Shown: positions 1-64,000 of the stretch, in pieces
Layout of the letters: each line of letters begins with the position of its first letter
How positions within the stretch are numbered: the first letter of the stretch is position 1
Assembly: GCF_003312875.1 (NCBI RefSeq)
Contig: NZ_CP015163.1
Span: 1,302,001-1,366,000, forward strand
Reading direction: 5' to 3'
From: Amycolatopsis albispora
GTDB taxonomy: Bacteria; Actinomycetota; Actinomycetes; Mycobacteriales; Pseudonocardiaceae
Length of the DNA stretch: 64,000 nucleotides
Made by a program: the position numbers and the translations under genes
Notes under the pieces: model-generated
What the model was told of the DNA's origin: nothing
The model's input: the letters and a program-made list of their open reading frames with translations, nothing else
Databases searched by the model: none

Positions 1-126
1 CGACTCGCCGTCCACCCCGTGCCCGCGCAGCTCGTCCAGCAGCTGTTTCGCGATCAGCTCCGTGCTCGACGGCGCGGGGGACGGCTTGAGGCTGCAGGTC
101 AGTGCCACTGCTCGCAATGCGGTCAT
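1..126 (-). CDS. NAD(P)H-dependent FMN reductase / flavodoxin-like protein, N-terminus only
   Basis: The gene runs off the left edge of the window; only the first 42 codons from the ATG at 126 are present. The start contains an ALTCSLKPSP-type strand and phosphate-loop segment followed by a helix, which resembles the FMN-phosphate binding start of flavodoxin-like NAD(P)H-dependent reductases. Members of that family transfer electrons from NAD(P)H to FMN or quinones in the cytoplasm. The gene diverges from the short-chain dehydrogenase at 169. Assignment rests on this short segment only. Confidence 0.55.
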   Translation of the reverse strand, partial: MTALRAVALTCSLKPSPAPSSTELIAKQLLDELRGHGVDGES

Positions 127-134
127 TTCCGCCG

Positions 135-159
135 GTTACCCCGCCGGGCGGCCGGGTAA
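135..159 (+). promoter_or_regulatory. SigF/SigB-type promoter for the SDR gene, inside an inverted repeat
   Basis: GTTA at 135-138 and GGGTAA at 154-159 are separated by 15 bases, close to the GTTT-N15-GGGTAT pattern used by SigF/SigB-group sigma factors. The site lies 10 bases before the ATG at 169. It is embedded in an inverted repeat with 10-bp arms CCGGTTACCC (132-141) and GGGTAACCGG (154-163). The sigma factor assignment is inference. Confidence 0.45.
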
Positions 160-168
160 CCGGCGCGC

Positions 169-1026
169 ATGAGCGAGAACCACAACCAGCCCCCACAGGG
201 CCAGCGCCCACCCGGCGACACCGGCGACATGCGGCCGGAGCCGCGGGACGAGATGTCCGACTACCAGGGCCGCGACCTGCTGGCCGGGCGCCGCGCGCTG
301 ATCACCGGCGGCGACTCCGGCATCGGCCGCGCGGTCGCGGTGGCCTTCGCCAAGGAGGGCGCCGACGTCGCGATCGCCTACCTGGAAGAGCACGAGGACG
401 CGAAGCACACCGCGGAACTCGTGCGTGCCGAAGGCCGTCGCTGCGAGCTGTTCCCGGGCGACCTCGCCGACCGCGCGCACTGCGCCGACGTGGTGAAGCG
501 GACCGTGGAAGCCTTGGGCGGCTTGAACATCCTGGTGAACAACGTGGCCACCCAGTGGCCGGTCGACTCGCCGGAGGAACTCACCGAAGAGCAGTGGATG
601 CGCACCTTCGACGTGAACATCCACAGCTACTTCCGGGTGACCGCCGCCGCCCTGCCGCACCTGGGCGATGGCGACGTCATCATCAACAGCGGCTCGGTCA
701 ACGGCCTGCGGGGCAACAAGTCCCTCATCGACTACTCGGCCACCAAGGGTGCCGTGCACGCCTGGACCTATTCGATGGCGCAGGCACTGGCGGACAAGGG
801 GATCCGGATCAACTGCGTGGCGCCGGGTCCGGTGTGGACACCGCTGATCCCGGCCACCTTCGACGAGGAAAAGGTCGCGCAGTTCGGCCAGCAGGTGCCC
901 TACCAGCGGGCCGCGCAGCCGGACGAGATCGCGCCGTCCTATGTGTTCTTCGCGTCGAACCGGCTGTCCTCGTACTACACCGGGGAGGTGCTCGCCCCGC
1001 TCGGCGGCGAGACCACCCCCGGCTGA
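169..1026 (+). CDS. SDR family oxidoreductase, YghA / general stress protein 39 type
   Basis: A 285-residue classical-extended short-chain dehydrogenase, probably cytoplasmic and NAD(P)-dependent. A polar N-terminal extension of about 40 residues precedes the TGGDSGIGR nucleotide-binding motif (residues 46-54), and the catalytic YxxxK motif is YSATK (Tyr189, Lys193). This layout, including the N-terminal tail, is typical of the GSP39/YghA subgroup, which is often stress induced. The physiological substrate is not known. The ATG at 169 is chosen because it follows the SigF-like promoter closely and gives the usual family length. Confidence 0.9.
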   Translation: MSENHNQPPQGQRPPGDTGDMRPEPRDEMSDYQGRDLLAGRRALITGGDSGIGRAVAVAFAKEGADVAIAYLEEHEDAKHTAELVRAEGRRCELFPGDLADRAHCADVVKRTVEALGGLNILVNNVATQWPVDSPEELTEEQWMRTFDVNIHSYFRVTAAALPHLGDGDVIINSGSVNGLRGNKSLIDYSATKGAVHAWTYSMAQALADKGIRINCVAPGPVWTPLIPATFDEEKVAQFGQQVPYQRAAQPDEIAPSYVFFASNRLSSYYTGEVLAPLGGETTPG

Positions 1027-1032
1027 GCACCC

Positions 1033-1431
1033 TCAGGTGCGGGCCGCCGCGCGGGTCCGGCCGGCGAACCACATCGCCAGCCCGGCCAGCGCGGTGAGCC
1101 CGTGCAGCCAGTTGCTCGCCCAGTTCACGTTCACCACGTTGCCGGGCGTGTCCGCGGTGCTGGCCAGTATTCCGAACGCGGTCAGGCCGGTGAACGCCAC
1201 AAAAAGCGCCATGCCGTAGATCCGCGCCCCGGTCACCCTGGTCGCCGCGGCCAGGCCGAGCACGCCGACCGCCACGTGCACCACGTTCTGCAGCGCGCTC
1301 ACGCTGAAGATCCAGACCGCGTTGTCGTGCACGGGCCCCACCTGCCCGGGGTGCTCGGCCACGGTGAAGCCGAGCACGCCGAGCAGCAGGTAACCCAGGC
1401 CCAGCACCAGTGCCGCTATCCGGACTGCCAT
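1033..1431 (-). CDS. DUF4383 domain membrane protein
   Basis: A 132-residue integral membrane protein with four predicted hydrophobic helices. The hydrophobic start, the central VHDNAVWIFSVSALQNVVH segment and the NWLHGLTALAG segment match the DUF4383 family, which is common in actinobacteria and has no established function. It follows the small gene at 1436-1693 by 4 bases on the same strand, so the two are probably co-transcribed. Its 3' end nearly abuts the convergent SDR gene. Confidence 0.85.
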   Translation of the reverse strand: MAVRIAALVLGLGYLLLGVLGFTVAEHPGQVGPVHDNAVWIFSVSALQNVVHVAVGVLGLAAATRVTGARIYGMALFVAFTGLTAFGILASTADTPGNVVNVNWASNWLHGLTALAGLAMWFAGRTRAAART

Positions 1432-1435
1432 GGCC

Positions 1436-1693
1436 TCACACCACCGGGCTCAGGCCGCGGCCCACGGCCGAGGCGAGGAAGCACCAGCCGCGCGACACCG
1501 ACAGGCACGGCAGATGCCGCTCCCGCAACCGCTTCAGCGCGCCGGCCGGCGCGTTCTGGTCGACCACCGCGCACGCGGCTTCGTCAAGGTCGTCGGCGCT
1601 GTCCACCGCCTGCACGCCATGCCGGTCGCCCCACTCGGAAAGCTCCCGCAGCGCGGCCGACTTGCCCAGATAAACCACCTTGAGCGTGTCCAT
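1436..1693 (-). CDS. Small hypothetical protein
   Basis: An 85-residue soluble protein that I do not recognise. It begins MDTLKVVYLG and has an alternating strand/helix pattern with two cysteines, as in a small Rossmann-like or receiver-like fold, but no catalytic motif is visible. The ATG at 1693 is preferred over the GTG at 1702 because GGGGAG lies about 8 bases before it, whereas that same sequence would be too close to the GTG. A GTTT-N15-GGTTAC element upstream (1729-1753, minus strand) could be a weak SigF-type promoter. It probably heads an operon with the DUF4383 gene. Confidence 0.6.
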   Translation of the reverse strand: MDTLKVVYLGKSAALRELSEWGDRHGVQAVDSADDLDEAACAVVDQNAPAGALKRLRERHLPCLSVSRGWCFLASAVGRGLSPVV

Positions 1694-1770
1694 CGTTCTC
1701 ACTCCCCAACACCTTTGCTCATCAAGGGGTAACCGGCACGATCACGTCGAAACCCCTGATGAGCGCGGGG

Positions 1771-3795
1771 TCACACCAGATCGCGGGGAATGACCCGGTT
1801 CCAGTTCCTGGAGAACACGCGGTGGCCGTTCTCGTACCCGTCGAGCTCGGCGTGCAGCACGAACTCGGCAGGGGTGCAGGTCAGCACCGTGTGGGTTTCC
1901 GTGCGTGACTCCCAGTCACCACGGGCGAAGGTCATCGTCCAGGCGGTTTCGCCGCGGGCGGAGGAGAAGTCGTCGGCGAGCCAGCTGTAGCGCTCGTAGG
2001 CGCGCCTGCCCACGCGCAGGTCGATGTCCTCGAAGTAGTCCTCACCGCTGTCCTTGACGATCTCCAGCGCCGACTCGTAGTCCACCAGGTCCCGGCTGAC
2101 CGTCCACCGCTGTTCCCCGGGCCGCAGCTGGGTCACCGTCAGCGGCGGGGTGCCCTCCGGCTCGTCGAACGGGCGCAGCGGCAGCTCGTCGGGCTCGGCC
2201 ACCGGGCGCACCGGCAGCCGGATCGTGCTCGCCCCGGTGTAGACCCGCAGCCGGCCGCGGCACGGCGGCGGCCAGGCCAGCGGCCAGTACGAAGTGGACA
2301 GTGAAAGCCGGATGCGGTGGCCGGGCGGGAACGCCTGCGCCACCCCGTTCAACTCGATCGCCACCTGGTACCGGCGGCCCGGTTCGAGCGGTTCGGGGTG
2401 TTCGTGCCCGTCCCGGTGGGTCAGGTTCAGCAGGCCGTAGGTGACCCGGGTGGCCCGGCCGTCGGGATAGACGTCGGACAGCCGCGCGGCGACCATCGCC
2501 ACCGGCTCGCTCGCCTCGACCTCCAGCTCCACCAGGGGCGCGCCGAGGATTTCGCAGCGCTCGGTCAGCGGATCGGTCTCGAACACCAGCGAGCCGCCGT
2601 CCTCCTCGCGCTGGTCGTACGGCAGGTCCGGCGGCGCGTTGTAGGAGGCCCACTTGCCGGAGAACTGGCCGACCGACAGCGGGGACTCGATCTCCAGGCC
2701 ACGCTCGGCGACCTCTTCACCGGGACGGGCGATCCGGTGCGCGTCGAGCGAGTGCACCGACGGCGCGATGTGGGGTGACGGCCAGCTCGGCTCGCCGACC
2801 CAGCGGCCGGGCCGGGTCTCGTACGCCGTGGACGGCGGCACGCTGTCCTGCAGCCACACCCGCAGCATCGGCTCGTCCATCACGTCGTTTTCCTTGCCCG
2901 CCAGCCAGTGGTCCCACCAGCGGACCACCTCCTGGAGGTAACCGATGGCGGGTCCGGGCACGCCGAGGTGCGGGTACTTGTGCGACCACGGCCCGATCAG
3001 GCCCTTGCGCGGCACGTTGAGATTGCTCATCAGCCGGAACACGCCGTTGGAGTACCCGTCCGCCCAGCCGCTGGAGGCCAGCACCGGGCACTGCACGTCG
3101 CTGTAGTTCTCGCACACCGACGCGTGCCGCCAGTACTCGTCGCGACGCTGGTGCGAAAGCCAGTTCTCGATCCACAGCCCGCTGCCGTCCAGCCGCTCCA
3201 GCCACATGTCGCGCCAGCGGTCGCCGACCAGCGCCGGGTCCGGCGGCAGCGTCGAGTAGGCGAACATGGTCGATGCCTCGGCGAGGTTGTCCGAGAGCAG
3301 GCAGCCGCCCATGTAGTGCATGTCGTCGCCGTAGCGGTCATCGGTGAACGAGGAGATGACGATCGCCTTGAGACTCGGCGGTTTCCTGGCCGCCACCTGC
3401 AGCGCGGCGAACCCGCCCCACGAGATGCCCATCATGCCGGTGGCGCCGGTGCACCACGGCTGCCCGGCGATCCAGGCGAGCACCTCCTCGGCGTCGAGCT
3501 GTTCCTGTTCGAGGTATTCGTCGGTGAGCACCCCGTCCGACTCGCCGGACCCGCGGATGTCCACCCGCACGCAGGCGTAACCGTGCCCGGCGAGGTAGGG
3601 GTGGTGGATGGCGTCGCGGCCGGCGGTCAGATCCCGTTTGCGGTAGGGGATGTACTCCAGGATCCCGGGCACCGGCCGCTCGTCCGAATCGGCGGGGCGC
3701 CAGATCCGCGCGGCCAGGCGTTCACCTCCGGGCAGCGGGATCCAGACGTTCTCCTCCTCGATGATCTGCTTCGGCAATTGGGTCACCGTGCGCAT
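1771..3795 (-). CDS. CocE/NonD family alpha/beta hydrolase (S15 type)
   Basis: A 674-residue hydrolase of the X-Pro dipeptidyl-peptidase S15 / cocaine esterase family. The N-terminal alpha/beta hydrolase domain carries the nucleophile elbow GISWGG (Ser125) after the usual IPYRKRDLT region. The C-terminal half is the beta-jelly-roll found in CocE and S15 enzymes. Family members cleave acyl or peptide bonds; the substrate here cannot be read from sequence. The ATG at 3795 is chosen because homology starts there (MRTVTQLPK); the reading frame continues upstream only as antisense of the next gene. No signal peptide is visible, so it is probably cytoplasmic. Confidence 0.85.
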   Translation of the reverse strand: MRTVTQLPKQIIEEENVWIPLPGGERLAARIWRPADSDERPVPGILEYIPYRKRDLTAGRDAIHHPYLAGHGYACVRVDIRGSGESDGVLTDEYLEQEQLDAEEVLAWIAGQPWCTGATGMMGISWGGFAALQVAARKPPSLKAIVISSFTDDRYGDDMHYMGGCLLSDNLAEASTMFAYSTLPPDPALVGDRWRDMWLERLDGSGLWIENWLSHQRRDEYWRHASVCENYSDVQCPVLASSGWADGYSNGVFRLMSNLNVPRKGLIGPWSHKYPHLGVPGPAIGYLQEVVRWWDHWLAGKENDVMDEPMLRVWLQDSVPPSTAYETRPGRWVGEPSWPSPHIAPSVHSLDAHRIARPGEEVAERGLEIESPLSVGQFSGKWASYNAPPDLPYDQREEDGGSLVFETDPLTERCEILGAPLVELEVEASEPVAMVAARLSDVYPDGRATRVTYGLLNLTHRDGHEHPEPLEPGRRYQVAIELNGVAQAFPPGHRIRLSLSTSYWPLAWPPPCRGRLRVYTGASTIRLPVRPVAEPDELPLRPFDEPEGTPPLTVTQLRPGEQRWTVSRDLVDYESALEIVKDSGEDYFEDIDLRVGRRAYERYSWLADDFSSARGETAWTMTFARGDWESRTETHTVLTCTPAEFVLHAELDGYENGHRVFSRNWNRVIPRDLV

Positions 3796-3837
3796 CCTTC
3801 GACGGTAACGCCGGGTGCGGCCGGGCGCAGGGCGCGG

Positions 3838-3861
3838 GTTTGACTCCGCCGTCCGGGGTAT
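3838..3861 (+). promoter_or_regulatory. SigF/SigB-type promoter for the FAD/Rieske gene
   Basis: GTTT at 3838-3841 and GGGTAT at 3856-3861 are separated by 14 bases, a near-perfect match to the SigF/SigB consensus. The -10 element ends 9 bases before the ATG at 3871, so the leader is very short. This is one of the best matches of this type in the window. Confidence 0.6.
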
Positions 3862-3870
3862 CCCGATGGC

Positions 3871-5382
3871 ATGGACGCAGACGCTGCCCCGTTGCCCGTC
3901 CCGCTGTCGGTGTGGATGGACTCCGCCACCGGTCCCGATCGGAGCGGCACCGCGCTGCCCGGCGAGGTCGACGTGGTGGTGATCGGCGCCGGTATCGCGG
4001 GCCTGACCACCGCGTACGCGCTCGCCTGTGACGACCGGACGGTCCTGGTGCTCGACGCGGGCGCGGTCGGTGGTGGTGTTTCCGGGCACACCACCGCGAA
4101 GCTGTCCGCCCAGCACGCGGAGAAGTACGCCTCGCTGCGTGAGCACAAAGGACGCGAGGCGGCCGTGCAGTACGGCCACGACCAGAGCGCGGCGGTCGAC
4201 TGGGTCGAGCGCACCTCGCTGGCGCTGGGCATCGACTGCCAGTTCACCCGGACCGACAGCTACGTCTACACCACCGAAACCCGGCGGCTGACCGACCTTC
4301 GGGCCGAGGCCGCCGCGGCCGCCGATGCCGGGCTGCCCGCCGAATTTGTCGAACAGGTACCGCTCGACGTGCCCGCGGCCGGTGCGGTCCGCTTCGGTGA
4401 CCAGGCGCGCTTCCACCCGCGGCGCTGGCTGCTCGGGCTCGCCAAGGCGATCGAGGACCTGGGCGGGCAGGTCGCGGAGAACGCGCGGGTGGTCCGCGTG
4501 GACGAGCGCCCGGTGCCGGTGGTGCACACCGAACGCGGCCGCGTCCGCGCCGGTGATGTGGTGATCGCCACCCACTACCCGGTGCTGGACCGCGGGTTCT
4601 ACTTCGCCCGGCTGGACCCGGTGCGCGACCTGGTGGTGGCCGGGCCGGTCAGCGGCGGCACCGACGGCGTGTTCCTCGACGCCGACACCCACCATTCCGT
4701 GCGCTACCACGAACGCAACGGCGAGCGGATGGTCATCGTCGGCGGCGAGCACTACCGCACCGGCGAGGAGGTCGACGTCGAGGCGCGGTACACCCGGCTC
4801 GCCGAATGGGCCCTGCGGCACACCGGCCTGGAGCGGGTGACCCACCGCTGGTCCGCGCACGATCTGTCCACTCTGGACTCCGTGCCGTACGTCGGCCGGT
4901 ACCACCCGTTCTCCCGCCACCTGTGGGTGGCGACCGGGTTCGGGCAGTGGGGGATGAGCGGCGGTACCGCGGCCGGGCTGCTGCTGGCCGACCTGCTCGC
5001 CGACCGGGAGAACCCCGGTGCCTGGCTGTACGACCCGGAGCGCTTCGACCTGCGGTCCGGGATTTCCCTGGCGCGCAACAACTTCACCGTGGCCAGGCAT
5101 CTGGTCGGCGACCACCTCCGCGCGGTGGGCGCGGACGCCGAGTTCGCCACCCTGGGCATGGGCGAGGCGCGCGTGGCCACTTCGGGCGCATCGGTGATCG
5201 CCGCGTACCGCGACGACCACGGGGTGCTGCACCGCCGGAGCGCGCGCTGCACGCACCTCGGCTGCGTGGTCGCGTTCAACAACGCGGAGAAGACCTGGGA
5301 CTGCCCGTGCCACGCCTCGCGGTTCGGCGTGGACGGCTCGGTCATCCAGGGCCCCGCCACCCGGCCGCTCCCCGAGGCCTGA
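3871..5382 (+). CDS. FAD-dependent oxidoreductase with C-terminal Rieske [2Fe-2S] domain
   Basis: A 503-residue protein. An N-terminal DAO-type FAD domain carries VVVIGAGIAGLTTAY at about residues 33-48. The C-terminal Rieske domain has ligands Cys460-x-His462 and Cys478-x-x-His481 (CTHLGC and CPCH motifs). This glycine-oxidase-like plus Rieske architecture is common in actinobacteria and bacilli; substrate and partner are not established. There is no signal peptide. It is followed after 4 bases by the antiporter gene, so the two probably form an operon from the SigF-like promoter just upstream. Confidence 0.9.
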   Translation: MDADAAPLPVPLSVWMDSATGPDRSGTALPGEVDVVVIGAGIAGLTTAYALACDDRTVLVLDAGAVGGGVSGHTTAKLSAQHAEKYASLREHKGREAAVQYGHDQSAAVDWVERTSLALGIDCQFTRTDSYVYTTETRRLTDLRAEAAAAADAGLPAEFVEQVPLDVPAAGAVRFGDQARFHPRRWLLGLAKAIEDLGGQVAENARVVRVDERPVPVVHTERGRVRAGDVVIATHYPVLDRGFYFARLDPVRDLVVAGPVSGGTDGVFLDADTHHSVRYHERNGERMVIVGGEHYRTGEEVDVEARYTRLAEWALRHTGLERVTHRWSAHDLSTLDSVPYVGRYHPFSRHLWVATGFGQWGMSGGTAAGLLLADLLADRENPGAWLYDPERFDLRSGISLARNNFTVARHLVGDHLRAVGADAEFATLGMGEARVATSGASVIAAYRDDHGVLHRRSARCTHLGCVVAFNNAEKTWDCPCHASRFGVDGSVIQGPATRPLPEA

Positions 5383-5386
5383 GCCG

Positions 5387-6643
5387 GTGGAGCTGCTGCT
5401 GGGGGTGGCCGGACTGCTCGCGCTGAGCGCGGCCCTGCTGCCGAAGCTGACCAGCAACCGGCCGCTGTCCATGCCGCTGGTGTTGCTGCTGCTCGGCGTG
5501 GCGGTCGGCCTGCTGCCGCTGCCGGCGCCCTACGGTGAGGTCTGGGCGGATCCGGTGCCGCACCTCGGCGCGCTGCAGGTGGTCACCGAGGTCGGGCTGA
5601 TCGTCGCGCTGGTCGGGGCCGGGCTGAACAGCGAGCGCGTGCTCGGCTGGCGGTCGTGGAACTCCACCTGGCGGCTGCTGCTGGTCGCCATGCCGTTGTT
5701 CATCGGCGTGGTTTTCCTGCTGGGACAGTGGTTGCTGGCGCTTCCGGTGGCCGCGGCGCTGGCGCTGGCCGCCTCGCTGGCACCGACCGACCCGGTGCTG
5801 GCGTCCGAGGTGAGCGTGCCCGAACCGCACGCCGGCAACGAACTGGCCTCGGGCAACGAGGTGCGGTTCACGCTGACCACCGAGGCCGGGCTCAACGACG
5901 GCCTGACCATGCCGTTCGTGATGCTGGCCATCCTGCTCGCCGCCGGTGAGCTGCCGGGGCTCGGCGAACTCACCGTCGAGCTGCTGCTGCCGGTCCCGGT
6001 GGGCATCGCCATCGGCGTGGTGCTCGGGCTGCTGCTGGGCAGGCTGATCTTCCGCGCCGGTTCGGACCAGGTGCGGTTGTCGGAGTACTCGGACGGCATG
6101 GTGGTGCTGGCCATGGCGTTCCTGCCGTTCGCCGCCGCGGAACTGGTGCAGGGCAACGGGTTCCTCGCGGTGTTTGCGGCCGCGGTGACGTTGCGGGCGC
6201 GTGAGCGGTCGCACGGCTACCACGCGGTGCTGCACGAGTTCGGCGACCAGCTGGAACGGTTGTTCGTCGCGGTCGCGCTGCTCGGCTTGGGCGTGGCCAT
6301 CGGCGACGGGCTGTTGTCCGGCCTGCGCCCGCTCGAGTTCGTGCTCGCCGCGGTGGCCGTTTTTGTGGTGCGCCCGGTCACCGGCCTGCTTTCGCTGCTC
6401 GGCGCGCCACCGGGCAGGCGTGGCGCGGTGGCCATCTCGTTCTTCGGGGTGCGCGGCATCGGCACGCTGTTCTACCTGGTCTACGCGCTCGCGCACGGGG
6501 ACTTCCCGGTGCCGGACGTGCTGTGGCGGGTCGCCGCGCTGGCGGTGGCGCTGTCGGTGCTGGTGCACGGGATCACCGCGGAACCGGCGATGCGGCGGCT
6601 CGAACGCCTCGGCGCGCAGGGCAGGCGGGGCAAGCTCGCTTGA
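5387..6643 (+). CDS. Cation:proton antiporter (CPA1/NhaP-like)
   Basis: A 418-residue membrane protein with about 11-12 hydrophobic helices. It carries the TDPV motif (residues 134-137) and a conserved NDG motif with Asp171, the pair of features expected in the ion-binding core of CPA1 Na+(K+)/H+ exchangers. There is no large cytoplasmic C-terminal tail. The start is a GTG 4 bases after the Rieske gene, so the genes are likely translationally linked. Ion homeostasis during stress would fit the neighbourhood, but the transported ion cannot be told from sequence. Confidence 0.85.
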   Translation: MELLLGVAGLLALSAALLPKLTSNRPLSMPLVLLLLGVAVGLLPLPAPYGEVWADPVPHLGALQVVTEVGLIVALVGAGLNSERVLGWRSWNSTWRLLLVAMPLFIGVVFLLGQWLLALPVAAALALAASLAPTDPVLASEVSVPEPHAGNELASGNEVRFTLTTEAGLNDGLTMPFVMLAILLAAGELPGLGELTVELLLPVPVGIAIGVVLGLLLGRLIFRAGSDQVRLSEYSDGMVVLAMAFLPFAAAELVQGNGFLAVFAAAVTLRARERSHGYHAVLHEFGDQLERLFVAVALLGLGVAIGDGLLSGLRPLEFVLAAVAVFVVRPVTGLLSLLGAPPGRRGAVAISFFGVRGIGTLFYLVYALAHGDFPVPDVLWRVAALAVALSVLVHGITAEPAMRRLERLGAQGRRGKLA

Positions 6644-6675
6644 CACTCGCGGACGGGCGTCACGAGGATGACGCC

Positions 6676-7388
6676 GTGCGCACCGCGATCGTCACCGGAA
6701 GTTCCCGCGGCATCGGCCGCGCCATCGCCGAACGGCTCGCCGCGGACGGCGCGCGGGTGGTGGTCAACTACCGCCGGGACGGCGAAGCCGCGGCCAAGGT
6801 GGTCAGGGCGATCGAAGAACGCGGTGGTGAAGCGATCGCGGTGCGGGCCGACGCCGGAGAGCTGGCCCAGCTGCGGCGCCTGTTCGACGCCGCCGGTGAG
6901 GTCGACGTGGTGGTCAGCAACGTCGGTGTCGCGCGGTTCGGCCCGCTCGCCGAAGTCACCGACGAGCAGTACGACTTCCTCTTCGACACCAACACGCGGT
7001 CCACTTTCTACGCCCTGCGGGAGGCCGCGCGCCGGGTGCGCGACCACGGGCGGATCGTGGTGGTGTCCAGTGCCGTCGTGGTGACCAACCGCCCGGGGAC
7101 CGCGCTCTACGCGGCCACCAAGGCGGCGGGGACCAGCTGGTGAAGGTCGCGGCGAAGGAACTGGGCCCGCGCGGGATCACGGTGAACAGCGTGCTGCCGG
7201 GCGCGGTCAACACCGACGCGCTCGCCGCCGACGGGCCGCCCGGCGTGGTGGAGCGGACCATCGCGCAGGTGCCGCTGGGCCGCATCGCCGAACCCTCGGA
7301 CATCGCGGACGTGGTCGGCTTCCTGGCCTCCCACGAAGGCCGGTGGATCACCGGGCAGACCATCCACGCGGGCGGCGGCCAGTTCTAG
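6676..7388 (+). pseudogene. SDR family oxidoreductase broken by a one-base deletion
   Basis: A short-chain dehydrogenase of about 237 codons if read through. The 5' part (GTG at 6676) has VTGSSRGIGR and the active-site YAATK, then runs into a TGA at 7141-7143. Homology continues at once in the next frame (VKVAAKELGPRGITVN through HAGGGQF, ending 7388). Adding one base near 7127, where the sequence reads gcggcggggaccag, restores a typical AAxDQLVKVAAKELG stretch. This is either a genuine recent pseudogene or a sequencing indel in a G-rich run. It lies 32 bases after the antiporter gene, on the same strand. Confidence 0.8.
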
Positions 7389-7402
7389 GCCGCCACCGCC
7401 CA

Positions 7403-8191
7403 TTAAGGATCCGCGAGGAGCTTTCCCCGCAAGCGTTCCAGCGTCTGCGACAGCAGGCGCGAGACGTGCATCTGCGAGATGCCGAGCCGGTCGGCGATCT
7501 GCGTCTGCGTCATGTTGCCGAAGAACCGCAGCTTCAGGATCGTCCGCTCACGTTCCGGCAACTCCGCCAGCAACGGCCGCAGCGCCGCGTGGTTCTCCAC
7601 CGCGTCGAGATCGGAATCCTCCTCGCCGAGGGTTTCGGCCAGCGGCAGCCGTTCACCGTCCGGGCTGATCGGCTTGTCCACCGACACCGCCTGGTAGGCG
7701 TTGCCCGCGATCAGCCCCTCGCGCACCTCTTCCGGATCCATGCCCAGGTTCTCGGCGATCTCGGTCGGCGTCGGCGCGCGGCCGAGGATCTGCGCGAGTT
7801 CGCCGGTGGCATGGCTGATCTGCAGGTGCAGTTCCTTGAGCCGCCGCGGCACGCGGACCGACCAGCTGCTGTCGCGGAAGTACCGCCGGACCTCGCCCAT
7901 CACCGTCGGCACGGCGAAGGACAGGAACTCCGAGCCGCGCTCGGCGTCGTAGCGGTCCACCGCGTTGATCAGCCCGAGCCGGGCGACCTGCAGCAGGTCG
8001 TCGAAGGTTTCCCCGCGGCCGGCGAACCGGCGCGCGATGTGCTCGGCCACCGGCAGGTACTCGGTCACCAGCCGGTCCCGCAGCTCGGACCGGCGCGGGT
8101 CGCCCTCCGGCAGCGAGGCCAGTTCGGCCAGCAGCGGCACGCAGTGCGCGTACTGGTCGCTCCTGGCCTTGGACGCGGAATCCTTGCTCAC
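7403..8191 (-). CDS. RNA polymerase sigma factor of the SigF/SigB/SigG group
   Basis: A 262-residue alternative sigma factor. Region 2 includes FDDLLQVARLGLINAVDRYD, a segment that binds core enzyme and the -10 element. Region 3 follows, and region 4 ends with a helix-turn-helix (NMTQTQIADRLGISQMHVSRLL) that reads the -35 element. Length and sequence fit the stress and development sigma factors SigF/SigB. The GTG start at 8191 overlaps the stop of the upstream anti-sigma gene as GTGA, so translation is probably coupled. I infer that it reads the GTTT-N14-16-GGGTAN promoters around it. Confidence 0.9.
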   Translation of the reverse strand: MSKDSASKARSDQYAHCVPLLAELASLPEGDPRRSELRDRLVTEYLPVAEHIARRFAGRGETFDDLLQVARLGLINAVDRYDAERGSEFLSFAVPTVMGEVRRYFRDSSWSVRVPRRLKELHLQISHATGELAQILGRAPTPTEIAENLGMDPEEVREGLIAGNAYQAVSVDKPISPDGERLPLAETLGEEDSDLDAVENHAALRPLLAELPERERTILKLRFFGNMTQTQIADRLGISQMHVSRLLSQTLERLRGKLLADP

Positions 8192-8613
8192 GTCCGCTCC
8201 CTCCGCGCGGCCATCGCCAGGTCGATGGTCACCACGCGGCCGCCCTGCTCGGTCACCCGGTACGAGGCCGAATCGGTCACCGTCTTCACCACGTGCCAGC
8301 CGAACCCGTCGGTCTCGGGCACGGCCTGGTCCGCGGTCGGCGCGGCCACCGAAACCGCCAGCTCACCGGCCGAAAGCCGGTACCGGCAGCTGATGCTGGC
8401 CCCCACTTCGGCGTGGTGCACCAGCCAGGAGGCCACCTCGTCCACGGCGATCTTGAAGTCGGCGATGGAGTCGAGGTCGAAGTCCTCCTTGGTGGCCACC
8501 GCCTCGGCCAGCATCCGCAGCAGTGGCAGGTGCTCCAGCCTGGCGGGCACGCTGAGTTCGACGTGCTCGGTGAGCAGGGCGTCGATCTGCCCGCTCAGGT
8601 CAATCTCGGCCAT
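8188..8613 (-). CDS. Anti-sigma factor, RsbW-like histidine-kinase-type ATPase
   Basis: A 141-residue protein with a GHKL-like fold. It has an N-box-like helix (DFKIAVDEVASWLVHHAEVG) and a G-box-like FGWHVVKTVTD segment. RsbW-type proteins bind and silence SigF/SigB sigma factors and phosphorylate an anti-anti-sigma antagonist. The position directly before the sigma gene with a 4-base overlap supports that role. No anti-anti-sigma (STAS) gene is present nearby. The ATG at 8613 gives the usual family length; the frame upstream is not conserved. Confidence 0.8.
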   Translation of the reverse strand: MAEIDLSGQIDALLTEHVELSVPARLEHLPLLRMLAEAVATKEDFDLDSIADFKIAVDEVASWLVHHAEVGASISCRYRLSAGELAVSVAAPTADQAVPETDGFGWHVVKTVTDSASYRVTEQGGRVVTIDLAMAARRERT

Positions 8614-8657
8614 CGTCGTACTCCCCGTGGTGGATCGGCGTAACCATGACCGGTCGA

Positions 8658-8682
8658 GTACCCGCGCCGGGCCGTGGCACAC
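8658..8682 (-). promoter_or_regulatory. SigF/SigB-type promoter of the anti-sigma/sigma operon
   Basis: On the minus strand GTGT (8679-8682) and GGGTAC (8658-8663) are 15 bases apart, about 45 bases before the anti-sigma start. This would make the sigma factor autoregulated, as is usual for SigF/SigB operons. The match is good but not perfect. Confidence 0.45.
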
Positions 8683-8693
8683 ACGCGATTTCG

Positions 8694-8719
8694 GTGTAAC
8701 CCTCACCGCACCGGGGTAT
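8694..8719 (+). promoter_or_regulatory. SigF/SigB-type promoter for the Ppx/GppA gene
   Basis: GTGT at 8694-8697 and GGGTAT at 8714-8719 are separated by 16 bases. The -10 element ends 9 bases before the ATG at 8729. It is back to back with the anti-sigma promoter. Confidence 0.5.
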
Positions 8720-8728
8720 CCGGCACGG

Positions 8729-9757
8729 ATGAAACTGGGAGTGCTGGACATCGGTTCCAACTGCGCCCAGCTGCAGATCGTGGACGGCGCGCCGGGCGCA
8801 CCGCCGCTGCCGGCGCTGGCGATCAAGGAGCCGACCAGGCTGGCCGAGGAGATCGAGGACAACGGCGCGCTCAGCGAGGACGGCGTCGCCAGGGTGATCC
8901 GGGCGGTCGGCGAGGCGATGGTGGCGGCGCGGCAGAACCACGTGGAGGAGCTTTTTGTCTACGCGACCTCGGCCATCCGCGACGCGGCCAACCGGGACGC
9001 GGTGCTCGACCGGATCGAGAACGACACCGGCATCCGGCCGCAGTTCCTCACCGGCGAGGACGAGGCACGGCTGACCTACGCCGCCGCGCACCGCTGGTAC
9101 GGCTGGTCCGCCGGGCGCATCCTGCTGCTCGACATCGGCGGCGGCTCACTGGAGATCGCGCTCGGCCGCGACGCCAAGCCCGAGCTGGCGCTCTCGCTCC
9201 CGCTCGGCGCGGGCAGGCTGACCAGGGCGTTCCTGCCGGACGACCCGCCGACCCGCGCACAGCTGCGTAAGCTGCGCCGCCACGTGCGGGCCACCCTGCG
9301 GGAGATCTCCGACCGCCTGCGCTGGGAAGGTCCCGCGGCCAGGACCGTGGCCACCTCGAAGACGTTCAAGCAGCTGGCCCGCGTGTGCGGGGCCGCGCCC
9401 CAGCGCAAGGGCCCGTTCGTGCGCCGGGAGCTACGGGCCGCCGACCTGCGGCGGCTGCTCCCGGAACTGGCGGCGAAACCGGCCGCGAAACGCGCGAAGA
9501 TGCGCGGGATCTCGGCCGGGCGCGCCCGGCAGATCGTGGCCGGCGCGGTGGTGGCCGAGCAGGCGATGAAGGCCTTCGACCTGGAGTCGGTGGAGCTGTG
9601 CCCGTGGGCACTGCGGGAGGGCGTGATCCTGCGGTACCTGGCCGGGCTGCCGGACCAGGTGCCCGACCTGCACCTCCAGCCGGTGCGCGGGGCCGCCCGC
9701 CCGGAGGACGCGGTCCCGCTGAGACCGGTGGCCGACGGGGATCTGCCGTTGCCCTGA
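8729..9757 (+). CDS. Ppx/GppA family exopolyphosphatase
   Basis: A 342-residue protein of the ASKHA-fold exopolyphosphatase / pppGpp phosphohydrolase family. The first phosphate loop is LGVLDIGSN (residues 3-10), and the second is LDIGGGSLEI around Asp135. Family members release phosphate from polyphosphate or convert pppGpp to ppGpp, linking the gene to stress and phosphate metabolism. It has only the N-terminal ASKHA module, as in the short actinobacterial Ppx1-type proteins. The ATG at 8729 begins at MKLGVLDIGSN, directly after the SigF-like promoter. The phosphoribosyltransferase gene follows by 24 bases. Confidence 0.85.
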   Translation: MKLGVLDIGSNCAQLQIVDGAPGAPPLPALAIKEPTRLAEEIEDNGALSEDGVARVIRAVGEAMVAARQNHVEELFVYATSAIRDAANRDAVLDRIENDTGIRPQFLTGEDEARLTYAAAHRWYGWSAGRILLLDIGGGSLEIALGRDAKPELALSLPLGAGRLTRAFLPDDPPTRAQLRKLRRHVRATLREISDRLRWEGPAARTVATSKTFKQLARVCGAAPQRKGPFVRRELRAADLRRLLPELAAKPAAKRAKMRGISAGRARQIVAGAVVAEQAMKAFDLESVELCPWALREGVILRYLAGLPDQVPDLHLQPVRGAARPEDAVPLRPVADGDLPLP

Positions 9758-9781
9758 CCGGATCGTGAGGAGGTAGGAACT

Positions 9782-10405
9782 GTGTTCACCGATCGCCGGG
9801 ACGCCGGACGGCAACTGGCGGAGCGGCTCGCCGGGCCGTGGCGGGACCCGCTGGTGCTCGGGCTGGCCCGCGGCGGGGTGCCGGTGGCGGCCGAGGTGGC
9901 CGCCGGGCTGGGCGCGCCGCTGGACGTGGCGGTCGCCCGCAAGATCGGCGCGCCGGGACAGCCGGAGTGGGGGATCGGCGCGGTGACCGCCGACGGCCCG
10001 CCGGTCTTCGACGCCGCCGCGTCCCGCCTCGGCCTGTCCAGCAGGCAGCTGACCGAGTTGTGCGAGGAAGAACGCGCCGAAGCGGCCCGGCGTGTCGAAC
10101 TCTACGAGGACGGCCGCGCACCCGCGCCCCGCGAGGGCCGCGACGTCATCATGGTCGACGACGGCCTCGCGACCGGCGTGACCGCGATCGCCGCCCTGCG
10201 TGCCGCGCGGGCGGAATCGCCGCGGTCACTGACCTTCGCCGCGCCCGTGGCGGCGCCGGACGCCGTCGAGCGCGTGCGCCGGGAAGCCGACGACGTGGTC
10301 TGTGTGGACACCCCGGCGGGGTTCACCGCCGTCGGCCGCTGGTACCGGGACTTCGGGCAGACCAGCGACACCGAGGTGGTCCGGCTGCTCAGGGACACTA
10401 GTTGA
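9782..10405 (+). CDS. Phosphoribosyltransferase family protein
   Basis: A 207-residue type I phosphoribosyltransferase-fold protein. The PRPP-binding loop is MVDDGLATGVTA (Val125-Asp126-Asp127...Thr131-Gly132). The N-terminal FTDRRDAGRQLAERL segment is typical of stress-linked actinobacterial PRTase proteins whose substrate is unknown. Start is a GTG at 9782 preceded by GAGGAGGT-like sequence. It probably belongs to the Ppx transcript. Its last 8 bases overlap the end of the convergent TspO gene. Confidence 0.85.
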   Translation: MFTDRRDAGRQLAERLAGPWRDPLVLGLARGGVPVAAEVAAGLGAPLDVAVARKIGAPGQPEWGIGAVTADGPPVFDAAASRLGLSSRQLTELCEEERAEAARRVELYEDGRAPAPREGRDVIMVDDGLATGVTAIAALRAARAESPRSLTFAAPVAAPDAVERVRREADDVVCVDTPAGFTAVGRWYRDFGQTSDTEVVRLLRDTS

Positions 10406-10871
10406 GCGCGACGATGGCGCCGGTGAGCGCGCTCGCGTAGAGGATCCACAGCAGGTACGGCACCTGGAGCCAGGCCGCGACGGGGGAGCGGCGGTGGAAC
10501 AGCACGATGGCCGCCACCACCGCGAGATCCAGCAGCACGATGTCGGCCAGCGCGAGTTCGTACGCTCCGGCGGCGAAGAACAGCGGGGTCCAGGCGAGGT
10601 TGAGCAGCAGGCCTGCGGCGTAGACGGTCAGGCCGCGGCGATCACCACCGGCCCGCCAGTACAGCCAGCCCGACACCGCGATCATGCCGTACAGGACCGT
10701 CCACACCGGACCGAACAACCAAGGAGGCGGAGCCCATGACGGCAGGTTCAGCGAGCCGTAGACCCCGCGTGCGTTCGTCGAGGCGAGCGCACCGGCCATG
10801 GCCACCACCGCGACGGCGGCGGCGAACCCGGCCAGCGCCAGCGGCGCGCGGTGGGCGGAGGTGGTGGTCAT
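10398..10871 (-). CDS. tspO: TspO/MBR family membrane protein
   Basis: A 157-residue protein with five hydrophobic helices, the normal size of TspO. It has the LPSWAPPPWLFGPVWTVLYG loop and the Trp-rich LLNLAWTPLFF helix that are hallmarks of the translocator protein family. Bacterial TspO proteins bind porphyrins and respond to oxidative or light stress. The ATG at 10871 is supported by homology; the longer frame upstream is antisense to the next gene. The last 8 bases overlap the convergent phosphoribosyltransferase gene. Confidence 0.9.
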   Translation of the reverse strand: MTTTSAHRAPLALAGFAAAVAVVAMAGALASTNARGVYGSLNLPSWAPPPWLFGPVWTVLYGMIAVSGWLYWRAGGDRRGLTVYAAGLLLNLAWTPLFFAAGAYELALADIVLLDLAVVAAIVLFHRRSPVAAWLQVPYLLWILYASALTGAIVALN

Positions 10872-10901
10872 CGCGGCTCTCCCCGGTGAGAAGGTGGTCT
10901 G

Positions 10902-11417
10902 GTGCGATATGCGGACGGGCCGGCGGAGGCCTGCGAAGTGACCATCGCCGCCGGGCAGGCCCAGGTGTGGCGGCTGGCGGCGGACATCACGCTGCCCGCC
11001 AGGTTCAGCCCCGAACTCCAGCGCGTGAGCTGGCTCGACGGCGCCACCGGGCCCGCGCCGGGCGCGAAGTTCGAGGGGCACAACGAGAACGCGGTGCTCG
11101 GCCGCTGGCGCACCATCGCCACCGTGGTCGAGTGCGACGAGCCGAGTGCGTTCGCCTGGGCGGTGGCCGATCCCGACGGCCGGTTCGGCGAGGTCACCGG
11201 CGAGCCGATGGCGACGTGGCGGTTCGACCTCGAACCGGCGCCCGGCGGGACGCGGTTGCGCCACGCGGTGCGCATCGGGCCCGCGCGCTCGGGCCTGAGC
11301 CTGGCGATCGACCGGCTGCCGGGCAAGGAGGAGGCGTTGCTCCGCCACCGCCTCGCCGATCTGCGCACCGGCATGCTGGAAACCCTGCGCGGCATCAAAG
11401 CGCTCGCTCAGGGCTGA
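10902..11417 (+). CDS. SRPBCC (START-like) family protein
   Basis: A 171-residue protein of the SRPBCC / polyketide cyclase superfamily, a helix-grip fold that forms a hydrophobic ligand pocket. An N-terminal strand (VTIAAGQAQVWRLAADI) leads to the typical FSPELQRVSWLDG segment, and a long C-terminal helix ends the protein. Ligand and role are unknown. GTG at 10902 follows a GAGAAGG ribosome site. The last 23 bases overlap the convergent molybdenum-subunit gene. It diverges from tspO. Confidence 0.75.
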   Translation: MRYADGPAEACEVTIAAGQAQVWRLAADITLPARFSPELQRVSWLDGATGPAPGAKFEGHNENAVLGRWRTIATVVECDEPSAFAWAVADPDGRFGEVTGEPMATWRFDLEPAPGGTRLRHAVRIGPARSGLSLAIDRLPGKEEALLRHRLADLRTGMLETLRGIKALAQG

Positions 11418-13440
11418 GGCCGGGCAGCAGCTTGTCGAGCGTGACCGGCAGGTCGCGCACGCGCACCCCGGTCGCCCGGTGCACCGCGTTGACCACGGCC
11501 GCCGCCGCGCCGACGATGCCGATCTCACCGACGCCCTTGGCGCCCATGGCGTTCACGTGCGGGTCGTGCTCGTCGAGCCATTCGGCGGTCAGCTGCCCGG
11601 CGTCGGCGTTGGCGGCCACGTGGTACTCGGCGAGGTCGTGGTTGACCACGTGCCCGAACCGCGGGTCGAGCACGCTCTGCTCGTGCAGCGCCATCGACAG
11701 GCCCATCAGCATGCCGCCGGTCAGCTGCGACCGCGTGGTGCGCGGATTGATCACCCGGCCCACCGCGAACACCCCGTGCATGCGCGGCACGCGCACTTCG
11801 CCGGTGTCGGCGTGCACCCTGGCCTCGGCGAACTGCGCGCCGAACGCGGACATCGCGAAGCGCTCGCTGTCCGGGTTCTCGCTCACCGATCCTTCGGCTT
11901 CGTCGCCGTCGCCCGGCTGGTCGCCGAACTTCTCGCGGAAGGCCCGCGCCGCGTCGACCACCGCCGAACCCCAGGTGATCATGCCGGACGAGCCGCCGGC
12001 CACGGAGGCGTTCGGGTAGTCGGTGTCCCCGATGCGCACCTCGACCCGGTCCACCGGCACGCCGAGCGCGTCGGCGGCGATCTGCGGCAGCGTGGTCCAG
12101 GTGCCGGTGCCGAGATCGGCCGCGCCGATGTCGACGGTGTAGCGGCCGCCGGAGAAGCGGATCACCGCGGTGGATTCGGGCATGCGGTTGACCGGGTAGA
12201 CCGAAGCCGCGACCCCGCGGCCGACCAGCCACCGGCCCTCCCGCCGCGGGCCGCGCTCGGCCCAGCCGAACCGCTCGGCGCCGGTGCGCAGGCAGCCGGC
12301 CAGGTGACGGCTGGAGAACGGCTTGCCGGATTCCGGGTCCTCGGCGGGGTCGTTGCGGATACGCAGCTCGATCGGGTCCATGCCGAGCGCGTCCGCCAGT
12401 TCGTCCATCGCGACCTCGGGCCCGAACATGCCGGGGCACTCCCCTGGCGCGCGCATCCACGAGGTCACCGGCACGTCCAGCGCGGCCAGCCGGTGCGCCA
12501 CCCGGCGGTTCGGCGCCGCGTACATGGTCCGCGACGGTTTCCCGCTCTGCTCGGCGAATTCCTTGACCTTCGAGGTCTGCTCGGCGACGTCGAAGGCGAG
12601 CGCGGACAGCCGCCCGGTCCGGTCGGCCGCCAGCCGGGCGCGCTGGATGGTCGGCGTGCGGTAGCCGGTCAGGGAGAACATCTGCGGCCGGGTCACGGTG
12701 AGCTTGACCGGCCTGCCCGGCAGCGCCCTGGCGGCCATCGCGGCGAGCACCACGTTGGCGTGCGGCAGGCCCTTCGAACCGAACCCGCCGCCGACGTACG
12801 GGCAGACGACCCGGATCCGCTCGGTGTCCAGCCCGAACACCTCGGCCACCGTGGACCGCGTCGGGTGCACGCCCTGCGTGGACTCCCACAGCGTCAGCGT
12901 GCCGTCCTGCCACAGCGCGGTCGTCGCGTGCGGTTCCATCGGGTTGTTGTGGTACATCGCGGTCGTGTAGGTCTGATCGACCACCACGTCCGCCTCGGCG
13001 AAGGCGGCCTCGACGTTGCCGGTGGTTTCGGCGTCGTACTCGCCCTCGGCGGTCAGTTCCGTTTCGTGGTCTTCTTCGGCGTAGGCGACCTCGACGAGAT
13101 CCGCGGCCTGGCGCGCGGTTTCCGAGGTTTCCGCGACCACGCAGCCGATCAGCTGCCCGCGGAAAGCGACCTCCGGCGACTGGAGCACGGCCAGCTCACC
13201 GTCCTCTGTGGACGCCAGCCGTTCGGCGTTCGCCTCGGTCAGCACGGCGAGCACCCCGGGCAGCGCTTCGGCGGCCGCGGTGTCCAGTCGCGTCACGCGG
13301 CCGCGGGCGATGGTGGCCTGCACCGGGTGGCAGTAGGCGGGCCGGTCCACCGCGGTCTCGGCGGCGTAGGTGGCGGTTCCGGTGACCTTGGCGGGCCCGT
13401 CGCGGCGCGCGAGGTCCATGCCGATTGCCCGCGGGGTCAT
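11395..13440 (-). CDS. Molybdopterin-binding subunit of an aldehyde oxidoreductase (PaoC/YagR-like)
   Basis: A 681-residue large subunit of the xanthine oxidase family. It has the VGGGFGSKG-type molybdopterin motif and near the C-terminus AKGVGEIGIVGAAAAVVNAV, containing the catalytic glutamate (GVGEIG). It ends with VRDLPVTLDKLLPG, very like PaoC (YagR), the E. coli periplasmic aldehyde oxidoreductase large subunit. The enzyme would oxidise aldehydes to acids using the molybdenum cofactor. No twin-arginine signal is seen, so location is uncertain. Its start overlaps the FAD subunit stop as ATGA. Confidence 0.9.
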   Translation of the reverse strand: MTPRAIGMDLARRDGPAKVTGTATYAAETAVDRPAYCHPVQATIARGRVTRLDTAAAEALPGVLAVLTEANAERLASTEDGELAVLQSPEVAFRGQLIGCVVAETSETARQAADLVEVAYAEEDHETELTAEGEYDAETTGNVEAAFAEADVVVDQTYTTAMYHNNPMEPHATTALWQDGTLTLWESTQGVHPTRSTVAEVFGLDTERIRVVCPYVGGGFGSKGLPHANVVLAAMAARALPGRPVKLTVTRPQMFSLTGYRTPTIQRARLAADRTGRLSALAFDVAEQTSKVKEFAEQSGKPSRTMYAAPNRRVAHRLAALDVPVTSWMRAPGECPGMFGPEVAMDELADALGMDPIELRIRNDPAEDPESGKPFSSRHLAGCLRTGAERFGWAERGPRREGRWLVGRGVAASVYPVNRMPESTAVIRFSGGRYTVDIGAADLGTGTWTTLPQIAADALGVPVDRVEVRIGDTDYPNASVAGGSSGMITWGSAVVDAARAFREKFGDQPGDGDEAEGSVSENPDSERFAMSAFGAQFAEARVHADTGEVRVPRMHGVFAVGRVINPRTTRSQLTGGMLMGLSMALHEQSVLDPRFGHVVNHDLAEYHVAANADAGQLTAEWLDEHDPHVNAMGAKGVGEIGIVGAAAAVVNAVHRATGVRVRDLPVTLDKLLPGLSPERAL

Positions 13441-14435
13441 GCCGTCTCCCCGGTGAGGTCGCGCAGTGTGGCCGCGAGCGTGCGGGTGAGCAGCGGGAGC
13501 TTGAACCCGTTCCCGCCGTCGATCCCGTCGACCGCGACCGCGTCGGCCAGCTCGGCTTCGGCTGCTTCGCGGAAGGTGGTCTCGTTCGCGGGTGCGTCAC
13601 GCAGGACCGCTTCGGCCCGGTGGGCTCGCCACGGCTTGTGCGCCACGCCACCGAAAGCGATCCGCGAATCCCGTACGACACCTTGTTCGACTTCGATCGC
13701 GGCGGCGACCGAAACCAGCGCGAACGCGTACGACGCGCGGTCACGCACCTTGCGGTACGCCGAATTCGCCGCGATCGGCGCTTCGGGCAGGTCGATGGCG
13801 GTGATCAGCTCACCGTGCTCGAGCACGGTGTCCCGGTCGGGCCGGTCGCCGGGCAGGCGGTGCAGCTCGCCGAACGGGATGGTGCGTTCCCCGGCCGGGC
13901 CGAGCACCTGAACCTCGGCGTCGAGCGCGGTGAGCGCGACCGCGAGATCGGACGGGTGCGTGGCGATGCAGTGCGGTGAGGCGCCGAGCACGGCGTGGTA
14001 CCGGTTGTAACCCCCGATCGCCGAGCAGCCGCTGCCCGGTTCGCGCTTGTTGCACGGCGTGGTGACGTCCTGGAAGTACACGCACCGGGTGCGCTGCAAG
14101 GGATTCCCGCCGGTGGTGGCCATGTTGCGCAACTGCCCGGACGCCCCGGCGAGCAGGGCCTGCGCGAGCACCGGGTACCGCCGCCGGACGCGGTCGTCGG
14201 CGGCGAGGTCGCTGTTGCGCACGGCCGCGCCGATCCGGAGCCCGCCCCGGTGCTCGGCGAGCTCGGCCGAGGTCAGGGAAGTCACGTCCACCACCAGCCC
14301 GGGCGCGGTGATGCCGAGCTTCAGGTGGTCCACCAGATTGGTGCCGCCGCCGAGAAAGACCGCCGACGGGTCGGCGGCCACGGTCCGCACGGCGGTGGCG
14401 GCGTCACCGGGCCGCCGGTAGTCGAAGCGCTCCAT
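13437..14435 (-). CDS. FAD-binding subunit of the aldehyde oxidoreductase (PaoB/YagS-like)
   Basis: A 332-residue medium subunit. The N-terminal FAD site includes AVFLGGGTNLVDHLK and the second flavin motif is ATTGGNPLQRTRC. The segment CNKREPGSGC, with an upstream cysteine at VYFQD, matches the extra [4Fe-4S] cluster loop of PaoB rather than ordinary xanthine dehydrogenase FAD subunits. It passes electrons from the molybdenum centre onward. The ATG at 14435 follows the 2Fe-2S gene by 2 bases, and the stop overlaps the large subunit start. Confidence 0.9.
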   Translation of the reverse strand: MERFDYRRPGDAATAVRTVAADPSAVFLGGGTNLVDHLKLGITAPGLVVDVTSLTSAELAEHRGGLRIGAAVRNSDLAADDRVRRRYPVLAQALLAGASGQLRNMATTGGNPLQRTRCVYFQDVTTPCNKREPGSGCSAIGGYNRYHAVLGASPHCIATHPSDLAVALTALDAEVQVLGPAGERTIPFGELHRLPGDRPDRDTVLEHGELITAIDLPEAPIAANSAYRKVRDRASYAFALVSVAAAIEVEQGVVRDSRIAFGGVAHKPWRAHRAEAVLRDAPANETTFREAAEAELADAVAVDGIDGGNGFKLPLLTRTLAATLRDLTGETA

Positions 14436-14437
14436 GG

Positions 14438-14941
14438 CTATCCGGCCGCCTCTTCGATCGCCGCGACGATGCCGGGATACGCGCCGCAGCGGCACAGGTT
14501 CCCGCTCATCCGCTCGGCGATCTCCTCGCGGCTCGGCGTGGGGGAGGCGGCCACCTCGGCGGTGACGTGGCTCGGCCAGCCCTTGGCCAGCTCGTCCAGC
14601 ACGCCGACCGCCGAGCAGACCTGGCCCGGTGTGCAGTACCCGCACTGGAAGGCGTCGTGCTCGATGAACGCGCGCTGCACGGGGTGAAGTTCGCCGTTCT
14701 CGGCCAGCCCCTTCGCGGTGGTGATCTCGGTGCCCTCAGCGGCCACGGCCAGCGTCAGGCAGCTGAGCACCCGCCTGCCGTCGGCGAGCACCGTGCACGC
14801 GCCGCACTGGCCGTGGTCGCAGCCCTTCTTCGGGCTCGGGTTGCCGAGGCGCTCGCGCAGCGCGTCGAGCAGGGTGGTGCGCGGGTCGGCGGGCAGGCGG
14901 TGCTCCCGCCCGTCCACCCGCAGCGTGATCTCGGCCGCCAT
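14438..14941 (-). CDS. [2Fe-2S] subunit of the aldehyde oxidoreductase (PaoA/YagT-like)
   Basis: A 167-residue small subunit. The plant-type ferredoxin cluster ligands lie in GCDHGQCGACTVLADG and a later Cys. The second cluster motifs are QCGYCTPGQ and NLCRCGAYPG. Start ATG at 14941 overlaps the stop of the DJ-1 gene as TGATG, so the four genes form one tightly coupled operon. Unlike E. coli PaoA, no Tat signal is visible, which suggests a cytoplasmic enzyme. Confidence 0.92.
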   Translation of the reverse strand: MAAEITLRVDGREHRLPADPRTTLLDALRERLGNPSPKKGCDHGQCGACTVLADGRRVLSCLTLAVAAEGTEITTAKGLAENGELHPVQRAFIEHDAFQCGYCTPGQVCSAVGVLDELAKGWPSHVTAEVAASPTPSREEIAERMSGNLCRCGAYPGIVAAIEEAAG

Positions 14942-15519
14942 CAGGCGGTGGCGCCTTCGTCGTGCACCGGGTGCTTGCCCTCGGCGAACTCCTCGACGAT
15001 CTTCGCGCAGAACGCGGGCAGGTCGTCGGGATTGCGGCTGGAGACCAGCCCGTTGTCGTTGACCACTTCTTCGTCGACCACGGTCGCGCCGGCGTTGCGC
15101 AGGTCGGTGCGGATGCTCGGGTACGAGGTCAGCTTGCGGCCCTTGGCCACGCCCGCCTCGATCAGCGTGATCGGCCCGTGGCAGATGACGCCGACCGGCT
15201 TGCCCGCGGTGAAGAAGTCGCGGACGAAGCCGACCGCGGCCTCGTCCATGCGCAGCTTGTCGGGATTGATGGTGCCGCCGGGCAGGATGAGCGCGTCGAA
15301 CTCGCCCGCCGAGGCGTCGGAGACCACCCGGTCCACCGGGAACCGGTCCGCCGGGTTGAGGTCGGAGTTCATCGCCTGGATTTCGCCGGACTTGAGCGAC
15401 ACCAGGGTGACCGTGCCGCCCTCGGCCTCGACGGCCTTGCGCGGCTCGACCAGCTCGACCTGCTCGACCCCGTCGGCGGCGAGCATGGCCACGGCGCGTC
15501 CGATCAGTGTGGAACCCAT
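14941..15519 (-). CDS. DJ-1/PfpI family protein
   Basis: A 192-residue class I glutamine-amidotransferase-like protein. The nucleophile elbow is GVICHGP with the conserved Cys, and the glutamate partner may lie in the N-terminal VELVEPRKAVEAEGG region. DJ-1/PfpI proteins act as stress chaperones, deglycases or peptidases; the exact activity is not predictable. It heads the operon with the aldehyde oxidoreductase, which suggests detoxification of reactive aldehydes or carbonyls. ATG at 15519 follows an AAGGA ribosome site. A weaker SigF-like GTTT-N15-TGGTAA element is at 15555-15579 on this strand. Confidence 0.88.
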   Translation of the reverse strand: MGSTLIGRAVAMLAADGVEQVELVEPRKAVEAEGGTVTLVSLKSGEIQAMNSDLNPADRFPVDRVVSDASAGEFDALILPGGTINPDKLRMDEAAVGFVRDFFTAGKPVGVICHGPITLIEAGVAKGRKLTSYPSIRTDLRNAGATVVDEEVVNDNGLVSSRNPDDLPAFCAKIVEEFAEGKHPVHDEGATA

Positions 15520-15606
15520 CTCGGAAAGTCCTTTCACGTGGAGACCCCCGCCGGTTACCACCAGCCCGCCACGGCAAACTTCCGCGAAACCACCACGCCC
15601 GAGCCG

Positions 15607-15632
15607 GTTTCGGCTGGTTGTGGAGCGGGTAC
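15607..15632 (+). promoter_or_regulatory. SigF/SigB-type promoter for the 126-residue hypothetical gene
   Basis: GTTT at 15607-15610 and GGGTAC at 15627-15632 are separated by 16 bases, 36 bases before the ATG at 15669. It is arranged back to back with the DJ-1 operon. Confidence 0.5.
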
Positions 15633-15668
15633 CCAGCGCCAACTCCCCCGCGAGTGAGGACCGAGCCG

Positions 15669-16049
15669 ATGGACGCGACGCGCGGCGACAATCTGGGTGG
15701 CGGACTGGTCTCCCTGGCCACCCGGGCCGAAGAACTGACCCGTTGCCTCTACTACCGGACGGTGGACCCGCACGGCGGCCCCGTGGTCGGCGACCCCGGT
15801 GAGCTGGGCGCGCTGCTGGGCCACCTCCGTTCCCTCACCGACAACATCGCCCGCACCCTGCCCGGCCTCGGCGGCTGGCTGGAGGAGCGCGTGCTCGCCG
15901 GTGAAGTCGGTGGTGACCACCAGTACGAGGCACTCACCCAGGCACTGGTGGAGATCACCTCGGCGCTGGCGTGCGCCAGGGAGTCGGCCGCCCGGCTCGG
16001 GCGCCAGCTCGACCTCGCCGAGAGCGCCAGCCGCTCGCTGTCCGCCTGA
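15669..16049 (+). CDS. Hypothetical helical protein
   Basis: A 126-residue soluble protein that I do not recognise. It is predicted to be almost all helical, with the order LVSLATRAEEL, LGHLRSLTDNIARTL, LTQALVEITSALACARESAARL, resembling a small four-helix protein. No catalytic motif, signal or membrane segment is visible. The ATG at 15669 is chosen for its position after the SigF-like promoter and because the upstream frame is not protein-like. It is flanked by stress genes. Confidence 0.65.
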   Translation: MDATRGDNLGGGLVSLATRAEELTRCLYYRTVDPHGGPVVGDPGELGALLGHLRSLTDNIARTLPGLGGWLEERVLAGEVGGDHQYEALTQALVEITSALACARESAARLGRQLDLAESASRSLSA

Positions 16050-16055
16050 CCGGCC

Positions 16056-16526
16056 TCACCCGGGGCGCCGGTGCCGCGCCAGCGGTCCCCATTCGGGTGA
16101 AGCTTGGGCGTTGACCAGTTCCTCGGCCTCCCGCAGCACGTCGTCGGAGATCCACGCCACCGGACGGTCGCAGATCACCAGCGGCTCGTTGTCCGGGCCG
16201 CGTGCGCGTTCCCGCCCGCGCAGCACCCACGGCCGCACCCCCGGGCCACGCAGCTCACGCAGGTGCTCGTAGTCGTGCAGGCGCCGGGCCAGCCACAACC
16301 GCAGCGGCCGGTCGGCCCACCACGGCTCCAGCCGCAGCGGATTGGCCGACAGCCCGGGCAGCGGCACGCCGGTCAGCCCGTCGCGGCTGGACTGGGCGCG
16401 CTTGTCGTCGTCCTGCTCCAGATCGGCGGAGGGGCCGTGTGACCAGCGGACAAAAAGCTCGCCCCGCTCGGCTTCGAACACCGCCTCGAGTTCGGTGAGC
16501 GTGGCCACCGTCGGCATGTCCGGCAT
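16056..16526 (-). CDS. DUF6098 family protein
   Basis: A protein of about 156 residues. It contains FVRWSHGPSADLEQDD, then GLTGVPLPGLSANPL and LRLWLARRLHDYEHL, the conserved segments of the actinobacterial DUF6098 family. The function is unknown. The start could be the ATG at 16526 or at 16517; no strong ribosome site decides between them. The 3' end nearly touches the convergent hypothetical gene. A possible GTTG-N15-GGGAAT promoter lies upstream on this strand, so it may also be stress regulated. Confidence 0.75.
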   Translation of the reverse strand: MPDMPTVATLTELEAVFEAERGELFVRWSHGPSADLEQDDDKRAQSSRDGLTGVPLPGLSANPLRLEPWWADRPLRLWLARRLHDYEHLRELRGPGVRPWVLRGRERARGPDNEPLVICDRPVAWISDDVLREAEELVNAQASPEWGPLARHRRPG

Positions 16527-16657
16527 GTCATCGTGCACCGGCTGTGGATTCCCCGGGCAGGATGGCCTCAACCACGTTTTCCGGGGTCCGGGAACCAGCC
16601 ACCGCCGGGGGACGACCAGAATGGCGTAACCAGTTCGTCTTGGAAGGTGTTCACCGG

Positions 16658-17413
16658 ATGTCGCGCAGCAACCGAAGCAGCAATCCCGTCACGGCCAAGC
16701 GGGGGCTGTCCCCGAACATCGTGGTCACGCTGGTGATCGTGGTGGTGGCGGCGCTGGTGCTGGGCGGCATCCTGCTGTTCGGCGGCAGCGAAGACGGCGA
16801 CAACGGCGGCGCGGGCGACCAGCCCCGCGTGTCCGCGGAGGTGCTGCGCAAGCCGGACAGCCACACGCTGATCGAGGCGCCGGACGGCAAGGTCACCCTG
16901 GTCGAGTTCCTCGACTACCAGTGCCCGGCGTGCGCGTCGTACTACCGCAACATCACCAGCAAGATCGAGCAGGACTACGCCGGGCGGATCACCTTCGTCA
17001 CGCGGAACTTCCCGCTGGAGATGCACCCGCTCGCGGTGCCGGCCGCCGAGGCCGCCGAAGCCGCCGCGCTGCAGGGCAAGTACCGCGAGATGTACCACGC
17101 GCTCTACGACAACTTCCAGCAGTGGGCGGTCAGCCCGGACGGCCAGAACGTCAACAGCGACGCGGCCGCGGCGAAGGCGCTGTTCTCCGGGTACGCCGAG
17201 CAACTCGGCCTGGACATGGCGAAGTACGAGGCCGACCTGGGCTCACCGCAGGTGCGGGCGGCCATCGAGCAGGGCCGCGCCGACGGTCAGCAGGCCGGGG
17301 TGACCAGCACGCCGACGCTGTTCGTCAACGGCATCAAGTTCCAGCCGCAGGGCGACACCTTCGGCGCGGTGGACAAGGAACTGCGTGAGCTGATCGACCG
17401 GGAACTCGGCTGA
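16658..17413 (+). CDS. Membrane-anchored DsbA-like thiol oxidoreductase
   Basis: A 251-residue protein. It has a short basic N-terminus, one membrane helix (about residues 21-42), a linker, then a DsbA-like thioredoxin domain with the active site Cys89-Pro-Ala-Cys92 in YQCPACASYY and the cis-Pro segment GVTSTPTLFVNG. It would introduce disulfides into secreted proteins at the outer face of the membrane. The ATG at 16658 follows a GGAAGG ribosome site. The stop overlaps the VKOR start by one base (TGATG), and VKOR is the expected re-oxidising partner. Confidence 0.92.
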   Translation: MSRSNRSSNPVTAKRGLSPNIVVTLVIVVVAALVLGGILLFGGSEDGDNGGAGDQPRVSAEVLRKPDSHTLIEAPDGKVTLVEFLDYQCPACASYYRNITSKIEQDYAGRITFVTRNFPLEMHPLAVPAAEAAEAAALQGKYREMYHALYDNFQQWAVSPDGQNVNSDAAAAKALFSGYAEQLGLDMAKYEADLGSPQVRAAIEQGRADGQQAGVTSTPTLFVNGIKFQPQGDTFGAVDKELRELIDRELG

Positions 17414-17961
17414 TGGCGGCCCCCGGCCGCCGCGGCCTGGCCTGGCTCTACACCATCGGCGGCGGGATCGGCCTGATCGCCGCGGCCGCGCTCATGCTGG
17501 AGAAGCTGGCCAAGCTCCGCAACCCGGACTACGTGCCGACCTGCTCGCTCAACCCGGTGGTGTCCTGCGGTTCGGTGATGGACAGCAGCCAGGCCGCGGC
17601 GTTCGGCTTCCCGAACCCGCTGCTGGGCATCGCCGCCTTCGCCGTGGTCACCACCACCGGCGTGGTGATGCTGGCCGGGTTCGAACCACCGCGCTGGTAC
17701 CGGATCGGCATGCAGGCCGGGGCCACCTTCGGGGTGCTCTTCGTGCACTGGCTGGTCTTCGCCAGCCTGTACCAGATCCACGCGCTGTGCCCGTACTGCA
17801 TGGTGGTGTGGGCGGTGACCATCCCGATCTTCTGGTACACCACGCTCGACACCGTGCGCAGCCCGCGCCTGTCCCGCTGGCACTCCGCGGTGCTCGCCGC
17901 CTGGTACGCGCTGATCGCCGCGCTCATCCTGCAGGCGTTCTGGGACTACTGGACGTCCTGA
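17413..17961 (+). CDS. Vitamin K epoxide reductase (VKOR) family protein
   Basis: A 182-residue membrane protein with four to five helices. The loop cysteine pair is Cys44 and Cys52, and the active-site CxxC is Cys126-Pro-Tyr-Cys129, as in bacterial VKOR. It re-oxidises the DsbA-like protein and passes electrons to quinone, replacing DsbB, which actinobacteria usually lack. It is translationally coupled to the DsbA gene. The many cysteine-containing secreted proteins further right in the window are plausible clients of this pathway. The 3' end overlaps the convergent MarR gene by 16 bases. Confidence 0.92.
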   Translation: MAAPGRRGLAWLYTIGGGIGLIAAAALMLEKLAKLRNPDYVPTCSLNPVVSCGSVMDSSQAAAFGFPNPLLGIAAFAVVTTTGVVMLAGFEPPRWYRIGMQAGATFGVLFVHWLVFASLYQIHALCPYCMVVWAVTIPIFWYTTLDTVRSPRLSRWHSAVLAAWYALIAALILQAFWDYWTS

Positions 17962-18410
17962 GCCAGCGCGGCCAGCAGCCGGCCGAGCAGGTGCCCGAGC
18001 TGGTCCACCTCGTCGGGGGAAAGCGGGTCGAAGAAGTAGCGGCGCACGGTCGCCACGTGCTCGGGCGCGGCGGCCTCGATGGCCTCGCGACCGGCCTTGG
18101 TCAGCCGGACCATCGAGCCGCGGGCGTCGTCGGGGCAGTCCTCGCGGACCACCAGCCCGCGCTTGGCCATCCGGCTCACCTGGTGGGAGAGGCGGCTGCG
18201 CTCCCAGCCGGCCAGCCTGCCCAGTTCGCGGGCACGCAGCAGCCCGTCCGGTGCTTCGGACAGCGGCGCCAGCAGCGTGTAGTCCGCTGTGGACAGTCCG
18301 GAATCCCGTTCCAGCTGGTGTTCCTGCGCGCTGTGCAACTCCCGCTGCAGGGCGAGATAGGTCTGCCAGACGTGCTGCTCGCGGTCGGTCAGCCAGCGCG
18401 GGGTGGTCAT
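17946..18410 (-). CDS. MarR family transcriptional regulator
   Basis: A 154-residue winged-helix regulator. It has the typical dimerisation helices, the recognition segment WERSRLSHQVSRMAKRGLV and the wing EDCPDDARGSMVRLTKAG. The ATG at 18410 is chosen by homology. It diverges from the luciferase-like monooxygenase gene at 18470 with about 60 bases between them, so it probably controls that gene. The ligand is unknown. Confidence 0.88.
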   Translation of the reverse strand: MTTPRWLTDREQHVWQTYLALQRELHSAQEHQLERDSGLSTADYTLLAPLSEAPDGLLRARELGRLAGWERSRLSHQVSRMAKRGLVVREDCPDDARGSMVRLTKAGREAIEAAAPEHVATVRRYFFDPLSPDEVDQLGHLLGRLLAALAQDVQ

Positions 18411-18469
18411 CGGCTCACCGTAACACGGTTTTGTTGACGCATCATCATCTCCGGCGTACGTTGGGCCGC

Positions 18470-19515
18470 ATGGAATTGGGGATCTACAGCTTCGCCGACC
18501 GCCACCCGGACCGCGCACCGGCGAGCAGGTCCCGGTCTCCCGCGCGCTCAAGAACACCGTCGAGCGGATCAAGCTCGCCGACGAGCTCGGCCTCGGCTTC
18601 TACGGGGTGGGGGAGCACCACCTGGAGAACTACGCCAGCTCCAACCCGGCCACCGTGCTGGCCGCCGCGGCGAGCGTCACCGAGCGGATCACGCTCAGCA
18701 GCGCGGTCACCGTGCTCAGCACCGAGGACCCGGTGCGCGTGTACCAGCAGTTCACCACGCTCGACCAGCTCAGCGAAGGACGCGCGGAACTGCTCGCCGG
18801 GCGTGGTTCGTTCACCGAGTCCTTCCCGCTGTTCGGCGCCGACCTCGCCGACTACGAGGAGCTGTTCGAGGAGAAGCTCGCGCTGCTGCTGCGGCTCGAC
18901 CGCGAAGACCCGATCACCTGGTCGGGCCGGTTCCGGCCGCCGCTGGAGGGCGCGCGGGTGCTGCCGCGGCCGTACGGGCGCCGGCTGCGGATCAGCGTCG
19001 GCACCGGCGGCAATCCGGAGTCCTCGATCCGGGCGGGCCTGCTCGGTCTCCCGGTGGTCTACGCCATCATCGGCGGCCGTCCGGAGCGCTTCGCGCCGCT
19101 GGTGGACCTGTACCGGCGGGCGGGGGAGTCCGGCGGCCACGAGCCGGGTGAGCTGAACGTCACGATGAGCGCCATCGGCCTGATCGCCCGCGAGTCGCAG
19201 GACGCCAAGGAGGCGTTCTACCCGTACTGGCTGGAGACGATGAAGTACGGCGCGCGGGCGCGTGGCTGGCAGGTGCCCACGCGCGGTGAGTACGACGAGT
19301 TCACCCGCGGCGCGCAGTCGATCTTCGCGGGCAGCCCGGACGAGGTGGCCGAGCGGCTGATCTCGGTGGGCAGGCTGGTCGGTGCCGACCGGTACGCGCT
19401 GCAGATGGACTGGGCCGGGGTGCCGCACGCGCGGGTGATGACGGCGATCGAGTTGCTCGGTACCGAGGTGCTGCCGCAGGTCCGCAAGGAACTGGCCAGT
19501 GGTGACGCTGGGTGA
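18470..19515 (+). pseudogene. LLM-class flavin-dependent oxidoreductase broken by a one-base deletion
   Basis: A luciferase-like monooxygenase of about 348 codons if read through. The start at 18470 gives MELGIYSFADRHPD, then the frame is lost. The correct sequence (GEQVPVSRALKN, GFYGVGEHHLENY and onward) continues one frame over and runs to 19515. Adding one C near 18511, which would give HPD-P-RTGEQV, restores the gene. The rest, including the TIM-barrel GRGSFTESFP and SVGTGGNPES segments, is intact. This is either a fresh pseudogene or a sequencing indel. It is divergent from marR. Confidence 0.82.
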
Positions 19516-19660
19516 CGATCCACTTCGGACGGGTCACGCCGGGCCGGTCCCGATTACGCACAACCGGTGATCTCGGCCGGTAACCCCGTCCCGATCTCTG
19601 GCGTTTCCGGCGCGGGCGTGGTTTGGTCTATGCCTTACCTGGCCGGACCACGGAGCTGTG

Positions 19661-20245
19661 ATGGGTGCGCACAAAAAATCCTCCTTGTGGTCCGGCATGT
19701 CCCAGCTCTCCTTCGGCGGCTGGGGCGACTACCAGCAGTGGGCGGATCATGACTTCCAGCCCAAGCCGGTGGACGAGGAGCCGTCACAGCCGGTGACCGC
19801 GGAGGACCCGCCGCCCGCCCCGCCACCACCGCCGCAACCGGCACCCGAGCCCACGCCGCCGCCCGAGCCGGTCGAGCAGGCCGTCGAAGAGGATGACGGC
19901 GACTTCATCCGCGCGCGGCCGTACGTGCGCACCGGCGGCCGCACCAACACCCGGCACGACCTCCGGGTCGAGGTGATGGTGAGCACCAAGCGCGGCGTCC
20001 GGCTGGACCGCACCCGGCTCTCCCGCGACCACCTGCTGATCTGCGAGCTGTGCCGTCATCCGCTGTCGGTCGCCGAACTGGCCACGCACCTGCGCAGCCC
20101 GCTCGGCGCGGCGAGGGTGCTGATCGGCGACGCACTCGACATGGGCCTGCTGGAAATGCGCTCCGACCAGCAGCTGACCGCGAACGGCCGTCCGCCGATG
20201 GACCTGATGTACCGCGTGCTCGAAGGCCTCCACCGGCTGACCTGA
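19661..20245 (+). CDS. DUF742 domain protein (CvnC-like, orphan)
   Basis: A 194-residue protein. The N-terminus is soluble and polar, a Pro-rich linker spans about residues 45-72, and the C-terminal DUF742 domain includes RPYVRTGGRTNTRHDLRVE, EMVSTKRG and a winged-helix-like HPLSVAELATHLRSPLGAARVLIGD. DUF742 proteins normally sit in four-gene conservons with a sensor kinase (CvnA), a roadblock protein (CvnB) and a Ras-like GTPase (CvnD). None of those partners is here. The ATG at 19661 is preferred over the overlapping GTG at 19658 for ribosome-site spacing. Confidence 0.8.
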   Translation: MGAHKKSSLWSGMSQLSFGGWGDYQQWADHDFQPKPVDEEPSQPVTAEDPPPAPPPPPQPAPEPTPPPEPVEQAVEEDDGDFIRARPYVRTGGRTNTRHDLRVEVMVSTKRGVRLDRTRLSRDHLLICELCRHPLSVAELATHLRSPLGAARVLIGDALDMGLLEMRSDQQLTANGRPPMDLMYRVLEGLHRLT

Positions 20246-20248
20246 GGG

Positions 20249-20264
20249 AAATCGCATGCGATTT
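20249..20264. promoter_or_regulatory. Operator 1 of the GntR/aldolase operon
   Basis: A perfect 16-bp palindrome AAATCGCATGCGATTT, 29 bases upstream of the aldolase-like gene and of the typical length for a GntR-family dimer. It is centred exactly 20 bp from a second, similar palindrome, so both lie on the same face of the helix. Confidence 0.65.
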
Positions 20265-20269
20265 CGCTC

Positions 20270-20283
20270 GATCGTATGCGATC
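20270..20283. promoter_or_regulatory. Operator 2 of the GntR/aldolase operon
   Basis: GATCGTATGCGATC, a 14-bp palindrome with one mismatch and the same ATCGNATGCGAT core as operator 1. It ends 9 bases before the ATG at 20293, so a bound repressor would block transcription or ribosome access. Confidence 0.6.
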
Positions 20284-20292
20284 CTGGCGGGC

Positions 20293-21375
20293 ATGCACCT
20301 TCGCGATGATCCGGGCTGGCGCGCGGACACCCGGTTCCTGTCCCACCACGAGCGGCTGTCGGCGGCGGAGTGGCTCGACCGCCTGCGGGAGGCCCCCGGC
20401 CTGGACGCCCTGCCCGACCAGTACAACGAGGGGCCCGGCCTGCGGGAGCTCGAGGCCGAAGTGGCCACGCTGCTCGGCAAGCCGGCCGGCCGGTTCGTGC
20501 TCAAGGGGGTGATCGCGCAGCAGGCGATGCTCCGGGTGTGGACCGAGCGCGGCGGCACGCCGGTGGTCGCGCTGCACAGCCGCAGCCACATCGAACTCGA
20601 CGAGGACGGCGGCTACCAGCGGCTGCACGGCCTGGTGCCGGTGCGGCTGGGCACGTGGAGCCCGTTCACCGTCGCCGACCTCGACGCCGTCGCCGAGCGG
20701 ATCGGCGTGGTCGTGGTCGAGCTGCCGATCCGGCGGGCCGGGCACAAGCTGCCGTCGTGGGCGGAGCTGACCGCCATCTCCGAGTGGTGCCGCGAGCGCG
20801 GTGTCCCACTGCACTTCGACGGCGCCCGGCTGTGGGAGAGCGCGCCGTACTACGGCCGTTCGCTCGCGGAGATCGCGGCGCTGGCGGATTCGGTCTACGT
20901 GTCGCTGTACAAGACCATCGGCGGGCTCGGCGGGTGCGTGCTCGCCGGCGACGAGGAGCCGATCACCAGGACGCGGCCGTGGACCACGCGGCACGGCGGC
21001 AACCTGTACACGGTCTTCCCGTACGTCCTGGCGGCCCGCGCCGGGCTGCGGAAGCACCTGCCGAGAATGGCGGAATACCGGGAACGCGCGCTCGGGCTCG
21101 CCGCCGCGCTGGCCCGCGTCCCCGGCGTGCGTGTCGCGCCGGAACCACCGCACACCAACGCTTTCCAGGTGTACCTGCCGGGCACGCCCGACCGGCTCAC
21201 CGCGGCGAACCGGAAACTGCTGGAGCGGGAGAACGTCTGGTTGTTCGCCCACTTCACCGAAACGCCGGTTCCCGGCTTGGCCATGGCCGAGGTCGGGACG
21301 GGCAGCTCGACGGCGGCGTTCACCGACAGCGAGGCCGCCGAGCTGGTCGCCCGGCTCGTCGAAGAGGCGCGATGA
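20293..21375 (+). CDS. Threonine aldolase / beta-eliminating lyase family PLP enzyme
   Basis: A 360-residue fold-type I PLP-dependent enzyme. It carries FDGARLWES, where the Asp contacts the pyridine nitrogen, and the Schiff-base lysine Lys207 in SLYKTIGGLGG. The family includes low-specificity L-threonine aldolases and related lyases; the substrate here is unproven. ATG at 20293 lies just after two palindromic operators. The stop overlaps the GntR start as ATGA, so the enzyme and its regulator are one operon. Confidence 0.85.
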   Translation: MHLRDDPGWRADTRFLSHHERLSAAEWLDRLREAPGLDALPDQYNEGPGLRELEAEVATLLGKPAGRFVLKGVIAQQAMLRVWTERGGTPVVALHSRSHIELDEDGGYQRLHGLVPVRLGTWSPFTVADLDAVAERIGVVVVELPIRRAGHKLPSWAELTAISEWCRERGVPLHFDGARLWESAPYYGRSLAEIAALADSVYVSLYKTIGGLGGCVLAGDEEPITRTRPWTTRHGGNLYTVFPYVLAARAGLRKHLPRMAEYRERALGLAAALARVPGVRVAPEPPHTNAFQVYLPGTPDRLTAANRKLLERENVWLFAHFTETPVPGLAMAEVGTGSSTAAFTDSEAAELVARLVEEAR

Positions 21376-21983
21376 ACCGAGCCGAACTCGAAGAACTGCT
21401 GCGGGACCGCATCCTGGCCGCGGAGATCGCGCCGGGGGAGCGGATCAACGAAAGCGCTGTCGCGGCGGAACTCGGCGTCAGCCGCACGCCGGTGCGGGAA
21501 GCCTTGCTGCGCCTGGAAGGCGGTGGCCTGGTCCGCTTCGACCGCGGCCGCGGTTTCCTGGCGGCCCCGCTCAGCGCGGCGGAGGTGCGCGAAACCTATC
21601 CGATCATCGCGCAGCTCGAAGCGCTGGCCGTGTCCACCACCGGACCGGCTTTGCGTGGCCTGGCACCGGAACTCGCCGAACTCAACACCGCGTTCGCCGC
21701 CGCCACCGAAGCCGCGCGGGCGCACGAACTGGACGCCGAGTTCCACCGGACCGTGGTTTCCCGCTGCGGCAACGCCCGGCTGATCGCGTTGATCGGCGGG
21801 CTGTGGCGGAACATCCGCCGGTACGAGCACGTCTACTTCGCCGGTGACCGGGAACGCCGCCGATCGGCCGCCGAGCACGCGGCGATCGTCGACGCGGTGG
21901 CCGCCGGTGACGCCGCGGCCGCCGCGCGGGCCGTCGCGGACAACACCACCGAGTCGATGCACCTCCTCCTCGCTCGTTGGTGA
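21372..21983 (+). CDS. GntR family transcriptional regulator (FadR/FCD type)
   Basis: A 203-residue regulator. The N-terminal winged helix includes GERINESAVAAELGVSRTPVREALLRLEGGGLV, with the classic RTPVREAL recognition helix. The C-terminal FCD domain has the metal/ligand-binding Asp and His residues (DAEFHRTVV, AEHAAIVDAV). It most likely senses a small organic acid or amino-acid derivative and represses its own operon through the palindromes at 20249-20283. Confidence 0.9.
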   Translation: MNRAELEELLRDRILAAEIAPGERINESAVAAELGVSRTPVREALLRLEGGGLVRFDRGRGFLAAPLSAAEVRETYPIIAQLEALAVSTTGPALRGLAPELAELNTAFAAATEAARAHELDAEFHRTVVSRCGNARLIALIGGLWRNIRRYEHVYFAGDRERRRSAAEHAAIVDAVAAGDAAAAARAVADNTTESMHLLLARW

Positions 21984-22009
21984 CCGGGGCGCTGAAAGCG
22001 CTTCCCCTG

Positions 22010-22042
22010 ATCGGCCTATTCGAAACTTTCGAATAGGCCGAT
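22010..22042. promoter_or_regulatory. 33-bp perfect palindrome with TCGAAACTTTCGA core
   Basis: The sequence from 22010 to 22042 reads identically on both strands, with 16-base arms around a single central C. Its centre (22020-22032) is TCGAAACTTTCGA, the operator motif shared by the Lpl/GH10 genes. It lies 27 bases after the GntR stop and about 120 bases before the permease gene. It may act both as a distal operator and as a transcription terminator, although no loop or long T-run is present. Confidence 0.6.
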
Positions 22043-22081
22043 CCGTTATTCCCGCTTGTCACAAGGTAGTTGTCCGAATCC

Positions 22082-22137
22082 TTGACGTCCATGAGTGCGG
22101 CGGTTAGTTTTTGGTCGCGATAGTTTCCGATACTTTC
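22082..22137 (+). promoter_or_regulatory. Promoter and tandem operator of the Lpl-type transporter operon
   Basis: TTGACG (22082-22087) and TAGTTT (22105-22110) with 17-base spacing form a vegetative-type promoter. Directly downstream are two adjacent 10-bp repeats, CGATAGTTTC (22118-22127) and CGATACTTTC (22128-22137), that match operator half-sites found before the other genes of this cluster. A repressor bound here would cover the transcription start region. Confidence 0.5.
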
Positions 22138-22162
22138 CGGAAACAGCGTCAAGGAGGACGGC

Positions 22163-23089
22163 GTGACCGCACGAACCGGACCCAGCCGCCGCCAGCGGTT
22201 CGCGCGGGACCGGTTCCTGGTGCTCGCCGCGCTGCCCGGCATCACCCTGCTGGTGGTGTTCCACTACGTGCCGCTGCTCGGCAACGTGATCGCGTTCAAG
22301 GACTACCAGCCCTATCTCGGCATCCTGGAAAGCCCGTGGGTCGGGCTGGACAACTTCGACGTGGTCTTCGGCGGCGACCCGGCTTTCCTCAACGCGCTGA
22401 CCAACACCCTGGTGATCACCCTGCTCCAGGTGGTGGTGGTGTTCCCGGTGCCGATCGCGCTGGCGCTGCTGCTGGACAGCCTGCTCTCCGAGCGGCTCAA
22501 GCGGATCGTGCAGAGCGTGCTCTACCTGCCGCACTTCCTGTCCTGGGTGATCGTGGTGGCGATCTTCCAGCAGATGCTCGGGGATTCGGGGCTGCTCAAC
22601 AGTTTCCTGCGCGAGCACGATCTCGGCACGGTGAACGTGATCGGCTCGCCGGAGCTGTTCAAGGCGCTGATCACCAGCCAGGTGCTGTGGAAGGACGCGG
22701 GCTGGGCCACCATCCTGTTCCTGGCCGCACTGTCGCGAATAGACACCACGCTGTACGAGGCGTCGGCGATGGACGGCGCGGGCCGCTGGCGCCAGCTGTG
22801 GCACGTCACCCTGCCCGGCCTGCGCGGCATCATCGTGCTGCTGCTCATCCTGCGCCTCGGCGACGCGCTGACCGTCGGCTTCGAGCAGATCATCCTGCAA
22901 CAGGCGGCGGTCGGAGCCGAGGCGAGCGAAGTGCTGGACACCTACGTCTACAACAACGGCATTCTCGCGGGCAGCTGGGGGGTGAGCGCGGCGGTCGGCC
23001 TGGTCAAGGGGCTGGTCGGGGTGGCGCTGGTGCTCGGCGCGAACAAGCTGGCGCACCGGTTCGGCGAGCAGGGGGTCTACCAGCGATGA
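22163..23089 (+). CDS. Carbohydrate ABC transporter permease, LplB type
   Basis: A 308-residue inner-membrane permease with six hydrophobic helices and the EAA loop YEASAMDGAGRWRQLWHVTLP, which docks to the ATPase. The start LVVFHYVPLLGNVIAFKDYQP is characteristic of the LplB subgroup that imports complex oligosaccharides. GTG at 22163 follows AAGGAGG. Its stop overlaps the next permease start as ATGA. No ATPase gene is in this operon; the MsiK gene at 50952 could supply it. Confidence 0.9.
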   Translation: MTARTGPSRRQRFARDRFLVLAALPGITLLVVFHYVPLLGNVIAFKDYQPYLGILESPWVGLDNFDVVFGGDPAFLNALTNTLVITLLQVVVVFPVPIALALLLDSLLSERLKRIVQSVLYLPHFLSWVIVVAIFQQMLGDSGLLNSFLREHDLGTVNVIGSPELFKALITSQVLWKDAGWATILFLAALSRIDTTLYEASAMDGAGRWRQLWHVTLPGLRGIIVLLLILRLGDALTVGFEQIILQQAAVGAEASEVLDTYVYNNGILAGSWGVSAAVGLVKGLVGVALVLGANKLAHRFGEQGVYQR

Positions 23090-23961
23090 GCGCGCTCGAA
23101 AAGCCGTCCGTGCTCGCCAGGGCGGTCAAGGCCGTGGTGCTCACGGTGTGCTGCGCGGCGGTGGTGGTGCCCTTCGTCGGCATCGTGTCCACCAGCCTGG
23201 CCACCCGCGAGGACGTGACCAACGCCGGTGGGTTCGTGCTCATCCCGCGCTCGCTCAACTTCGACGCCTACCAGGCCATCCTGTCCGGTGGCGTGGTCAC
23301 CAGGGCGGTGCTGGTGAGCCTCTTCGTGACGGTGGTCGGCACGCTGCTGAGCCTGACCGCGACCACGCTGCTCGCCTACGGGCTGAGCCGCCGCGGGACC
23401 GTGCTGCACCGGCCGTTCCTGCTGCTGGTGCTGATGCCGCTGCTGTTCACCCCCGGCATCATCCCGAGCTACCTGATCGTGAAGAACCTCGGGCTGCTGG
23501 ACAGCTACTGGTCGCTGATCCTGCCGGTGCTGGTGAACGTGTTCAACGTGATCGTGCTGCGCGCGTTCTTCATGGAACTGCCCGGCGAGATCATCGACAG
23601 CGCGCGCGTGGACGGCGCCGGGGACGGGCTGATCCTGTGGCGGATCGTGCTGCCGATGAGCAAGGCGGTGCTCGCGGTGATCGCGTTGTTCTACGCGGTG
23701 GCCTACTGGAACTCGTTCTTCAGCGCCCTGCTCTACCTCAACGACACCGCGAAGTGGCCGCTGCAGCTGGTGCTGCGGACCTACGTGGTCAACCAGTCCC
23801 AGCTCGGGGTGGACCAGCTCGGCGCCGGCGGCGAACTGCCGCCCGCCGAAGCCGTGCAGATGGCCATCCTGGTGCTTTCGATCGTGCCGGTCCTGCTGGT
23901 CTATCCGTTCGTGCAGCGCCATTTCACCAAGGGGGTGCTGATCGGCGCGGTGAAGGGCTGA
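23086..23961 (+). CDS. Carbohydrate ABC transporter permease, LplC type
   Basis: A 291-residue second permease with six helices. The EAA loop is IIDSARVDGAGDGLILWRIVLP and the ending HFTKGVLIGAVKG is typical of the LplC/YtcP subgroup. It pairs with the LplB-type permease with which it overlaps by 4 bases. The binding protein gene follows after 20 bases. Confidence 0.9.
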   Translation: MSALEKPSVLARAVKAVVLTVCCAAVVVPFVGIVSTSLATREDVTNAGGFVLIPRSLNFDAYQAILSGGVVTRAVLVSLFVTVVGTLLSLTATTLLAYGLSRRGTVLHRPFLLLVLMPLLFTPGIIPSYLIVKNLGLLDSYWSLILPVLVNVFNVIVLRAFFMELPGEIIDSARVDGAGDGLILWRIVLPMSKAVLAVIALFYAVAYWNSFFSALLYLNDTAKWPLQLVLRTYVVNQSQLGVDQLGAGGELPPAEAVQMAILVLSIVPVLLVYPFVQRHFTKGVLIGAVKG

Positions 23962-23981
23962 ACCCACCGAAGGAGAATCCG

Positions 23982-25613
23982 ATGAACGCGATGAACCGCC
24001 GGCTGTTCCTCACCGGCACCCTCGCCACCGTCGCCGCACCCGCCGTGCTGAGCGCGTGCAGCAGCGGTGGCAACGGCGCGGCGACGCAGCAGACCGTGGC
24101 CGACACGCAGCTACCGGCGTATGTGCCCTACACCGGGGTCAAGCCGGACCTGCCGGGCAACGAACAGGGGCTGCTGAACGGTTTCCTCAGCTATCCCGAG
24201 CCGCCGGTGCGTGCCTTCGACGGGCCGCCAGGTGACGGCTCGCCGGTGTCGGCGTTCGTGCTGACGAGTTCGCCGGTGCCGCCCGCGGTGGACCAGAACC
24301 CGTACTGGCAGGAGCTGAACAGACGGCTGAACGCCGACCTGCGGCTGACCATCGTGCCGAACTCGGACATGCCGACGAAGTTCGCCACCCTGGTCGCCGG
24401 GGACGACCTGCCCGACTTCATCGTGCCCGCGCTGTACACGCCGAACGGGCTGCCCGCCGGCGTGGCGAACCTGCCCGCGTGGCTGGCCGGCAAGTGCCAG
24501 GACCTCACGCCGTACCTCGGCGGTGACGCGGTCAAGGAGTACCCGTTCCTGGCGAACCTGCCGACCGCGGCGTGGAAGGACTGCCGGTACAACGGCGGGA
24601 TCTACGGCCTGCCGGTGGCGCGCGGCATCGCGGGCAGCCTGATGTTCCGCCGCGACGACCTGTTCGGGCAGTTGGGCGCGAACCCGAACCCGGCGAACTT
24701 CGCCGAGTTCCGTGCCGTGTGCCGTCAGGTGACCGACGAGCGGGCCGGGCGGTGGGCGCTGGCCGGTGGGCCGCTGGACTTCGTCTCGCAGATGCTCGGC
24801 CTGCCGTTCCGGTGGCGGGAGGAGGGCGGGAAGCTGAAGAGCAAGTTCGAATACGAGGAGTTCAAGCAGGCGCTGGCGGACACGGCGCAGTTGTTCGCGG
24901 ACGGGGTGGTGCACCCGGACAGCACCACGAACAACGCGCCGGTGAAGAAGTGGTTCAACGCGGGCAGCGCGTTGCTCAACACGGACCGGTACACCGCGTG
25001 GCCGCAGTACTACGCGGAGAACGTGGCCGGGCCGGGGTTCCGGATTTCCGGGATGCGCCCGCCGCTGTACCACGGTGGTGGGTTCGCCGGCACCTGGCAG
25101 GCGCAGGCGACGAACAACTTCACCGTGCTGAAGAAGGCCGACGAGGGCCGGATCCGGCGGCTGCTGAAGATCGCCGACTGGCTGGCCGCGCCGTTCGGCA
25201 CCGAGGAGTACCTGTTCCGCAAGTACGGCGTGCCCGGCACGCACTACACGATGGAGGGCGGCGGGCCGCGGCAGACGCAGGCCGGGGTTTCGCAGACCGT
25301 GCTCGGCATCCGGTACATTGTGGACGCTCCGGACGTGCTGTTCGTGCCGGGCAACGCGGAGGCGACGAAGGCCTGTTACGACTACCAGGCCTCGGTGGTG
25401 CCGACTTCGGTGCCGGACCCGACGCTGAGCCTGTTCTCGGACACTTGGTCGCGCAAGCAGGGGCAGCTGGGCACCATGATCAACGACGCGCAGAACGACA
25501 TCCTGTCCGGCCGGAAACCGGTCTCCTCCTGGGACGAAACCCTCACCCAATGGCGCACCACCGGCGGCGACAAGGTACGCGCCGAATTCGAAGAAGCCCT
25601 GGCCGCGCAGTAG
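23982..25613 (+). CDS. Extracellular solute-binding lipoprotein, LplA type
   Basis: A 543-residue lipoprotein. The signal peptide starts MNAMNRRLFLTGTLATV, and the lipobox LSAC places the acylated Cys at residue 26. The protein is longer than ordinary cluster-1 sugar-binding proteins, as is usual for LplA-type proteins binding long oligosaccharides. Conserved segments such as YWQELNRRLN and NGGIYGLPVARG support this. ATG at 23982 follows AAGGAG. It would deliver the sugar to the two upstream permeases. The adjacent GH10 xylanase suggests a xylan-derived ligand; that is inference. Confidence 0.88.
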   Translation: MNAMNRRLFLTGTLATVAAPAVLSACSSGGNGAATQQTVADTQLPAYVPYTGVKPDLPGNEQGLLNGFLSYPEPPVRAFDGPPGDGSPVSAFVLTSSPVPPAVDQNPYWQELNRRLNADLRLTIVPNSDMPTKFATLVAGDDLPDFIVPALYTPNGLPAGVANLPAWLAGKCQDLTPYLGGDAVKEYPFLANLPTAAWKDCRYNGGIYGLPVARGIAGSLMFRRDDLFGQLGANPNPANFAEFRAVCRQVTDERAGRWALAGGPLDFVSQMLGLPFRWREEGGKLKSKFEYEEFKQALADTAQLFADGVVHPDSTTNNAPVKKWFNAGSALLNTDRYTAWPQYYAENVAGPGFRISGMRPPLYHGGGFAGTWQAQATNNFTVLKKADEGRIRRLLKIADWLAAPFGTEEYLFRKYGVPGTHYTMEGGGPRQTQAGVSQTVLGIRYIVDAPDVLFVPGNAEATKACYDYQASVVPTSVPDPTLSLFSDTWSRKQGQLGTMINDAQNDILSGRKPVSSWDETLTQWRTTGGDKVRAEFEEALAAQ

Positions 25614-25624
25614 GGGCCAGGCCG

Positions 25625-25681
25625 GTGTCACGAATGTGGCTTTCGAGACGTTTGGCGTCTCGAAAGCCACATTCGTGACAC
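25625..25681. terminator. Hairpin repeat, copy 1 (26-bp perfect arms)
   Basis: Arms at 25625-25650 and 25656-25681 pair perfectly over 26 bp around a 5-base loop. The arms contain the conserved CACGAATGTGGCTTTCG core shared by the other copies. It is 11 bases after the binding protein stop, so it probably ends that transcript. Confidence 0.7.
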
Positions 25682-25742
25682 GTCGGCCTCTCGAGCCGAG
25701 TGCGCGCGACGGCGGCCCGTGGCAGGGGAGGCCTCCGCTGCC

Positions 25743-25777
25743 GGACACGAATGTGGCTTTCGGGGCGAAATCCGCCC
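25743..25777. repeat. Hairpin repeat, copy 2, left half (split by the IS element)
   Basis: The left arm (25743-25767) carries CACGAATGTGGCTTTCGGGG, followed by the loop. The matching right arm is at 27141-27165 on the other side of the insertion sequence. Bases 25763-25777 (GGGCGAAATCCGCCC) are the left copy of the 15-bp target duplication. Confidence 0.8.
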
Positions 25778-27130
25778 TGTTCAGTCTCAGCTGATGTGAC
25801 ACAGGTTGTGTCTCTGAGCAAGTGACACACCCTGGGTGGGTGATGCTGCGGGGTCTGTTGCCTGGACGGCGTTGTGGTGGCTGGCCATGGCGCGGAAACG
25901 GGCGATGATGCATCTGATGGATGCGGTGGTGGCTGCGGGGGCTGATGTCGGGAACGTGTCGGAGTGGTGCCGGGTCAACGGTGTTGACCGGCGCACGTTT
26001 TACCGGCATCGGGAACGGGCCCGGGCCGAGGGACAGTGGAGCCCTCGGTCCCGGCGTCCGGTCACTGTCCCGCACGCCACCGCGGAGCCGGTGGTGGCTC
26101 AGATCGTGCGGTTACGCCAGGAACTGGCGCCGGACAACGGCGCGGATTTCATCCATGACCGGCTCGAGGTGCTCGCGGCCGAGCGGGACTGGGCGGGACA
26201 GGGCTGGCCGGTGCCGTCGCGGGCCACGATCAACCGCGTCCTGGACCGGAAAGGCCTGCTGGTCAGCAACCCCCGTAAACGGCCGCGGTCGTCCTGGCGG
26301 CGGTTCAGCTATGCCCGGCCCCGGGACTGCTACCAGATCGACGCCACCGAGATCGTGCTCGCCGACGGCAGCAAGGCCGTGGTCTTCGATGTGCTCGACG
26401 ATTGCACCCGCATGCTGCTGGCCTGCCAGGCAGCCCGGTCGGAAACCGCCGCGGCGGCCTGCACCGCGATCAGTGCCGCGTTCACCGAGCACGGCCCACC
26501 CGCGATCGTGCTCTCCGACAACGGCCCCGCCTTCACCGCCCATCCCCGGCACCCACACGCCGGCCCCACCCAGTTCGCCCGCACCGTCACCACCACCGGC
26601 GCCCGCCTGATCCACTCCAGCCCCTACCACCCGCAAACCTGCGGCAAAGTCGAACGCCACCATCAAACCCTCAAAAAATGGCTGGCTCGCCAACCCCACC
26701 CACCAACCACCCTGACCAGCCTGCAAACACTGCTCGACACCTACCGCGACTACTACAACACCCGCCGCGGGCACAGCGCGCTCGGCCGCCACACCCCGCA
26801 CCACGCCTGGACCCACGCCGAACACCACGGCGGCCCCACCCACCCGCCCGTCCAAACCGACGCCACCATCCACCGGCTCACCGTCAGCAAACTCGGCACC
26901 ATCTATCTCGGACACCGAAAACGCCTACTCATCGGCCGCGAACACACCGGCAACACCATCACCATCATCCGCGACGGCGACCGGATCACCGCCTACACCA
27001 GCCACGGCCACCCCATCGGCCACACCCACCTCGACCACACCAAAGACTGGCAAGGCACCCTCACCCCCGCCGCCTAACATGTGTCACAACAACCGAGACA
27101 ACACTGCGACAGATCTCCCGAGACACGACA
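25778..27130 (+). mobile_element. IS481-family insertion sequence, 1353 bp, with 15-bp target duplication
   Basis: The element starts TGTTCAGTCTCAG and ends with GAGACACGACA. The two ends form imperfect terminal inverted repeats (17 of the first 26 bases match), beginning TGT and ending ACA. It is bounded by identical 15-bp direct repeats GGGCGAAATCCGCCC at 25763-25777 and 27131-27145. It encodes one intact DDE transposase. Removing the element and one repeat copy rebuilds a complete hairpin repeat, so the insertion event and site are clear. Intact ends and gene suggest a recent, possibly active copy. Confidence 0.85.
25887..27077 (+). CDS. IS481 family transposase (DDE/integrase core)
   Basis: A protein of about 396 residues. 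An N-terminal helix-turn-helix (GNVSEWCRVNGVDRRTFYRH) precedes the rve integrase core, with acidic residues Asp152 (YQIDATE), Asp211 (LSDNG) and Glu256 (GKVERHH). YHPQTCGKVERHHQTLK is the family signature. A C-terminal beta-rich tail follows. The start is taken as the ATG at 25887; an ATG at 25842 in the same frame is possible. Codon use in the 3' half is richer in CAC and ACC than in neighbouring genes, fitting a mobile origin. Confidence 0.88.
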   Translation: MARKRAMMHLMDAVVAAGADVGNVSEWCRVNGVDRRTFYRHRERARAEGQWSPRSRRPVTVPHATAEPVVAQIVRLRQELAPDNGADFIHDRLEVLAAERDWAGQGWPVPSRATINRVLDRKGLLVSNPRKRPRSSWRRFSYARPRDCYQIDATEIVLADGSKAVVFDVLDDCTRMLLACQAARSETAAAACTAISAAFTEHGPPAIVLSDNGPAFTAHPRHPHAGPTQFARTVTTTGARLIHSSPYHPQTCGKVERHHQTLKKWLARQPHPPTTLTSLQTLLDTYRDYYNTRRGHSALGRHTPHHAWTHAEHHGGPTHPPVQTDATIHRLTVSKLGTIYLGHRKRLLIGREHTGNTITIIRDGDRITAYTSHGHPIGHTHLDHTKDWQGTLTPAA

Positions 27131-27165
27131 GGGCGAAATCCGCCCCCAAAGCCACATTCGTGTCC
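27131..27165. repeat. Hairpin repeat, copy 2, right half, with right target duplication
   Basis: Bases 27131-27145 repeat GGGCGAAATCCGCCC, and 27141-27165 form the right arm matching 25743-25767 with one mismatch. Before insertion this hairpin would have stood between the two convergent transcripts of the binding protein and the DUF6807 gene. Confidence 0.8.
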
Positions 27166-27201
27166 ACCCGGGCCGCGCCGGGCAGTGTGGGGCCGGGTGC
27201 C

Positions 27202-28068
27202 CTACCAGGTGTAGGAGGAGGCCCGTGCGTCCAGCTTTTCCCGTGGCCAGGAGCCGTTGCCGATGAGCAGGCGGTAGCGCAGGTGCAGCGTGTCCCCGGC
27301 CCCCAGGTGCAGCGGATCGTAGAAAGCCACCGAAGGGTTCACCACGGCATACGGCGAATTCCGCACGAACCACCGCCATTCCGGGTTCGCCGGCGAAGGG
27401 GTGAACAGCAGCGTCGAGGTGTGGTCCACCTCGTCGTGCGTGCCGAGGTAGGCCAGCCACGAAGCCGCCCGCCCCATCAGTTCCGGGCCCGACTGGCCAT
27501 CCGAGGCGAGCACCTCGCCGTGCTCGAACGAACGCGGACCCCGCCAGAAGAAACCGCAGTACCCGGCCAGCTCCCGCCCGTGCACGGTCGGGCTGCCGAA
27601 CTCCAGCGCGGTGTCCCGCACATTCCGCAGCTCCGAGGTGAAGTCCAGCGTCCACGCGCCCGGCTCGGCGGTGAACGACATGGTCCGCCGCTCGGCGATC
27701 CACTTCTGCCCGGCCGCGGTGACCCAGTCGATCTCCTCGACCACCCGTTCCGGTGCCAGCGCGAGGAAATCGCGGTGCACCAGCGAGCCCACGTTCGGCA
27801 GCACCTGGTACCCCTGGTCACGCACGTAGCTGACCCCGCCCCAGAAGTTCTGGTCGTCCAGGTGGGACGCCGTCATCGCCAGGCCCTTGTGCCACCGGTG
27901 GTCGTGCGGCCGGTTGCCGGTGACCACGTCGCCGTCCAGGGTGCGCAGCGGGTGAAAACTCGGGCTCGGGCACTCGAACTCGGCGATGTCCGGCCGGTAG
28001 GTGTACCGCAGCAGCTCCACGCCGCCTTCCGACACGGTGAACGCACCGTCCCCATCGGCCAGCTTCAC
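27202..28068 (-). CDS. DUF6807 (PmoA-like) family protein
   Basis: A 288-residue protein. It contains RPHDHRWHKGLAMT, then QNFWGGVSYV and a C-terminal RWFVRNSPYAVVNPSVAFYDP, the signature of DUF6807/PmoA-like proteins, which have a beta-sandwich fold and often accompany Gfo/Idh/MocA oxidoreductases in sugar gene clusters. The reaction is unknown. No signal peptide is seen, so it is probably cytoplasmic. The GTG start at 28068 overlaps the stop of the oxidoreductase as GTGA, so the two proteins are made together. Confidence 0.8.
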   Translation of the reverse strand: MKLADGDGAFTVSEGGVELLRYTYRPDIAEFECPSPSFHPLRTLDGDVVTGNRPHDHRWHKGLAMTASHLDDQNFWGGVSYVRDQGYQVLPNVGSLVHRDFLALAPERVVEEIDWVTAAGQKWIAERRTMSFTAEPGAWTLDFTSELRNVRDTALEFGSPTVHGRELAGYCGFFWRGPRSFEHGEVLASDGQSGPELMGRAASWLAYLGTHDEVDHTSTLLFTPSPANPEWRWFVRNSPYAVVNPSVAFYDPLHLGAGDTLHLRYRLLIGNGSWPREKLDARASSYTW

Positions 28069-29147
28069 AGTTTCACGTCCCCGTTCATCCGGTGGTAGAA
28101 CACGTCGCCGGGCTCCAGCTGCTCCCGGGTGACCGGCGTTCCGGTGAACGCCGACCGGTACAGCGCGGTGATCAGTTCGAGCGCGGCCCGCCCTTCGGCG
28201 CCGGACAGCGGTGGCCGCTGCCCGCGGTCCATCGCGTCCAGCAGGTGCGGCAGCTGCGCCGAATGCGAGCTGCCGACGTCCTCCGGCACCGCCGACCACG
28301 ACCTGATCAGCCGCTCGTCGGTCACGTGCGGCGCGGGCGTGTACCGCCAATCGGTGTTGTGGTAGCCGTACAGATGGGTGACTTCGACCGTCGCCTCGGT
28401 CAGGTCCAGCCGGAGGTAGCTCTCCTCCCGCGGCGACAGCACACTGTTCACAATGGACGCCATCGCACCACTGGCGAACCGCACGATCGCCATCGACACG
28501 TCCTCGGTCTCCATCGTGCGGTCCAGCCTGGCCGCCATCGCGCGCACCTCGGTCCATTCGCCGAGCAGCGCCAGCAGCAGGTCGATCTGGTGGATGCCGT
28601 GGCCCATCGTCGGCCCGCCGCCCTCGGTGGCCCATTTCCCGCGCCACGGAACGTCGAAATAGGACTGATCGCGGAACCAGGTGGTGTGGCAGAGAGCCAC
28701 CAGCGGCCTGCCGAGCGCACCGCTTTCGATCAGGTTCCGCGCGTGCCGCGCGCCGGAGCCGAAACGGTGCTGGAAAACCACGCTCGCAAACGGCCCGCCG
28801 TCGGCTTCGGCCGCGGAAATGCGGTCGTATTCGGCCAGCGACAACGCGGGCGGCTTTTCCAGCAGCACCCACGCACCCGCTTCCAGGCAGGTGATCGCGA
28901 TATCGGCGTGCGTGGCGGGCGGCGTGCACACCTGCACCAGATCCGGCTTTTCCGTGCGAAGCATCGACTTCAGCGACTGATAGGCCACCGGAACGCCGGT
29001 TTTCTGCTGGAACACCGCCAAACGGGCGGGATCGGCGTCCACCGCGGTGACCAGTTTCGCGCGCTCACCGGCGGCCCGGATGGCGGGTACGTGTGCTGCT
29101 TCGGCGATACCGCCGGTCCCGACCACGGCCACCCGGTACGTCCGCAT
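28065..29147 (-). CDS. Gfo/Idh/MocA family oxidoreductase
   Basis: A 360-residue NAD(P)-dependent sugar oxidoreductase. The Rossmann motif VAVVGTGGIAEAAHVPAI lies at the N-terminus. The conserved EKPPALSL motif follows, with the lysine that helps bind cofactor and substrate, and the C-terminal beta-sheet domain includes TMGHGIHQIDLLLALLG. It would oxidise or epimerise a sugar or sugar derivative imported by the LplABC-type system. Its promoter carries two copies of the CGAAA/TTTCG operator. Confidence 0.9.
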   Translation of the reverse strand: MRTYRVAVVGTGGIAEAAHVPAIRAAGERAKLVTAVDADPARLAVFQQKTGVPVAYQSLKSMLRTEKPDLVQVCTPPATHADIAITCLEAGAWVLLEKPPALSLAEYDRISAAEADGGPFASVVFQHRFGSGARHARNLIESGALGRPLVALCHTTWFRDQSYFDVPWRGKWATEGGGPTMGHGIHQIDLLLALLGEWTEVRAMAARLDRTMETEDVSMAIVRFASGAMASIVNSVLSPREESYLRLDLTEATVEVTHLYGYHNTDWRYTPAPHVTDERLIRSWSAVPEDVGSSHSAQLPHLLDAMDRGQRPPLSGAEGRAALELITALYRSAFTGTPVTREQLEPGDVFYHRMNGDVKL

Positions 29148-29159
29148 CGAGCCCTCATT

Positions 29160-29221
29160 TCGATAGTTTCGAAGCGGTGCCCTGACAATTCGACCCTAGA
29201 ATGGGCCGCCAAGCCCGTCAA
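29160..29221 (-). promoter_or_regulatory. Promoter and proximal operator of the oxidoreductase/DUF6807 operon
   Basis: On the minus strand TTGACG (29216-29221) and TAGGGT (29193-29198) are 17 bases apart. TCGATAGTTTCGA (29160-29172) lies just downstream, over the expected transcript start, with one mismatch to the palindrome TCGAAAGTTTCGA. Confidence 0.55.
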
Positions 29222-29247
29222 GGCTCATGAATAAAGGGAATACGCCG

Positions 29248-29262
29248 TCGAAACAGTTTCGA
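29248..29262. promoter_or_regulatory. Distal operator TCGAAACAGTTTCGA
   Basis: A perfect 15-bp palindrome around one central base, between the LacI stop and the oxidoreductase promoter. It is about 90 bp from the proximal operator at 29160 (centre to centre), so looping between two repressor dimers is possible. Confidence 0.6.
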
Positions 29263-29270
29263 AAACCGGG

Positions 29271-30317
29271 TCAGCGCGCGGGTGGGGCGGTGCTCGCCCG
29301 GACCACCAGGCTGGTCGCCAGTTCCACCCGCCGGTGCTCGGCTTCCTCACCGCGGGCCAGCGACAGCACCAGGCGGGCGCCCGCCGCCGCCATTTCCTGC
29401 AGCGGCTGCCGGATGGTGGTCAGCGGCGGCCCGACCCAGCCCGCCACCGGGAGGTCGTCGAAGCCGATCACGCTCAGGTCGTCCGGAATGCGCAGCCCGG
29501 CCGCGCGGGCGGCTTCGTAAACGCCGAAGGCCTGCAGGTCGCTGCCCGCGAAAACCGCGGTCGGCCGGTCCTCCAGCCGGAGCAGTTCGGTGAGCTGCGC
29601 CCGCCCGGCTTCGACGTGGAAATCGCCGTACCGCACCAGCGCCGGGTCCACCGGCAGCCCGGCGGTGTCGAGCGCGGCGCGGTACCCGTCGACCCGCGCG
29701 CGGCTGCACAGCACGCGTTCCGGACCGCCGATCACGGCGATGCGGCGGTGACCGAGTTCGATCAGGTGCCGCGTGGCGATCAGCCCGCCGTTCCAGTTGG
29801 TGGCGCCGATCGAATAGGTGCGTTCACCCGGTTCGCCGACCGGGTCGACCACCACCACCGGGATGTTCCGCGACTCCAGCTTCGCCAGCTGGTCGGCGCT
29901 GAGGTCGGAGAACACCGACACCACGCCGATCGGCCGCCGCGCGAGCACCTTCTCCAGCCAGCCGCGGCCGGGCGTGAGCCTGCCCTGCGACTCCGAAAGC
30001 ACCACGGCCAGGTCGTGCTCGCTGGCCACCTGCTCGACGCCGCGCATGATCTCCAGCGCCCAGATGCTCTCCAGCTCGTGGAACATCAGCTCGAGCAGGT
30101 TGGACCGGCGGGCGCGCTCGTCGCTGCGGCGCTGGTAACCGTGGCGGCGGATGATCTCCTCGACCCGCTCCCTGGTGGCCGCGGCCACGTCGGTGCGCCC
30201 GTTGACCACCTTCGAAACTGTCGGGATGGAGACCCCGGCCTCCACCGCGATCTGGGCGATGGTGACCTTGCCCTGGGCCGGTTCGCTGCCCGGCTTCCGC
30301 TCGGATTCCACTGGCAT
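29271..30317 (-). CDS. LacI family repressor of the Lpl/GH10 cluster
   Basis: A 348-residue LacI regulator. The N-terminal helix-turn-helix and hinge read VTIAQIAVEAGVSIPTVSKVVNGR, followed by a periplasmic-binding-protein-like sugar domain with RRIAVIGG and IPDDLSVIGFDDL. The ATG at 30317 gives a normal LacI length with a short tail before the helix-turn-helix. It stands between the oxidoreductase operon and the xylanase, and the same palindromic motif occurs before both and before the transporter, so it is the obvious regulator of all three. Confidence 0.9.
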   Translation of the reverse strand: MPVESERKPGSEPAQGKVTIAQIAVEAGVSIPTVSKVVNGRTDVAAATRERVEEIIRRHGYQRRSDERARRSNLLELMFHELESIWALEIMRGVEQVASEHDLAVVLSESQGRLTPGRGWLEKVLARRPIGVVSVFSDLSADQLAKLESRNIPVVVVDPVGEPGERTYSIGATNWNGGLIATRHLIELGHRRIAVIGGPERVLCSRARVDGYRAALDTAGLPVDPALVRYGDFHVEAGRAQLTELLRLEDRPTAVFAGSDLQAFGVYEAARAAGLRIPDDLSVIGFDDLPVAGWVGPPLTTIRQPLQEMAAAGARLVLSLARGEEAEHRRVELATSLVVRASTAPPAR

Positions 30318-30346
30318 GGCGGGCAGTCTACGCCGTTGTCCAGTGT

Positions 30347-30380
30347 TCGATACTTTCGGCGAGTATTTCGAAAGTTCTTG
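30347..30380. promoter_or_regulatory. Operator region between the LacI gene and the GH10 xylanase
   Basis: TCGATACTTTCGG (30347-30359) matches the cluster operator, and a TTTCGAAAGTTC half-site follows at 30366-30377. A TTGACC -35-like element for the xylanase starts at 30378. The site can control both divergent genes. Confidence 0.5.
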
Positions 30381-30450
30381 ACCATCCGTGGCCCGGCCTG
30401 TCAACATCGACCTGCCGCCACCGTAGTGCCCCCGAGAAGGAGCTACGACG

Positions 30451-31461
30451 ATGGCGCGAACCATACAACGGTGGGCCGCGGTACTGGCGCTCGGCGCCTG
30501 CCTGATCACCTGGCAGGCGGCCCCGGCGTCGGCGGCACCGCCGCTGAAGGACATCACCAGCCGGTACGTCGGCAGCGCGGTGCCCGCCACGGCACTGGCG
30601 AACGAAGCCGACTACCGCACCACGCTGACCCGCGAGTTCGACAGCGTGACGCCCGAGAACGAGATGAAGTGGGCGAGCCTGGAGCCCAACCGCGGCCAGT
30701 ACAACTGGTCCGCCGCGGACTCGATCGTGAACTACGCGCGGCAGAACGGGAAATCCGTGCGCGGGCACACGCTCGTCTGGCACAACCAGTATCCCGGCTG
30801 GTTGAACAACCTGTCCGCCGGCGAGCTGCGCGCGGCCGTGCAGCAGCACATCACCACGGTGATGACCAGGTACCAGGGCAAGATCCGCGCGTGGGACGTG
30901 GTGAACGAGGTGTTCAACGAGGACGGCACGCTCCGCGACTCGATCTTCCGGCAGAAGCTCGGCGACGGCTACATCGCCGACGCCTTCCGCTGGGCGAAGC
31001 AGGCCGACCCGGGCGCGAAGCTGTACATCAACGACTACAACGTCGAATGGCAGGGCGCCAAGAGCAACGCGATGTACGAGCTGGTGAAATCCCTGCGCCA
31101 GCAAGGGGTTCCGGTGGAGGGCGCAGGCTTCCAGACGCACCTGTCCACGCAGTACGGCTTTCCCGGCGGATTCCAGGCGAACCTGCAGCGCTTTGCCGAC
31201 CTGGGCGTGGACGTGGCCATCACCGAGGCCGACGTGCGCATCCAGCTGCCCGCGGACGCGGCGAAGCTGAGCAAGCAGGCCGACTACTTCGACCAGGCGT
31301 GGGACGCCTGCCAGGCGGTGGGCCGCTGCGTGGAGTTCACCACCTGGGGCTTCACCGACCGGCATTCGTGGGTGCCGGGCACCTTCCCCGGTGAAGGCGC
31401 CGCCTGCCTCTTCGACGAGTCACTGAAACCGAAGCCCGCCTACACCAGGATCAACCCGTAG
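30451..31461 (+). CDS. Secreted GH10 endo-1,4-beta-xylanase
   Basis: A 336-residue secreted enzyme. The signal peptide ends about APASA-AP (near residue 28). The rest is one GH10 (beta/alpha)8 barrel. The acid/base is Glu153 in WDVVNEV, the nucleophile is Glu259 in ITEADV, and TPENEMKW and HTLVWHNQ are also conserved. It cuts internal beta-1,4 bonds of xylan. No carbohydrate-binding module is attached. ATG at 30451 follows GAAGGAG. It is divergent from the LacI gene and likely under its control. Confidence 0.95.
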   Translation: MARTIQRWAAVLALGACLITWQAAPASAAPPLKDITSRYVGSAVPATALANEADYRTTLTREFDSVTPENEMKWASLEPNRGQYNWSAADSIVNYARQNGKSVRGHTLVWHNQYPGWLNNLSAGELRAAVQQHITTVMTRYQGKIRAWDVVNEVFNEDGTLRDSIFRQKLGDGYIADAFRWAKQADPGAKLYINDYNVEWQGAKSNAMYELVKSLRQQGVPVEGAGFQTHLSTQYGFPGGFQANLQRFADLGVDVAITEADVRIQLPADAAKLSKQADYFDQAWDACQAVGRCVEFTTWGFTDRHSWVPGTFPGEGAACLFDESLKPKPAYTRINP

Positions 31462-31465
31462 CGAC

Positions 31466-31520
31466 TGTCACGAATGTGGCTTTCGAGACGCGCAACGTCT
31501 CGAAAGCCACATTCGTGACA
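31466..31520. terminator. Hairpin repeat, copy 3, between convergent GH10 and GH3 genes
   Basis: Perfect 25-bp arms at 31466-31490 and 31496-31520 around a 5-base loop. It starts 5 bases after the xylanase stop and ends 5 bases before the GH3 stop, so it almost fills the gap between two converging genes. It is well placed as a bidirectional terminator. Confidence 0.75.
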
Positions 31521-31524
31521 TGGG

Positions 31525-33825
31525 CTAGTCGATCTCGGGGGAGAGGACCCGGTCGAAGCCGACCTCGCGCCGGGGGCCGGTCAGCACGCGCGCGAGCGTC
31601 GTGCGGATGTCCGTGCTGGACGCGCCGATCCGCAGCTCGACCTCACCCGGATCGACCTGCCGCCGCCCGGCGCGGCCGGTGTAGGAGGTCAGGTCCGCGT
31701 GCAGCCCGAACCGCACGGTCCGCGCCTCACCGGGCGCCAGGTCCACCCGCGCCGCCGCGATCAGGCGCTGCACCGGCTGCACGCATTCGGCCACCGGGTC
31801 GTGCAGGTACACCTGGACCACCTCGGTGCTGTCGCGATCGGTGTCGTTCCGCAGCGGGACCGACAGCCGGAACACCCCGTCGGTGCGCCATTCCTCGTCG
31901 CCGGTGACCTCGCCCCAGCTGACCGGCGCGTAGGAAAGCCCGTGCCCGAACGGGAACAACGCGGTCGGGTCGACCGTGCTGACCTCGCTCCGGGTGGCCA
32001 GCGGCGCGGCGAGATAGGTGGCGGGCTGGGTCGCCCCGGCCGCCGGGAAGCTCACCGGCAGCCGTCCCGACGGGTTCACCCGGCCGCTGAGCACGTCGGC
32101 CAGCGCGGACCCGCCCTCCTCGCCGGGGTAGAAACCGCAGACGATGGCGGCGAGCCGGTCGGCCTGACGCGAAAGCTCGTACGGACGCCCGCTCAGCAGC
32201 ACCAGCACCACCGGTGTGCCGGTGGCCAGCACGGCTTCGAGCAGTTCCTCCTGCCTGCCCGGCAACCGCAGATCCGCGACGTCACAGCCCTCGCCGGAGG
32301 TGCCGCCACCGAACAACCCGGCCCGGTCACCCAGCACCACCACGCAGATCTCGGCGTCGGCGGCGACCCGCGCGGCCTCGGCGATCCCGCCGTCCTCGCC
32401 GCCCTCGACCGGGCAGCCCAGCGCGTAGGTCACGTCGTGGTCGGCGCTGAGCGCCTCCCGCACGGTGGGCACCTCGATGCCCATCGGCACGTCCGGGTGG
32501 TGCACACCGACGTGCATCGGGAACGAGTAGCAACCCAGCATCGCGCCGGGGTCGTCGGCACGCGGGCCGATCACCGCGAGCCGCCTGCCCGGTGCCAGCG
32601 GCAGGGCGTCTTCGTTGCGCAGCAACACGATCGACCGCTGGGCCAGTTCACGCGCGAGCGCCCGCGACTCGGCGTCGTCGAGTTCGGCGCGGCCGTCGGC
32701 GAGCACCTCGGGATCGGGTGACCAGCCCGGGTCGAGCAGCCCGAGTTCGCACTTCTGCCGCAGCACCCGTTCCAGCGCGCGGTCGACCAGCGCGACCTCG
32801 GCCTCACCCGATTCCAGCGCCATCAGCAGCGGCGCGCCGAAGCAGTCGACCGTCGGCAGTTCGACGTCGATCCCGGCGGCTAGCGCCTGCGCGGCGGCCT
32901 CGGCCCTGGTGCCCGCGACCCCGTGCAGCGTGCGCAGGAACGAAACCGAGAAGTAGTCGGCGACCACCGTGCCGGTGAACCCGTAGACCTCGCGCAGCCG
33001 CGTGGTCAGCAGCCCCGGATCGGCCGCGGCGGGCAGGCCGTCGTTGTCGGTGTAGGCGTTCATCACCGACCGGGCACCCGCGCGCAACGCCATTTCGAAC
33101 GGCGGCAGCAACACGTCGGCCAGTTCCCGCGCGCCGATCGACACCGGCGCCAGGTTCCGGCCCGCCTTCGACGAGGAGTACCCGGCGAAGTGCTTCAGCG
33201 TGGCGACCACGCCCGTCGATTCGAGCCCGCGCACATACGCCGAGCCGATCGTGCCGACCAGGTACGGGTCCTCGGCGATGGTCTCCTCGACCCGGCCCCA
33301 CCGCAGGTCACGCGCCACGTCCAGCACCGGTGCCATGCCCTGGTGCACGCCGAGCCGCCGCATCGACCGTCCGATGTGGACACCCACGCGCTCGACCAGT
33401 GCCGGGTCGAAAGCAGCGCCCCAGCATAGCGGCGACGGGTACACCGTGGCGCGCCACGCGGCCAGCCCGGTCAGGCACTCCTCGTGCACCTGCGCCGGGA
33501 TGCCGAACCGGCTGGCGGCCATCACCTCGCGCTGGGTGCGGGCCAGCCCGCGCGCGCCGATCAGCGGCTCCACCGGCCGGGTGCCGAACACCCTGGTCAG
33601 CTGGCCGATACCGGCTCCGACCAGCCGGTCCCAGTCACCCGGCTCGATGGCGAAGTCGTGCTGGTGCGGGGCCATCTCGCCGGCGGCGTCGATGCCGATC
33701 CAGACGCCGAACAGCTGCGCCAGCTTCTCGCGCGTGGTCATCCTGGCCATCAGGTCGGCCACCCGGTCGGCGGGGGCGGCGGCGGGATCGCGCCAAAGCT
33801 CGGTGCGCGCGGGATCGAGGGTCAC
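31525..33825 (-). CDS. GH3 beta-xylosidase-like glycosidase (BxlA-type)
   Basis: A 766-residue cytoplasmic GH3 enzyme without signal peptide. The N-terminal barrel holds the nucleophile Asp290 in VVADYFSV; the usual SDW is replaced by ADY, as in BxlA-type xylosidases. A second alpha/beta domain and a C-terminal fibronectin-III-like domain follow (ending near RVLTGPRREV). Substrate preference for xylo-oligosaccharides is inferred from sequence style and the bxl-like gene order. The GTG start at 33825 overlaps the LacI stop as GTGA. Confidence 0.88.
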   Translation of the reverse strand: MTLDPARTELWRDPAAAPADRVADLMARMTTREKLAQLFGVWIGIDAAGEMAPHQHDFAIEPGDWDRLVGAGIGQLTRVFGTRPVEPLIGARGLARTQREVMAASRFGIPAQVHEECLTGLAAWRATVYPSPLCWGAAFDPALVERVGVHIGRSMRRLGVHQGMAPVLDVARDLRWGRVEETIAEDPYLVGTIGSAYVRGLESTGVVATLKHFAGYSSSKAGRNLAPVSIGARELADVLLPPFEMALRAGARSVMNAYTDNDGLPAAADPGLLTTRLREVYGFTGTVVADYFSVSFLRTLHGVAGTRAEAAAQALAAGIDVELPTVDCFGAPLLMALESGEAEVALVDRALERVLRQKCELGLLDPGWSPDPEVLADGRAELDDAESRALARELAQRSIVLLRNEDALPLAPGRRLAVIGPRADDPGAMLGCYSFPMHVGVHHPDVPMGIEVPTVREALSADHDVTYALGCPVEGGEDGGIAEAARVAADAEICVVVLGDRAGLFGGGTSGEGCDVADLRLPGRQEELLEAVLATGTPVVLVLLSGRPYELSRQADRLAAIVCGFYPGEEGGSALADVLSGRVNPSGRLPVSFPAAGATQPATYLAAPLATRSEVSTVDPTALFPFGHGLSYAPVSWGEVTGDEEWRTDGVFRLSVPLRNDTDRDSTEVVQVYLHDPVAECVQPVQRLIAAARVDLAPGEARTVRFGLHADLTSYTGRAGRRQVDPGEVELRIGASSTDIRTTLARVLTGPRREVGFDRVLSPEID

Positions 33826-34844
33826 GACTGCTCCACCTGTCGGGTCGACTGGCGCACGACGAGCCGGGTGTCCAGCGTGACGTGCGTGGTTTCGGGCTGT
33901 TCGCCGTTGATCAGCGGGATGAGGAGTTCGATCGCGCGGCGGCCCATTTCGCGGATGGGCTGCTCGACGGTGGTCAGCGGGGGCACGCACAGCACCGACT
34001 CGGGGATGTTGTCGAAGCCGACCACCGACAGGTCTTCCGGCACGCGCAGGCCGAGCGCCCGCGCGGCCTCGACGGTGGCGATGGCCGACAGGTCGTTCGC
34101 CGCGAAGATCGCCGTCGGCCGGGATGCCGAGTCCAGCAGGCGCCGCGCCGAGGCCGCGGAGATCTCCGGGTCGTACGCGCCGACCTGCACCAGCTCCTCA
34201 TCCACCGGCACGCCCGCGGTGGCCAGCGCACGCCGGTAGCCGGTTTCGCGCAGCTGCGCGGACTGCAGGTCGGGGCGCCCGGTGAGCAGCGCGATCCGGC
34301 GGTGGCCCAGTGCCAGCAGGTGTTCCACGGCCAGCTGCGCGCCACGCAGGTTGTCCGAGTCGATGGTGGGCAGCTCGGCGGAGCCGGTGTGCGGATCGAC
34401 GGCGACCACCGGCGTGCCCTCGCGCGGCTCGAGCGCGGCCGCCGGGGTGACCAGCAGCGCACCGTCGACCAGGGTGCCGCTCAGCCGCGACAGGTACCGG
34501 CGTTCCCAGCCCGCCTTGTCGTCGGTGCGCCCGCCCGCCGAGTAGACGACGAGTTCGAAGCCCGAACCGCGGATCGCGTCGGCCGCGCCCTTGAGCAGCT
34601 CGGTGCTGAACGGTTCGAGATCGGCCACCAGGATGCCGATCACGTTGGTCCGGTGGTTGCGCAGGCTCTGGGCGACCAGGCTGGCCTCGTACCCCAGTTC
34701 CTCGATCACCGAACGCACGCGCGCGGAGGTGGCGGCGGCGACGCCGTACCGCTGGTTGAGCACTTTGGACACGGTCGCCACGGAGACGCCGGCGCGCTCG
34801 GCGACGTCCCTGATGGTCACACGGGAGCTTGGCTGCACCGGCAC
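33822..34844 (-). CDS. LacI family repressor (BxlR-like)
   Basis: A LacI regulator of about 340 residues. The helix-turn-helix reads RVTIRDVAERAGVSVATVSKVLNQR, and the sugar domain has RRIALLTGR and VPEDLSVVGFDNIPES. The GTG at 34844 is preferred; a GTG at 34883 in frame would add 13 residues but would overlap the operator and the -35 of the divergent promoter. It is co-transcribed with the GH3 gene and divergent from the binding-protein operon, as in the bxl loci of Streptomyces. Confidence 0.85.
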   Translation of the reverse strand: MPVQPSSRVTIRDVAERAGVSVATVSKVLNQRYGVAAATSARVRSVIEELGYEASLVAQSLRNHRTNVIGILVADLEPFSTELLKGAADAIRGSGFELVVYSAGGRTDDKAGWERRYLSRLSGTLVDGALLVTPAAALEPREGTPVVAVDPHTGSAELPTIDSDNLRGAQLAVEHLLALGHRRIALLTGRPDLQSAQLRETGYRRALATAGVPVDEELVQVGAYDPEISAASARRLLDSASRPTAIFAANDLSAIATVEAARALGLRVPEDLSVVGFDNIPESVLCVPPLTTVEQPIREMGRRAIELLIPLINGEQPETTHVTLDTRLVVRQSTRQVEQS

Positions 34845-34861
34845 AGCGTAGCTCTGTAAAA

Positions 34862-34905
34862 CGTTATCGACAACGATTGACACGGCCTTGACCTCGGGCC
34901 AGACT
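34862..34905 (+). promoter_or_regulatory. Operator and promoter of the bxlEFG-like operon
   Basis: CGTTATCGACAACG (34862-34875) is a palindrome with one mismatch pair, immediately followed by TTGACA (34877-34882) and CAGACT after 17 bases. A repressor on the palindrome would cover the -35 edge. The motif differs from that of the neighbouring Lpl/GH10 cluster, so the two LacI proteins should not cross-regulate strongly. Confidence 0.5.
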
Positions 34906-34979
34906 CTCTAGCCAACCTGGGCTGCGCCAGTGCTGCCAGCCCGGTCCAGCTCGGCCGAAGTCGTCAGGAGTGGACCACC

Positions 34980-36269
34980 ATGCGCCGATTCCGGAACGTT
35001 TGCGCCTTCCTTCTCACCGCGGTCACCGCGGTCGCCCTCACCGCCTGCGGCGGTGGGGGCGACACGGCGGAGAACGCGGACGGACCCGTCACCTTCACCT
35101 GGTGGCACAACGGCACCACCGACACGCGGAAAGCGGTGTGGGAGCAGATCGCCGCCGACTACCAGGCCGCCAACCCGGGGGTGAGCTTCAAGATCGAGCC
35201 GGTGCAGAACGAGCAGTTCCAGACCAAGATCCCGCTGGCACTGCAGTCGGACAGCCCGCCGGACATCTACCAGCAGTGGGGCGGTGGCAACGGCAAGGGC
35301 CAGCTGCCGTCGGGCAAGGTCGCCGACATCACCGAGCAGACCTCGCCGTGGATCGGTTCGCTCGGCCCGATCGCCCAGGACTGGGCGGACGGCGGCAAGC
35401 AGTACGGCGTGCCCTACGTCGGGCACACGGTGGGTTTCTGGTACCGCAAGGACATCTTCGCCAACGCCGGCATCACCACGCCCCCGGCCACGATGGAGCA
35501 GTTGAACGAAGCGGTGGCCAAGCTCAAGGCCGCCGGGGTGGCGCCGATCGCGATCGGTGGCAAGGACCGCTGGCCGGACGCGTTCTACTGGGGCTATCTC
35601 GCCACCCGGCACTGCGCGCCGGAAGAGCTGAAGAAGGCCGTCGAGACCGTGCGCATGGAGCACCCGTGCTGGCTGCGCGCCGGTCAGGACCTCAAGGCGT
35701 TCCTCGACACCCAGCCCTTCCAGCCCGGTTTTGTCGGCACCCCGGCACAGCAGGGGGCGGGCAGTTCGGCCGGTCTGGTGGCGAACGGCCAGGCCGCGAT
35801 GGAACTGCAGGGTGACTGGGACCCGGACACGATGTCCGCGCTCACCTCGGACAAGGACCTGAACTCGAAGCTCGGCTGGTTCCCGTTCCCGGCCGTCGCC
35901 GGTGGCGAGGGCGCGCCCGGCGCGGTGCTCGCCGGTGGTGACGGCTTCTCGTGCACCAAGCGCGCCGGGGCGGCCTGCGCGAAGTTCCTCCAGTACCTGA
36001 CCAGCACCCCGGTGCAGGAGAAGCTCGCCGCTGTCGGAGCGGGACTGCCGGTCAACCCGGCCGCGGCGCAGGCGCTGACCACCGACTCGCTCAAGTCGGT
36101 GTTCGAGTACACGCAGCAGGCGCCGCACCGGCAGACCTACTTCGACATCGCGCTGCCGACCAGCGTCGGCCAGGCGCTCAACGACGCCATCGCGAACTTC
36201 TTCGCCGGTCAGGGCACACCGGAGACGATCGTGCAGGCCGTGAACTCGGCAGCCGCGGGGAACAAGTGA
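34980..36269 (+). CDS. Sugar-binding lipoprotein (BxlE-like)
   Basis: A 429-residue extracellular solute-binding protein. The signal sequence MRRFRNVCAFLLTAVTAVAL is followed by the lipobox LTAC with Cys23. It has the family segments WWHNGTTD and YQQWGGGNGKGQL. It probably binds xylobiose or related oligosaccharides at the outer membrane face. ATG at 34980 lies after CAGGAGTGG. The permease gene follows after 1 base. Confidence 0.9.
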   Translation: MRRFRNVCAFLLTAVTAVALTACGGGGDTAENADGPVTFTWWHNGTTDTRKAVWEQIAADYQAANPGVSFKIEPVQNEQFQTKIPLALQSDSPPDIYQQWGGGNGKGQLPSGKVADITEQTSPWIGSLGPIAQDWADGGKQYGVPYVGHTVGFWYRKDIFANAGITTPPATMEQLNEAVAKLKAAGVAPIAIGGKDRWPDAFYWGYLATRHCAPEELKKAVETVRMEHPCWLRAGQDLKAFLDTQPFQPGFVGTPAQQGAGSSAGLVANGQAAMELQGDWDPDTMSALTSDKDLNSKLGWFPFPAVAGGEGAPGAVLAGGDGFSCTKRAGAACAKFLQYLTSTPVQEKLAAVGAGLPVNPAAAQALTTDSLKSVFEYTQQAPHRQTYFDIALPTSVGQALNDAIANFFAGQGTPETIVQAVNSAAAGNK

Positions 36270-36270
36270 C

Positions 36271-37209
36271 ATGCTCCGTTCGCGAAAGCGCGGTGCCCGT
36301 CCACGAGGGAGCGCGGTGTCCTCGGACCTGCGCCGGAAGCTCGAACTGATCCTGTTCCTCGGCCCGGCCCTGGTGCTGTTCATCGGGTTCGTGCTGGTGC
36401 CGATGGTGCTGGCGGTGTACTACAGCCTCTACAACTGGACCGGGTTCACCTCGCTCGACGACTTCGCCGGCTTCAAGAACTACCTGGACGCGCTGACCGG
36501 CTCGGTGTTCCAGAACGCGGTGTGGCACAACGTGGTCATCGCCGTGCTGTCGCTGGTGGTGCAACTGCCGCTGAGCATCGCGCTGGCGCTGCTGCTCAAC
36601 CGGCGGCTGCGCGGCCGGGCGTTCCTGCGGGTGATCGTCTTCGCGCCGTACGTGCTCTCGGAGGCGATCACCGCGGTGATCTGGCTGCTCATCCTGCAGC
36701 CGGGCGGGTTCGCCGACCAGGTGCTGCGCGCGGCCGGGATGGGCGGGCTGGTGCGGCAGTGGCTGGCCGACCCCGACCTGGTGCTGTTCACCCTGTTTGT
36801 GGTGATCACCTGGAAGTACATCGGGTTCGGCATCATCCTGCTGCTGGCCGGGCTCCAGGGCATTCCCGCCGAGCTGAAGGAGGCGGCCGCGCTGGACGGC
36901 GCGACGTCGTGGCAGACCACCCGGCACGTGATCCTGCCGCTGCTCGGCCCGACCGTGCGGATCTGGATCTTCCTGTCGGTGATCGGCTCGCTGCAGTTGT
37001 TCGACCTGGTGTGGATCATGACGCTCGGCGGGCCGGCCAACGCCTCGACCACGATGGCCACCTACCTGATCGACCACGGGTTCAAGCGCTACGAGTTCGG
37101 GTTCGGCAGCGCGGTGGCGGTGCTGTTGTTCATCATCTGCTTCACCTTCGCCCTGCTGTACCAGCGATTCGCGCTGCGGCGCGACACCGAAGGGGCGGTG
37201 AGCCGATGA
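36271..37209 (+). CDS. Sugar ABC transporter permease (BxlF-like)
   Basis: A 312-residue permease with six hydrophobic helices. It has the EAA loop LKEAAALDGATSWQTTRHVILP and a cytoplasmic basic N-terminus. It forms the channel with the next permease. The start is the ATG at 36271; an internal start near SSDLRRKLELIL is also possible because the first 18 residues are not conserved-looking. Its stop overlaps the next start as ATGA. Confidence 0.9.
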   Translation: MLRSRKRGARPRGSAVSSDLRRKLELILFLGPALVLFIGFVLVPMVLAVYYSLYNWTGFTSLDDFAGFKNYLDALTGSVFQNAVWHNVVIAVLSLVVQLPLSIALALLLNRRLRGRAFLRVIVFAPYVLSEAITAVIWLLILQPGGFADQVLRAAGMGGLVRQWLADPDLVLFTLFVVITWKYIGFGIILLLAGLQGIPAELKEAAALDGATSWQTTRHVILPLLGPTVRIWIFLSVIGSLQLFDLVWIMTLGGPANASTTMATYLIDHGFKRYEFGFGSAVAVLLFIICFTFALLYQRFALRRDTEGAVSR

Positions 37210-38018
37210 AACGGCAGTCGGTGGCGTACCTGGTGGCGATCCTGATCGTCGGGATCACCGTGGTACCACTGGTTTTTGTCATCCTCGGCGGGTTCCGCAC
37301 CACCGAGCAGATCAACGCGGACCCGGCCGGGCTGCCGGGGCCCTGGGTGTGGGACAACTACCGGGAGATCCTGACCTCACCGGAGTTCTGGACCTTTCTC
37401 GGCAACAGCCTGCTGATCGCGGTGGTGGCCACCACGCTCGCGGTGGCGCTGGGCTCGATGGCGGCGTTCGCGTTGTCGCGGTACTCCTTCCGGGGCCGGG
37501 AGGGGTGGTACACGCTGTTCACGCTCGGGCTGCTGTTCCCGCTCGGCGTGGCGACGCTCCCGCTGTACCTGTTGCTGAGGCAGCTCGACATGCTGGAGAA
37601 CCCGCTGGGCGTGGCGCTGCCGGAGGCCGCGTTCTCGCTGCCGGTGACCATCGTGATCCTGCGGCCGTTCATGCGCGCCATCCCGGCGGAGATCGAGGAC
37701 GCGGCGGTGCTCGACGGCGCGACGCGGGTCGGTTTCTTCTGGCGGATCCTGTTGCCGCTGTCGATGCCCGCGCTGACCACGGTGGCCGTGCTGGCGTTCG
37801 TCACCAGCTGGAACGCGTACCTGCTGCCGCTGCTGGTGTTCAACGACTCCGGCAACTTCACGCTGCCGCTGGGCGTGGCCACCTTCCAGTCGCAGTACTC
37901 GCAGGACACCGCGCGGGTGCTGGCGTTCACCGCGTTGTCGATGATCCCGGCACTGGGCTTCTTCATGCTGGCCGAACGCCGGATCGTGGGCGGGCTGACC
38001 GGCTCGGTCAAGGGTTAG
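37206..38018 (+). CDS. Sugar ABC transporter permease (BxlG-like)
   Basis: A 270-residue permease with six helices. The EAA loop is EIEDAAVLDGATRVGFFWRILLP and the ending GGLTGSVKG is typical. It completes a binding protein-permease-permease operon that has no ATPase gene of its own. MsiK-type ATPases serve such importers in Streptomyces, and a candidate is encoded at 50952. Confidence 0.92.
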   Translation: MKRQSVAYLVAILIVGITVVPLVFVILGGFRTTEQINADPAGLPGPWVWDNYREILTSPEFWTFLGNSLLIAVVATTLAVALGSMAAFALSRYSFRGREGWYTLFTLGLLFPLGVATLPLYLLLRQLDMLENPLGVALPEAAFSLPVTIVILRPFMRAIPAEIEDAAVLDGATRVGFFWRILLPLSMPALTTVAVLAFVTSWNAYLLPLLVFNDSGNFTLPLGVATFQSQYSQDTARVLAFTALSMIPALGFFMLAERRIVGGLTGSVKG

Positions 38019-38035
38019 GGCGCGTTCACGCCCTA
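38016..38035. terminator. Hairpin that contains the stop codons of both convergent genes
   Basis: TAGGGCG (38016-38022) and CGCCCTA (38029-38035) form a perfect 7-bp stem with a 6-base loop. The permease TAG and the convergent kinase-like gene TAG are the outer bases of the stem. It probably ends transcription in both directions. Confidence 0.5.
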
Positions 38036-38935
38036 GCGGGCGCCGGAGAAGGTGTCGAGCAGCAGGCGGCACCGGACCGGTTCCTCGGTGTAGCCCGCGG
38101 CCAGCCCGGTCAGCAGGTGGTCGGCCGAGCGCACCACGGTCCACGACCGGGCGAGGTCGCGGTCCAGCCCGGCCGCCACCACCAGCCGGCGGAACTGCCG
38201 CAGCACCGCGGTGCGCCCGCCGATCTCGTCGAGCCGGGTCCACAGCAGCGGCGCCACCTGGAACTCCAGCGGCCCGGCGACCGCGCGCGGGCTGATCACC
38301 AGCCACGGCGCGCGGTCGGCGGCGAGCACCTTGCGGTAGGCCAGTTCGCGGTTGACCAGGTACGGGTCGGCCAGTTCGCTCAGCTCGCCCGCCAGGTGCT
38401 CGACGCGGTCAGCCAGCGAGCGCGGGAACGGGTGCTCGGCGGCGTCCCAGCGTTCGGTGAGCGTTTCGCGGATGCCCGCGGCCACGGCGGAAACGCGGCG
38501 CAGGCCGTCCGGCGCCGGCACGGCCATGCGCCGCAACAGCCCGCCCAGCAACGGAAGCGCGCCTTCGACGTCGGCCGATCGGGCGGAGCGGCCGGGATCC
38601 GCGCGTTCGAGCAGCAGCGCGTGCTCGGCGGGTTCGCTCGCCACCAGCCGCACCGCGTCGCGACCGTCCCAGATGGACAGTGTGCGGGCTTCGCTGTCGA
38701 TGTCCTCGTCCGGCCAGGAAACCTTCAGTACCAATGGTTCACCGTCGCGGCGCACTGGTTGCACCATCGCGTGGTGGCCGTGCCAGGCCGGTCCGTCGGG
38801 CACCAGGGACCACCGTTCGCGCAGCCGGTCGAAGGTTCGTGGCAGTGATTCCACCCAGTGGAGGCCGTCCGGGCCCGCACGCCGCCAAGCTCCGGAAGCC
38901 AGCAGCCCGGCGGGAACGGCGGTCATCGCGGCCAT
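38033..38935 (-). CDS. Streptomycin-6-kinase-like protein with a degenerate active site
   Basis: A protein of about 300 residues resembling APH(6)/streptomycin kinase family proteins (VLKVSWPDEDIDSEARTL, then a helical domain, then PWLVISPR and EFQVAPLLWTRLDEIGG). The catalytic loop, normally H-G/R-D-L-H-x-x-N, reads NRELAYRKVL, so the catalytic Asp, the following His and the Asn are replaced by Glu, Ala and Lys. The metal-binding IDPK is ISPR. It is therefore probably inactive as a kinase. The start could also be the ATG at 38926. It is convergent with the bxl-like operon. Confidence 0.8.
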   Translation of the reverse strand: MAAMTAVPAGLLASGAWRRAGPDGLHWVESLPRTFDRLRERWSLVPDGPAWHGHHAMVQPVRRDGEPLVLKVSWPDEDIDSEARTLSIWDGRDAVRLVASEPAEHALLLERADPGRSARSADVEGALPLLGGLLRRMAVPAPDGLRRVSAVAAGIRETLTERWDAAEHPFPRSLADRVEHLAGELSELADPYLVNRELAYRKVLAADRAPWLVISPRAVAGPLEFQVAPLLWTRLDEIGGRTAVLRQFRRLVVAAGLDRDLARSWTVVRSADHLLTGLAAGYTEEPVRCRLLLDTFSGAR

Positions 38936-38949
38936 GCTACCCGCTGGCC

Positions 38950-39008
38950 GCGGACACGAATGTGGCTTTCGGGGCGAAAAACGCCCCGAAAGCCACATTC
39001 GTGTCCGC
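38950..39008. terminator. Hairpin repeat, copy 4 (27-bp perfect arms)
   Basis: Arms at 38950-38976 and 38982-39008 pair perfectly over 27 bp around an AAAAA loop. The CACGAATGTGGCTTTCG core is present with the GGGGCG inner variant also seen in copy 2. It lies 12 bases past the end of the mannanase gene, as a terminator would. Confidence 0.7.
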
Positions 39009-39020
39009 ACTACGAGAGGA

Positions 39021-40631
39021 TCAGGCGGCCGAGCAGGTGGCGCCGTTCAGCGCGAACGCCGCCGGGGCCGGGTTGCTGCCCGTCCACGAGCCGGTGAACC
39101 CGATCGTCACCGAGCCGCCCGCCGCGATGACCTTGTTGTAGGCCGCATTGGTCACCACCACCGACGCCCCGGTCTGCACCGGCACGCCGTGCCACAGGTT
39201 CGTGATGGTCTGCCCGCCGGTGAAGGTCCAGCCGAGCTGCCAGCCGTCGATCGCGCTGGTGCCGGTGTTGGTCAGGGTGACCTCGGCCTGGTACCCGCCG
39301 GACCACTGGCCGGTGACCCGGTAGCCGGCCGAGCAGGCACCCGCGCCCGCCGGAGCGGTGGTCACGGCGACCGTGCCCGAACGCGCCGAACGGTTGCCCG
39401 CCGCGTCGCGGGCGTAAACGGCGAAGGTGTACGCCGTGGCGGGGGAGAGGCCGGTGACCGTCGCCGCGTTCGTGCTCGACGAGACCGCCGACGCCTCGGC
39501 GGTGCCGTTGATCCGCACCACGTCGTACCCGGTCACGGCGGTGTTGTCGGTGGACGCGGCCCAGCTCAGCTGCACGCTGTTCGCGGTCACCCCGGAGGCC
39601 GTCGGTGTGCCCGGGGTGGTCGGCGCCTGGGTGTCAACGTTGTCACCACCGAAAACGGTGGCCTCCCTGGCCGTCTGCTTGATCCCGTTGGCACCGTTGA
39701 AGATCCGCTGTCCCCACGAGGTCAGCGCGGCCGGGTTGAAGCCGGTGGCCATGTCGAGGTACTCCACACCGCCGCCGTTGCCGCTCCACGACCAGCCGAG
39801 GTAGCCGAGTCGCTGCGCCTGGGTGGTGGCGAAGATGGTGTCCTCGTCGGGGTCGCCGTCGGAGTGGTTGTGCCCGAACTCGCCGACCAGGATGGGCAGC
39901 CCGGCGGCGGTGAACCGGCCGAGGTAGTCGGTGATCTCCGCGGCGGTGTCGAACACCCCGTACATGTGCACGGAGAACAGCGTGTTCTTGAGCGAGTCCG
40001 CGGCGAACACCGAGGCCGCGTTGTCGCGCATGGTGAACGACCAGTCCTGGCCCCAGTTGGGCGCGTCGACCATCAGGGTGTGCGTCAGCCCGCCCGCGCG
40101 CAGCTTCTGGATGGCGGACTTCGTCGCGTCGGTCCAGCCCGCGTACCCGGTGTTGCCCCACGGTTCGTTGCCGATGTTGACGATGACGTACTGCTCCTGG
40201 CCGATGATCGAGTTCTTCACCTCCAGCCAGTAGTTCGCCGCGGTGTCGAGCGAGACCGCGGCGGCCTGCTCGCCGTAGCCGGTGGTGTCGTGCACTTCGA
40301 GCACGCAGATGAGCCGGTTCTGCTTGCACAGGGAGACCACAGTGGACACGTCGGCGGCGTCGTTCTTGGTCCACTGGTGCCCGGAGGACAGCACCACGCG
40401 CACGGTGTTGGCACCGAGCGCCTTGATGTTGGCGAACGAACTGGTTTCGCCGCGGTACCAGGTGTGCGCGTGGTTGACCCCGCGCATCACGAACTCGGCG
40501 CCGTTGCTCTCGTACAACCGCCCGTTCTGCACGTAGAACCCGCTTGCGGGCGCCGCCGCGGTCACCGCCGGTACCGCCAGCCCGGCCATCGCCGCGAGCA
40601 ACACACTCAACAACGCCAATCTCTTCCTCAT
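39021..40631 (-). CDS. Secreted GH5 (subfamily 8-like) endo-beta-mannanase with FnIII and CBM2
   Basis: A 536-residue secreted enzyme. The signal peptide ends about VTAAAPA (near residue 28). The GH5 barrel (about 30-330) contains MRGVNHAHTWYRGET and ICVLEVHDTTGYGE, typical of actinobacterial mannanases. The acid/base is Glu156 in GNEPWGN and the nucleophile Glu251 in VGEFG. A fibronectin III domain (about 345-430) and a C-terminal cellulose-binding CBM2 (about 435-536) follow. It cleaves beta-mannan while anchored on cellulose. No CebR box is found upstream, unlike its cellulase neighbours. Confidence 0.92.
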   Translation of the reverse strand: MRKRLALLSVLLAAMAGLAVPAVTAAAPASGFYVQNGRLYESNGAEFVMRGVNHAHTWYRGETSSFANIKALGANTVRVVLSSGHQWTKNDAADVSTVVSLCKQNRLICVLEVHDTTGYGEQAAAVSLDTAANYWLEVKNSIIGQEQYVIVNIGNEPWGNTGYAGWTDATKSAIQKLRAGGLTHTLMVDAPNWGQDWSFTMRDNAASVFAADSLKNTLFSVHMYGVFDTAAEITDYLGRFTAAGLPILVGEFGHNHSDGDPDEDTIFATTQAQRLGYLGWSWSGNGGGVEYLDMATGFNPAALTSWGQRIFNGANGIKQTAREATVFGGDNVDTQAPTTPGTPTASGVTANSVQLSWAASTDNTAVTGYDVVRINGTAEASAVSSSTNAATVTGLSPATAYTFAVYARDAAGNRSARSGTVAVTTAPAGAGACSAGYRVTGQWSGGYQAEVTLTNTGTSAIDGWQLGWTFTGGQTITNLWHGVPVQTGASVVVTNAAYNKVIAAGGSVTIGFTGSWTGSNPAPAAFALNGATCSAA

Positions 40632-40649
40632 GTCACACCTCTCTCACTA

Positions 40650-40665
40650 CAGGTGGGGGCACCTG
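40650..40665. promoter_or_regulatory. Palindrome CAGGTG-GGGG-CACCTG upstream of the mannanase
   Basis: Six-base perfect arms around GGGG, 18 bases before the mannanase start on the minus strand. It may be an operator for this gene or a leader hairpin. No regulator can be assigned from the window. Confidence 0.3.
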
Positions 40666-40703
40666 ACACAACATCTGCACCAGCCGCGAGGTCGCGCCGA
40701 TCA

Positions 40704-40754
40704 CCGGACTGGGGCACGTTGGGCCGCCCAGCGGCACGACGTGCCCCAGTCCGG
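40704..40754. terminator. Strong hairpin downstream of GH48
   Basis: Perfect 16-bp arms CCGGACTGGGGCACGT (40704-40719) and ACGTGCCCCAGTCCGG (40739-40754) around a 19-base loop that itself contains a short GGCCGCC/GCGGC pairing. It lies 140 bases beyond the GH48 stop and upstream of the mannanase. It would separate the two transcripts. Confidence 0.55.
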
Positions 40755-40807
40755 GGATTGGCTCAACAGCGACCTCGCCGTCGCGCCGGAGGCGCGACCA
40801 AAGACAC

Positions 40808-40835
40808 AGGCCCGCCACCGGCGGATGGCGGGCCT
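40808..40835. terminator. Second hairpin downstream of GH48
   Basis: AGGCCCGCCA (40808-40817) and TGGCGGGCCT (40826-40835) form a perfect 10-bp stem with an 8-base loop, 60 bases after the GH48 stop. It is a likely terminator of the GH9-GH48 transcript. Confidence 0.55.
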
Positions 40836-40894
40836 GGCCTCGCGGCCGCGAACGGCGATGTAGCGGCCGCGTCCTGGGTCGTCCGGCTAGCGCG

Positions 40895-43840
40895 TCACGC
40901 GGTGCCGAACAACTGCACGTGGGTCGAGAACGCGGTGGCGATCTCGGCTTGTGCCCAGAACCGGTGGTAGGTCAGCGTGGGTGCGGGCCCACCGTCCAAA
41001 TAGGCCTGGACCTTCGGCCACTGCGGGTCCTTGGTGTAGAAGGACCGGATGGACAGGAAGTCGGCCCCGGCGGCGATCTGGTCGCCGTTGGGCATCGTCC
41101 CGGTCCAGCCCGGCGGCACGTAGACGCCCTCGCCGCTGCTGGAGTTGTACTCGTCGTCGAACCGGTTGTAGTCGGTCCTGGTCTCCGGCACGGCGATGCC
41201 GATCTCGTCGGTGTGCGCCAGCATCGCGTCGAGCAGGCCCTCGCCCACGGTCCTGGCCTCGGCGTTGCCGGACTTGGCCGCGTAGTTCAGCAGGATCTTC
41301 GCGTACGCGGCGGCCACGCCGACGTCCTGGCTGTGGTTGAGCACGGTGACGTGCAGCCCGGAGTTCGAGCCGGGTGCCGACGGGTTCCAGGTGTCGGGCG
41401 TGCCGGTCCACTGCAGGTCGGACGGGATGGCGAACTGGCCGCCGGTGCCGATGGTGGTGTTGGCGATGGCCCACGGCACCCACTTGTCCAGGATCTTCTT
41501 GGCACGCGCGTCGCCGGTCTGCTGGTACAGCGCGGCCACCCGCTCCAGGCCCCATGCCTGGAAGCCGAACCACCGGTTGCTCGGCGGGTCGTGCCAGACG
41601 GGCTGCCAGTCGTAGTACATGCCGTAGAAGGTCGGCAGGCCGGCCGGCGGGGTGGCGTACTGGCCTTCCCAGCTGTTGGTCGCGCCACCGGCGATACCGC
41701 CTTCGGCCGACTGCAGCCACTGCAGGAACTCCAGCTGCCGGTCCAGGCTCTTGGCCCAGTCCTGCGCGCCGGTGGCCGAGGCGGGCTTGAGCGCCGGGTC
41801 GTTGGCCAGCGCGTGCGCGGCGAGCGGGTTCTGGTAGCCCTGGTGGGCCGCCCCGTCCCCGATGCGCCACGCCCAGCCTGCCGAGGTGTCGGTCGCGCCG
41901 CCCCAGGCGTAGTACCAGGACATCAGGTAGTGCTCGCTGTCCTTGCCGGTGCCCGCCGGGCAGGTGCTCGGCCCGACGCAGTTGCCGATCTTCTTGAAGT
42001 ACTTGTCGAACATGGCGTACCGCAGGTAGTCGCCCATCTTCGACGCCTTCTTCACGGTGTCGGCGATCTGCGCGCCCTTGCCCTGCGCGGTGGCCCACTG
42101 GTTGGCCAGGTGCGCCACCTGCACCGCGCGCGCGTCGGCGTCCGGTGCGTTGGTGTACTTCCACTGCTTGGCGTAGCTGGCGTCCTTGGTGAACAGGTCG
42201 AGGTAGCCGTTCGGGCCGCCGTGCGCGAAGGTGTCGCACGAGGGCTGCGGAATGGTCTCCCACACCGATTCACTGGAGCCGCGCTGGTAGGTGTTCATGT
42301 ACGCCGGGGCGGTGGTGCCGTCGCCGCAGCGGCCGAAGCCGTAGGTGTTGTCCACGTCGATCAGCCAGTGCATGCCGTAGATGTCGTCGGTGCCGTAGGC
42401 GGCCTTCAGCTCGGCCGCGATCGGGTCGGCCCCGACCGGTACCGCGGTGTCCAGCTGCGCCGGGTACTTGTCCATCCGCGGGTGCTCCGGCGCGTACGTC
42501 GCCGGCTTCGCCGGGTTGTACTTGTCGTTGGTGGGCTGGTCGGCCTTCGCCGGGATGATGTACTTCTCCATCGAGGCCCAGGCCGCGTTGAACGGCGCCC
42601 AGTCACCCTGCAGCTGACCGTAGGCCGCCTCCAGCCACAGGTAGTAGCTGAACGCCTCGGAGGTGGTCTGGTGCCCGTGGTCCGGGGCTTCCACCAGCAG
42701 CGTCTCCACCGAGTGGTACGGCACCAGCAGCCCGCCGAAGTTGCGGAAGTAGCCGCTGTCCGGGTCCTTGATCTTGTTGTACTGCTCGAGGAACGCCGCC
42801 TGGTAGTCCGAGGCGTCCGGGTCCAGTTCGGACACTTCGATCGGCGCCGCGGTCAGCCCGGGCGCGGTGACCGAGAAGGTCGCCGTGGCGGGGGCGCCGC
42901 CGTTGGCCGCCGAGCTGATCGTCACCGGCTGGCCGACGTTCCAGTTGGCCGTGGTGAAGGAAAGCGTGGCCGGGCTGGCGGTGAGATCGGTGCTGCCCGC
43001 CGTCCTGGCCACGGACACGGTGACCGGTCCGCTGGGCTGCACCGCCAGCTTGACGTCGACGGTGGTGGTGCCGCCCTGCTTGACGTTGACCTTCGACGGG
43101 GTGGTGACCACGGCGGGTGCGGCGAGCACCTTCACCGCCACCGGGGTGGACATCGAGGTCGCGCCCTTGTTGTCGAAGGCCTTCGCGGTCACCGAGTACT
43201 CCCCGGCGGCCGCGCCCGACCAGGTGAACTGGTACGGCGCGGTGGTGTCGGTGCCGAGCAGCTGCGTCCCGGCGTAGAACTCCACCTTCTGCACCGTGCC
43301 GTCGGTGTCGCTCGCGGTCGCTTCGAGCGGGATCTCGGCCGGTACCGCGTAGGAGGAGTTGGCGGCGGGCTTGGTCAGCTGCACACCGGGTGCCTTGTTG
43401 GCGCCGGTGCACGCCGTGCCGTTGACCGCGAAGTCGGCAGGCACCCGGTTCTGCGCGCCCTTGCTGGCGTTGAAGCCGATCTGCGCGGTGGTCCCGGCGG
43501 CGAGCGTCCGGTTCCAGTTCGCGCCGCGCACGCTCACCGCGGCCCCGGTCTGGGTGTGCGTGCCGTTCCACAGCTGGGTGATCTGCTGGCCGTCGGGAAA
43601 GGTCCAGGTGAGGTTCCAGTCGGCGATCGCGTCGGTGCCCTCGTTGCGCACGTCCACGGTGGCGCCGAAGCCGTTGCCCCACTCACTGCCCACCTTGTAG
43701 GTGACCGTGCAGGCGACTTCGGCGGCGGTGGCGGCGGGGGAGAGCCCCACCGTGGCCGCGGCACCCATCAGGGCGGCCGCGGCCAGTGCCGGGAGCGGGC
43801 GCGCGCGCCTCGGCCTGGCGAATGGTCGTGATCTCAACAT
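40895..43840 (-). CDS. Secreted GH48 reducing-end cellobiohydrolase with N-terminal CBM2
   Basis: A 981-residue exocellulase. The signal peptide ends near ATAAEVA (about 40), a CBM2 spans about 42-148, an Ig-like domain about 155-240, a linker domain about 245-330, and the GH48 catalytic domain about 345-981. The proposed acid/base is Glu395 in HGHQTTSEAF. GH48 enzymes move along cellulose from the reducing end releasing cellobiose and act in synergy with GH9 and GH6 partners. It is 100 bases behind GH9-CBM3c with no CebR box between, so both probably come from the box at 45911. Confidence 0.95.
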   Translation of the reverse strand: MLRSRPFARPRRARPLPALAAAALMGAAATVGLSPAATAAEVACTVTYKVGSEWGNGFGATVDVRNEGTDAIADWNLTWTFPDGQQITQLWNGTHTQTGAAVSVRGANWNRTLAAGTTAQIGFNASKGAQNRVPADFAVNGTACTGANKAPGVQLTKPAANSSYAVPAEIPLEATASDTDGTVQKVEFYAGTQLLGTDTTAPYQFTWSGAAAGEYSVTAKAFDNKGATSMSTPVAVKVLAAPAVVTTPSKVNVKQGGTTTVDVKLAVQPSGPVTVSVARTAGSTDLTASPATLSFTTANWNVGQPVTISSAANGGAPATATFSVTAPGLTAAPIEVSELDPDASDYQAAFLEQYNKIKDPDSGYFRNFGGLLVPYHSVETLLVEAPDHGHQTTSEAFSYYLWLEAAYGQLQGDWAPFNAAWASMEKYIIPAKADQPTNDKYNPAKPATYAPEHPRMDKYPAQLDTAVPVGADPIAAELKAAYGTDDIYGMHWLIDVDNTYGFGRCGDGTTAPAYMNTYQRGSSESVWETIPQPSCDTFAHGGPNGYLDLFTKDASYAKQWKYTNAPDADARAVQVAHLANQWATAQGKGAQIADTVKKASKMGDYLRYAMFDKYFKKIGNCVGPSTCPAGTGKDSEHYLMSWYYAWGGATDTSAGWAWRIGDGAAHQGYQNPLAAHALANDPALKPASATGAQDWAKSLDRQLEFLQWLQSAEGGIAGGATNSWEGQYATPPAGLPTFYGMYYDWQPVWHDPPSNRWFGFQAWGLERVAALYQQTGDARAKKILDKWVPWAIANTTIGTGGQFAIPSDLQWTGTPDTWNPSAPGSNSGLHVTVLNHSQDVGVAAAYAKILLNYAAKSGNAEARTVGEGLLDAMLAHTDEIGIAVPETRTDYNRFDDEYNSSSGEGVYVPPGWTGTMPNGDQIAAGADFLSIRSFYTKDPQWPKVQAYLDGGPAPTLTYHRFWAQAEIATAFSTHVQLFGTA

Positions 43841-43940
43841 GTTCCTCCTCGTCCAGCGGTCCAGCGGTAAACCGAAGGTTGGAGACCGGACCGGGGCCGC
43901 GCGCGTCAGCGGCCCCGGGCCGGGGGTTCTGGTGACCGGC

Positions 43941-46014
<2,074 letters not shown>

Positions 46015-46032
46015 GAATGAGCTGGCGCGAAC

Positions 46033-46046
46033 TGGAAGCGCTCCCA
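46033..46046. promoter_or_regulatory. CebR/CelR box for the lipoprotein gene
   Basis: TGGAAGCGCTCCCA, one mismatch from the perfect palindrome, 20 bases before the ATG at 46067. It is separate from the GH9 box 109 bp away, so this gene has its own operator. Confidence 0.8.
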
Positions 46047-46066
46047 AAACCAGTCTTGGAGGCCGC

Positions 46067-46615
46067 ATGTACCGGGTCGGTGCCGCCGTGCTCGTCGCGC
46101 TGGGTGTGCTCACCGGGTGTACCGCGGACGGTGAACAGCAGCCGCGTGCCGAACGCGGTTCGGCCGCGCTGACCGAGCGGCTGGACACGATGGACCAGGT
46201 GATCGGCTGGGTCGAGGAGAAAGCCGGTGAATGCGAGCGCGTGGTCCGGGAAAAGCCCGCGGATCTGCGTGCCTTCGTCGGTTCCGATATCGCCGCGCTC
46301 TACGAGCCCTATGTCACCGAATGGGCCACGTGCGCGGTCTCGGCCGAATACCCGAAGGTCGGCCTGCTGTTGTTCGGCGGTGATCGGCAAATCGAGTTCC
46401 AGCGGTCCTGGCGGCAGGCGATGACCGAAGGGAAGATCGGGGACGGGCCCACCTTCGCCTTCGGCAACGGATTCGCGGTTTCGGCCGGTTTCCTCGGCGT
46501 CAGCGCGCTGGACCTGTACTACTTCCGTTGCGACTACCACGACGAGCGGGTGCCGCGGGTGCCCGCCGACGTGGACGGCTGCGTCTACGCCGACCCCGAG
46601 CACGGGCATCACTGA
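46067..46615 (+). CDS. CebR-regulated lipoprotein of unknown function
   Basis: A 182-residue lipoprotein. The signal sequence ends in lipobox LTGC (Cys18). The mature part has four cysteines (56, 89, 155, 172), enough for two disulfides. Helices rich in Glu/Arg (LTERLDTMDQVIGWVEEKAG) follow the anchor, and the C-terminus is YADPEHGHH. I recognise no domain or catalytic motif. ATG at 46067 follows TTGGAGG. A CebR box and promoter directly before it place it in the cellulose regulon, so a role in cellulose sensing, enzyme retention or cello-oligosaccharide handling at the cell surface is plausible but unproven. Confidence 0.8.
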   Translation: MYRVGAAVLVALGVLTGCTADGEQQPRAERGSAALTERLDTMDQVIGWVEEKAGECERVVREKPADLRAFVGSDIAALYEPYVTEWATCAVSAEYPKVGLLLFGGDRQIEFQRSWRQAMTEGKIGDGPTFAFGNGFAVSAGFLGVSALDLYYFRCDYHDERVPRVPADVDGCVYADPEHGHH

Positions 46616-46653
46616 GGCCGCCGCCTCAGTGTTGCCGGTGTTACCGGGTGGGG

Positions 46654-47700
46654 TTACGGGCTCTGGCAGGTGATCGCGGGCACCGCCGGAGCACTGCCCG
46701 GCGAGTTCACCGAAAGCCCGAACTTCGTGGTGCCGCCCGCCGCCAGCGCGGCGTTCCAGTCCACGTTGCGCACGGTCACCTGATCACCCGACTGCGTCTG
46801 GGTGCCGTTCCAGACGCTGTTGATCGTCTGCCCGGTGGGCAGCGTCCAGTTCGCCCGCCAGCCCGAAAGCGGGGCGGTACCGGCGTTCTTCACGGTGACC
46901 TCGGCCTGGTGCCCGCCGTTCCAGGTGCTGGTGACCGCGTACTCGGCCGTGCAGCTGCCGGCCGGGGTGCCCGGGCCGCCGGGGCTGCCGGTGGCGTCCT
47001 TGACCCCGGTGACCTCGCCGTTCCCGCCGTCGAAGGTGACGTCGGAGCAGCCGTAGAAGGTCTCCGCGCTGTCCGAGCGCTTCCACACCGAGTAGATGAT
47101 GTGGCGCCCGCTCTTGCCCGACGGCAGCGCGCCGGACCACTTGTACTGCCCTTCCACGCTGCCCACCGCGCCGGTGACCTGCGGGTGGTCCACGGTCAGG
47201 AACGGCTGCTCCTCCAGGTCGTCCCAGCGCAGCGGGGCGTCGGGATTCCAGCCGTTCTTGGTCACGTAGAGGTAGAACCAGCCGGGATGCGCGGCCCAGG
47301 CGTTGTAGGAGAAGTTGAAGTTGGCGCCCGAGGTCAGATGCGTCAGCGGCCAGTTCCCGGTCCCGTTGAAGCCGGCGAAGCTCGGGTTGCCGCCCGAGCA
47401 CAGCTGGCCGTCCGGGATGAAGCCGCGGGTGCGGCCGGCCCCGTCCGACCGGAGCACGGAGAACCAGTTGTAGAGCGAATTCGCGCCGCTCTGGTTCACC
47501 GCCGCCGAACACGCGGGATTGACCGGCACGATATTGCCCTGCGGGGTGAGCCCGTCCTGCCAGCAGAGGAAGGTCCGGCTGCCCGCTTTCATCAGCGCGC
47601 CGTGTGCCGACGCGCCGGGCGCGCCGAGCACCATGGTGAGCAATCCCGCCACCAGAGCGGTGGCGGCGGCGAGTGCGGTACCCGCCCTTTTCTTTGTCAC
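46654..47700 (-). CDS. Secreted AA10 lytic polysaccharide monooxygenase with CBM2
   Basis: A 348-residue LPMO. The signal peptide ends at ASA, exposing His33 (HGALMKAGSRTFLCW) as the new N-terminus; with His138 (AAHPGWF) it forms the copper histidine brace. The AA10 domain (33-235) most resembles CelS2/ScLPMO10C, which oxidises cellulose at C1. A Gly/Pro linker and a C-terminal CBM2 (about 250-348) follow. The GTG at 47700 has an AAAGGAAG ribosome site. A CebR box lies 60 bases upstream. Confidence 0.95.
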   Translation of the reverse strand: MTKKRAGTALAAATALVAGLLTMVLGAPGASAHGALMKAGSRTFLCWQDGLTPQGNIVPVNPACSAAVNQSGANSLYNWFSVLRSDGAGRTRGFIPDGQLCSGGNPSFAGFNGTGNWPLTHLTSGANFNFSYNAWAAHPGWFYLYVTKNGWNPDAPLRWDDLEEQPFLTVDHPQVTGAVGSVEGQYKWSGALPSGKSGRHIIYSVWKRSDSAETFYGCSDVTFDGGNGEVTGVKDATGSPGGPGTPAGSCTAEYAVTSTWNGGHQAEVTVKNAGTAPLSGWRANWTLPTGQTINSVWNGTQTQSGDQVTVRNVDWNAALAAGGTTKFGLSVNSPGSAPAVPAITCQSP

Positions 47701-47760
47701 TCTTCGCTTCCTTTCTTTCCTGCATCTCCGCGTGCCCGAGCGCGCGCGGGGAAATCCGTG

Positions 47761-47774
47761 TGGAAGCGCTCCCA
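47761..47774. promoter_or_regulatory. CebR/CelR box for the AA10-CBM2 LPMO
   Basis: TGGAAGCGCTCCCA, one mismatch from the perfect palindrome, 60 bases before the LPMO GTG on the minus strand. Confidence 0.8.
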
Positions 47775-47949
47775 AGTGGAGGAAAACCATAGCGCGGCCG
47801 CACCGGCCGGGGGAATAGCGGTAGCGGTGGGCCCGCCCGATTTGTCCAGCGAGCTGGGCCAAAGGGGTGACCGGTCCGCCAGGCGGGGGACACGGACCGT
47901 CCCGGTGGTCGGTCCATCTTCCCAAACCGCGCGCCCCGCGGGTACCTTC

Positions 47950-47963
47950 TGGGAGCGCTCCTA
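47950..47963. promoter_or_regulatory. CebR/CelR box for the CBM4-GH9-CBM2 gene
   Basis: TGGGAGCGCTCCTA, one mismatch from the perfect palindrome, 85 bases before the ATG at 48049. Confidence 0.8.
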
Positions 47964-48048
47964 GTCGCCGTTTCCCGAGGTCAACGCTCGGTCCAAGCTG
48001 GAATTACGGCGGCCATCCACCCTTTCTCGCCAGAAGGAGATCCATTCG

Positions 48049-50634
48049 ATGGGGAACAGAGCACGATGGCGTGCGCTGACCGCCACCGGCGCGCTGCTCG
48101 GCGCCGGTCTGCTGGCGCTGCCGCCGGCCGCGGCGGCGGCCGAATACGAACGCGTGGTCAACGGGGATTTCGCCAGCGGTGAGGTCAATCCGTGGTGGAA
48201 CGGCGCGGGCACCACCGGCTCGGTGGTCGGCGGCGAGTTCTGCACGGAGGTCACCGGTGGCACGGTCAACGGCTACGACGCGCTCGTCGGCCAGAACGGC
48301 GTCGCCTTCGAAGCCGGGCAGCCCTACACGCTGAAGTTCGACGCGCGGGCGGCCACCCCGCAGCCGATCTCCGCGGTGGCGGGGGAGGCGGTCGACCCGT
48401 ACCGGCAGATCGCCAGGACCGAGGTGCAGCTCACCACCGAACCGCAGAGCTTCACCTACACCTTCGACTCCACTTTGGACTTCCCGACCGCGGGGAACGG
48501 GCAGCTCGCCTTCTGGTTCGGCGGCCAGTCCTTCGACAACACGATCTGCGTGGACAACGTGTCACTGGTCGGCGGGGTGAAACCACCGCCGGGCCTGGAA
48601 CCGGCCGCGCCGGTGCGCGTCAACCAGACCGGCTACCTTCCCGGCCTGCCCAAGCGCGCCAGCGTGGCGAACGAATCGACCACGCCGGTGCCGTGGACGC
48701 TGAAGAACGCGGCGGGCACGGCGGTGGCGAGCGGGCAGAGCACGCCGAAGGGGCTGGACCCGAACTCCGGGGAGCACGTGCACCTGGTCGACTTCTCGGC
48801 CTACGAAACCGTGGGCACCGGCTACACGCTCACCGTCGGCGCGGACACCAGCCACCCGTTCGACATCTCGCCGGACGTGCTGAAGGACCTGCGGTACGAC
48901 TCGCTCGCGTTCTTCTACCACCAGCGCAGCGGCACGCCGATCGAGGCGGAATACGCCGGTGCCGAGCACGCGCGGCCCGCCGGGCACCTGAACGTCGCGC
49001 CGAACCAGGGTGACCACGACGTGCCGTGCCTGGCCGGGGTCGACTGCGGGTACACGCTGGACGTGCCCGGCGGCTGGTACGACGCGGGCGACCACGGGAA
49101 GTACGTGGTCAACGGCGGGATCTCGGCGTGGCAGCTGCTCAACGAATACGAGCGGGCGCTGCGCGTCGGCGACGCTTCCGCACTGGGTGACGGCAAGCTG
49201 GCCATTCCGGAGCGCGGCAACGGCGTGCCGGACATTCTCGACGAAGCGAAGTGGGAGGTCGACTTCCTGCTGAAGATGCAGGTGCCGGACGGCAGGCCGC
49301 TGGCGGGCATGGCGCACCACAAGATCCACGACGCGCAGTGGACCGGGTTGCCCATGCTGCCGCACCTCGACCCGCAGGTGCGTCGCCTGTCGGCACCCAG
49401 CACCGCGGCGACGCTGAACCTGGCCGCGGTGGCGGCGCAGGCGGCGAGGCTGTGGAAGGAGATCGACCCGGCTTTCTCCGCACAGGCGCTGGCCGCGGCG
49501 GAGAAGGCGTACCAGGCCGCGCGGGCCAACCCGGCCAAGCTCGCCGACCCGAACGACGGAACCGGCGGTGGCGCCTACAGCGACGGCACGGTGACCGACG
49601 AGTTCTACTGGGCGGCCGCGGAACTCTTCGCCACCACCGGCGGGAGCGGCTACCGGGCGGACCTGACCGGCTCGCCGCTGTACAAGGGCGCGAGCTTCAA
49701 CGCACGCGGGTTCGACTGGGGCTCGACGGGCGCGCTCGGCGACATCACGCTCGCGCTGGTGCCGACCGCGCTGCCCGCAGCGGATGTCGCGGCGATCCGA
49801 CAGGCGATCACCACCACGGCGGACGGGCACCTGGCGCAGATGGCCGCGCAGGGGCACCCGGCGCCGTACCGCACGCAGGACGGTTCGTACGAATGGGGTT
49901 CGAACGGGCTGATCGCGAACAACGGCGTGGTGCTGGCGCTGGCGTACGACTTCACCAAGCAGGCGAAGTACCGTGAGGGCGCGTTCGGCGTGATGGACTA
50001 CCTGCTCGGGCGGAACCCGGTGAACTATTCGTACGTTTCGGGGTGGGGCGAGCAGCCGGTGCGGAACGTGCACCACCGGCACTGGGCGAACCAGCTCGAC
50101 CCGTCGCTGCCGATCGCGCCGGCGGGCGCGCTTTCGGGCGGGCCGAACAGCGCGCTCCAGGACCCGATCTCGGCGGGGTTGCTGAAGGGCTGCCCGGCGC
50201 AGCGGTGCTTCGTCGACCACATCGAGGCGTACTCGGTGAACGAGGTGACGGTCAACTGGAACTCGGCGCTGGCGTGGCTGGCGAACTGGGCGGCGGAGAA
50301 GTCCACAGTGGATACTCCTCCGGCGGCTTGCTCGGTGAGTTACCAGGCGAACGGCTGGAACTCGGGGCTGTCGGCTTCGGTGGTGTTGAAGAACACCAGC
50401 GCGGTGGCGTGGAACGGGTGGACGCTGAAGTTCGCGTTCAGCGGGAACCAGCAGCTGCAGCACGGGTGGTCGGCGACCTGGTCGCAGCAGGGCGCGGAGG
50501 TGACGGCGGTGAACCTGCCGTGGAACGCGTCGGTGGCGCCCGGGGCGTCGGTGACGATCGGGTTCAACGCTTCGAGCCCCGGCCCGGCAACGGCACCGGC
50601 GAGCTTCAGCGTGAACGGCTCGACGTGTAAGTAG
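48049..50634 (+). CDS. Secreted CBM4-Ig-GH9-CBM2 endoglucanase
   Basis: An 861-residue cellulase. The signal peptide ends about AAAAAEYE (near 32), a CBM4/9 spans about 33-175, an N-terminal cellulase Ig-like domain about 183-275, and the GH9 barrel about 280-755. Asp345 and Asp348 in WYDAGDH and Glu732 in YSVNEVTVNW are catalytic. A C-terminal CBM2 covers about 760-861. This order matches Thermobifida Cel9B (E1) except that the FnIII between GH9 and CBM2 is missing. It is a classical endoglucanase, complementary to the processive GH9-CBM3c. Confidence 0.94.
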   Translation: MGNRARWRALTATGALLGAGLLALPPAAAAAEYERVVNGDFASGEVNPWWNGAGTTGSVVGGEFCTEVTGGTVNGYDALVGQNGVAFEAGQPYTLKFDARAATPQPISAVAGEAVDPYRQIARTEVQLTTEPQSFTYTFDSTLDFPTAGNGQLAFWFGGQSFDNTICVDNVSLVGGVKPPPGLEPAAPVRVNQTGYLPGLPKRASVANESTTPVPWTLKNAAGTAVASGQSTPKGLDPNSGEHVHLVDFSAYETVGTGYTLTVGADTSHPFDISPDVLKDLRYDSLAFFYHQRSGTPIEAEYAGAEHARPAGHLNVAPNQGDHDVPCLAGVDCGYTLDVPGGWYDAGDHGKYVVNGGISAWQLLNEYERALRVGDASALGDGKLAIPERGNGVPDILDEAKWEVDFLLKMQVPDGRPLAGMAHHKIHDAQWTGLPMLPHLDPQVRRLSAPSTAATLNLAAVAAQAARLWKEIDPAFSAQALAAAEKAYQAARANPAKLADPNDGTGGGAYSDGTVTDEFYWAAAELFATTGGSGYRADLTGSPLYKGASFNARGFDWGSTGALGDITLALVPTALPAADVAAIRQAITTTADGHLAQMAAQGHPAPYRTQDGSYEWGSNGLIANNGVVLALAYDFTKQAKYREGAFGVMDYLLGRNPVNYSYVSGWGEQPVRNVHHRHWANQLDPSLPIAPAGALSGGPNSALQDPISAGLLKGCPAQRCFVDHIEAYSVNEVTVNWNSALAWLANWAAEKSTVDTPPAACSVSYQANGWNSGLSASVVLKNTSAVAWNGWTLKFAFSGNQQLQHGWSATWSQQGAEVTAVNLPWNASVAPGASVTIGFNASSPGPATAPASFSVNGSTCK

Positions 50635-50642
50635 GAGGACAG

Positions 50643-50683
50643 GGGATGGCATCCCGGATTTCTGGGATGCCATCCCGGTTTTT
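50643..50683 (+). terminator. Intrinsic terminator of the CBM4-GH9-CBM2 gene
   Basis: GGGATGGCATCCC (50643-50655) and GGGATGCCATCCC (50664-50676) form a perfect 13-bp stem with an 8-base loop, followed by GGTTTTT. It starts 8 bases after the stop codon. Confidence 0.85.
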
Positions 50684-50693
50684 CAGTGTGACT

Positions 50694-50753
50694 ACGGCGA
50701 AGGCCAGCTTGTCAAGGCTGGGAAGCGTACCTTGACAAGCTGGCCTTCGCCGT
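50694..50753. repeat. Long inverted repeat with 24-bp perfect arms
   Basis: Arms 50694-50717 and 50730-50753 pair perfectly around a 12-base loop. The arm core GGCCAGCTTGTCAAGG is unrelated to the CACGAATGTGG repeat family. Only this copy is present in the window. Confidence 0.7.
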
Positions 50754-50846
50754 GTTCTGGGCTGTGGACCGGGATGGGGGAGGTGGGGATGGGTGGGTGG
50801 CTGAGTGCCGTTGCCGGGTGCCGGTTTGCGCCCGGCCTGCCCTCGG

Positions 50847-50903
50847 GTGTCACGAATGTGGCTTTCGAGACGTCAGGCGTCCCGAAAGCCACATTCGTGA
50901 CAC
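50847..50903. terminator. Hairpin repeat, copy 5
   Basis: Arms 50847-50872 and 50878-50903 pair over 26 bp with one mismatch. The core CACGAATGTGGCTTTCG is conserved. It lies between the convergent GH9 and msiK genes, 49 bases from the msiK stop. Confidence 0.7.
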
Positions 50904-50951
50904 GTGTGCTGAGGATGGGGTCGGGTGGCTGAGCATGAGCCGCCCCCGGGC

Positions 50952-52042
<1,091 letters not shown>

Positions 52043-52043
<1 letters not shown>

Positions 52044-53455
52044 CAGGAGACCCCGTCCGTGCGCAGGCCGTTGTCGCGGATGATCTCCGAGTAGCGCCGC
52101 GCGCTCAGCTTCGGCGTGCGCCGCTGCGTCGCGTAGTCCACGTGCACGAGCCCGAACCGCTTCGCGTACCCCTCGGCCCACTCGAAGTTGTCCAGCAGCG
52201 ACCAGTAGAAGTAACCCCGCAGGTCCACCCCGCGGTCGATCGCCTCGTGCGCGGCGGCCAGGTGCGACTCCAGGAACGCCACGCGGTCGCGGTCCTCGAT
52301 GCTGCCGTCCGGCGTCAGCTGGTCCGGGTAGGCAGCGCCGTTTTCGGTGACGTACAACGGCATTCGCGGGTACTTCCGGTGCAGGTCGACCAGCAGCGAG
52401 GTCAGCTCGCCGGGATTGGTCTCCCAGCCGGAGTCGGTCAGCGGCAGCCCGCGGCGCGGGAAGCTCGCGTACTCCACGCCCACCCATTCCGAGGGCAGGC
52501 CGGAGCTTTCGTCCGAATGCCCCGACACGTGGTGGTCGCGGTAGTAGTTCACGCCGAGCATGTCGATCGGCGCGGCGATGGTGCTCAGGTCACCGTCCTT
52601 GATCACCTCGCTGATCCCGTACGGCGCCAGGTCGTCGAGCACGTCGAGCGGGTAACGCGCCTGCAGGATGGGCTCCAGGAAGATCCGGTTCTGCACCCCG
52701 TCCACCCGCCGTGCGGCCTCCACGTCGGCCATGTCGTCCGGGTTCGCCGCGTGCACCGGGAACAGGTTGAGCGTGATGCCGGCCGACGACCGGCCGTGCG
52801 AGCGGATCACCCCGACGGCGAGGCCGTGCGCGAGCATCAGGTGGTGCGCGGAGGCGACCGCGGCGTCCGGCTCGGTCCGGCCGGGCGCGTGCCTGCCGCT
52901 GCCGTACCCGGCGAAGGCCGAGCACCACGGCTCGTTCAGCGTGGTCCAGGTGTCCACCCGGTCACCGAGCGCGGCCAGCACCGTCTCGGTGTACTCGGCG
53001 AAGCGGTGGGCGGTGTCGCGGTTGGCCCAGCCGCCCTTGTCCTCCAGCGACTGCGGCAGGTCCCAGTGGTACAGCGTGGGCCACGGGGTGATGCCGTGTT
53101 CGAGCAGGGTGTCCACCAGGCGCCGGTAGAAGTCGAGCCCGGCGCGGTTCGGGCGGGCGGGGTCGGTGCCGATGCGCGGCCACGCCAGCGAGAACCGGTA
53201 CGCGCCGAGGCCGAGTTCGGCCATCAACCGCACGTCCTTGGTCATCAGCCGGTAGTGGTCGGCGGCCGGGTCGCCGGTGTCCCCGTTGCGCACCGCGCCC
53301 GGCCTGGCGCAGAAGGTGTCCCAAATGGACGGAACCCGCCCGTCCGCGGTGGTGGATCCCTCCACCTGGAACGAGGCCGTCGCCGCGCCCCAGAGGAACT
53401 TCTCCGGGAACCGCAGCTCCGGTTCGGTGGCGAGTTCCTGAGGAATAGTCGACAT
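52043..53455 (-). CDS. bglC: Cytoplasmic GH1 beta-glucosidase (BglC-like)
   Basis: A 470-residue GH1 enzyme without signal peptide. The acid/base is Glu175 in TLNEPW, the nucleophile Glu371 in VTENG, and the N-terminal FLWGAATASFQVEG signature is present. It hydrolyses imported cellobiose to glucose. ATG at 53455 lies 2 bases after the cebG stop (53458-53460), and msiK follows with a 1-base overlap. The linkage to cebEFG matches the bglC position in Streptomyces ceb loci. Confidence 0.94.
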
Positions 53456-53457
53456 TT

Positions 53458-54327
53458 TCACCCTTTCACAGCGCCTTGCATGATGCCGGCCACGATCTGG
53501 CGGCCCAGCAGGAGGAAGACGATCAAGATGGGGATGGTCGCCAGCGTGGTCCCGGCGAGCACCAGTGAGTAGTTGGTGTAGTACCCGCTCTGCAGCTGCT
53601 CCAGGGCGAGCTGGACGGTGGGGTTTCCGGCGTCCAGCACGATCAGCGGCCAGAGGAAGTCGTTCCACGAGGTCATGAAGGTGAACATGGCCAGCACCGC
53701 GGCCGCCGGGCGGACCGCGGGCAGGCAGACGTGCCAGAAGATGCGGATCATGCTGCACCCGTCCACCCGCGCCGCCTCGATCAGCTCGTACGGCACGGCG
53801 TCCACTGTGTACTGGCGCATCCAGAACACGCCGAACGCGGTGACCAGGTTCGGCACGATCACCGCCTGCAGCCCGCCGGCCCAGCCCAGCTCGGACATCG
53901 CGATGAACAGCGGGATCACGCCGAGCTGCGTCGGCACCGCCAGGGTCACCACGATGAACACGAACAGCGGGTCGCGGCCGCGGAAGCGCAGCTTGGCGAA
54001 GGCGAACCCGGCCAGCGAGGAGAACAGCACGGTGGTCAGGGTGACGGAGGTGGCCACCAGGATGCTGTTGCCCATCGACTTCCAGAACGCCACCGAGTCG
54101 AACACTTCGGCCGCGTTGGCGAAGAAGTTCCCGCCGGGCAGCAGCGGCGGCACCCGTTCGGTGAGCATCCCGCTGTCCCGGCTGGCCACCAGGAACGACC
54201 AGTAGAACGGGAACAGCGAGCCCAGCACAAAAACCGCGAGCGTGGCGTAGACGAAGAAGTTCGGCCTGCCCAGCTTGGCCACCTTGGCCGTCTTGGGCCG
54301 GGGACCGGATCGCACGGCCAGCGTCAT
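53458..54327 (-). CDS. cebG: Cellobiose/cellotriose ABC transporter permease CebG
   Basis: A 289-residue permease with six helices. The EAA loop is ELIEAARVDGCSMIRIFWHVCLP, and it ends QIVAGIMQGAVKG. It overlaps cebF as ATGA. Its operon context (binding protein, two permeases, GH1, MsiK, CebR box) identifies it as the second cello-oligosaccharide permease. Confidence 0.93.
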   Translation of the reverse strand: MTLAVRSGPRPKTAKVAKLGRPNFFVYATLAVFVLGSLFPFYWSFLVASRDSGMLTERVPPLLPGGNFFANAAEVFDSVAFWKSMGNSILVATSVTLTTVLFSSLAGFAFAKLRFRGRDPLFVFIVVTLAVPTQLGVIPLFIAMSELGWAGGLQAVIVPNLVTAFGVFWMRQYTVDAVPYELIEAARVDGCSMIRIFWHVCLPAVRPAAAVLAMFTFMTSWNDFLWPLIVLDAGNPTVQLALEQLQSGYYTNYSLVLAGTTLATIPILIVFLLLGRQIVAGIMQGAVKG

Positions 54328-55301
54328 CGACGTCCTCCTTCGGTGGCTGCCAGCCGCCGGGTGATCAGGAAGTTCACCAGCGCGATCACCACGATGAGCA
54401 GGAACAGCACCCAGGCGATGGCCGAGGCGTAGCCGAGGTCGAAGTTCTCGAAGCCCTGCTGGTACATGTAGAGCGTCACGGTCTGGAACTGGTTGCTGGA
54501 ACCGCCGTTGTTCGAGCCCTGGCCGACGTCGAACAGCTTGGGCTCGGTGAAGATCTGCAGGCCGCCGATGGTCGAGGTGATCACCACGAAGATCAGCGTG
54601 GGGCGCAGCAGCGGCAGCGTGACGCTGAAGAACCGGCGCACCGGCCCCGCGCCGTCGACCACCGCGGCCTCGTTGATCTCCTTCGGGATGGCCTGCATCG
54701 CGGCGAGCACGATCAGCGCGTTGTAGCCGGTCCAGCGCCAGTTCACCATCACCGCGATGGCCACGTGACTGGACAGCGTGCCAGCCTGCCAGTCGATCCG
54801 GTCGATGCCGGCCATCTCCAGGATCGAGTTCAGCAGGCCGTACTGGTTGCCGAACAGGTTGGCGAAGATGATGCCGATGGCGACCAGGCTGGCCGCGTAC
54901 GGGATCAGGATGCCGATCCGCCAGCCCGTCGGGCCGCGCAGCCGGGTGTTCAGCAGGGCGGCCAGCAGCACCGCGATGACGATCTGCGGGCCGCTGGAGA
55001 GCACGAAGATGGACAGCGTGTTGCCGACGGCGTTCCAGAACTGGCCGTCGCCGAAGAGCTGGACGTAGTTTTCGAAGCCGACGAACGGGGGATCGTCGTC
55101 ACCGATCTCCCAGTCGTAGAGCGAAACGTAGGCGGTGTAGAGCAGCGGGAACAGGCCCACCAGCCCGAACACCACGAAGAACGGGGCGATGTAGGCGTAC
55201 GGCGAGAACTTGACGTCCCATTTGGACAGTCGCTGCCGGAAGCTCGGCCGCGGCGGGACGGCCGGAGGCGCGTCCCGCCGCGGTGCCTGCACAACGGTCA
55301 T
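54324..55301 (-). CDS. cebF: Cellobiose/cellotriose ABC transporter permease CebF
   Basis: A 325-residue permease with six helices and an extended cytoplasmic N-terminus (QAPRRDAPPAVPPRPSFRQR). The EAA loop is EINEAAVVDGAGPVRRFFSVTLP. It is the first permease of the cello-oligosaccharide importer, 7 bases after the binding-protein gene. Confidence 0.93.
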   Translation of the reverse strand: MTVVQAPRRDAPPAVPPRPSFRQRLSKWDVKFSPYAYIAPFFVVFGLVGLFPLLYTAYVSLYDWEIGDDDPPFVGFENYVQLFGDGQFWNAVGNTLSIFVLSSGPQIVIAVLLAALLNTRLRGPTGWRIGILIPYAASLVAIGIIFANLFGNQYGLLNSILEMAGIDRIDWQAGTLSSHVAIAVMVNWRWTGYNALIVLAAMQAIPKEINEAAVVDGAGPVRRFFSVTLPLLRPTLIFVVITSTIGGLQIFTEPKLFDVGQGSNNGGSSNQFQTVTLYMYQQGFENFDLGYASAIAWVLFLLIVVIALVNFLITRRLAATEGGRR

Positions 55302-55308
55302 CTGTGCG

Positions 55309-56610
55309 TTACCCGACGATCTTCTTGGCGCCGTCGACCAGTTGCTGCCAGCCCTGCGCCGGCGCGGTGCCCTGCTCCACCGCCTGCAGCGCGGGCGCGG
55401 TCACGTTCTCCTGGATCTGGCCGTCACCGGGTCCCTTGTACTGCGGCTGCGCGATCTTGCGAGCCTGCGCGGCGAACAGCTCACCGATCCGGGGCTCACC
55501 GGCGAAGAACGGCTCGGTCTGCGCGGCCAGCCGCGGCGACTCCAGCGCCTTGACCTGGCTGGGGAAGGTGCCCTTGGCCTCGAAGGCCCGCAGCTGCTGC
55601 TCGGGTGCGGTCAGCCAGGCGGCCAGCTCGGCGGCCTCCTTCGGGTGCTTGGACTGCGTCGGCACGCTCAGGTAGGACCCGCCCCAGTTCCCGCCGCCAC
55701 CGGGGAAGGCGTCGGTGACCGCCCACTTGCCCGCGTTCTCCGGGCCGCTCTGCTCCTTGATCACGCCGATCATCCAGGCCGGGCAGGCCTTGGTGGCGAA
55801 CGCGCCCTGCTTGAAGCCGCTGTTCCACTCGTTGCTGAACGCGGTCAGCTTCGCCGACTGGCCCTGCGCCACGGCCGCGGTGACCTGGTCCCATGCCTTC
55901 TTGATGCCGGGGTTGTTCTCCAGGGTCAGCTTGTCGTTGCGGTCGAGGTAGCCGACCTCCTGCTGGTTGACCATGGCGTTGAAGTTCTGCGCCGCCGAGT
56001 CGAACCACGGCTTGCCACCGGATTTCTGCACGTACTCCTGGCCGGCCTGGAAGTAGGACTCCCAGGTGGCGAACAGCGCCTTGACGCTCTGCGGGTCGGA
56101 CGGCATGTTCGCCGCCTCCAGCAGGTCCTTGCGGTAGCACATGGCCAGCGGGCCGCTGTCGGTGCCGTAGCCGATCAGCTTGCCGTCCTTGCTCTTGGCC
56201 GCTTCGTACTTCCAGGGCAGCCAGCGGTCGGCGCCGGCGTCGGCCGGGCCGATCTGGGTGAGGTCGTTGAACCGGGCGGCCTTGTCCAGCACGTTGGACA
56301 GGTGGCCCTCCTCGATCGCCTCGATGTCGGCGAGGCCGGAGCCCGCGCCGAGCTTGGCGATCAGGTTCTGGTGGTGCGGCCCGGCTTTGCCGGTCTTGCG
56401 CTCGGTGACCTTGATGTTCGGGTGGTTCGCCTGGTACTCCCGCAGCAACTCCTCGTAACCGAATTCGCCGAAGGTGGCGATCGTCAGTTCGATCGGCCCG
56501 CCTGAATCCGCCGGTTCGCCACTGCCGGACGAACCGCACGCGCCGGCCAGCAGGGCCGCCGTCGCCAGGATCGTCGTCAGGGTGAGTGTTCTTCTTGGCC
56601 GGTTTCGCAC
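55309..56610 (-). CDS. cebE: Cellobiose/cellotriose-binding lipoprotein CebE
   Basis: A 433-residue lipoprotein. The signal sequence is followed by lipobox LAGAC with Cys25. It carries FGEFGYEELLREYQ and the Trp-containing GGNWGGSYLSVP segment expected in CebE. It captures cello-oligosaccharides at the membrane surface. The start is a GTG at 56610, and a CebR box sits 45 bases upstream, so cello-oligosaccharides relieve repression of their own import system. Confidence 0.94.
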   Translation of the reverse strand: MRNRPRRTLTLTTILATAALLAGACGSSGSGEPADSGGPIELTIATFGEFGYEELLREYQANHPNIKVTERKTGKAGPHHQNLIAKLGAGSGLADIEAIEEGHLSNVLDKAARFNDLTQIGPADAGADRWLPWKYEAAKSKDGKLIGYGTDSGPLAMCYRKDLLEAANMPSDPQSVKALFATWESYFQAGQEYVQKSGGKPWFDSAAQNFNAMVNQQEVGYLDRNDKLTLENNPGIKKAWDQVTAAVAQGQSAKLTAFSNEWNSGFKQGAFATKACPAWMIGVIKEQSGPENAGKWAVTDAFPGGGGNWGGSYLSVPTQSKHPKEAAELAAWLTAPEQQLRAFEAKGTFPSQVKALESPRLAAQTEPFFAGEPRIGELFAAQARKIAQPQYKGPGDGQIQENVTAPALQAVEQGTAPAQGWQQLVDGAKKIVG

Positions 56611-56655
56611 TTGTGCCCCTATTTCCGGATGGGTCTCGTGGCAGAGCGCGCCGAA

Positions 56656-56669
56656 TGGGAGCGCTCCCA
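56656..56669. promoter_or_regulatory. CebR/CelR box for cebEFG-bglC-msiK
   Basis: TGGGAGCGCTCCCA, a perfect palindrome, 45 bases before the cebE GTG on the minus strand. Confidence 0.9.
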
Positions 56670-56745
56670 GTGCAGGCGAGTGTGTCCCCGGTCTCCTCGG
56701 GTGTCAAGAATCCGTGTCTGGAGTGTTACCGCGCGGGCGCGCGGG

Positions 56746-57777
56746 TCAGGCGGATTCGCGCGTGACCAGCTCGGTGGGCAGGATGACCGGGCTGAGCGTG
56801 GTTTCCGGGTCGCGGATCTGGGCGATCAGCAGTTTGGCCAGCTCACGGCCCATCTGGCCGACCGGCTGGGCGACGCTGGTGAGCATCGGGTCGACGTTGC
56901 GCGCGATGTCGGAGTCGTCGAAGCCGATCACCGCCACGTCGTCGGGCACGCGCCTGCCCGCGGTGCGCAGCGCTCGCAGCGCGCCCGCCGCCATCAGGTC
57001 GCTCGCCGCGAACACCGCGTCGAGCTGCGGGTCCTTTTCCAACAGCTCCCGCATCGCGGCTTCACCACTGGCCTGGCCGAAGTCGCCCTGGGCGACCAGG
57101 CGCGCGCCACCGCGGCGGCCACGCAGCGCCGAGCGGTACCCGCTGAGGCGGTCGATGCCCGCGGCCATGTCCTGCGGGCCGGTGATGGTGGCGATGCGCC
57201 GCCTGCCCTGCTGGTAGAGGTACTCGGTGGCGGCCTTGGCGCCGGAGAGGTTGTCCGCGTCGACGTAGGGCACGGCGCCGATGTCCGACATCGGCCTGCC
57301 GTTGAGCGCGACCGGCGCGCCGGCGGCGACCAGGTTGCGGGGGAGCGGGTCGTCTCCGTGCAGCGAGATCAGCGCGACCCCGTCGACGTGTCCGTTGCGC
57401 ACCAATTGTTCCACCCGATCGTGTTGCCGGGCGGTGCTCGCCATCATCAGCTGCAGCTGCAGCGGGGTGGTGGACAGCTCCTGGCTCAGCCCGCGCACCA
57501 GGCTGCCGAAGAACGGCTCGCCGAACACGCGTGCCTCGGATTCGGAGACCACCAGCAGCACCGTGTCGCTGCGGCGGGTGACCAGGCTGCGCGCGGCCTG
57601 GTTGGGCACGTAACCCAGCTTCTGGATGGCTTCCTGGACGGCCTTGAGCGCGCGCGGGCTCACCTCGAGCGAGCCGTTCACCACCCGGGAGACGGTGCCA
57701 CGGGACACGCCGGCCTCCACCGCCACCTGTTCCAGGGTGGGGCGCCCGCTCGTCCGGGCCCGACCAGTACTCGTCAT
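56746..57777 (-). CDS. cebR: LacI family repressor CebR/CelR
   Basis: A 343-residue LacI regulator. The helix-turn-helix reads RPTLEQVAVEAGVSRGTVSRVVNGS, with the SRGTVSRVVNG recognition helix typical of CebR. The sugar domain has RRIATITGPQDMAAGIDR. CebR blocks cellulase and ceb genes until cellobiose releases it. The ATG at 57777 is chosen by family length. The gene is adjacent to cebE and divergent from the first GH6 gene. A degenerate box lies before it. Confidence 0.94.
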   Translation of the reverse strand: MTSTGRARTSGRPTLEQVAVEAGVSRGTVSRVVNGSLEVSPRALKAVQEAIQKLGYVPNQAARSLVTRRSDTVLLVVSESEARVFGEPFFGSLVRGLSQELSTTPLQLQLMMASTARQHDRVEQLVRNGHVDGVALISLHGDDPLPRNLVAAGAPVALNGRPMSDIGAVPYVDADNLSGAKAATEYLYQQGRRRIATITGPQDMAAGIDRLSGYRSALRGRRGGARLVAQGDFGQASGEAAMRELLEKDPQLDAVFAASDLMAAGALRALRTAGRRVPDDVAVIGFDDSDIARNVDPMLTSVAQPVGQMGRELAKLLIAQIRDPETTLSPVILPTELVTRESA

Positions 57778-57828
57778 TGTGCGACTCCCCGACTCCACTT
57801 GGCTTCCCGCTGCTGTCCCGCATGATAC

Positions 57829-57842
57829 TGGGAACCCTCCCA
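57829..57842. promoter_or_regulatory. Degenerate CebR box before cebR
   Basis: TGGGAACCCTCCCA keeps both outer TGGGA/TCCCA arms but lacks the central GCGC. It is 51 bases before the cebR start and could give weak autoregulation. Confidence 0.35.
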
Positions 57843-57885
57843 GCCCGGCCCGGCTTGACACCGCGCGCGACGAGCGCCACACTGA

Positions 57886-58884
<999 letters not shown>

Positions 58885-59050
58885 CCCGGCCACCGTTGGT
58901 TCCCCGGTCGCGATTCGCCTGCCGCATTCGCGACCGGGGAACTCGTGCGTGGAATGGGAATGCGAACGCCGGTGGGAAATTCCCTCGCCTGGCCTAGTTT
59001 AGGCCAAAGGGCTTCCGGAGCCAGGCCCGCCCGGGTTAGAGTCCTGGTTC

Positions 59051-59064
59051 TGGGAGCGTTCCCA
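59051..59064. promoter_or_regulatory. CebR/CelR box for the second GH6 and LPMO genes
   Basis: TGGGAGCGTTCCCA, one mismatch from the perfect palindrome, 34 bases before the ATG at 59099. Confidence 0.82.
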
Positions 59065-59098
59065 GGCTCTCCCTGAAGATCATGACAAAGGAGTCATC

Positions 59099-60484
59099 AT
59101 GCGTTCTGCCTTCGCTAGAGGCACGCCCGCCAAACGGCTGCTTCGTGGTCTCGCCGCGGCGGTTTCGGTCGCGTCGGTCTCGTTGCTCACCGGGGTCGGG
59201 GGTGCGTCGGCGGGAGCCGAGCAGGCCCCGGCGCCCCGGGTGGACAATCCCTACGCCGGCGCCAAGGTGTACGTGAACCCCGAATGGGCGGCCAAGGCCA
59301 ACGCCGAACCCGGCGGCAGCCGGATCGCCAACCAGCCGACCGGTGTCTGGCTCGACCGGATCGCCGCGATCGAGGGCGTCAACGGCGGCATGGGCCTGCG
59401 CGACCACCTCGACGCCGCGGTCGAGCAGTCCGGCGGGCAGCCGCTGGTGGTCCAGCTGGTGGTCTACAACCTGCCCGGCCGCGACTGCGCGGCGCTGGCC
59501 TCCAACGGTGAGCTGAAGCCGGACGAGCTGCCGCGCTACAAGACCGAGTTCATCGACCCGATCGCCTCGATCCTGTCCGATGCCAAGTACGCCAACCTGC
59601 GCATCGTGACCACGATCGAGGTCGACTCGCTGCCGAACCTGGTGACGAACGTCAGCGGCCGCCCGACGGCCATGCCGAAGTGCGACCAGATGAAGCAGAA
59701 CGGCGGTTACGTCAAGGGGGTCGGCTACGCGCTGAACAAGCTCGGCGCGGTGCCGAACGTCTACAACTACATCGACTCGGCCCACCACGGCTGGATCGGC
59801 TGGGACAACAACTTCAACGCCTCCGCGCTGCAGTTCCTCGAGGCGGCCAAGGCCGAGGGCAGCACGCCGGCGAACGTGCACGGGTTCATCACGAACACGG
59901 CGAACTACTCGGCGCTCAAGGAGAACAACTTCACCGTCAACGACACGGTGAACGGCACCACCGTGCGCCAGTCGAAGTGGGTCGACTGGAACTGGTACGT
60001 CGACGAGCTCTCCTTCGCGCAGGCGTTCCGCCAGGAACTGGTCAAGGTCGGCTTCCCGTCGGACGTCGGCATGCTGATCGACACCTCGCGCAACGGCTGG
60101 GGCGGCACCGCGCGGCCCGCCGGTCCCGGCCCGAAGACCACTGTGGACACCTACGTCGAAGGTGGCCGCTACGACCGCCGCATCCACATCGGCAACTGGT
60201 GCAACCAGTCCGGTGCCGGTCTCGGCGAGCGGCCGACCGCGGCTCCGGCCGCGGGCATCGACGCCTACGTGTGGATGAAGCCGCCGGGTGAGTCCGACGG
60301 TGCCAGCAAGGAGATCCCGAACAACGAGGGCAAGGGCTTCGACCAGATGTGCGACCCCAACTACGGGGGCAACGCGCTGAACAACTACAACAAGTCCGGC
60401 GCGCTGCCGGACGCGCCGCTGTCCGGGCACTGGTTCTCCGCGCAGTTCCAGCAGCTGATGCAGAACGCCTACCCGCCGCTGTGA
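59099..60484 (+). CDS. Secreted GH6 exo-cellobiohydrolase (Cel6B-like), no CBM
   Basis: A 461-residue exocellulase. The signal peptide ends about GGASAGAEQ. The larger GH6 domain has extra loops that roof the active-site tunnel (QMCDPNYGG and HHGWIGWDNNF regions). Asp129 in GRDCA and the acid Asp176 in IEVDSLP correspond to the catalytic aspartates of Cel6B. It releases cellobiose from the non-reducing end, opposite to GH48. No CBM2 is present, unlike Cel6B of Thermobifida. ATG at 59099 follows AAAGGAG. Confidence 0.94.
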   Translation: MRSAFARGTPAKRLLRGLAAAVSVASVSLLTGVGGASAGAEQAPAPRVDNPYAGAKVYVNPEWAAKANAEPGGSRIANQPTGVWLDRIAAIEGVNGGMGLRDHLDAAVEQSGGQPLVVQLVVYNLPGRDCAALASNGELKPDELPRYKTEFIDPIASILSDAKYANLRIVTTIEVDSLPNLVTNVSGRPTAMPKCDQMKQNGGYVKGVGYALNKLGAVPNVYNYIDSAHHGWIGWDNNFNASALQFLEAAKAEGSTPANVHGFITNTANYSALKENNFTVNDTVNGTTVRQSKWVDWNWYVDELSFAQAFRQELVKVGFPSDVGMLIDTSRNGWGGTARPAGPGPKTTVDTYVEGGRYDRRIHIGNWCNQSGAGLGERPTAAPAAGIDAYVWMKPPGESDGASKEIPNNEGKGFDQMCDPNYGGNALNNYNKSGALPDAPLSGHWFSAQFQQLMQNAYPPL

Positions 60485-60549
60485 CGGCACCGGGGGCCGG
60501 CCGGTCCACCAGCGACCGGCCGGCCCCGTCCCCGCCGGAAGGAGAAAGC

Positions 60550-61194
60550 GTGTCCACCCGATTTCGCGCCGCGGCACTGGCTTCCGCCACGGCACTGCTG
60601 CTGGCCGGTGCGGCGGGCGTCGCCGCCGCGCACGGCTCGGCCACCGACCCGCCGTCCCGCAACTACGGCTGCTGGGACCGCTGGGGCGACGACTTCCAGA
60701 ACCCGGCCATGGCCACCGAGGACCCGATGTGCTGGCAGGCCTGGCAGGCCAATCCGAACGCCATGTGGAACTGGAACGGGCTGTACCGGGAGAACCTCAA
60801 CGGCGACCACCAGGGCAACATCCCGGACGGCACGCTGTGCAGCGGCGGTCACGCCGAGGGTGGCCGGTACGACGCGCTGGACGCGGTCGGTGACTGGACG
60901 GCGGCGGACAAGCCGAACGACTTCTCGGTCACCGTGCACGACCAGGCGCTGCACGGCGGCGACTACTACCGCGTGTACATCACCAAGCAGGGCTTCGACC
61001 CGCTCACCGAGCCGCTGGGCTGGGGTGACCTGGAGCTGGTGAAGGAGGTCGGCAAGACCGCGCCCGCCACCAACACGGTGATCGACGTGGACGCCGGCTC
61101 GCGCAGCGGCAGGCACATCGTCTACACCATCTGGCAGGCCAGCCACCTGGACCAGTCGTACTACTTCTGCAGCGACGTGAACTTCACCGGCTGA
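60550..61194 (+). CDS. Secreted AA10 LPMO without CBM (LPMO10B/E7-like)
   Basis: A 214-residue LPMO. The signal peptide ends AAA, exposing His28 (HGSATDPPSRNYGCWD); His135 completes the copper brace. The sequence most resembles ScLPMO10B and Thermobifida E7, enzymes that act on cellulose at C1/C4 and often on chitin. There is no CBM. GTG at 60550 follows GAAGGAG. It lies 65 bases after the GH6 exocellulase and probably shares its transcript and CebR box. Its last 11 bases overlap the convergent hydrolase gene. Confidence 0.93.
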   Translation: MSTRFRAAALASATALLLAGAAGVAAAHGSATDPPSRNYGCWDRWGDDFQNPAMATEDPMCWQAWQANPNAMWNWNGLYRENLNGDHQGNIPDGTLCSGGHAEGGRYDALDAVGDWTAADKPNDFSVTVHDQALHGGDYYRVYITKQGFDPLTEPLGWGDLELVKEVGKTAPATNTVIDVDAGSRSGRHIVYTIWQASHLDQSYYFCSDVNFTG

Positions 61195-61738
61195 AGTTCT
61201 CCCGGTCGAGCACGGTGACCCCGGCGGCGCGCAACTCCCCGAGCACGGGGTGCTCGCCGCCGGTCACCGGGTTCGCGTACGCGGTGGCTTCGAGCGGGAC
61301 GGTCACGTCGTAGCCGAGTCGCACGGCATCCCGCGCGGTCGCCGCCACGCAGATGTCGGTGGCGATGCCCACCACGGTGACCGACCGGGCCCCGGTACCG
61401 GCGAGCAGCCCGGCCAGCGGGCCCAGCCCGCCACCGCCGTGGCCCTGCTGTGGCTCGAGCACCGGGGCGAGCAGGAAACCGGAGAACCCGCCGCGCTTGC
61501 CAGGGCCCTTCTCCACCACCGTGCCCCGCACGTCGAGGTCCGGGTGGAGGCTGGTGCTGCCTTCGGGATCGCCTACCGGCAGATCGATCGGCGCGTAGTC
61601 GCGCGTGTAGAAGACCGGATCACCGCGTTCGACGGCCTCGGCCACGTGCCGGTTGACGGCGGCGACCACCGCCGGTCCGTCCGCTCCGGCCAGGTCCACG
61701 AACAGGTTCTGCATGTCCACCACGATCAGCGCGTTCAT
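61184..61738 (-). CDS. Isochorismatase-like cysteine hydrolase
   Basis: A 184-residue cysteine hydrolase. The catalytic triad is Asp8 (VVDMQN), Lys77 (VEKGPGKRG) and Cys130 (GIATDICVAATARDA). The fold is that of nicotinamidase PncA. However, the metal-binding D-x-H segment of PncA reads RDYAPID here, without the histidine, so nicotinamide as substrate is uncertain. ATG at 61738 is supported by the conserved N-terminal strand. It has no obvious link to cellulose metabolism. Confidence 0.82.
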   Translation of the reverse strand: MNALIVVDMQNLFVDLAGADGPAVVAAVNRHVAEAVERGDPVFYTRDYAPIDLPVGDPEGSTSLHPDLDVRGTVVEKGPGKRGGFSGFLLAPVLEPQQGHGGGGLGPLAGLLAGTGARSVTVVGIATDICVAATARDAVRLGYDVTVPLEATAYANPVTGGEHPVLGELRAAGVTVLDRENFSR

Positions 61739-61772
61739 GCCGCCGACGGTAGGACCTCCAGTATTGTAGAGG

Positions 61773-63140
61773 TCAATCGGGCAGGCCGTGTGCCCGCACC
61801 ACGTCGCGGTACCACTTGGCGCTCAGCTTCGGAATCCGTTCCTGGCTGGCGAAATCGACGTGGACCAGGCCGAAGCGCTTCGAATAGCCCTTGTCCCATT
61901 CGAAGTTGTCCAATAGGGACCACACGAAGTACCCGCGCAGGTCGGCACCGGCGGTGATGGCCGCGTGCGCGGCTCGCAGGTGCTCGTCGAGATAGGCGAT
62001 CCGGTCGTGGTCGAGCACCTGCCCGCCGGACACCTCGTCCTCGTAGGCGGCGCCGTTTTCGGTGATGTAGAGCGGAATCGCCGGGTAGTCCTCGGTCAGC
62101 CCGGCGAGCACGCGGGTGAGCCCGGCGCCTTCGACGCTCCAGCCCATGCTCGTGCGCCGCTCGGTGTGGTGGAAACCGAGCCTGCGCAGTCCGGGATAAC
62201 GCGACGGCCCGTCGATCGGCGGCGCGTCCGGTGTGCCGTACACCGTTTGCGGCGCGTAGTAGTTGATGCCGAGGAAGTCCATCGGCGCGCTGATCAGCGC
62301 CAGATCGCCGTCGGCGGCGAAGCCGAAATCGGAGATCCGCGCCAGATCCGTCCGTACGTCGTCGGGATATTCGCCGCGTAGCACGGGATCGAGGAACAGC
62401 CGGTTGGTCAGCCCGTCGACCCGGCGGGCGGTGTCGATGTCGTCCGGGTTCCCGGTGGCCGCGGTGACGGGCGATACGTTCAGCGTGATCCCGGCCTGGA
62501 CCGTGGCGATCGAGCGGAGCGCGTCCAGTGCCATGCCGTGCCCGAGCAGCAGGTGGTGCGCGGCTCGCAGCGCGGCGGCCGGTTCCGTGCGGCCCGGCGC
62601 GTGGTCGCCGCTCGCGTAACCGAGGATGGCCGAGCACCACGGCTCGTTCACCGTGATGAACCGGCTGACGCGTCCGGCGAGGAAGTGGTGCACGGCCGCG
62701 GCGAAATCGGCGAACCGCGACGCGGTGTCCCGCGACGGCCAGCCGCCCGCGTCCTCCAGCGGCTGCGGCAGATCCGCGTGGTAGAGCGTCACCCACGGTT
62801 CGATGCCGCGGTCGAGCAGGCTGTCCACCAGCCGCGAGTAGAAGTCCATGCCGCGCTGGTCGAGCGGCCCGCGCCCGGCGTGCTGCAGGCGCGACCAGGA
62901 CACCGAGAACCGGTAGGCGCCGGTGCCGAGCGCTTCGAGCAGTTGCACGTCCTCGAGGTAGCGGTGGTAGTGGTCGCAGGCGAGGTCCGCGGTGTCGCCG
63001 TCGCGGACGCGGCCGGGGAGGGTGGCGAAGGTGTCCCAGATCGACGTCCCGCGCGCACCCGGCGGCCCGGCGCCTTCGATCTGGTAGGCCGAGGTGGACG
63101 CACCCCAGGTGAAGCCGGGCGGAAACCGTAGGTTGGCCAT
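61773..63140 (-). CDS. Second cytoplasmic GH1 beta-glucosidase
   Basis: A 455-residue GH1 enzyme without signal peptide. The acid/base is Glu166 in TVNEPW, the nucleophile Glu361 in ITENG, and the start reads FTWGASTSAYQIEG. It differs clearly from the ceb-linked GH1 and is not in an importer operon. The ATG at 63140 has GGAGAGG upstream. It is divergent from a LacI gene and has no CebR box, so it probably answers to another sugar signal, for example a different beta-glucoside. Confidence 0.93.
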   Translation of the reverse strand: MANLRFPPGFTWGASTSAYQIEGAGPPGARGTSIWDTFATLPGRVRDGDTADLACDHYHRYLEDVQLLEALGTGAYRFSVSWSRLQHAGRGPLDQRGMDFYSRLVDSLLDRGIEPWVTLYHADLPQPLEDAGGWPSRDTASRFADFAAAVHHFLAGRVSRFITVNEPWCSAILGYASGDHAPGRTEPAAALRAAHHLLLGHGMALDALRSIATVQAGITLNVSPVTAATGNPDDIDTARRVDGLTNRLFLDPVLRGEYPDDVRTDLARISDFGFAADGDLALISAPMDFLGINYYAPQTVYGTPDAPPIDGPSRYPGLRRLGFHHTERRTSMGWSVEGAGLTRVLAGLTEDYPAIPLYITENGAAYEDEVSGGQVLDHDRIAYLDEHLRAAHAAITAGADLRGYFVWSLLDNFEWDKGYSKRFGLVHVDFASQERIPKLSAKWYRDVVRAHGLPD

Positions 63141-63173
63141 CGTGCGGTCCTCTCCGGACACAAGGACGGGCAG

Positions 63174-63187
63174 CTGAACTGGTTCAG
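63174..63187. promoter_or_regulatory. Operator CTGAAC-TG-GTTCAG
   Basis: A palindrome with perfect 6-bp arms and a TG centre, 33 bases before the GH1 start on the minus strand, of the size bound by LacI dimers. It probably controls the GH1 gene. Confidence 0.45.
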
Positions 63188-63247
63188 CGACGTGGAGATC
63201 CGGTGGTGCCCCCGCCCGACAACCTAGGCAGATGGAGTCGATTCAGT

Positions 63248-63284
63248 CAACGAACGCGGCTACTTAACCGGGTAAGCTTCGTTG
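63248..63284. promoter_or_regulatory. Nested palindrome before the right-edge LacI gene
   Basis: CTTAACCGGGTAAG (63263-63276, one mismatch) is flanked by outer arms CAACGAA (63248-63254) and TTCGTTG (63278-63284). It lies 34 bases before the LacI start and may be an autoregulatory operator or a leader structure. Confidence 0.35.
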
Positions 63285-63318
63285 GTAGACTGCGGGCCGT
63301 CCAGCGGGGGAGGTCCGC

Positions 63319-64000
63319 GTGAAACGTCCCACCATCGCCGACATCGCCAAGGCGGCGGGCGTGTCGAAGGGCGCGGTGTCCTACGCGCTGAACAACCGCC
63401 CCGGGGTCTCGGCCGCCACCCGCAGCCGGATCACCGGCATCGCCGCGGAACTGGGCTGGGCGCCGAGCACCGCGGCCCGCGCGCTGTCCGACGGCCGGGC
63501 GGGCGCGCTCGGGCTGGTGATCGACCGCCCGGCGGAGACGCTGGACGCCGAGCCGTTCCTCATCCGGCTGATCGCCGGCATCCAGGACGAACTCGGGGCG
63601 GGCCCGGCCTCGCTGGTGCTTCAGGTGTCGCCGAACCACGACACCGAGGTGGAGATCTACCGGCGCTGGCACGCCGAGCGCCGGGTGGACGGCGTGCTGC
63701 TGATCGACCTGCGTGACGACGACGCGCGGCTCGACGCGGTCGCCGCGCTGGGCCTGCCCGCCGTGGTGCTGGGCGGCCCGCTCGGTCGTCCCGGCCTGCC
63801 GTGCGCGTGGATCGACGACGAGGCCGCGATCGACGAGGTGCTGGAGTACCTGGCCGCGCTCGGGCACCGCCGGATCGTCCGCGTGGCCGGGCCGCGCGAG
63901 TTCATGCACACCCGCGTGCGGTCGGAGGCGTTCGAAAAGGCGGCGCGGCGGCTGGGGTTCGAGAGCGCGGAAGTGGTGCACACCGACTACTCCGACGAAG
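63319..64000 (+). CDS. LacI family regulator, 3' end outside the window
   Basis: The first 227 codons of a LacI regulator from the GTG at 63319 (GGGGGAGG ribosome site). The helix-turn-helix reads RPTIADIAKAAGVSKGAVSYALNNRPGVS, and the start of the sugar-binding domain includes GALGLVIDRP and LGHRRIVRVAG. The gene runs off the right edge without a stop. It is divergent from the second GH1 and is its likely regulator. Confidence 0.9.
   Translation, partial: MKRPTIADIAKAAGVSKGAVSYALNNRPGVSAATRSRITGIAAELGWAPSTAARALSDGRAGALGLVIDRPAETLDAEPFLIRLIAGIQDELGAGPASLVLQVSPNHDTEVEIYRRWHAERRVDGVLLIDLRDDDARLDAVAALGLPAVVLGGPLGRPGLPCAWIDDEAAIDEVLEYLAALGHRRIVRVAGPREFMHTRVRSEAFEKAARRLGFESAEVVHTDYSDE

Follow-up and report, generated by a model that had tools for sequence, protein, structure and literature searches.

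A lipoprotein gene among cellulase genes

The window, a stretch of 64,000 nucleotides from Amycolatopsis albispora, contains a small gene coding for a putative lipoprotein, which is surrounded by genes for cellulose degradation (Table 1). The cellulases GH9-CBM3 and GH48-CBM2 are encoded on the other strand, in agreement with the divergence claimed in an earlier note on this DNA, and a GH5-CBM2 enzyme is also encoded on the strand opposite to the lipoprotein gene. On the 3′ side of the latter, and convergent with it, lies the gene of an AA10 LPMO with a CBM2. Domain searches also detect a second GH9 in the window and, farther out, a LacI-family regulator, with sugar ABC transporter parts and GH1 adjoining it, and GH6.

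Table 1. Features of the lipoprotein locus and of its surroundings, in positions of the window
Feature	Position	Strand	Basis
GH48-CBM2 cellobiohydrolase	40895..43840	-	domain search
Divergent GH9-CBM3 cellulase	43941..45872	-	domain search
CebR-type box without mismatch, towards the divergent GH9	45911..45924		consensus match, kept in close loci
Predicted promoter TTGTCC-17-TACGGT	45986..46014	+	kept in four close loci
CebR-type box TGGAAGCGCTCCCA of the lipoprotein gene	46033..46046	+	1 mismatch to consensus
GGAGG ahead of the lipoprotein ATG	46058..46062		
Lipoprotein gene, from the ATG to the last base of the stop codon, 182 aa	46067..46615	+	sequence; 55-member alignment of the family
Signal peptide and lipobox LTGC (residues 15-18), with the predicted lipid-bearing Cys18 at 46118-46120	46067..46120	+	sequence
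Cysteine core, Cys56/Cys89/Cys155/Cys172	46232..46582	+	alignment of 55 members
C-terminal His tail EHGHH, candidate copper ligand	46598..46612	+	sequence, His counts across the family
Partner CelS2-like AA10 LPMO with CBM2 (start placed by eye at about 47700)	46654..47700	-	Pfam LPMO_10, CBM_2
CBM2 of the LPMO, with T, K, A where the MMH copper ligands would stand	46669..46953	-	alignment, domain search
Further CebR-type boxes, near the LPMO (the first one listed), second GH9, regulator and GH6 genes	47761-47774, 47950-47963, 56656-56669, 57894-57907, 59051-59064		0-1 mismatch to consensus
LacI-family regulator, probably CebR	56746..57726	-	LacI + Peripla_BP_3 domains; name by context

The translated sequence has the features that the earlier note had read in it: a lipobox, four cysteines downstream of Cys18 (Cys56, Cys89, Cys155 and Cys172) and a His-rich C-terminus. 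The protein has the signal peptide with lipobox and cysteine by which bacterial lipoproteins are recognised, and we infer from the lipobox that it is lipidated. That it contains no known domain is borne out by the searches against Pfam and NCBIfam, neither of which returns any family for the window protein at E ≤ 10.

The box TGGAAGCGCTCCCA ends 20 nt 5′ of the ATG, where the earlier note had seen it, and it is conserved in close loci; inasmuch as a box in the promoter region defines the CebR regulon, the window gene is a candidate member of it. The boxes were scored against a consensus that we take to be that of CebR. Box matching alone proves little, since the window contains 11 matches with up to three mismatches when 6.8 are expected, and 8 of 100 shuffled sequences also reach 11. 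We consider the box to be real because it is conserved across close loci, not because of this count: four close loci have retained both boxes and the TTGTCC-17-TACGGT promoter, with two mismatches in the box of one of them (L002/L037). The promoter is likewise proposed on the basis of this conserved footprint. A scan for the sigma-70 consensus found no promoter, so that the "recognisable promoter" of the earlier note holds as a conserved element, but not as a match to the consensus.

In the sister group L040-L043, the lipoprotein gene has no box of its own, and a TTGTGA-17-TAGAGC-like promoter is seen by eye close to the ATG; given this proximity, the mRNA of these lipoproteins may be leaderless.

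A protein family found in Pseudonocardiaceae

The earlier note would have been contradicted if the gene were not conserved beyond this strain, which is not the case. A search with the single sequence finds the family in 7 of the 80 genomes of the genus, and a profile built from eight members finds it in 72 of the 390 genomes of Pseudonocardiaceae; 71 are counted, spread over 11 of 46 genera, after leaving out G156, whose match (E 0.003, residues 11-58) covers the signal peptide region. Among 394 genomes of the class, only the genome itself and one signal-peptide match outside Pseudonocardiaceae (G783, E 0.003, residues 3-49, also left out of the counts) are found, hence no credible member outside this family of bacteria, and among 296 genomes of the phylum the genome itself is the only one; as a rule, 8 to 11 candidate stretches were scored per genome in the profile and single-sequence searches, and remote members may be missed.

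In the alignment of 55 members, all sequences have Cys89, Cys155 and Cys172, and 98% have Cys56. The other conserved positions are Trp86, the GxG of FGNGF, Glu85 (89%), His181 (87%) and His182 (91%), the last two being the only histidines that are widely kept. The lipobox pattern is present in 64 of 80 members, one of which (L102) is a false match as judged by eye; the remaining members without the pattern belong to one genus (g47) and have a hydrophobic N-terminal stretch. In these g47 proteins, the loop between Cys155 and Cys172, otherwise of 16 residues, is shortened to about 5, and both cysteines are kept. Since the loop can be deleted without loss of the cysteines, structural disulfides are suggested, and the core probably contains two of them, Cys56-Cys89 and Cys155-Cys172. 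There is no CxxC motif in the main family.

At least two histidines are found within the last six residues in 76 of the 80 members, versus 5 of the 653 other genes predicted in the same loci by a simple in-house script. Four members are devoid of this tail: L082 and L083, whose N-terminal linker is rich in histidines, and two remote paralogues, L115 and L116. The latter two (from G179 and G210, respectively) have kept the four cysteines, and L115 has an extra CTTC near its N-terminus.

The checks proposed in the earlier note included structure prediction and a profile search, and they give a confident model for a family that is present in 71 of 390 genomes. With 55 sequences as input, AlphaFold2 predicts an alpha+beta core (mean pLDDT 88.2, pTM 0.81) followed by a loose C-terminal tail (mean of about 51 for the last block); the prediction made from eight close members is poor (pLDDT 48.6). 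Foldseek finds no significant match to the model in the PDB (best E 1.2, probability 0.15), and the best E in the viral models of BFVD is 0.56. What Foldseek returns, choline kinases among others, does not exceed a probability of 0.15 and is noise, and the single weak match obtained by searching PDB sequences with the profile, a phycobilisome-type protein (E 0.07), is not credible. Because no match is found in the PDB or among the viral models, which are the libraries searched, the fold of the model appears to be unsolved and, judged against PDB and BFVD, it is perhaps new.

Scans of the 55 members yield scattered and weak matches, to 12 Pfam families at E ≤ 1 and to NCBIfam at E ≤ 0.1, with no CopC, PCuAC, YcnI or Sco in either scan. 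The Pfam and NCBIfam matches (DUF6491, SodC, cytochrome c551 and others) concern 1 to 4 of the 55 members each, and none fits the whole. A full-text search of a library of papers found none describing this lipoprotein family, which has no credible match in Pfam, NCBIfam or the PDB and is unnamed there.

Linkage to AA10 LPMO genes, and the copper site of their CBM2

We read 81 loci out of 83 profile matches, leaving out G156 and G267; some counts exclude L087, which contains runs of N, and L109, which is at a contig end. In 64 of these 81 loci, that of the window included, the lipoprotein gene is partnered by a gene for an AA10 LPMO. In 47 loci the two genes are co-directional, the lipoprotein gene being directly downstream of the LPMO gene, and in 41 of these the stop of the LPMO gene and the start of the lipoprotein gene overlap (start codons were assigned by a heuristic). 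The other arrangements are convergent, as in the window (9 loci), divergent (4 loci), or behind a GH6 gene and at a distance of about 1.9 kb from the LPMO gene (4 loci). No LPMO is seen in the stretch read in 16 of the 81 loci, some of these stretches being 5 kb long only, and one more locus is cut by a contig end. By genome, an LPMO-linked copy is present in 61 of the 69 that were read, the exceptions being G104, G105, G106, G144, G147, G148, G208 and G225.

Three AA10 lineages are partnered: the CelS2-like type with CBM2, the FnIII + CBM2 type and a short type (G107/G108); the types are about 43-60% alike. G236, G237 and G241 each have two copies of the lipoprotein gene, every copy next to a different LPMO type, and the five arrangement labels require 7 changes on the lipoprotein tree. 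The linkage persists in loci without another cellulase in the vicinity (L054, L064, L065, L067 and L070).

The genomes as a whole point in the same direction, with the reservation that kinship inflates the Fisher values of such co-occurrences: LPMO_10 is found in 262 of 390 genomes, namely in 71/71 gene-bearing genomes versus 191/319 others, and GH48, which is found in 111 of 386 genomes, is present in 70 of the 71 (in G208, either GH48 is absent or the genome is one of four that were not drawn). There are 41 GH48-bearing genomes without the lipoprotein gene. The gene is not a marker of every genome with an LPMO, since 191 of the 262 LPMO genomes are devoid of it, nor is it needed by every CelS2-like LPMO, since 37 such loci are in gene-less genomes. 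The link between the lipoprotein and the LPMO is strong, and it is very likely that the lipoprotein gene serves the LPMO in some way.

The position of CebR-type boxes was surveyed in the 81 loci, allowing at most 2 mismatches. In 11 loci, a box is located no more than 50 nt from the start, versus 181 of 40,000 random 50-nt stretches drawn from the same loci, true boxes included (110 of the 40,000 have a perfect box). In 4 loci the box stands in the divergent region, 100-160 nt upstream; in 27 it is 1.3-2 kb upstream, ahead of the LPMO or GH6 gene of the run, and in 4 it is about 4.2 kb upstream, ahead of a GH48-LPMO-gene-GH6 run. Searching other genomes for the same gene next to CebR boxes, as the earlier note had recommended, therefore identifies 46 of 81 loci with a box ahead of the gene, of its operon, or of its divergent neighbour; the co-induction with cellulases claimed in that note survives as a predicted co-regulation in many genomes. 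No box is seen in the other 35 loci, and for 16 of them (L099-L114, one genus) its place is outside the stretch read. A box of its own near the start is a minority trait (11/81), so the term "cellulose-regulon lipoprotein" is right for the window gene, but the family is better described as LPMO-linked.

The most informative copies as regards the boxes are L053, L082 and L083, which are far from any LPMO and have kept a perfect box 35-43 nt before the start. Neither LPMO nor box was found in the stretch searched around L057-L059, L063, L069, L071, L090, L092-L094 and L096. L057-L059 (g24) adjoin a large gene that is presumably GH74-like. L069, L090, L093 and L094 (g35) and L071, L092 and L096 (g64) correspond to a paralogue whose role may be different; in L069 and L071, it is divergent from the trigger factor and ClpP genes. 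We also observed that one unlinked AA10 gene (L131 in G276, at about 5902-6987) codes for a protein with the His-rich linker HGNHGNHGDHG, a C-terminal LANTG and a membrane segment, features suggestive of an LPMO that is anchored to the cell wall and has a His cluster of its own.

A copper site in some CBM2s, referred to as MMH, was first described in 2025 (PMC12703677). According to this paper, MMH is often present in the CBM2s of strict C1 cellulose-active AA10 LPMOs, it consists of M266, M286 and H288 in ScLPMO10C, and the CBM2s that have it bind Cu(I), protect the LPMO and might deliver copper. Among CelS2-like AA10-CBM2 proteins, we found MMH in 2 of the 17 whose gene adjoins a lipoprotein gene (L039 and L043), versus 52 of the 55 whose gene does not (47/49 + 5/6), which gives a Fisher value of 9e-11, uncorrected for kinship. 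Of these 55, 37 come from gene-less genomes (35 with MMH) and 18 from genomes where the lipoprotein gene is elsewhere, beside another LPMO (17 with MMH). The first 13 unlinked MMH loci were chosen by LPMO score before the motif was known, and later ones by available coordinates. The CBM2s of the window and of L039 share 78% identity in a stretch of 99 residues, yet the window has T, K and A in place of the M, M and H of L039. The unlinked LPMOs without MMH are L132, L138 and L189. L138 (G013) has CMAH...HNH at the place of MMH, which is maybe a His-rich variant of the copper site. The FnIII-type (type II) LPMOs do not bear on the question, because they have no MMH whether the lipoprotein gene adjoins or not.

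On the AA10 tree, 4 changes are required for MMH and 3 for linkage. When MMH and linkage are compared in phylogenetic pairs, 2 pairs are supported (at most 4), and the test does not reach significance, because the independent events are too few. If the changes are read as losses of a site of three residues, linked lineages account for four (L045-L052; L044; L040-L042; the window together with L037 and L038) and unlinked lineages for one or two (L132, perhaps L138), plus L189, which is outside the AA10 tree. The idea that MMH was lost mainly on gene-linked lineages is suggestive only.

A possible copper partner of the LPMO

We propose that the lipoprotein is a membrane-anchored partner that handles copper for the secreted AA10 LPMO, a role to which we would give about an even chance. 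The protein would be made together with the cellulases once cellobiose lifts the repression by CebR, which would bind the boxes. A lipid anchor would hold it on the outer face of the membrane, where the compact four-cysteine core, probably with its two disulfides, would present the flexible His tail and, in some members, a linker rich in His at the N-terminus. The tail may bind copper ions and pass them, on contact, to the histidine brace of the freshly secreted apo-LPMO or, alternatively, it may hold the copper released by damaged LPMO. The lipoprotein would then do in trans the job that the MMH site of CBM2 does in cis in related LPMOs. Of the roles put forward in the earlier note, copper delivery to LPMOs is the best supported, because of the linkage to the LPMO (64/81 loci), the His tail (76/80 members) and the MMH-less CBM2s of the partners, but holding stray copper fits as well as delivery. 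We saw no sign of cellulase attachment, also put forward there, in sequence or fold, nor of oligosaccharide sensing, there being no solute-binding domain. Against a copper role, the linked LPMOs of L039 and L043 keep MMH, and L132, L138 and L189 are without MMH and unlinked; no CopC, PCuAC, Sco or CusF type copper motif is present in the lipoprotein, and there is no copper gene among the neighbours looked at by eye. The same holds for His181 and His182 being the only widely kept histidines, for the pair test without significance, for the FnIII-type LPMOs that have no MMH in either situation, for the 16 loci in which no LPMO was seen and for the 41 GH48 genomes devoid of the gene.

Extracytoplasmic copper helpers are a known kind of function. 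CopC, PCuAC, YcnI and Sco are exported or membrane-anchored and bring copper to cuproenzymes. The lipoprotein resembles them in its predicted location and would do so in function, but it is not a member of these chaperone families, none of these domains being found by the Pfam and NCBIfam scans of the 55 members, and its gene is not in a copper operon but would be controlled with cellulases. UreE and SlyD are metallochaperones with His-rich C-terminal tails; they too have a flexible His tail on a compact core, but they are cytoplasmic, handle nickel and have unrelated folds, so that the likeness is confined to the tail. CebE, the sugar-binding protein of the CebR regulon, is likewise a lipoprotein from a cellulose locus and has a CebR-type box, but the lipoprotein of the window has no solute-binding domain. 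The MMH CBM2, as described for ScLPMO10C in PMC12703677, belongs to the same type of LPMO, and the site that we propose in the lipoprotein likewise contains histidine; unlike the lipoprotein, which is separate, membrane-anchored, of another fold and has a His tail and no Met site, it is built into the LPMO. In the loci that we read, the MMH CBM2 and the lipoprotein gene are nearly exclusive of each other.

The main rival to copper handling is a role in secretion, folding or retention, in which the lipoprotein would meet the LPMO as it leaves the translocon and assist its folding or disulfide formation, or hold it at the surface, the tail being secondary. The membrane anchor, the tight linkage to LPMO genes with overlapping starts, and a fold of its own would fit, but we consider this explanation unlikely: it accounts neither for the His tail nor for the loss of MMH beside the gene, many LPMOs of the same type do without the lipoprotein, and no PrsA or foldase domain appears in the Pfam and NCBIfam scans of the members.

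It may also be that the lipoprotein is a redox partner or guard, which by means of its four cysteines or of a bound metal would supply the LPMO with electrons or clear peroxide from the surface. LPMOs require a reductant, and four cysteines are indeed conserved. Peroxide damage to LPMOs is described in PMC12703677. This hypothesis is nonetheless improbable, considering that the Pfam and NCBIfam scans detect no haem, flavin or cupredoxin domain, that CxxC is absent from the main family and that the deletion of the Cys155-Cys172 loop suggests structural disulfides.

A protein that binds or senses cello-oligosaccharides or cellulose at the cell surface would explain the CebR-type boxes, the co-occurrence with GH48 and the three solo copies next to a GH74-like gene (L057-L059), but there is little chance that this is the function, in view of the 41 GH48 genomes that are devoid of the gene, of the linkage to LPMOs with no other cellulase near, and of the domain and fold searches, which found nothing solute-binding or carbohydrate-binding. 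Last, it is very improbable that the gene is a mere passenger of cellulase clusters, unconnected with the LPMO: such clusters do move and are inherited as blocks, but the arrangements are several, three AA10 lineages are partnered, double copies go with two LPMO types, and solo copies have kept their boxes.

Returning to copper handling, a broader proposal is that this new family, perhaps with a new fold, is a dedicated, membrane-anchored partner of bacterial LPMOs, supplying or guarding their copper in trans, which repeatedly made the copper site of CBM2 dispensable; we put it forward tentatively, as somewhat short of an even chance. To our knowledge, little is known about the copper supply of secreted LPMOs and about how bacteria protect these enzymes against stray copper. 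An LPMO-linked protein that occurs where MMH is missing would make the copper question testable in pairs of close relatives, and adding the lipoprotein might stabilise LPMO mixtures. If the proposal is true, the lipoprotein in trans and the MMH site in cis would be two solutions that replace each other in evolution.
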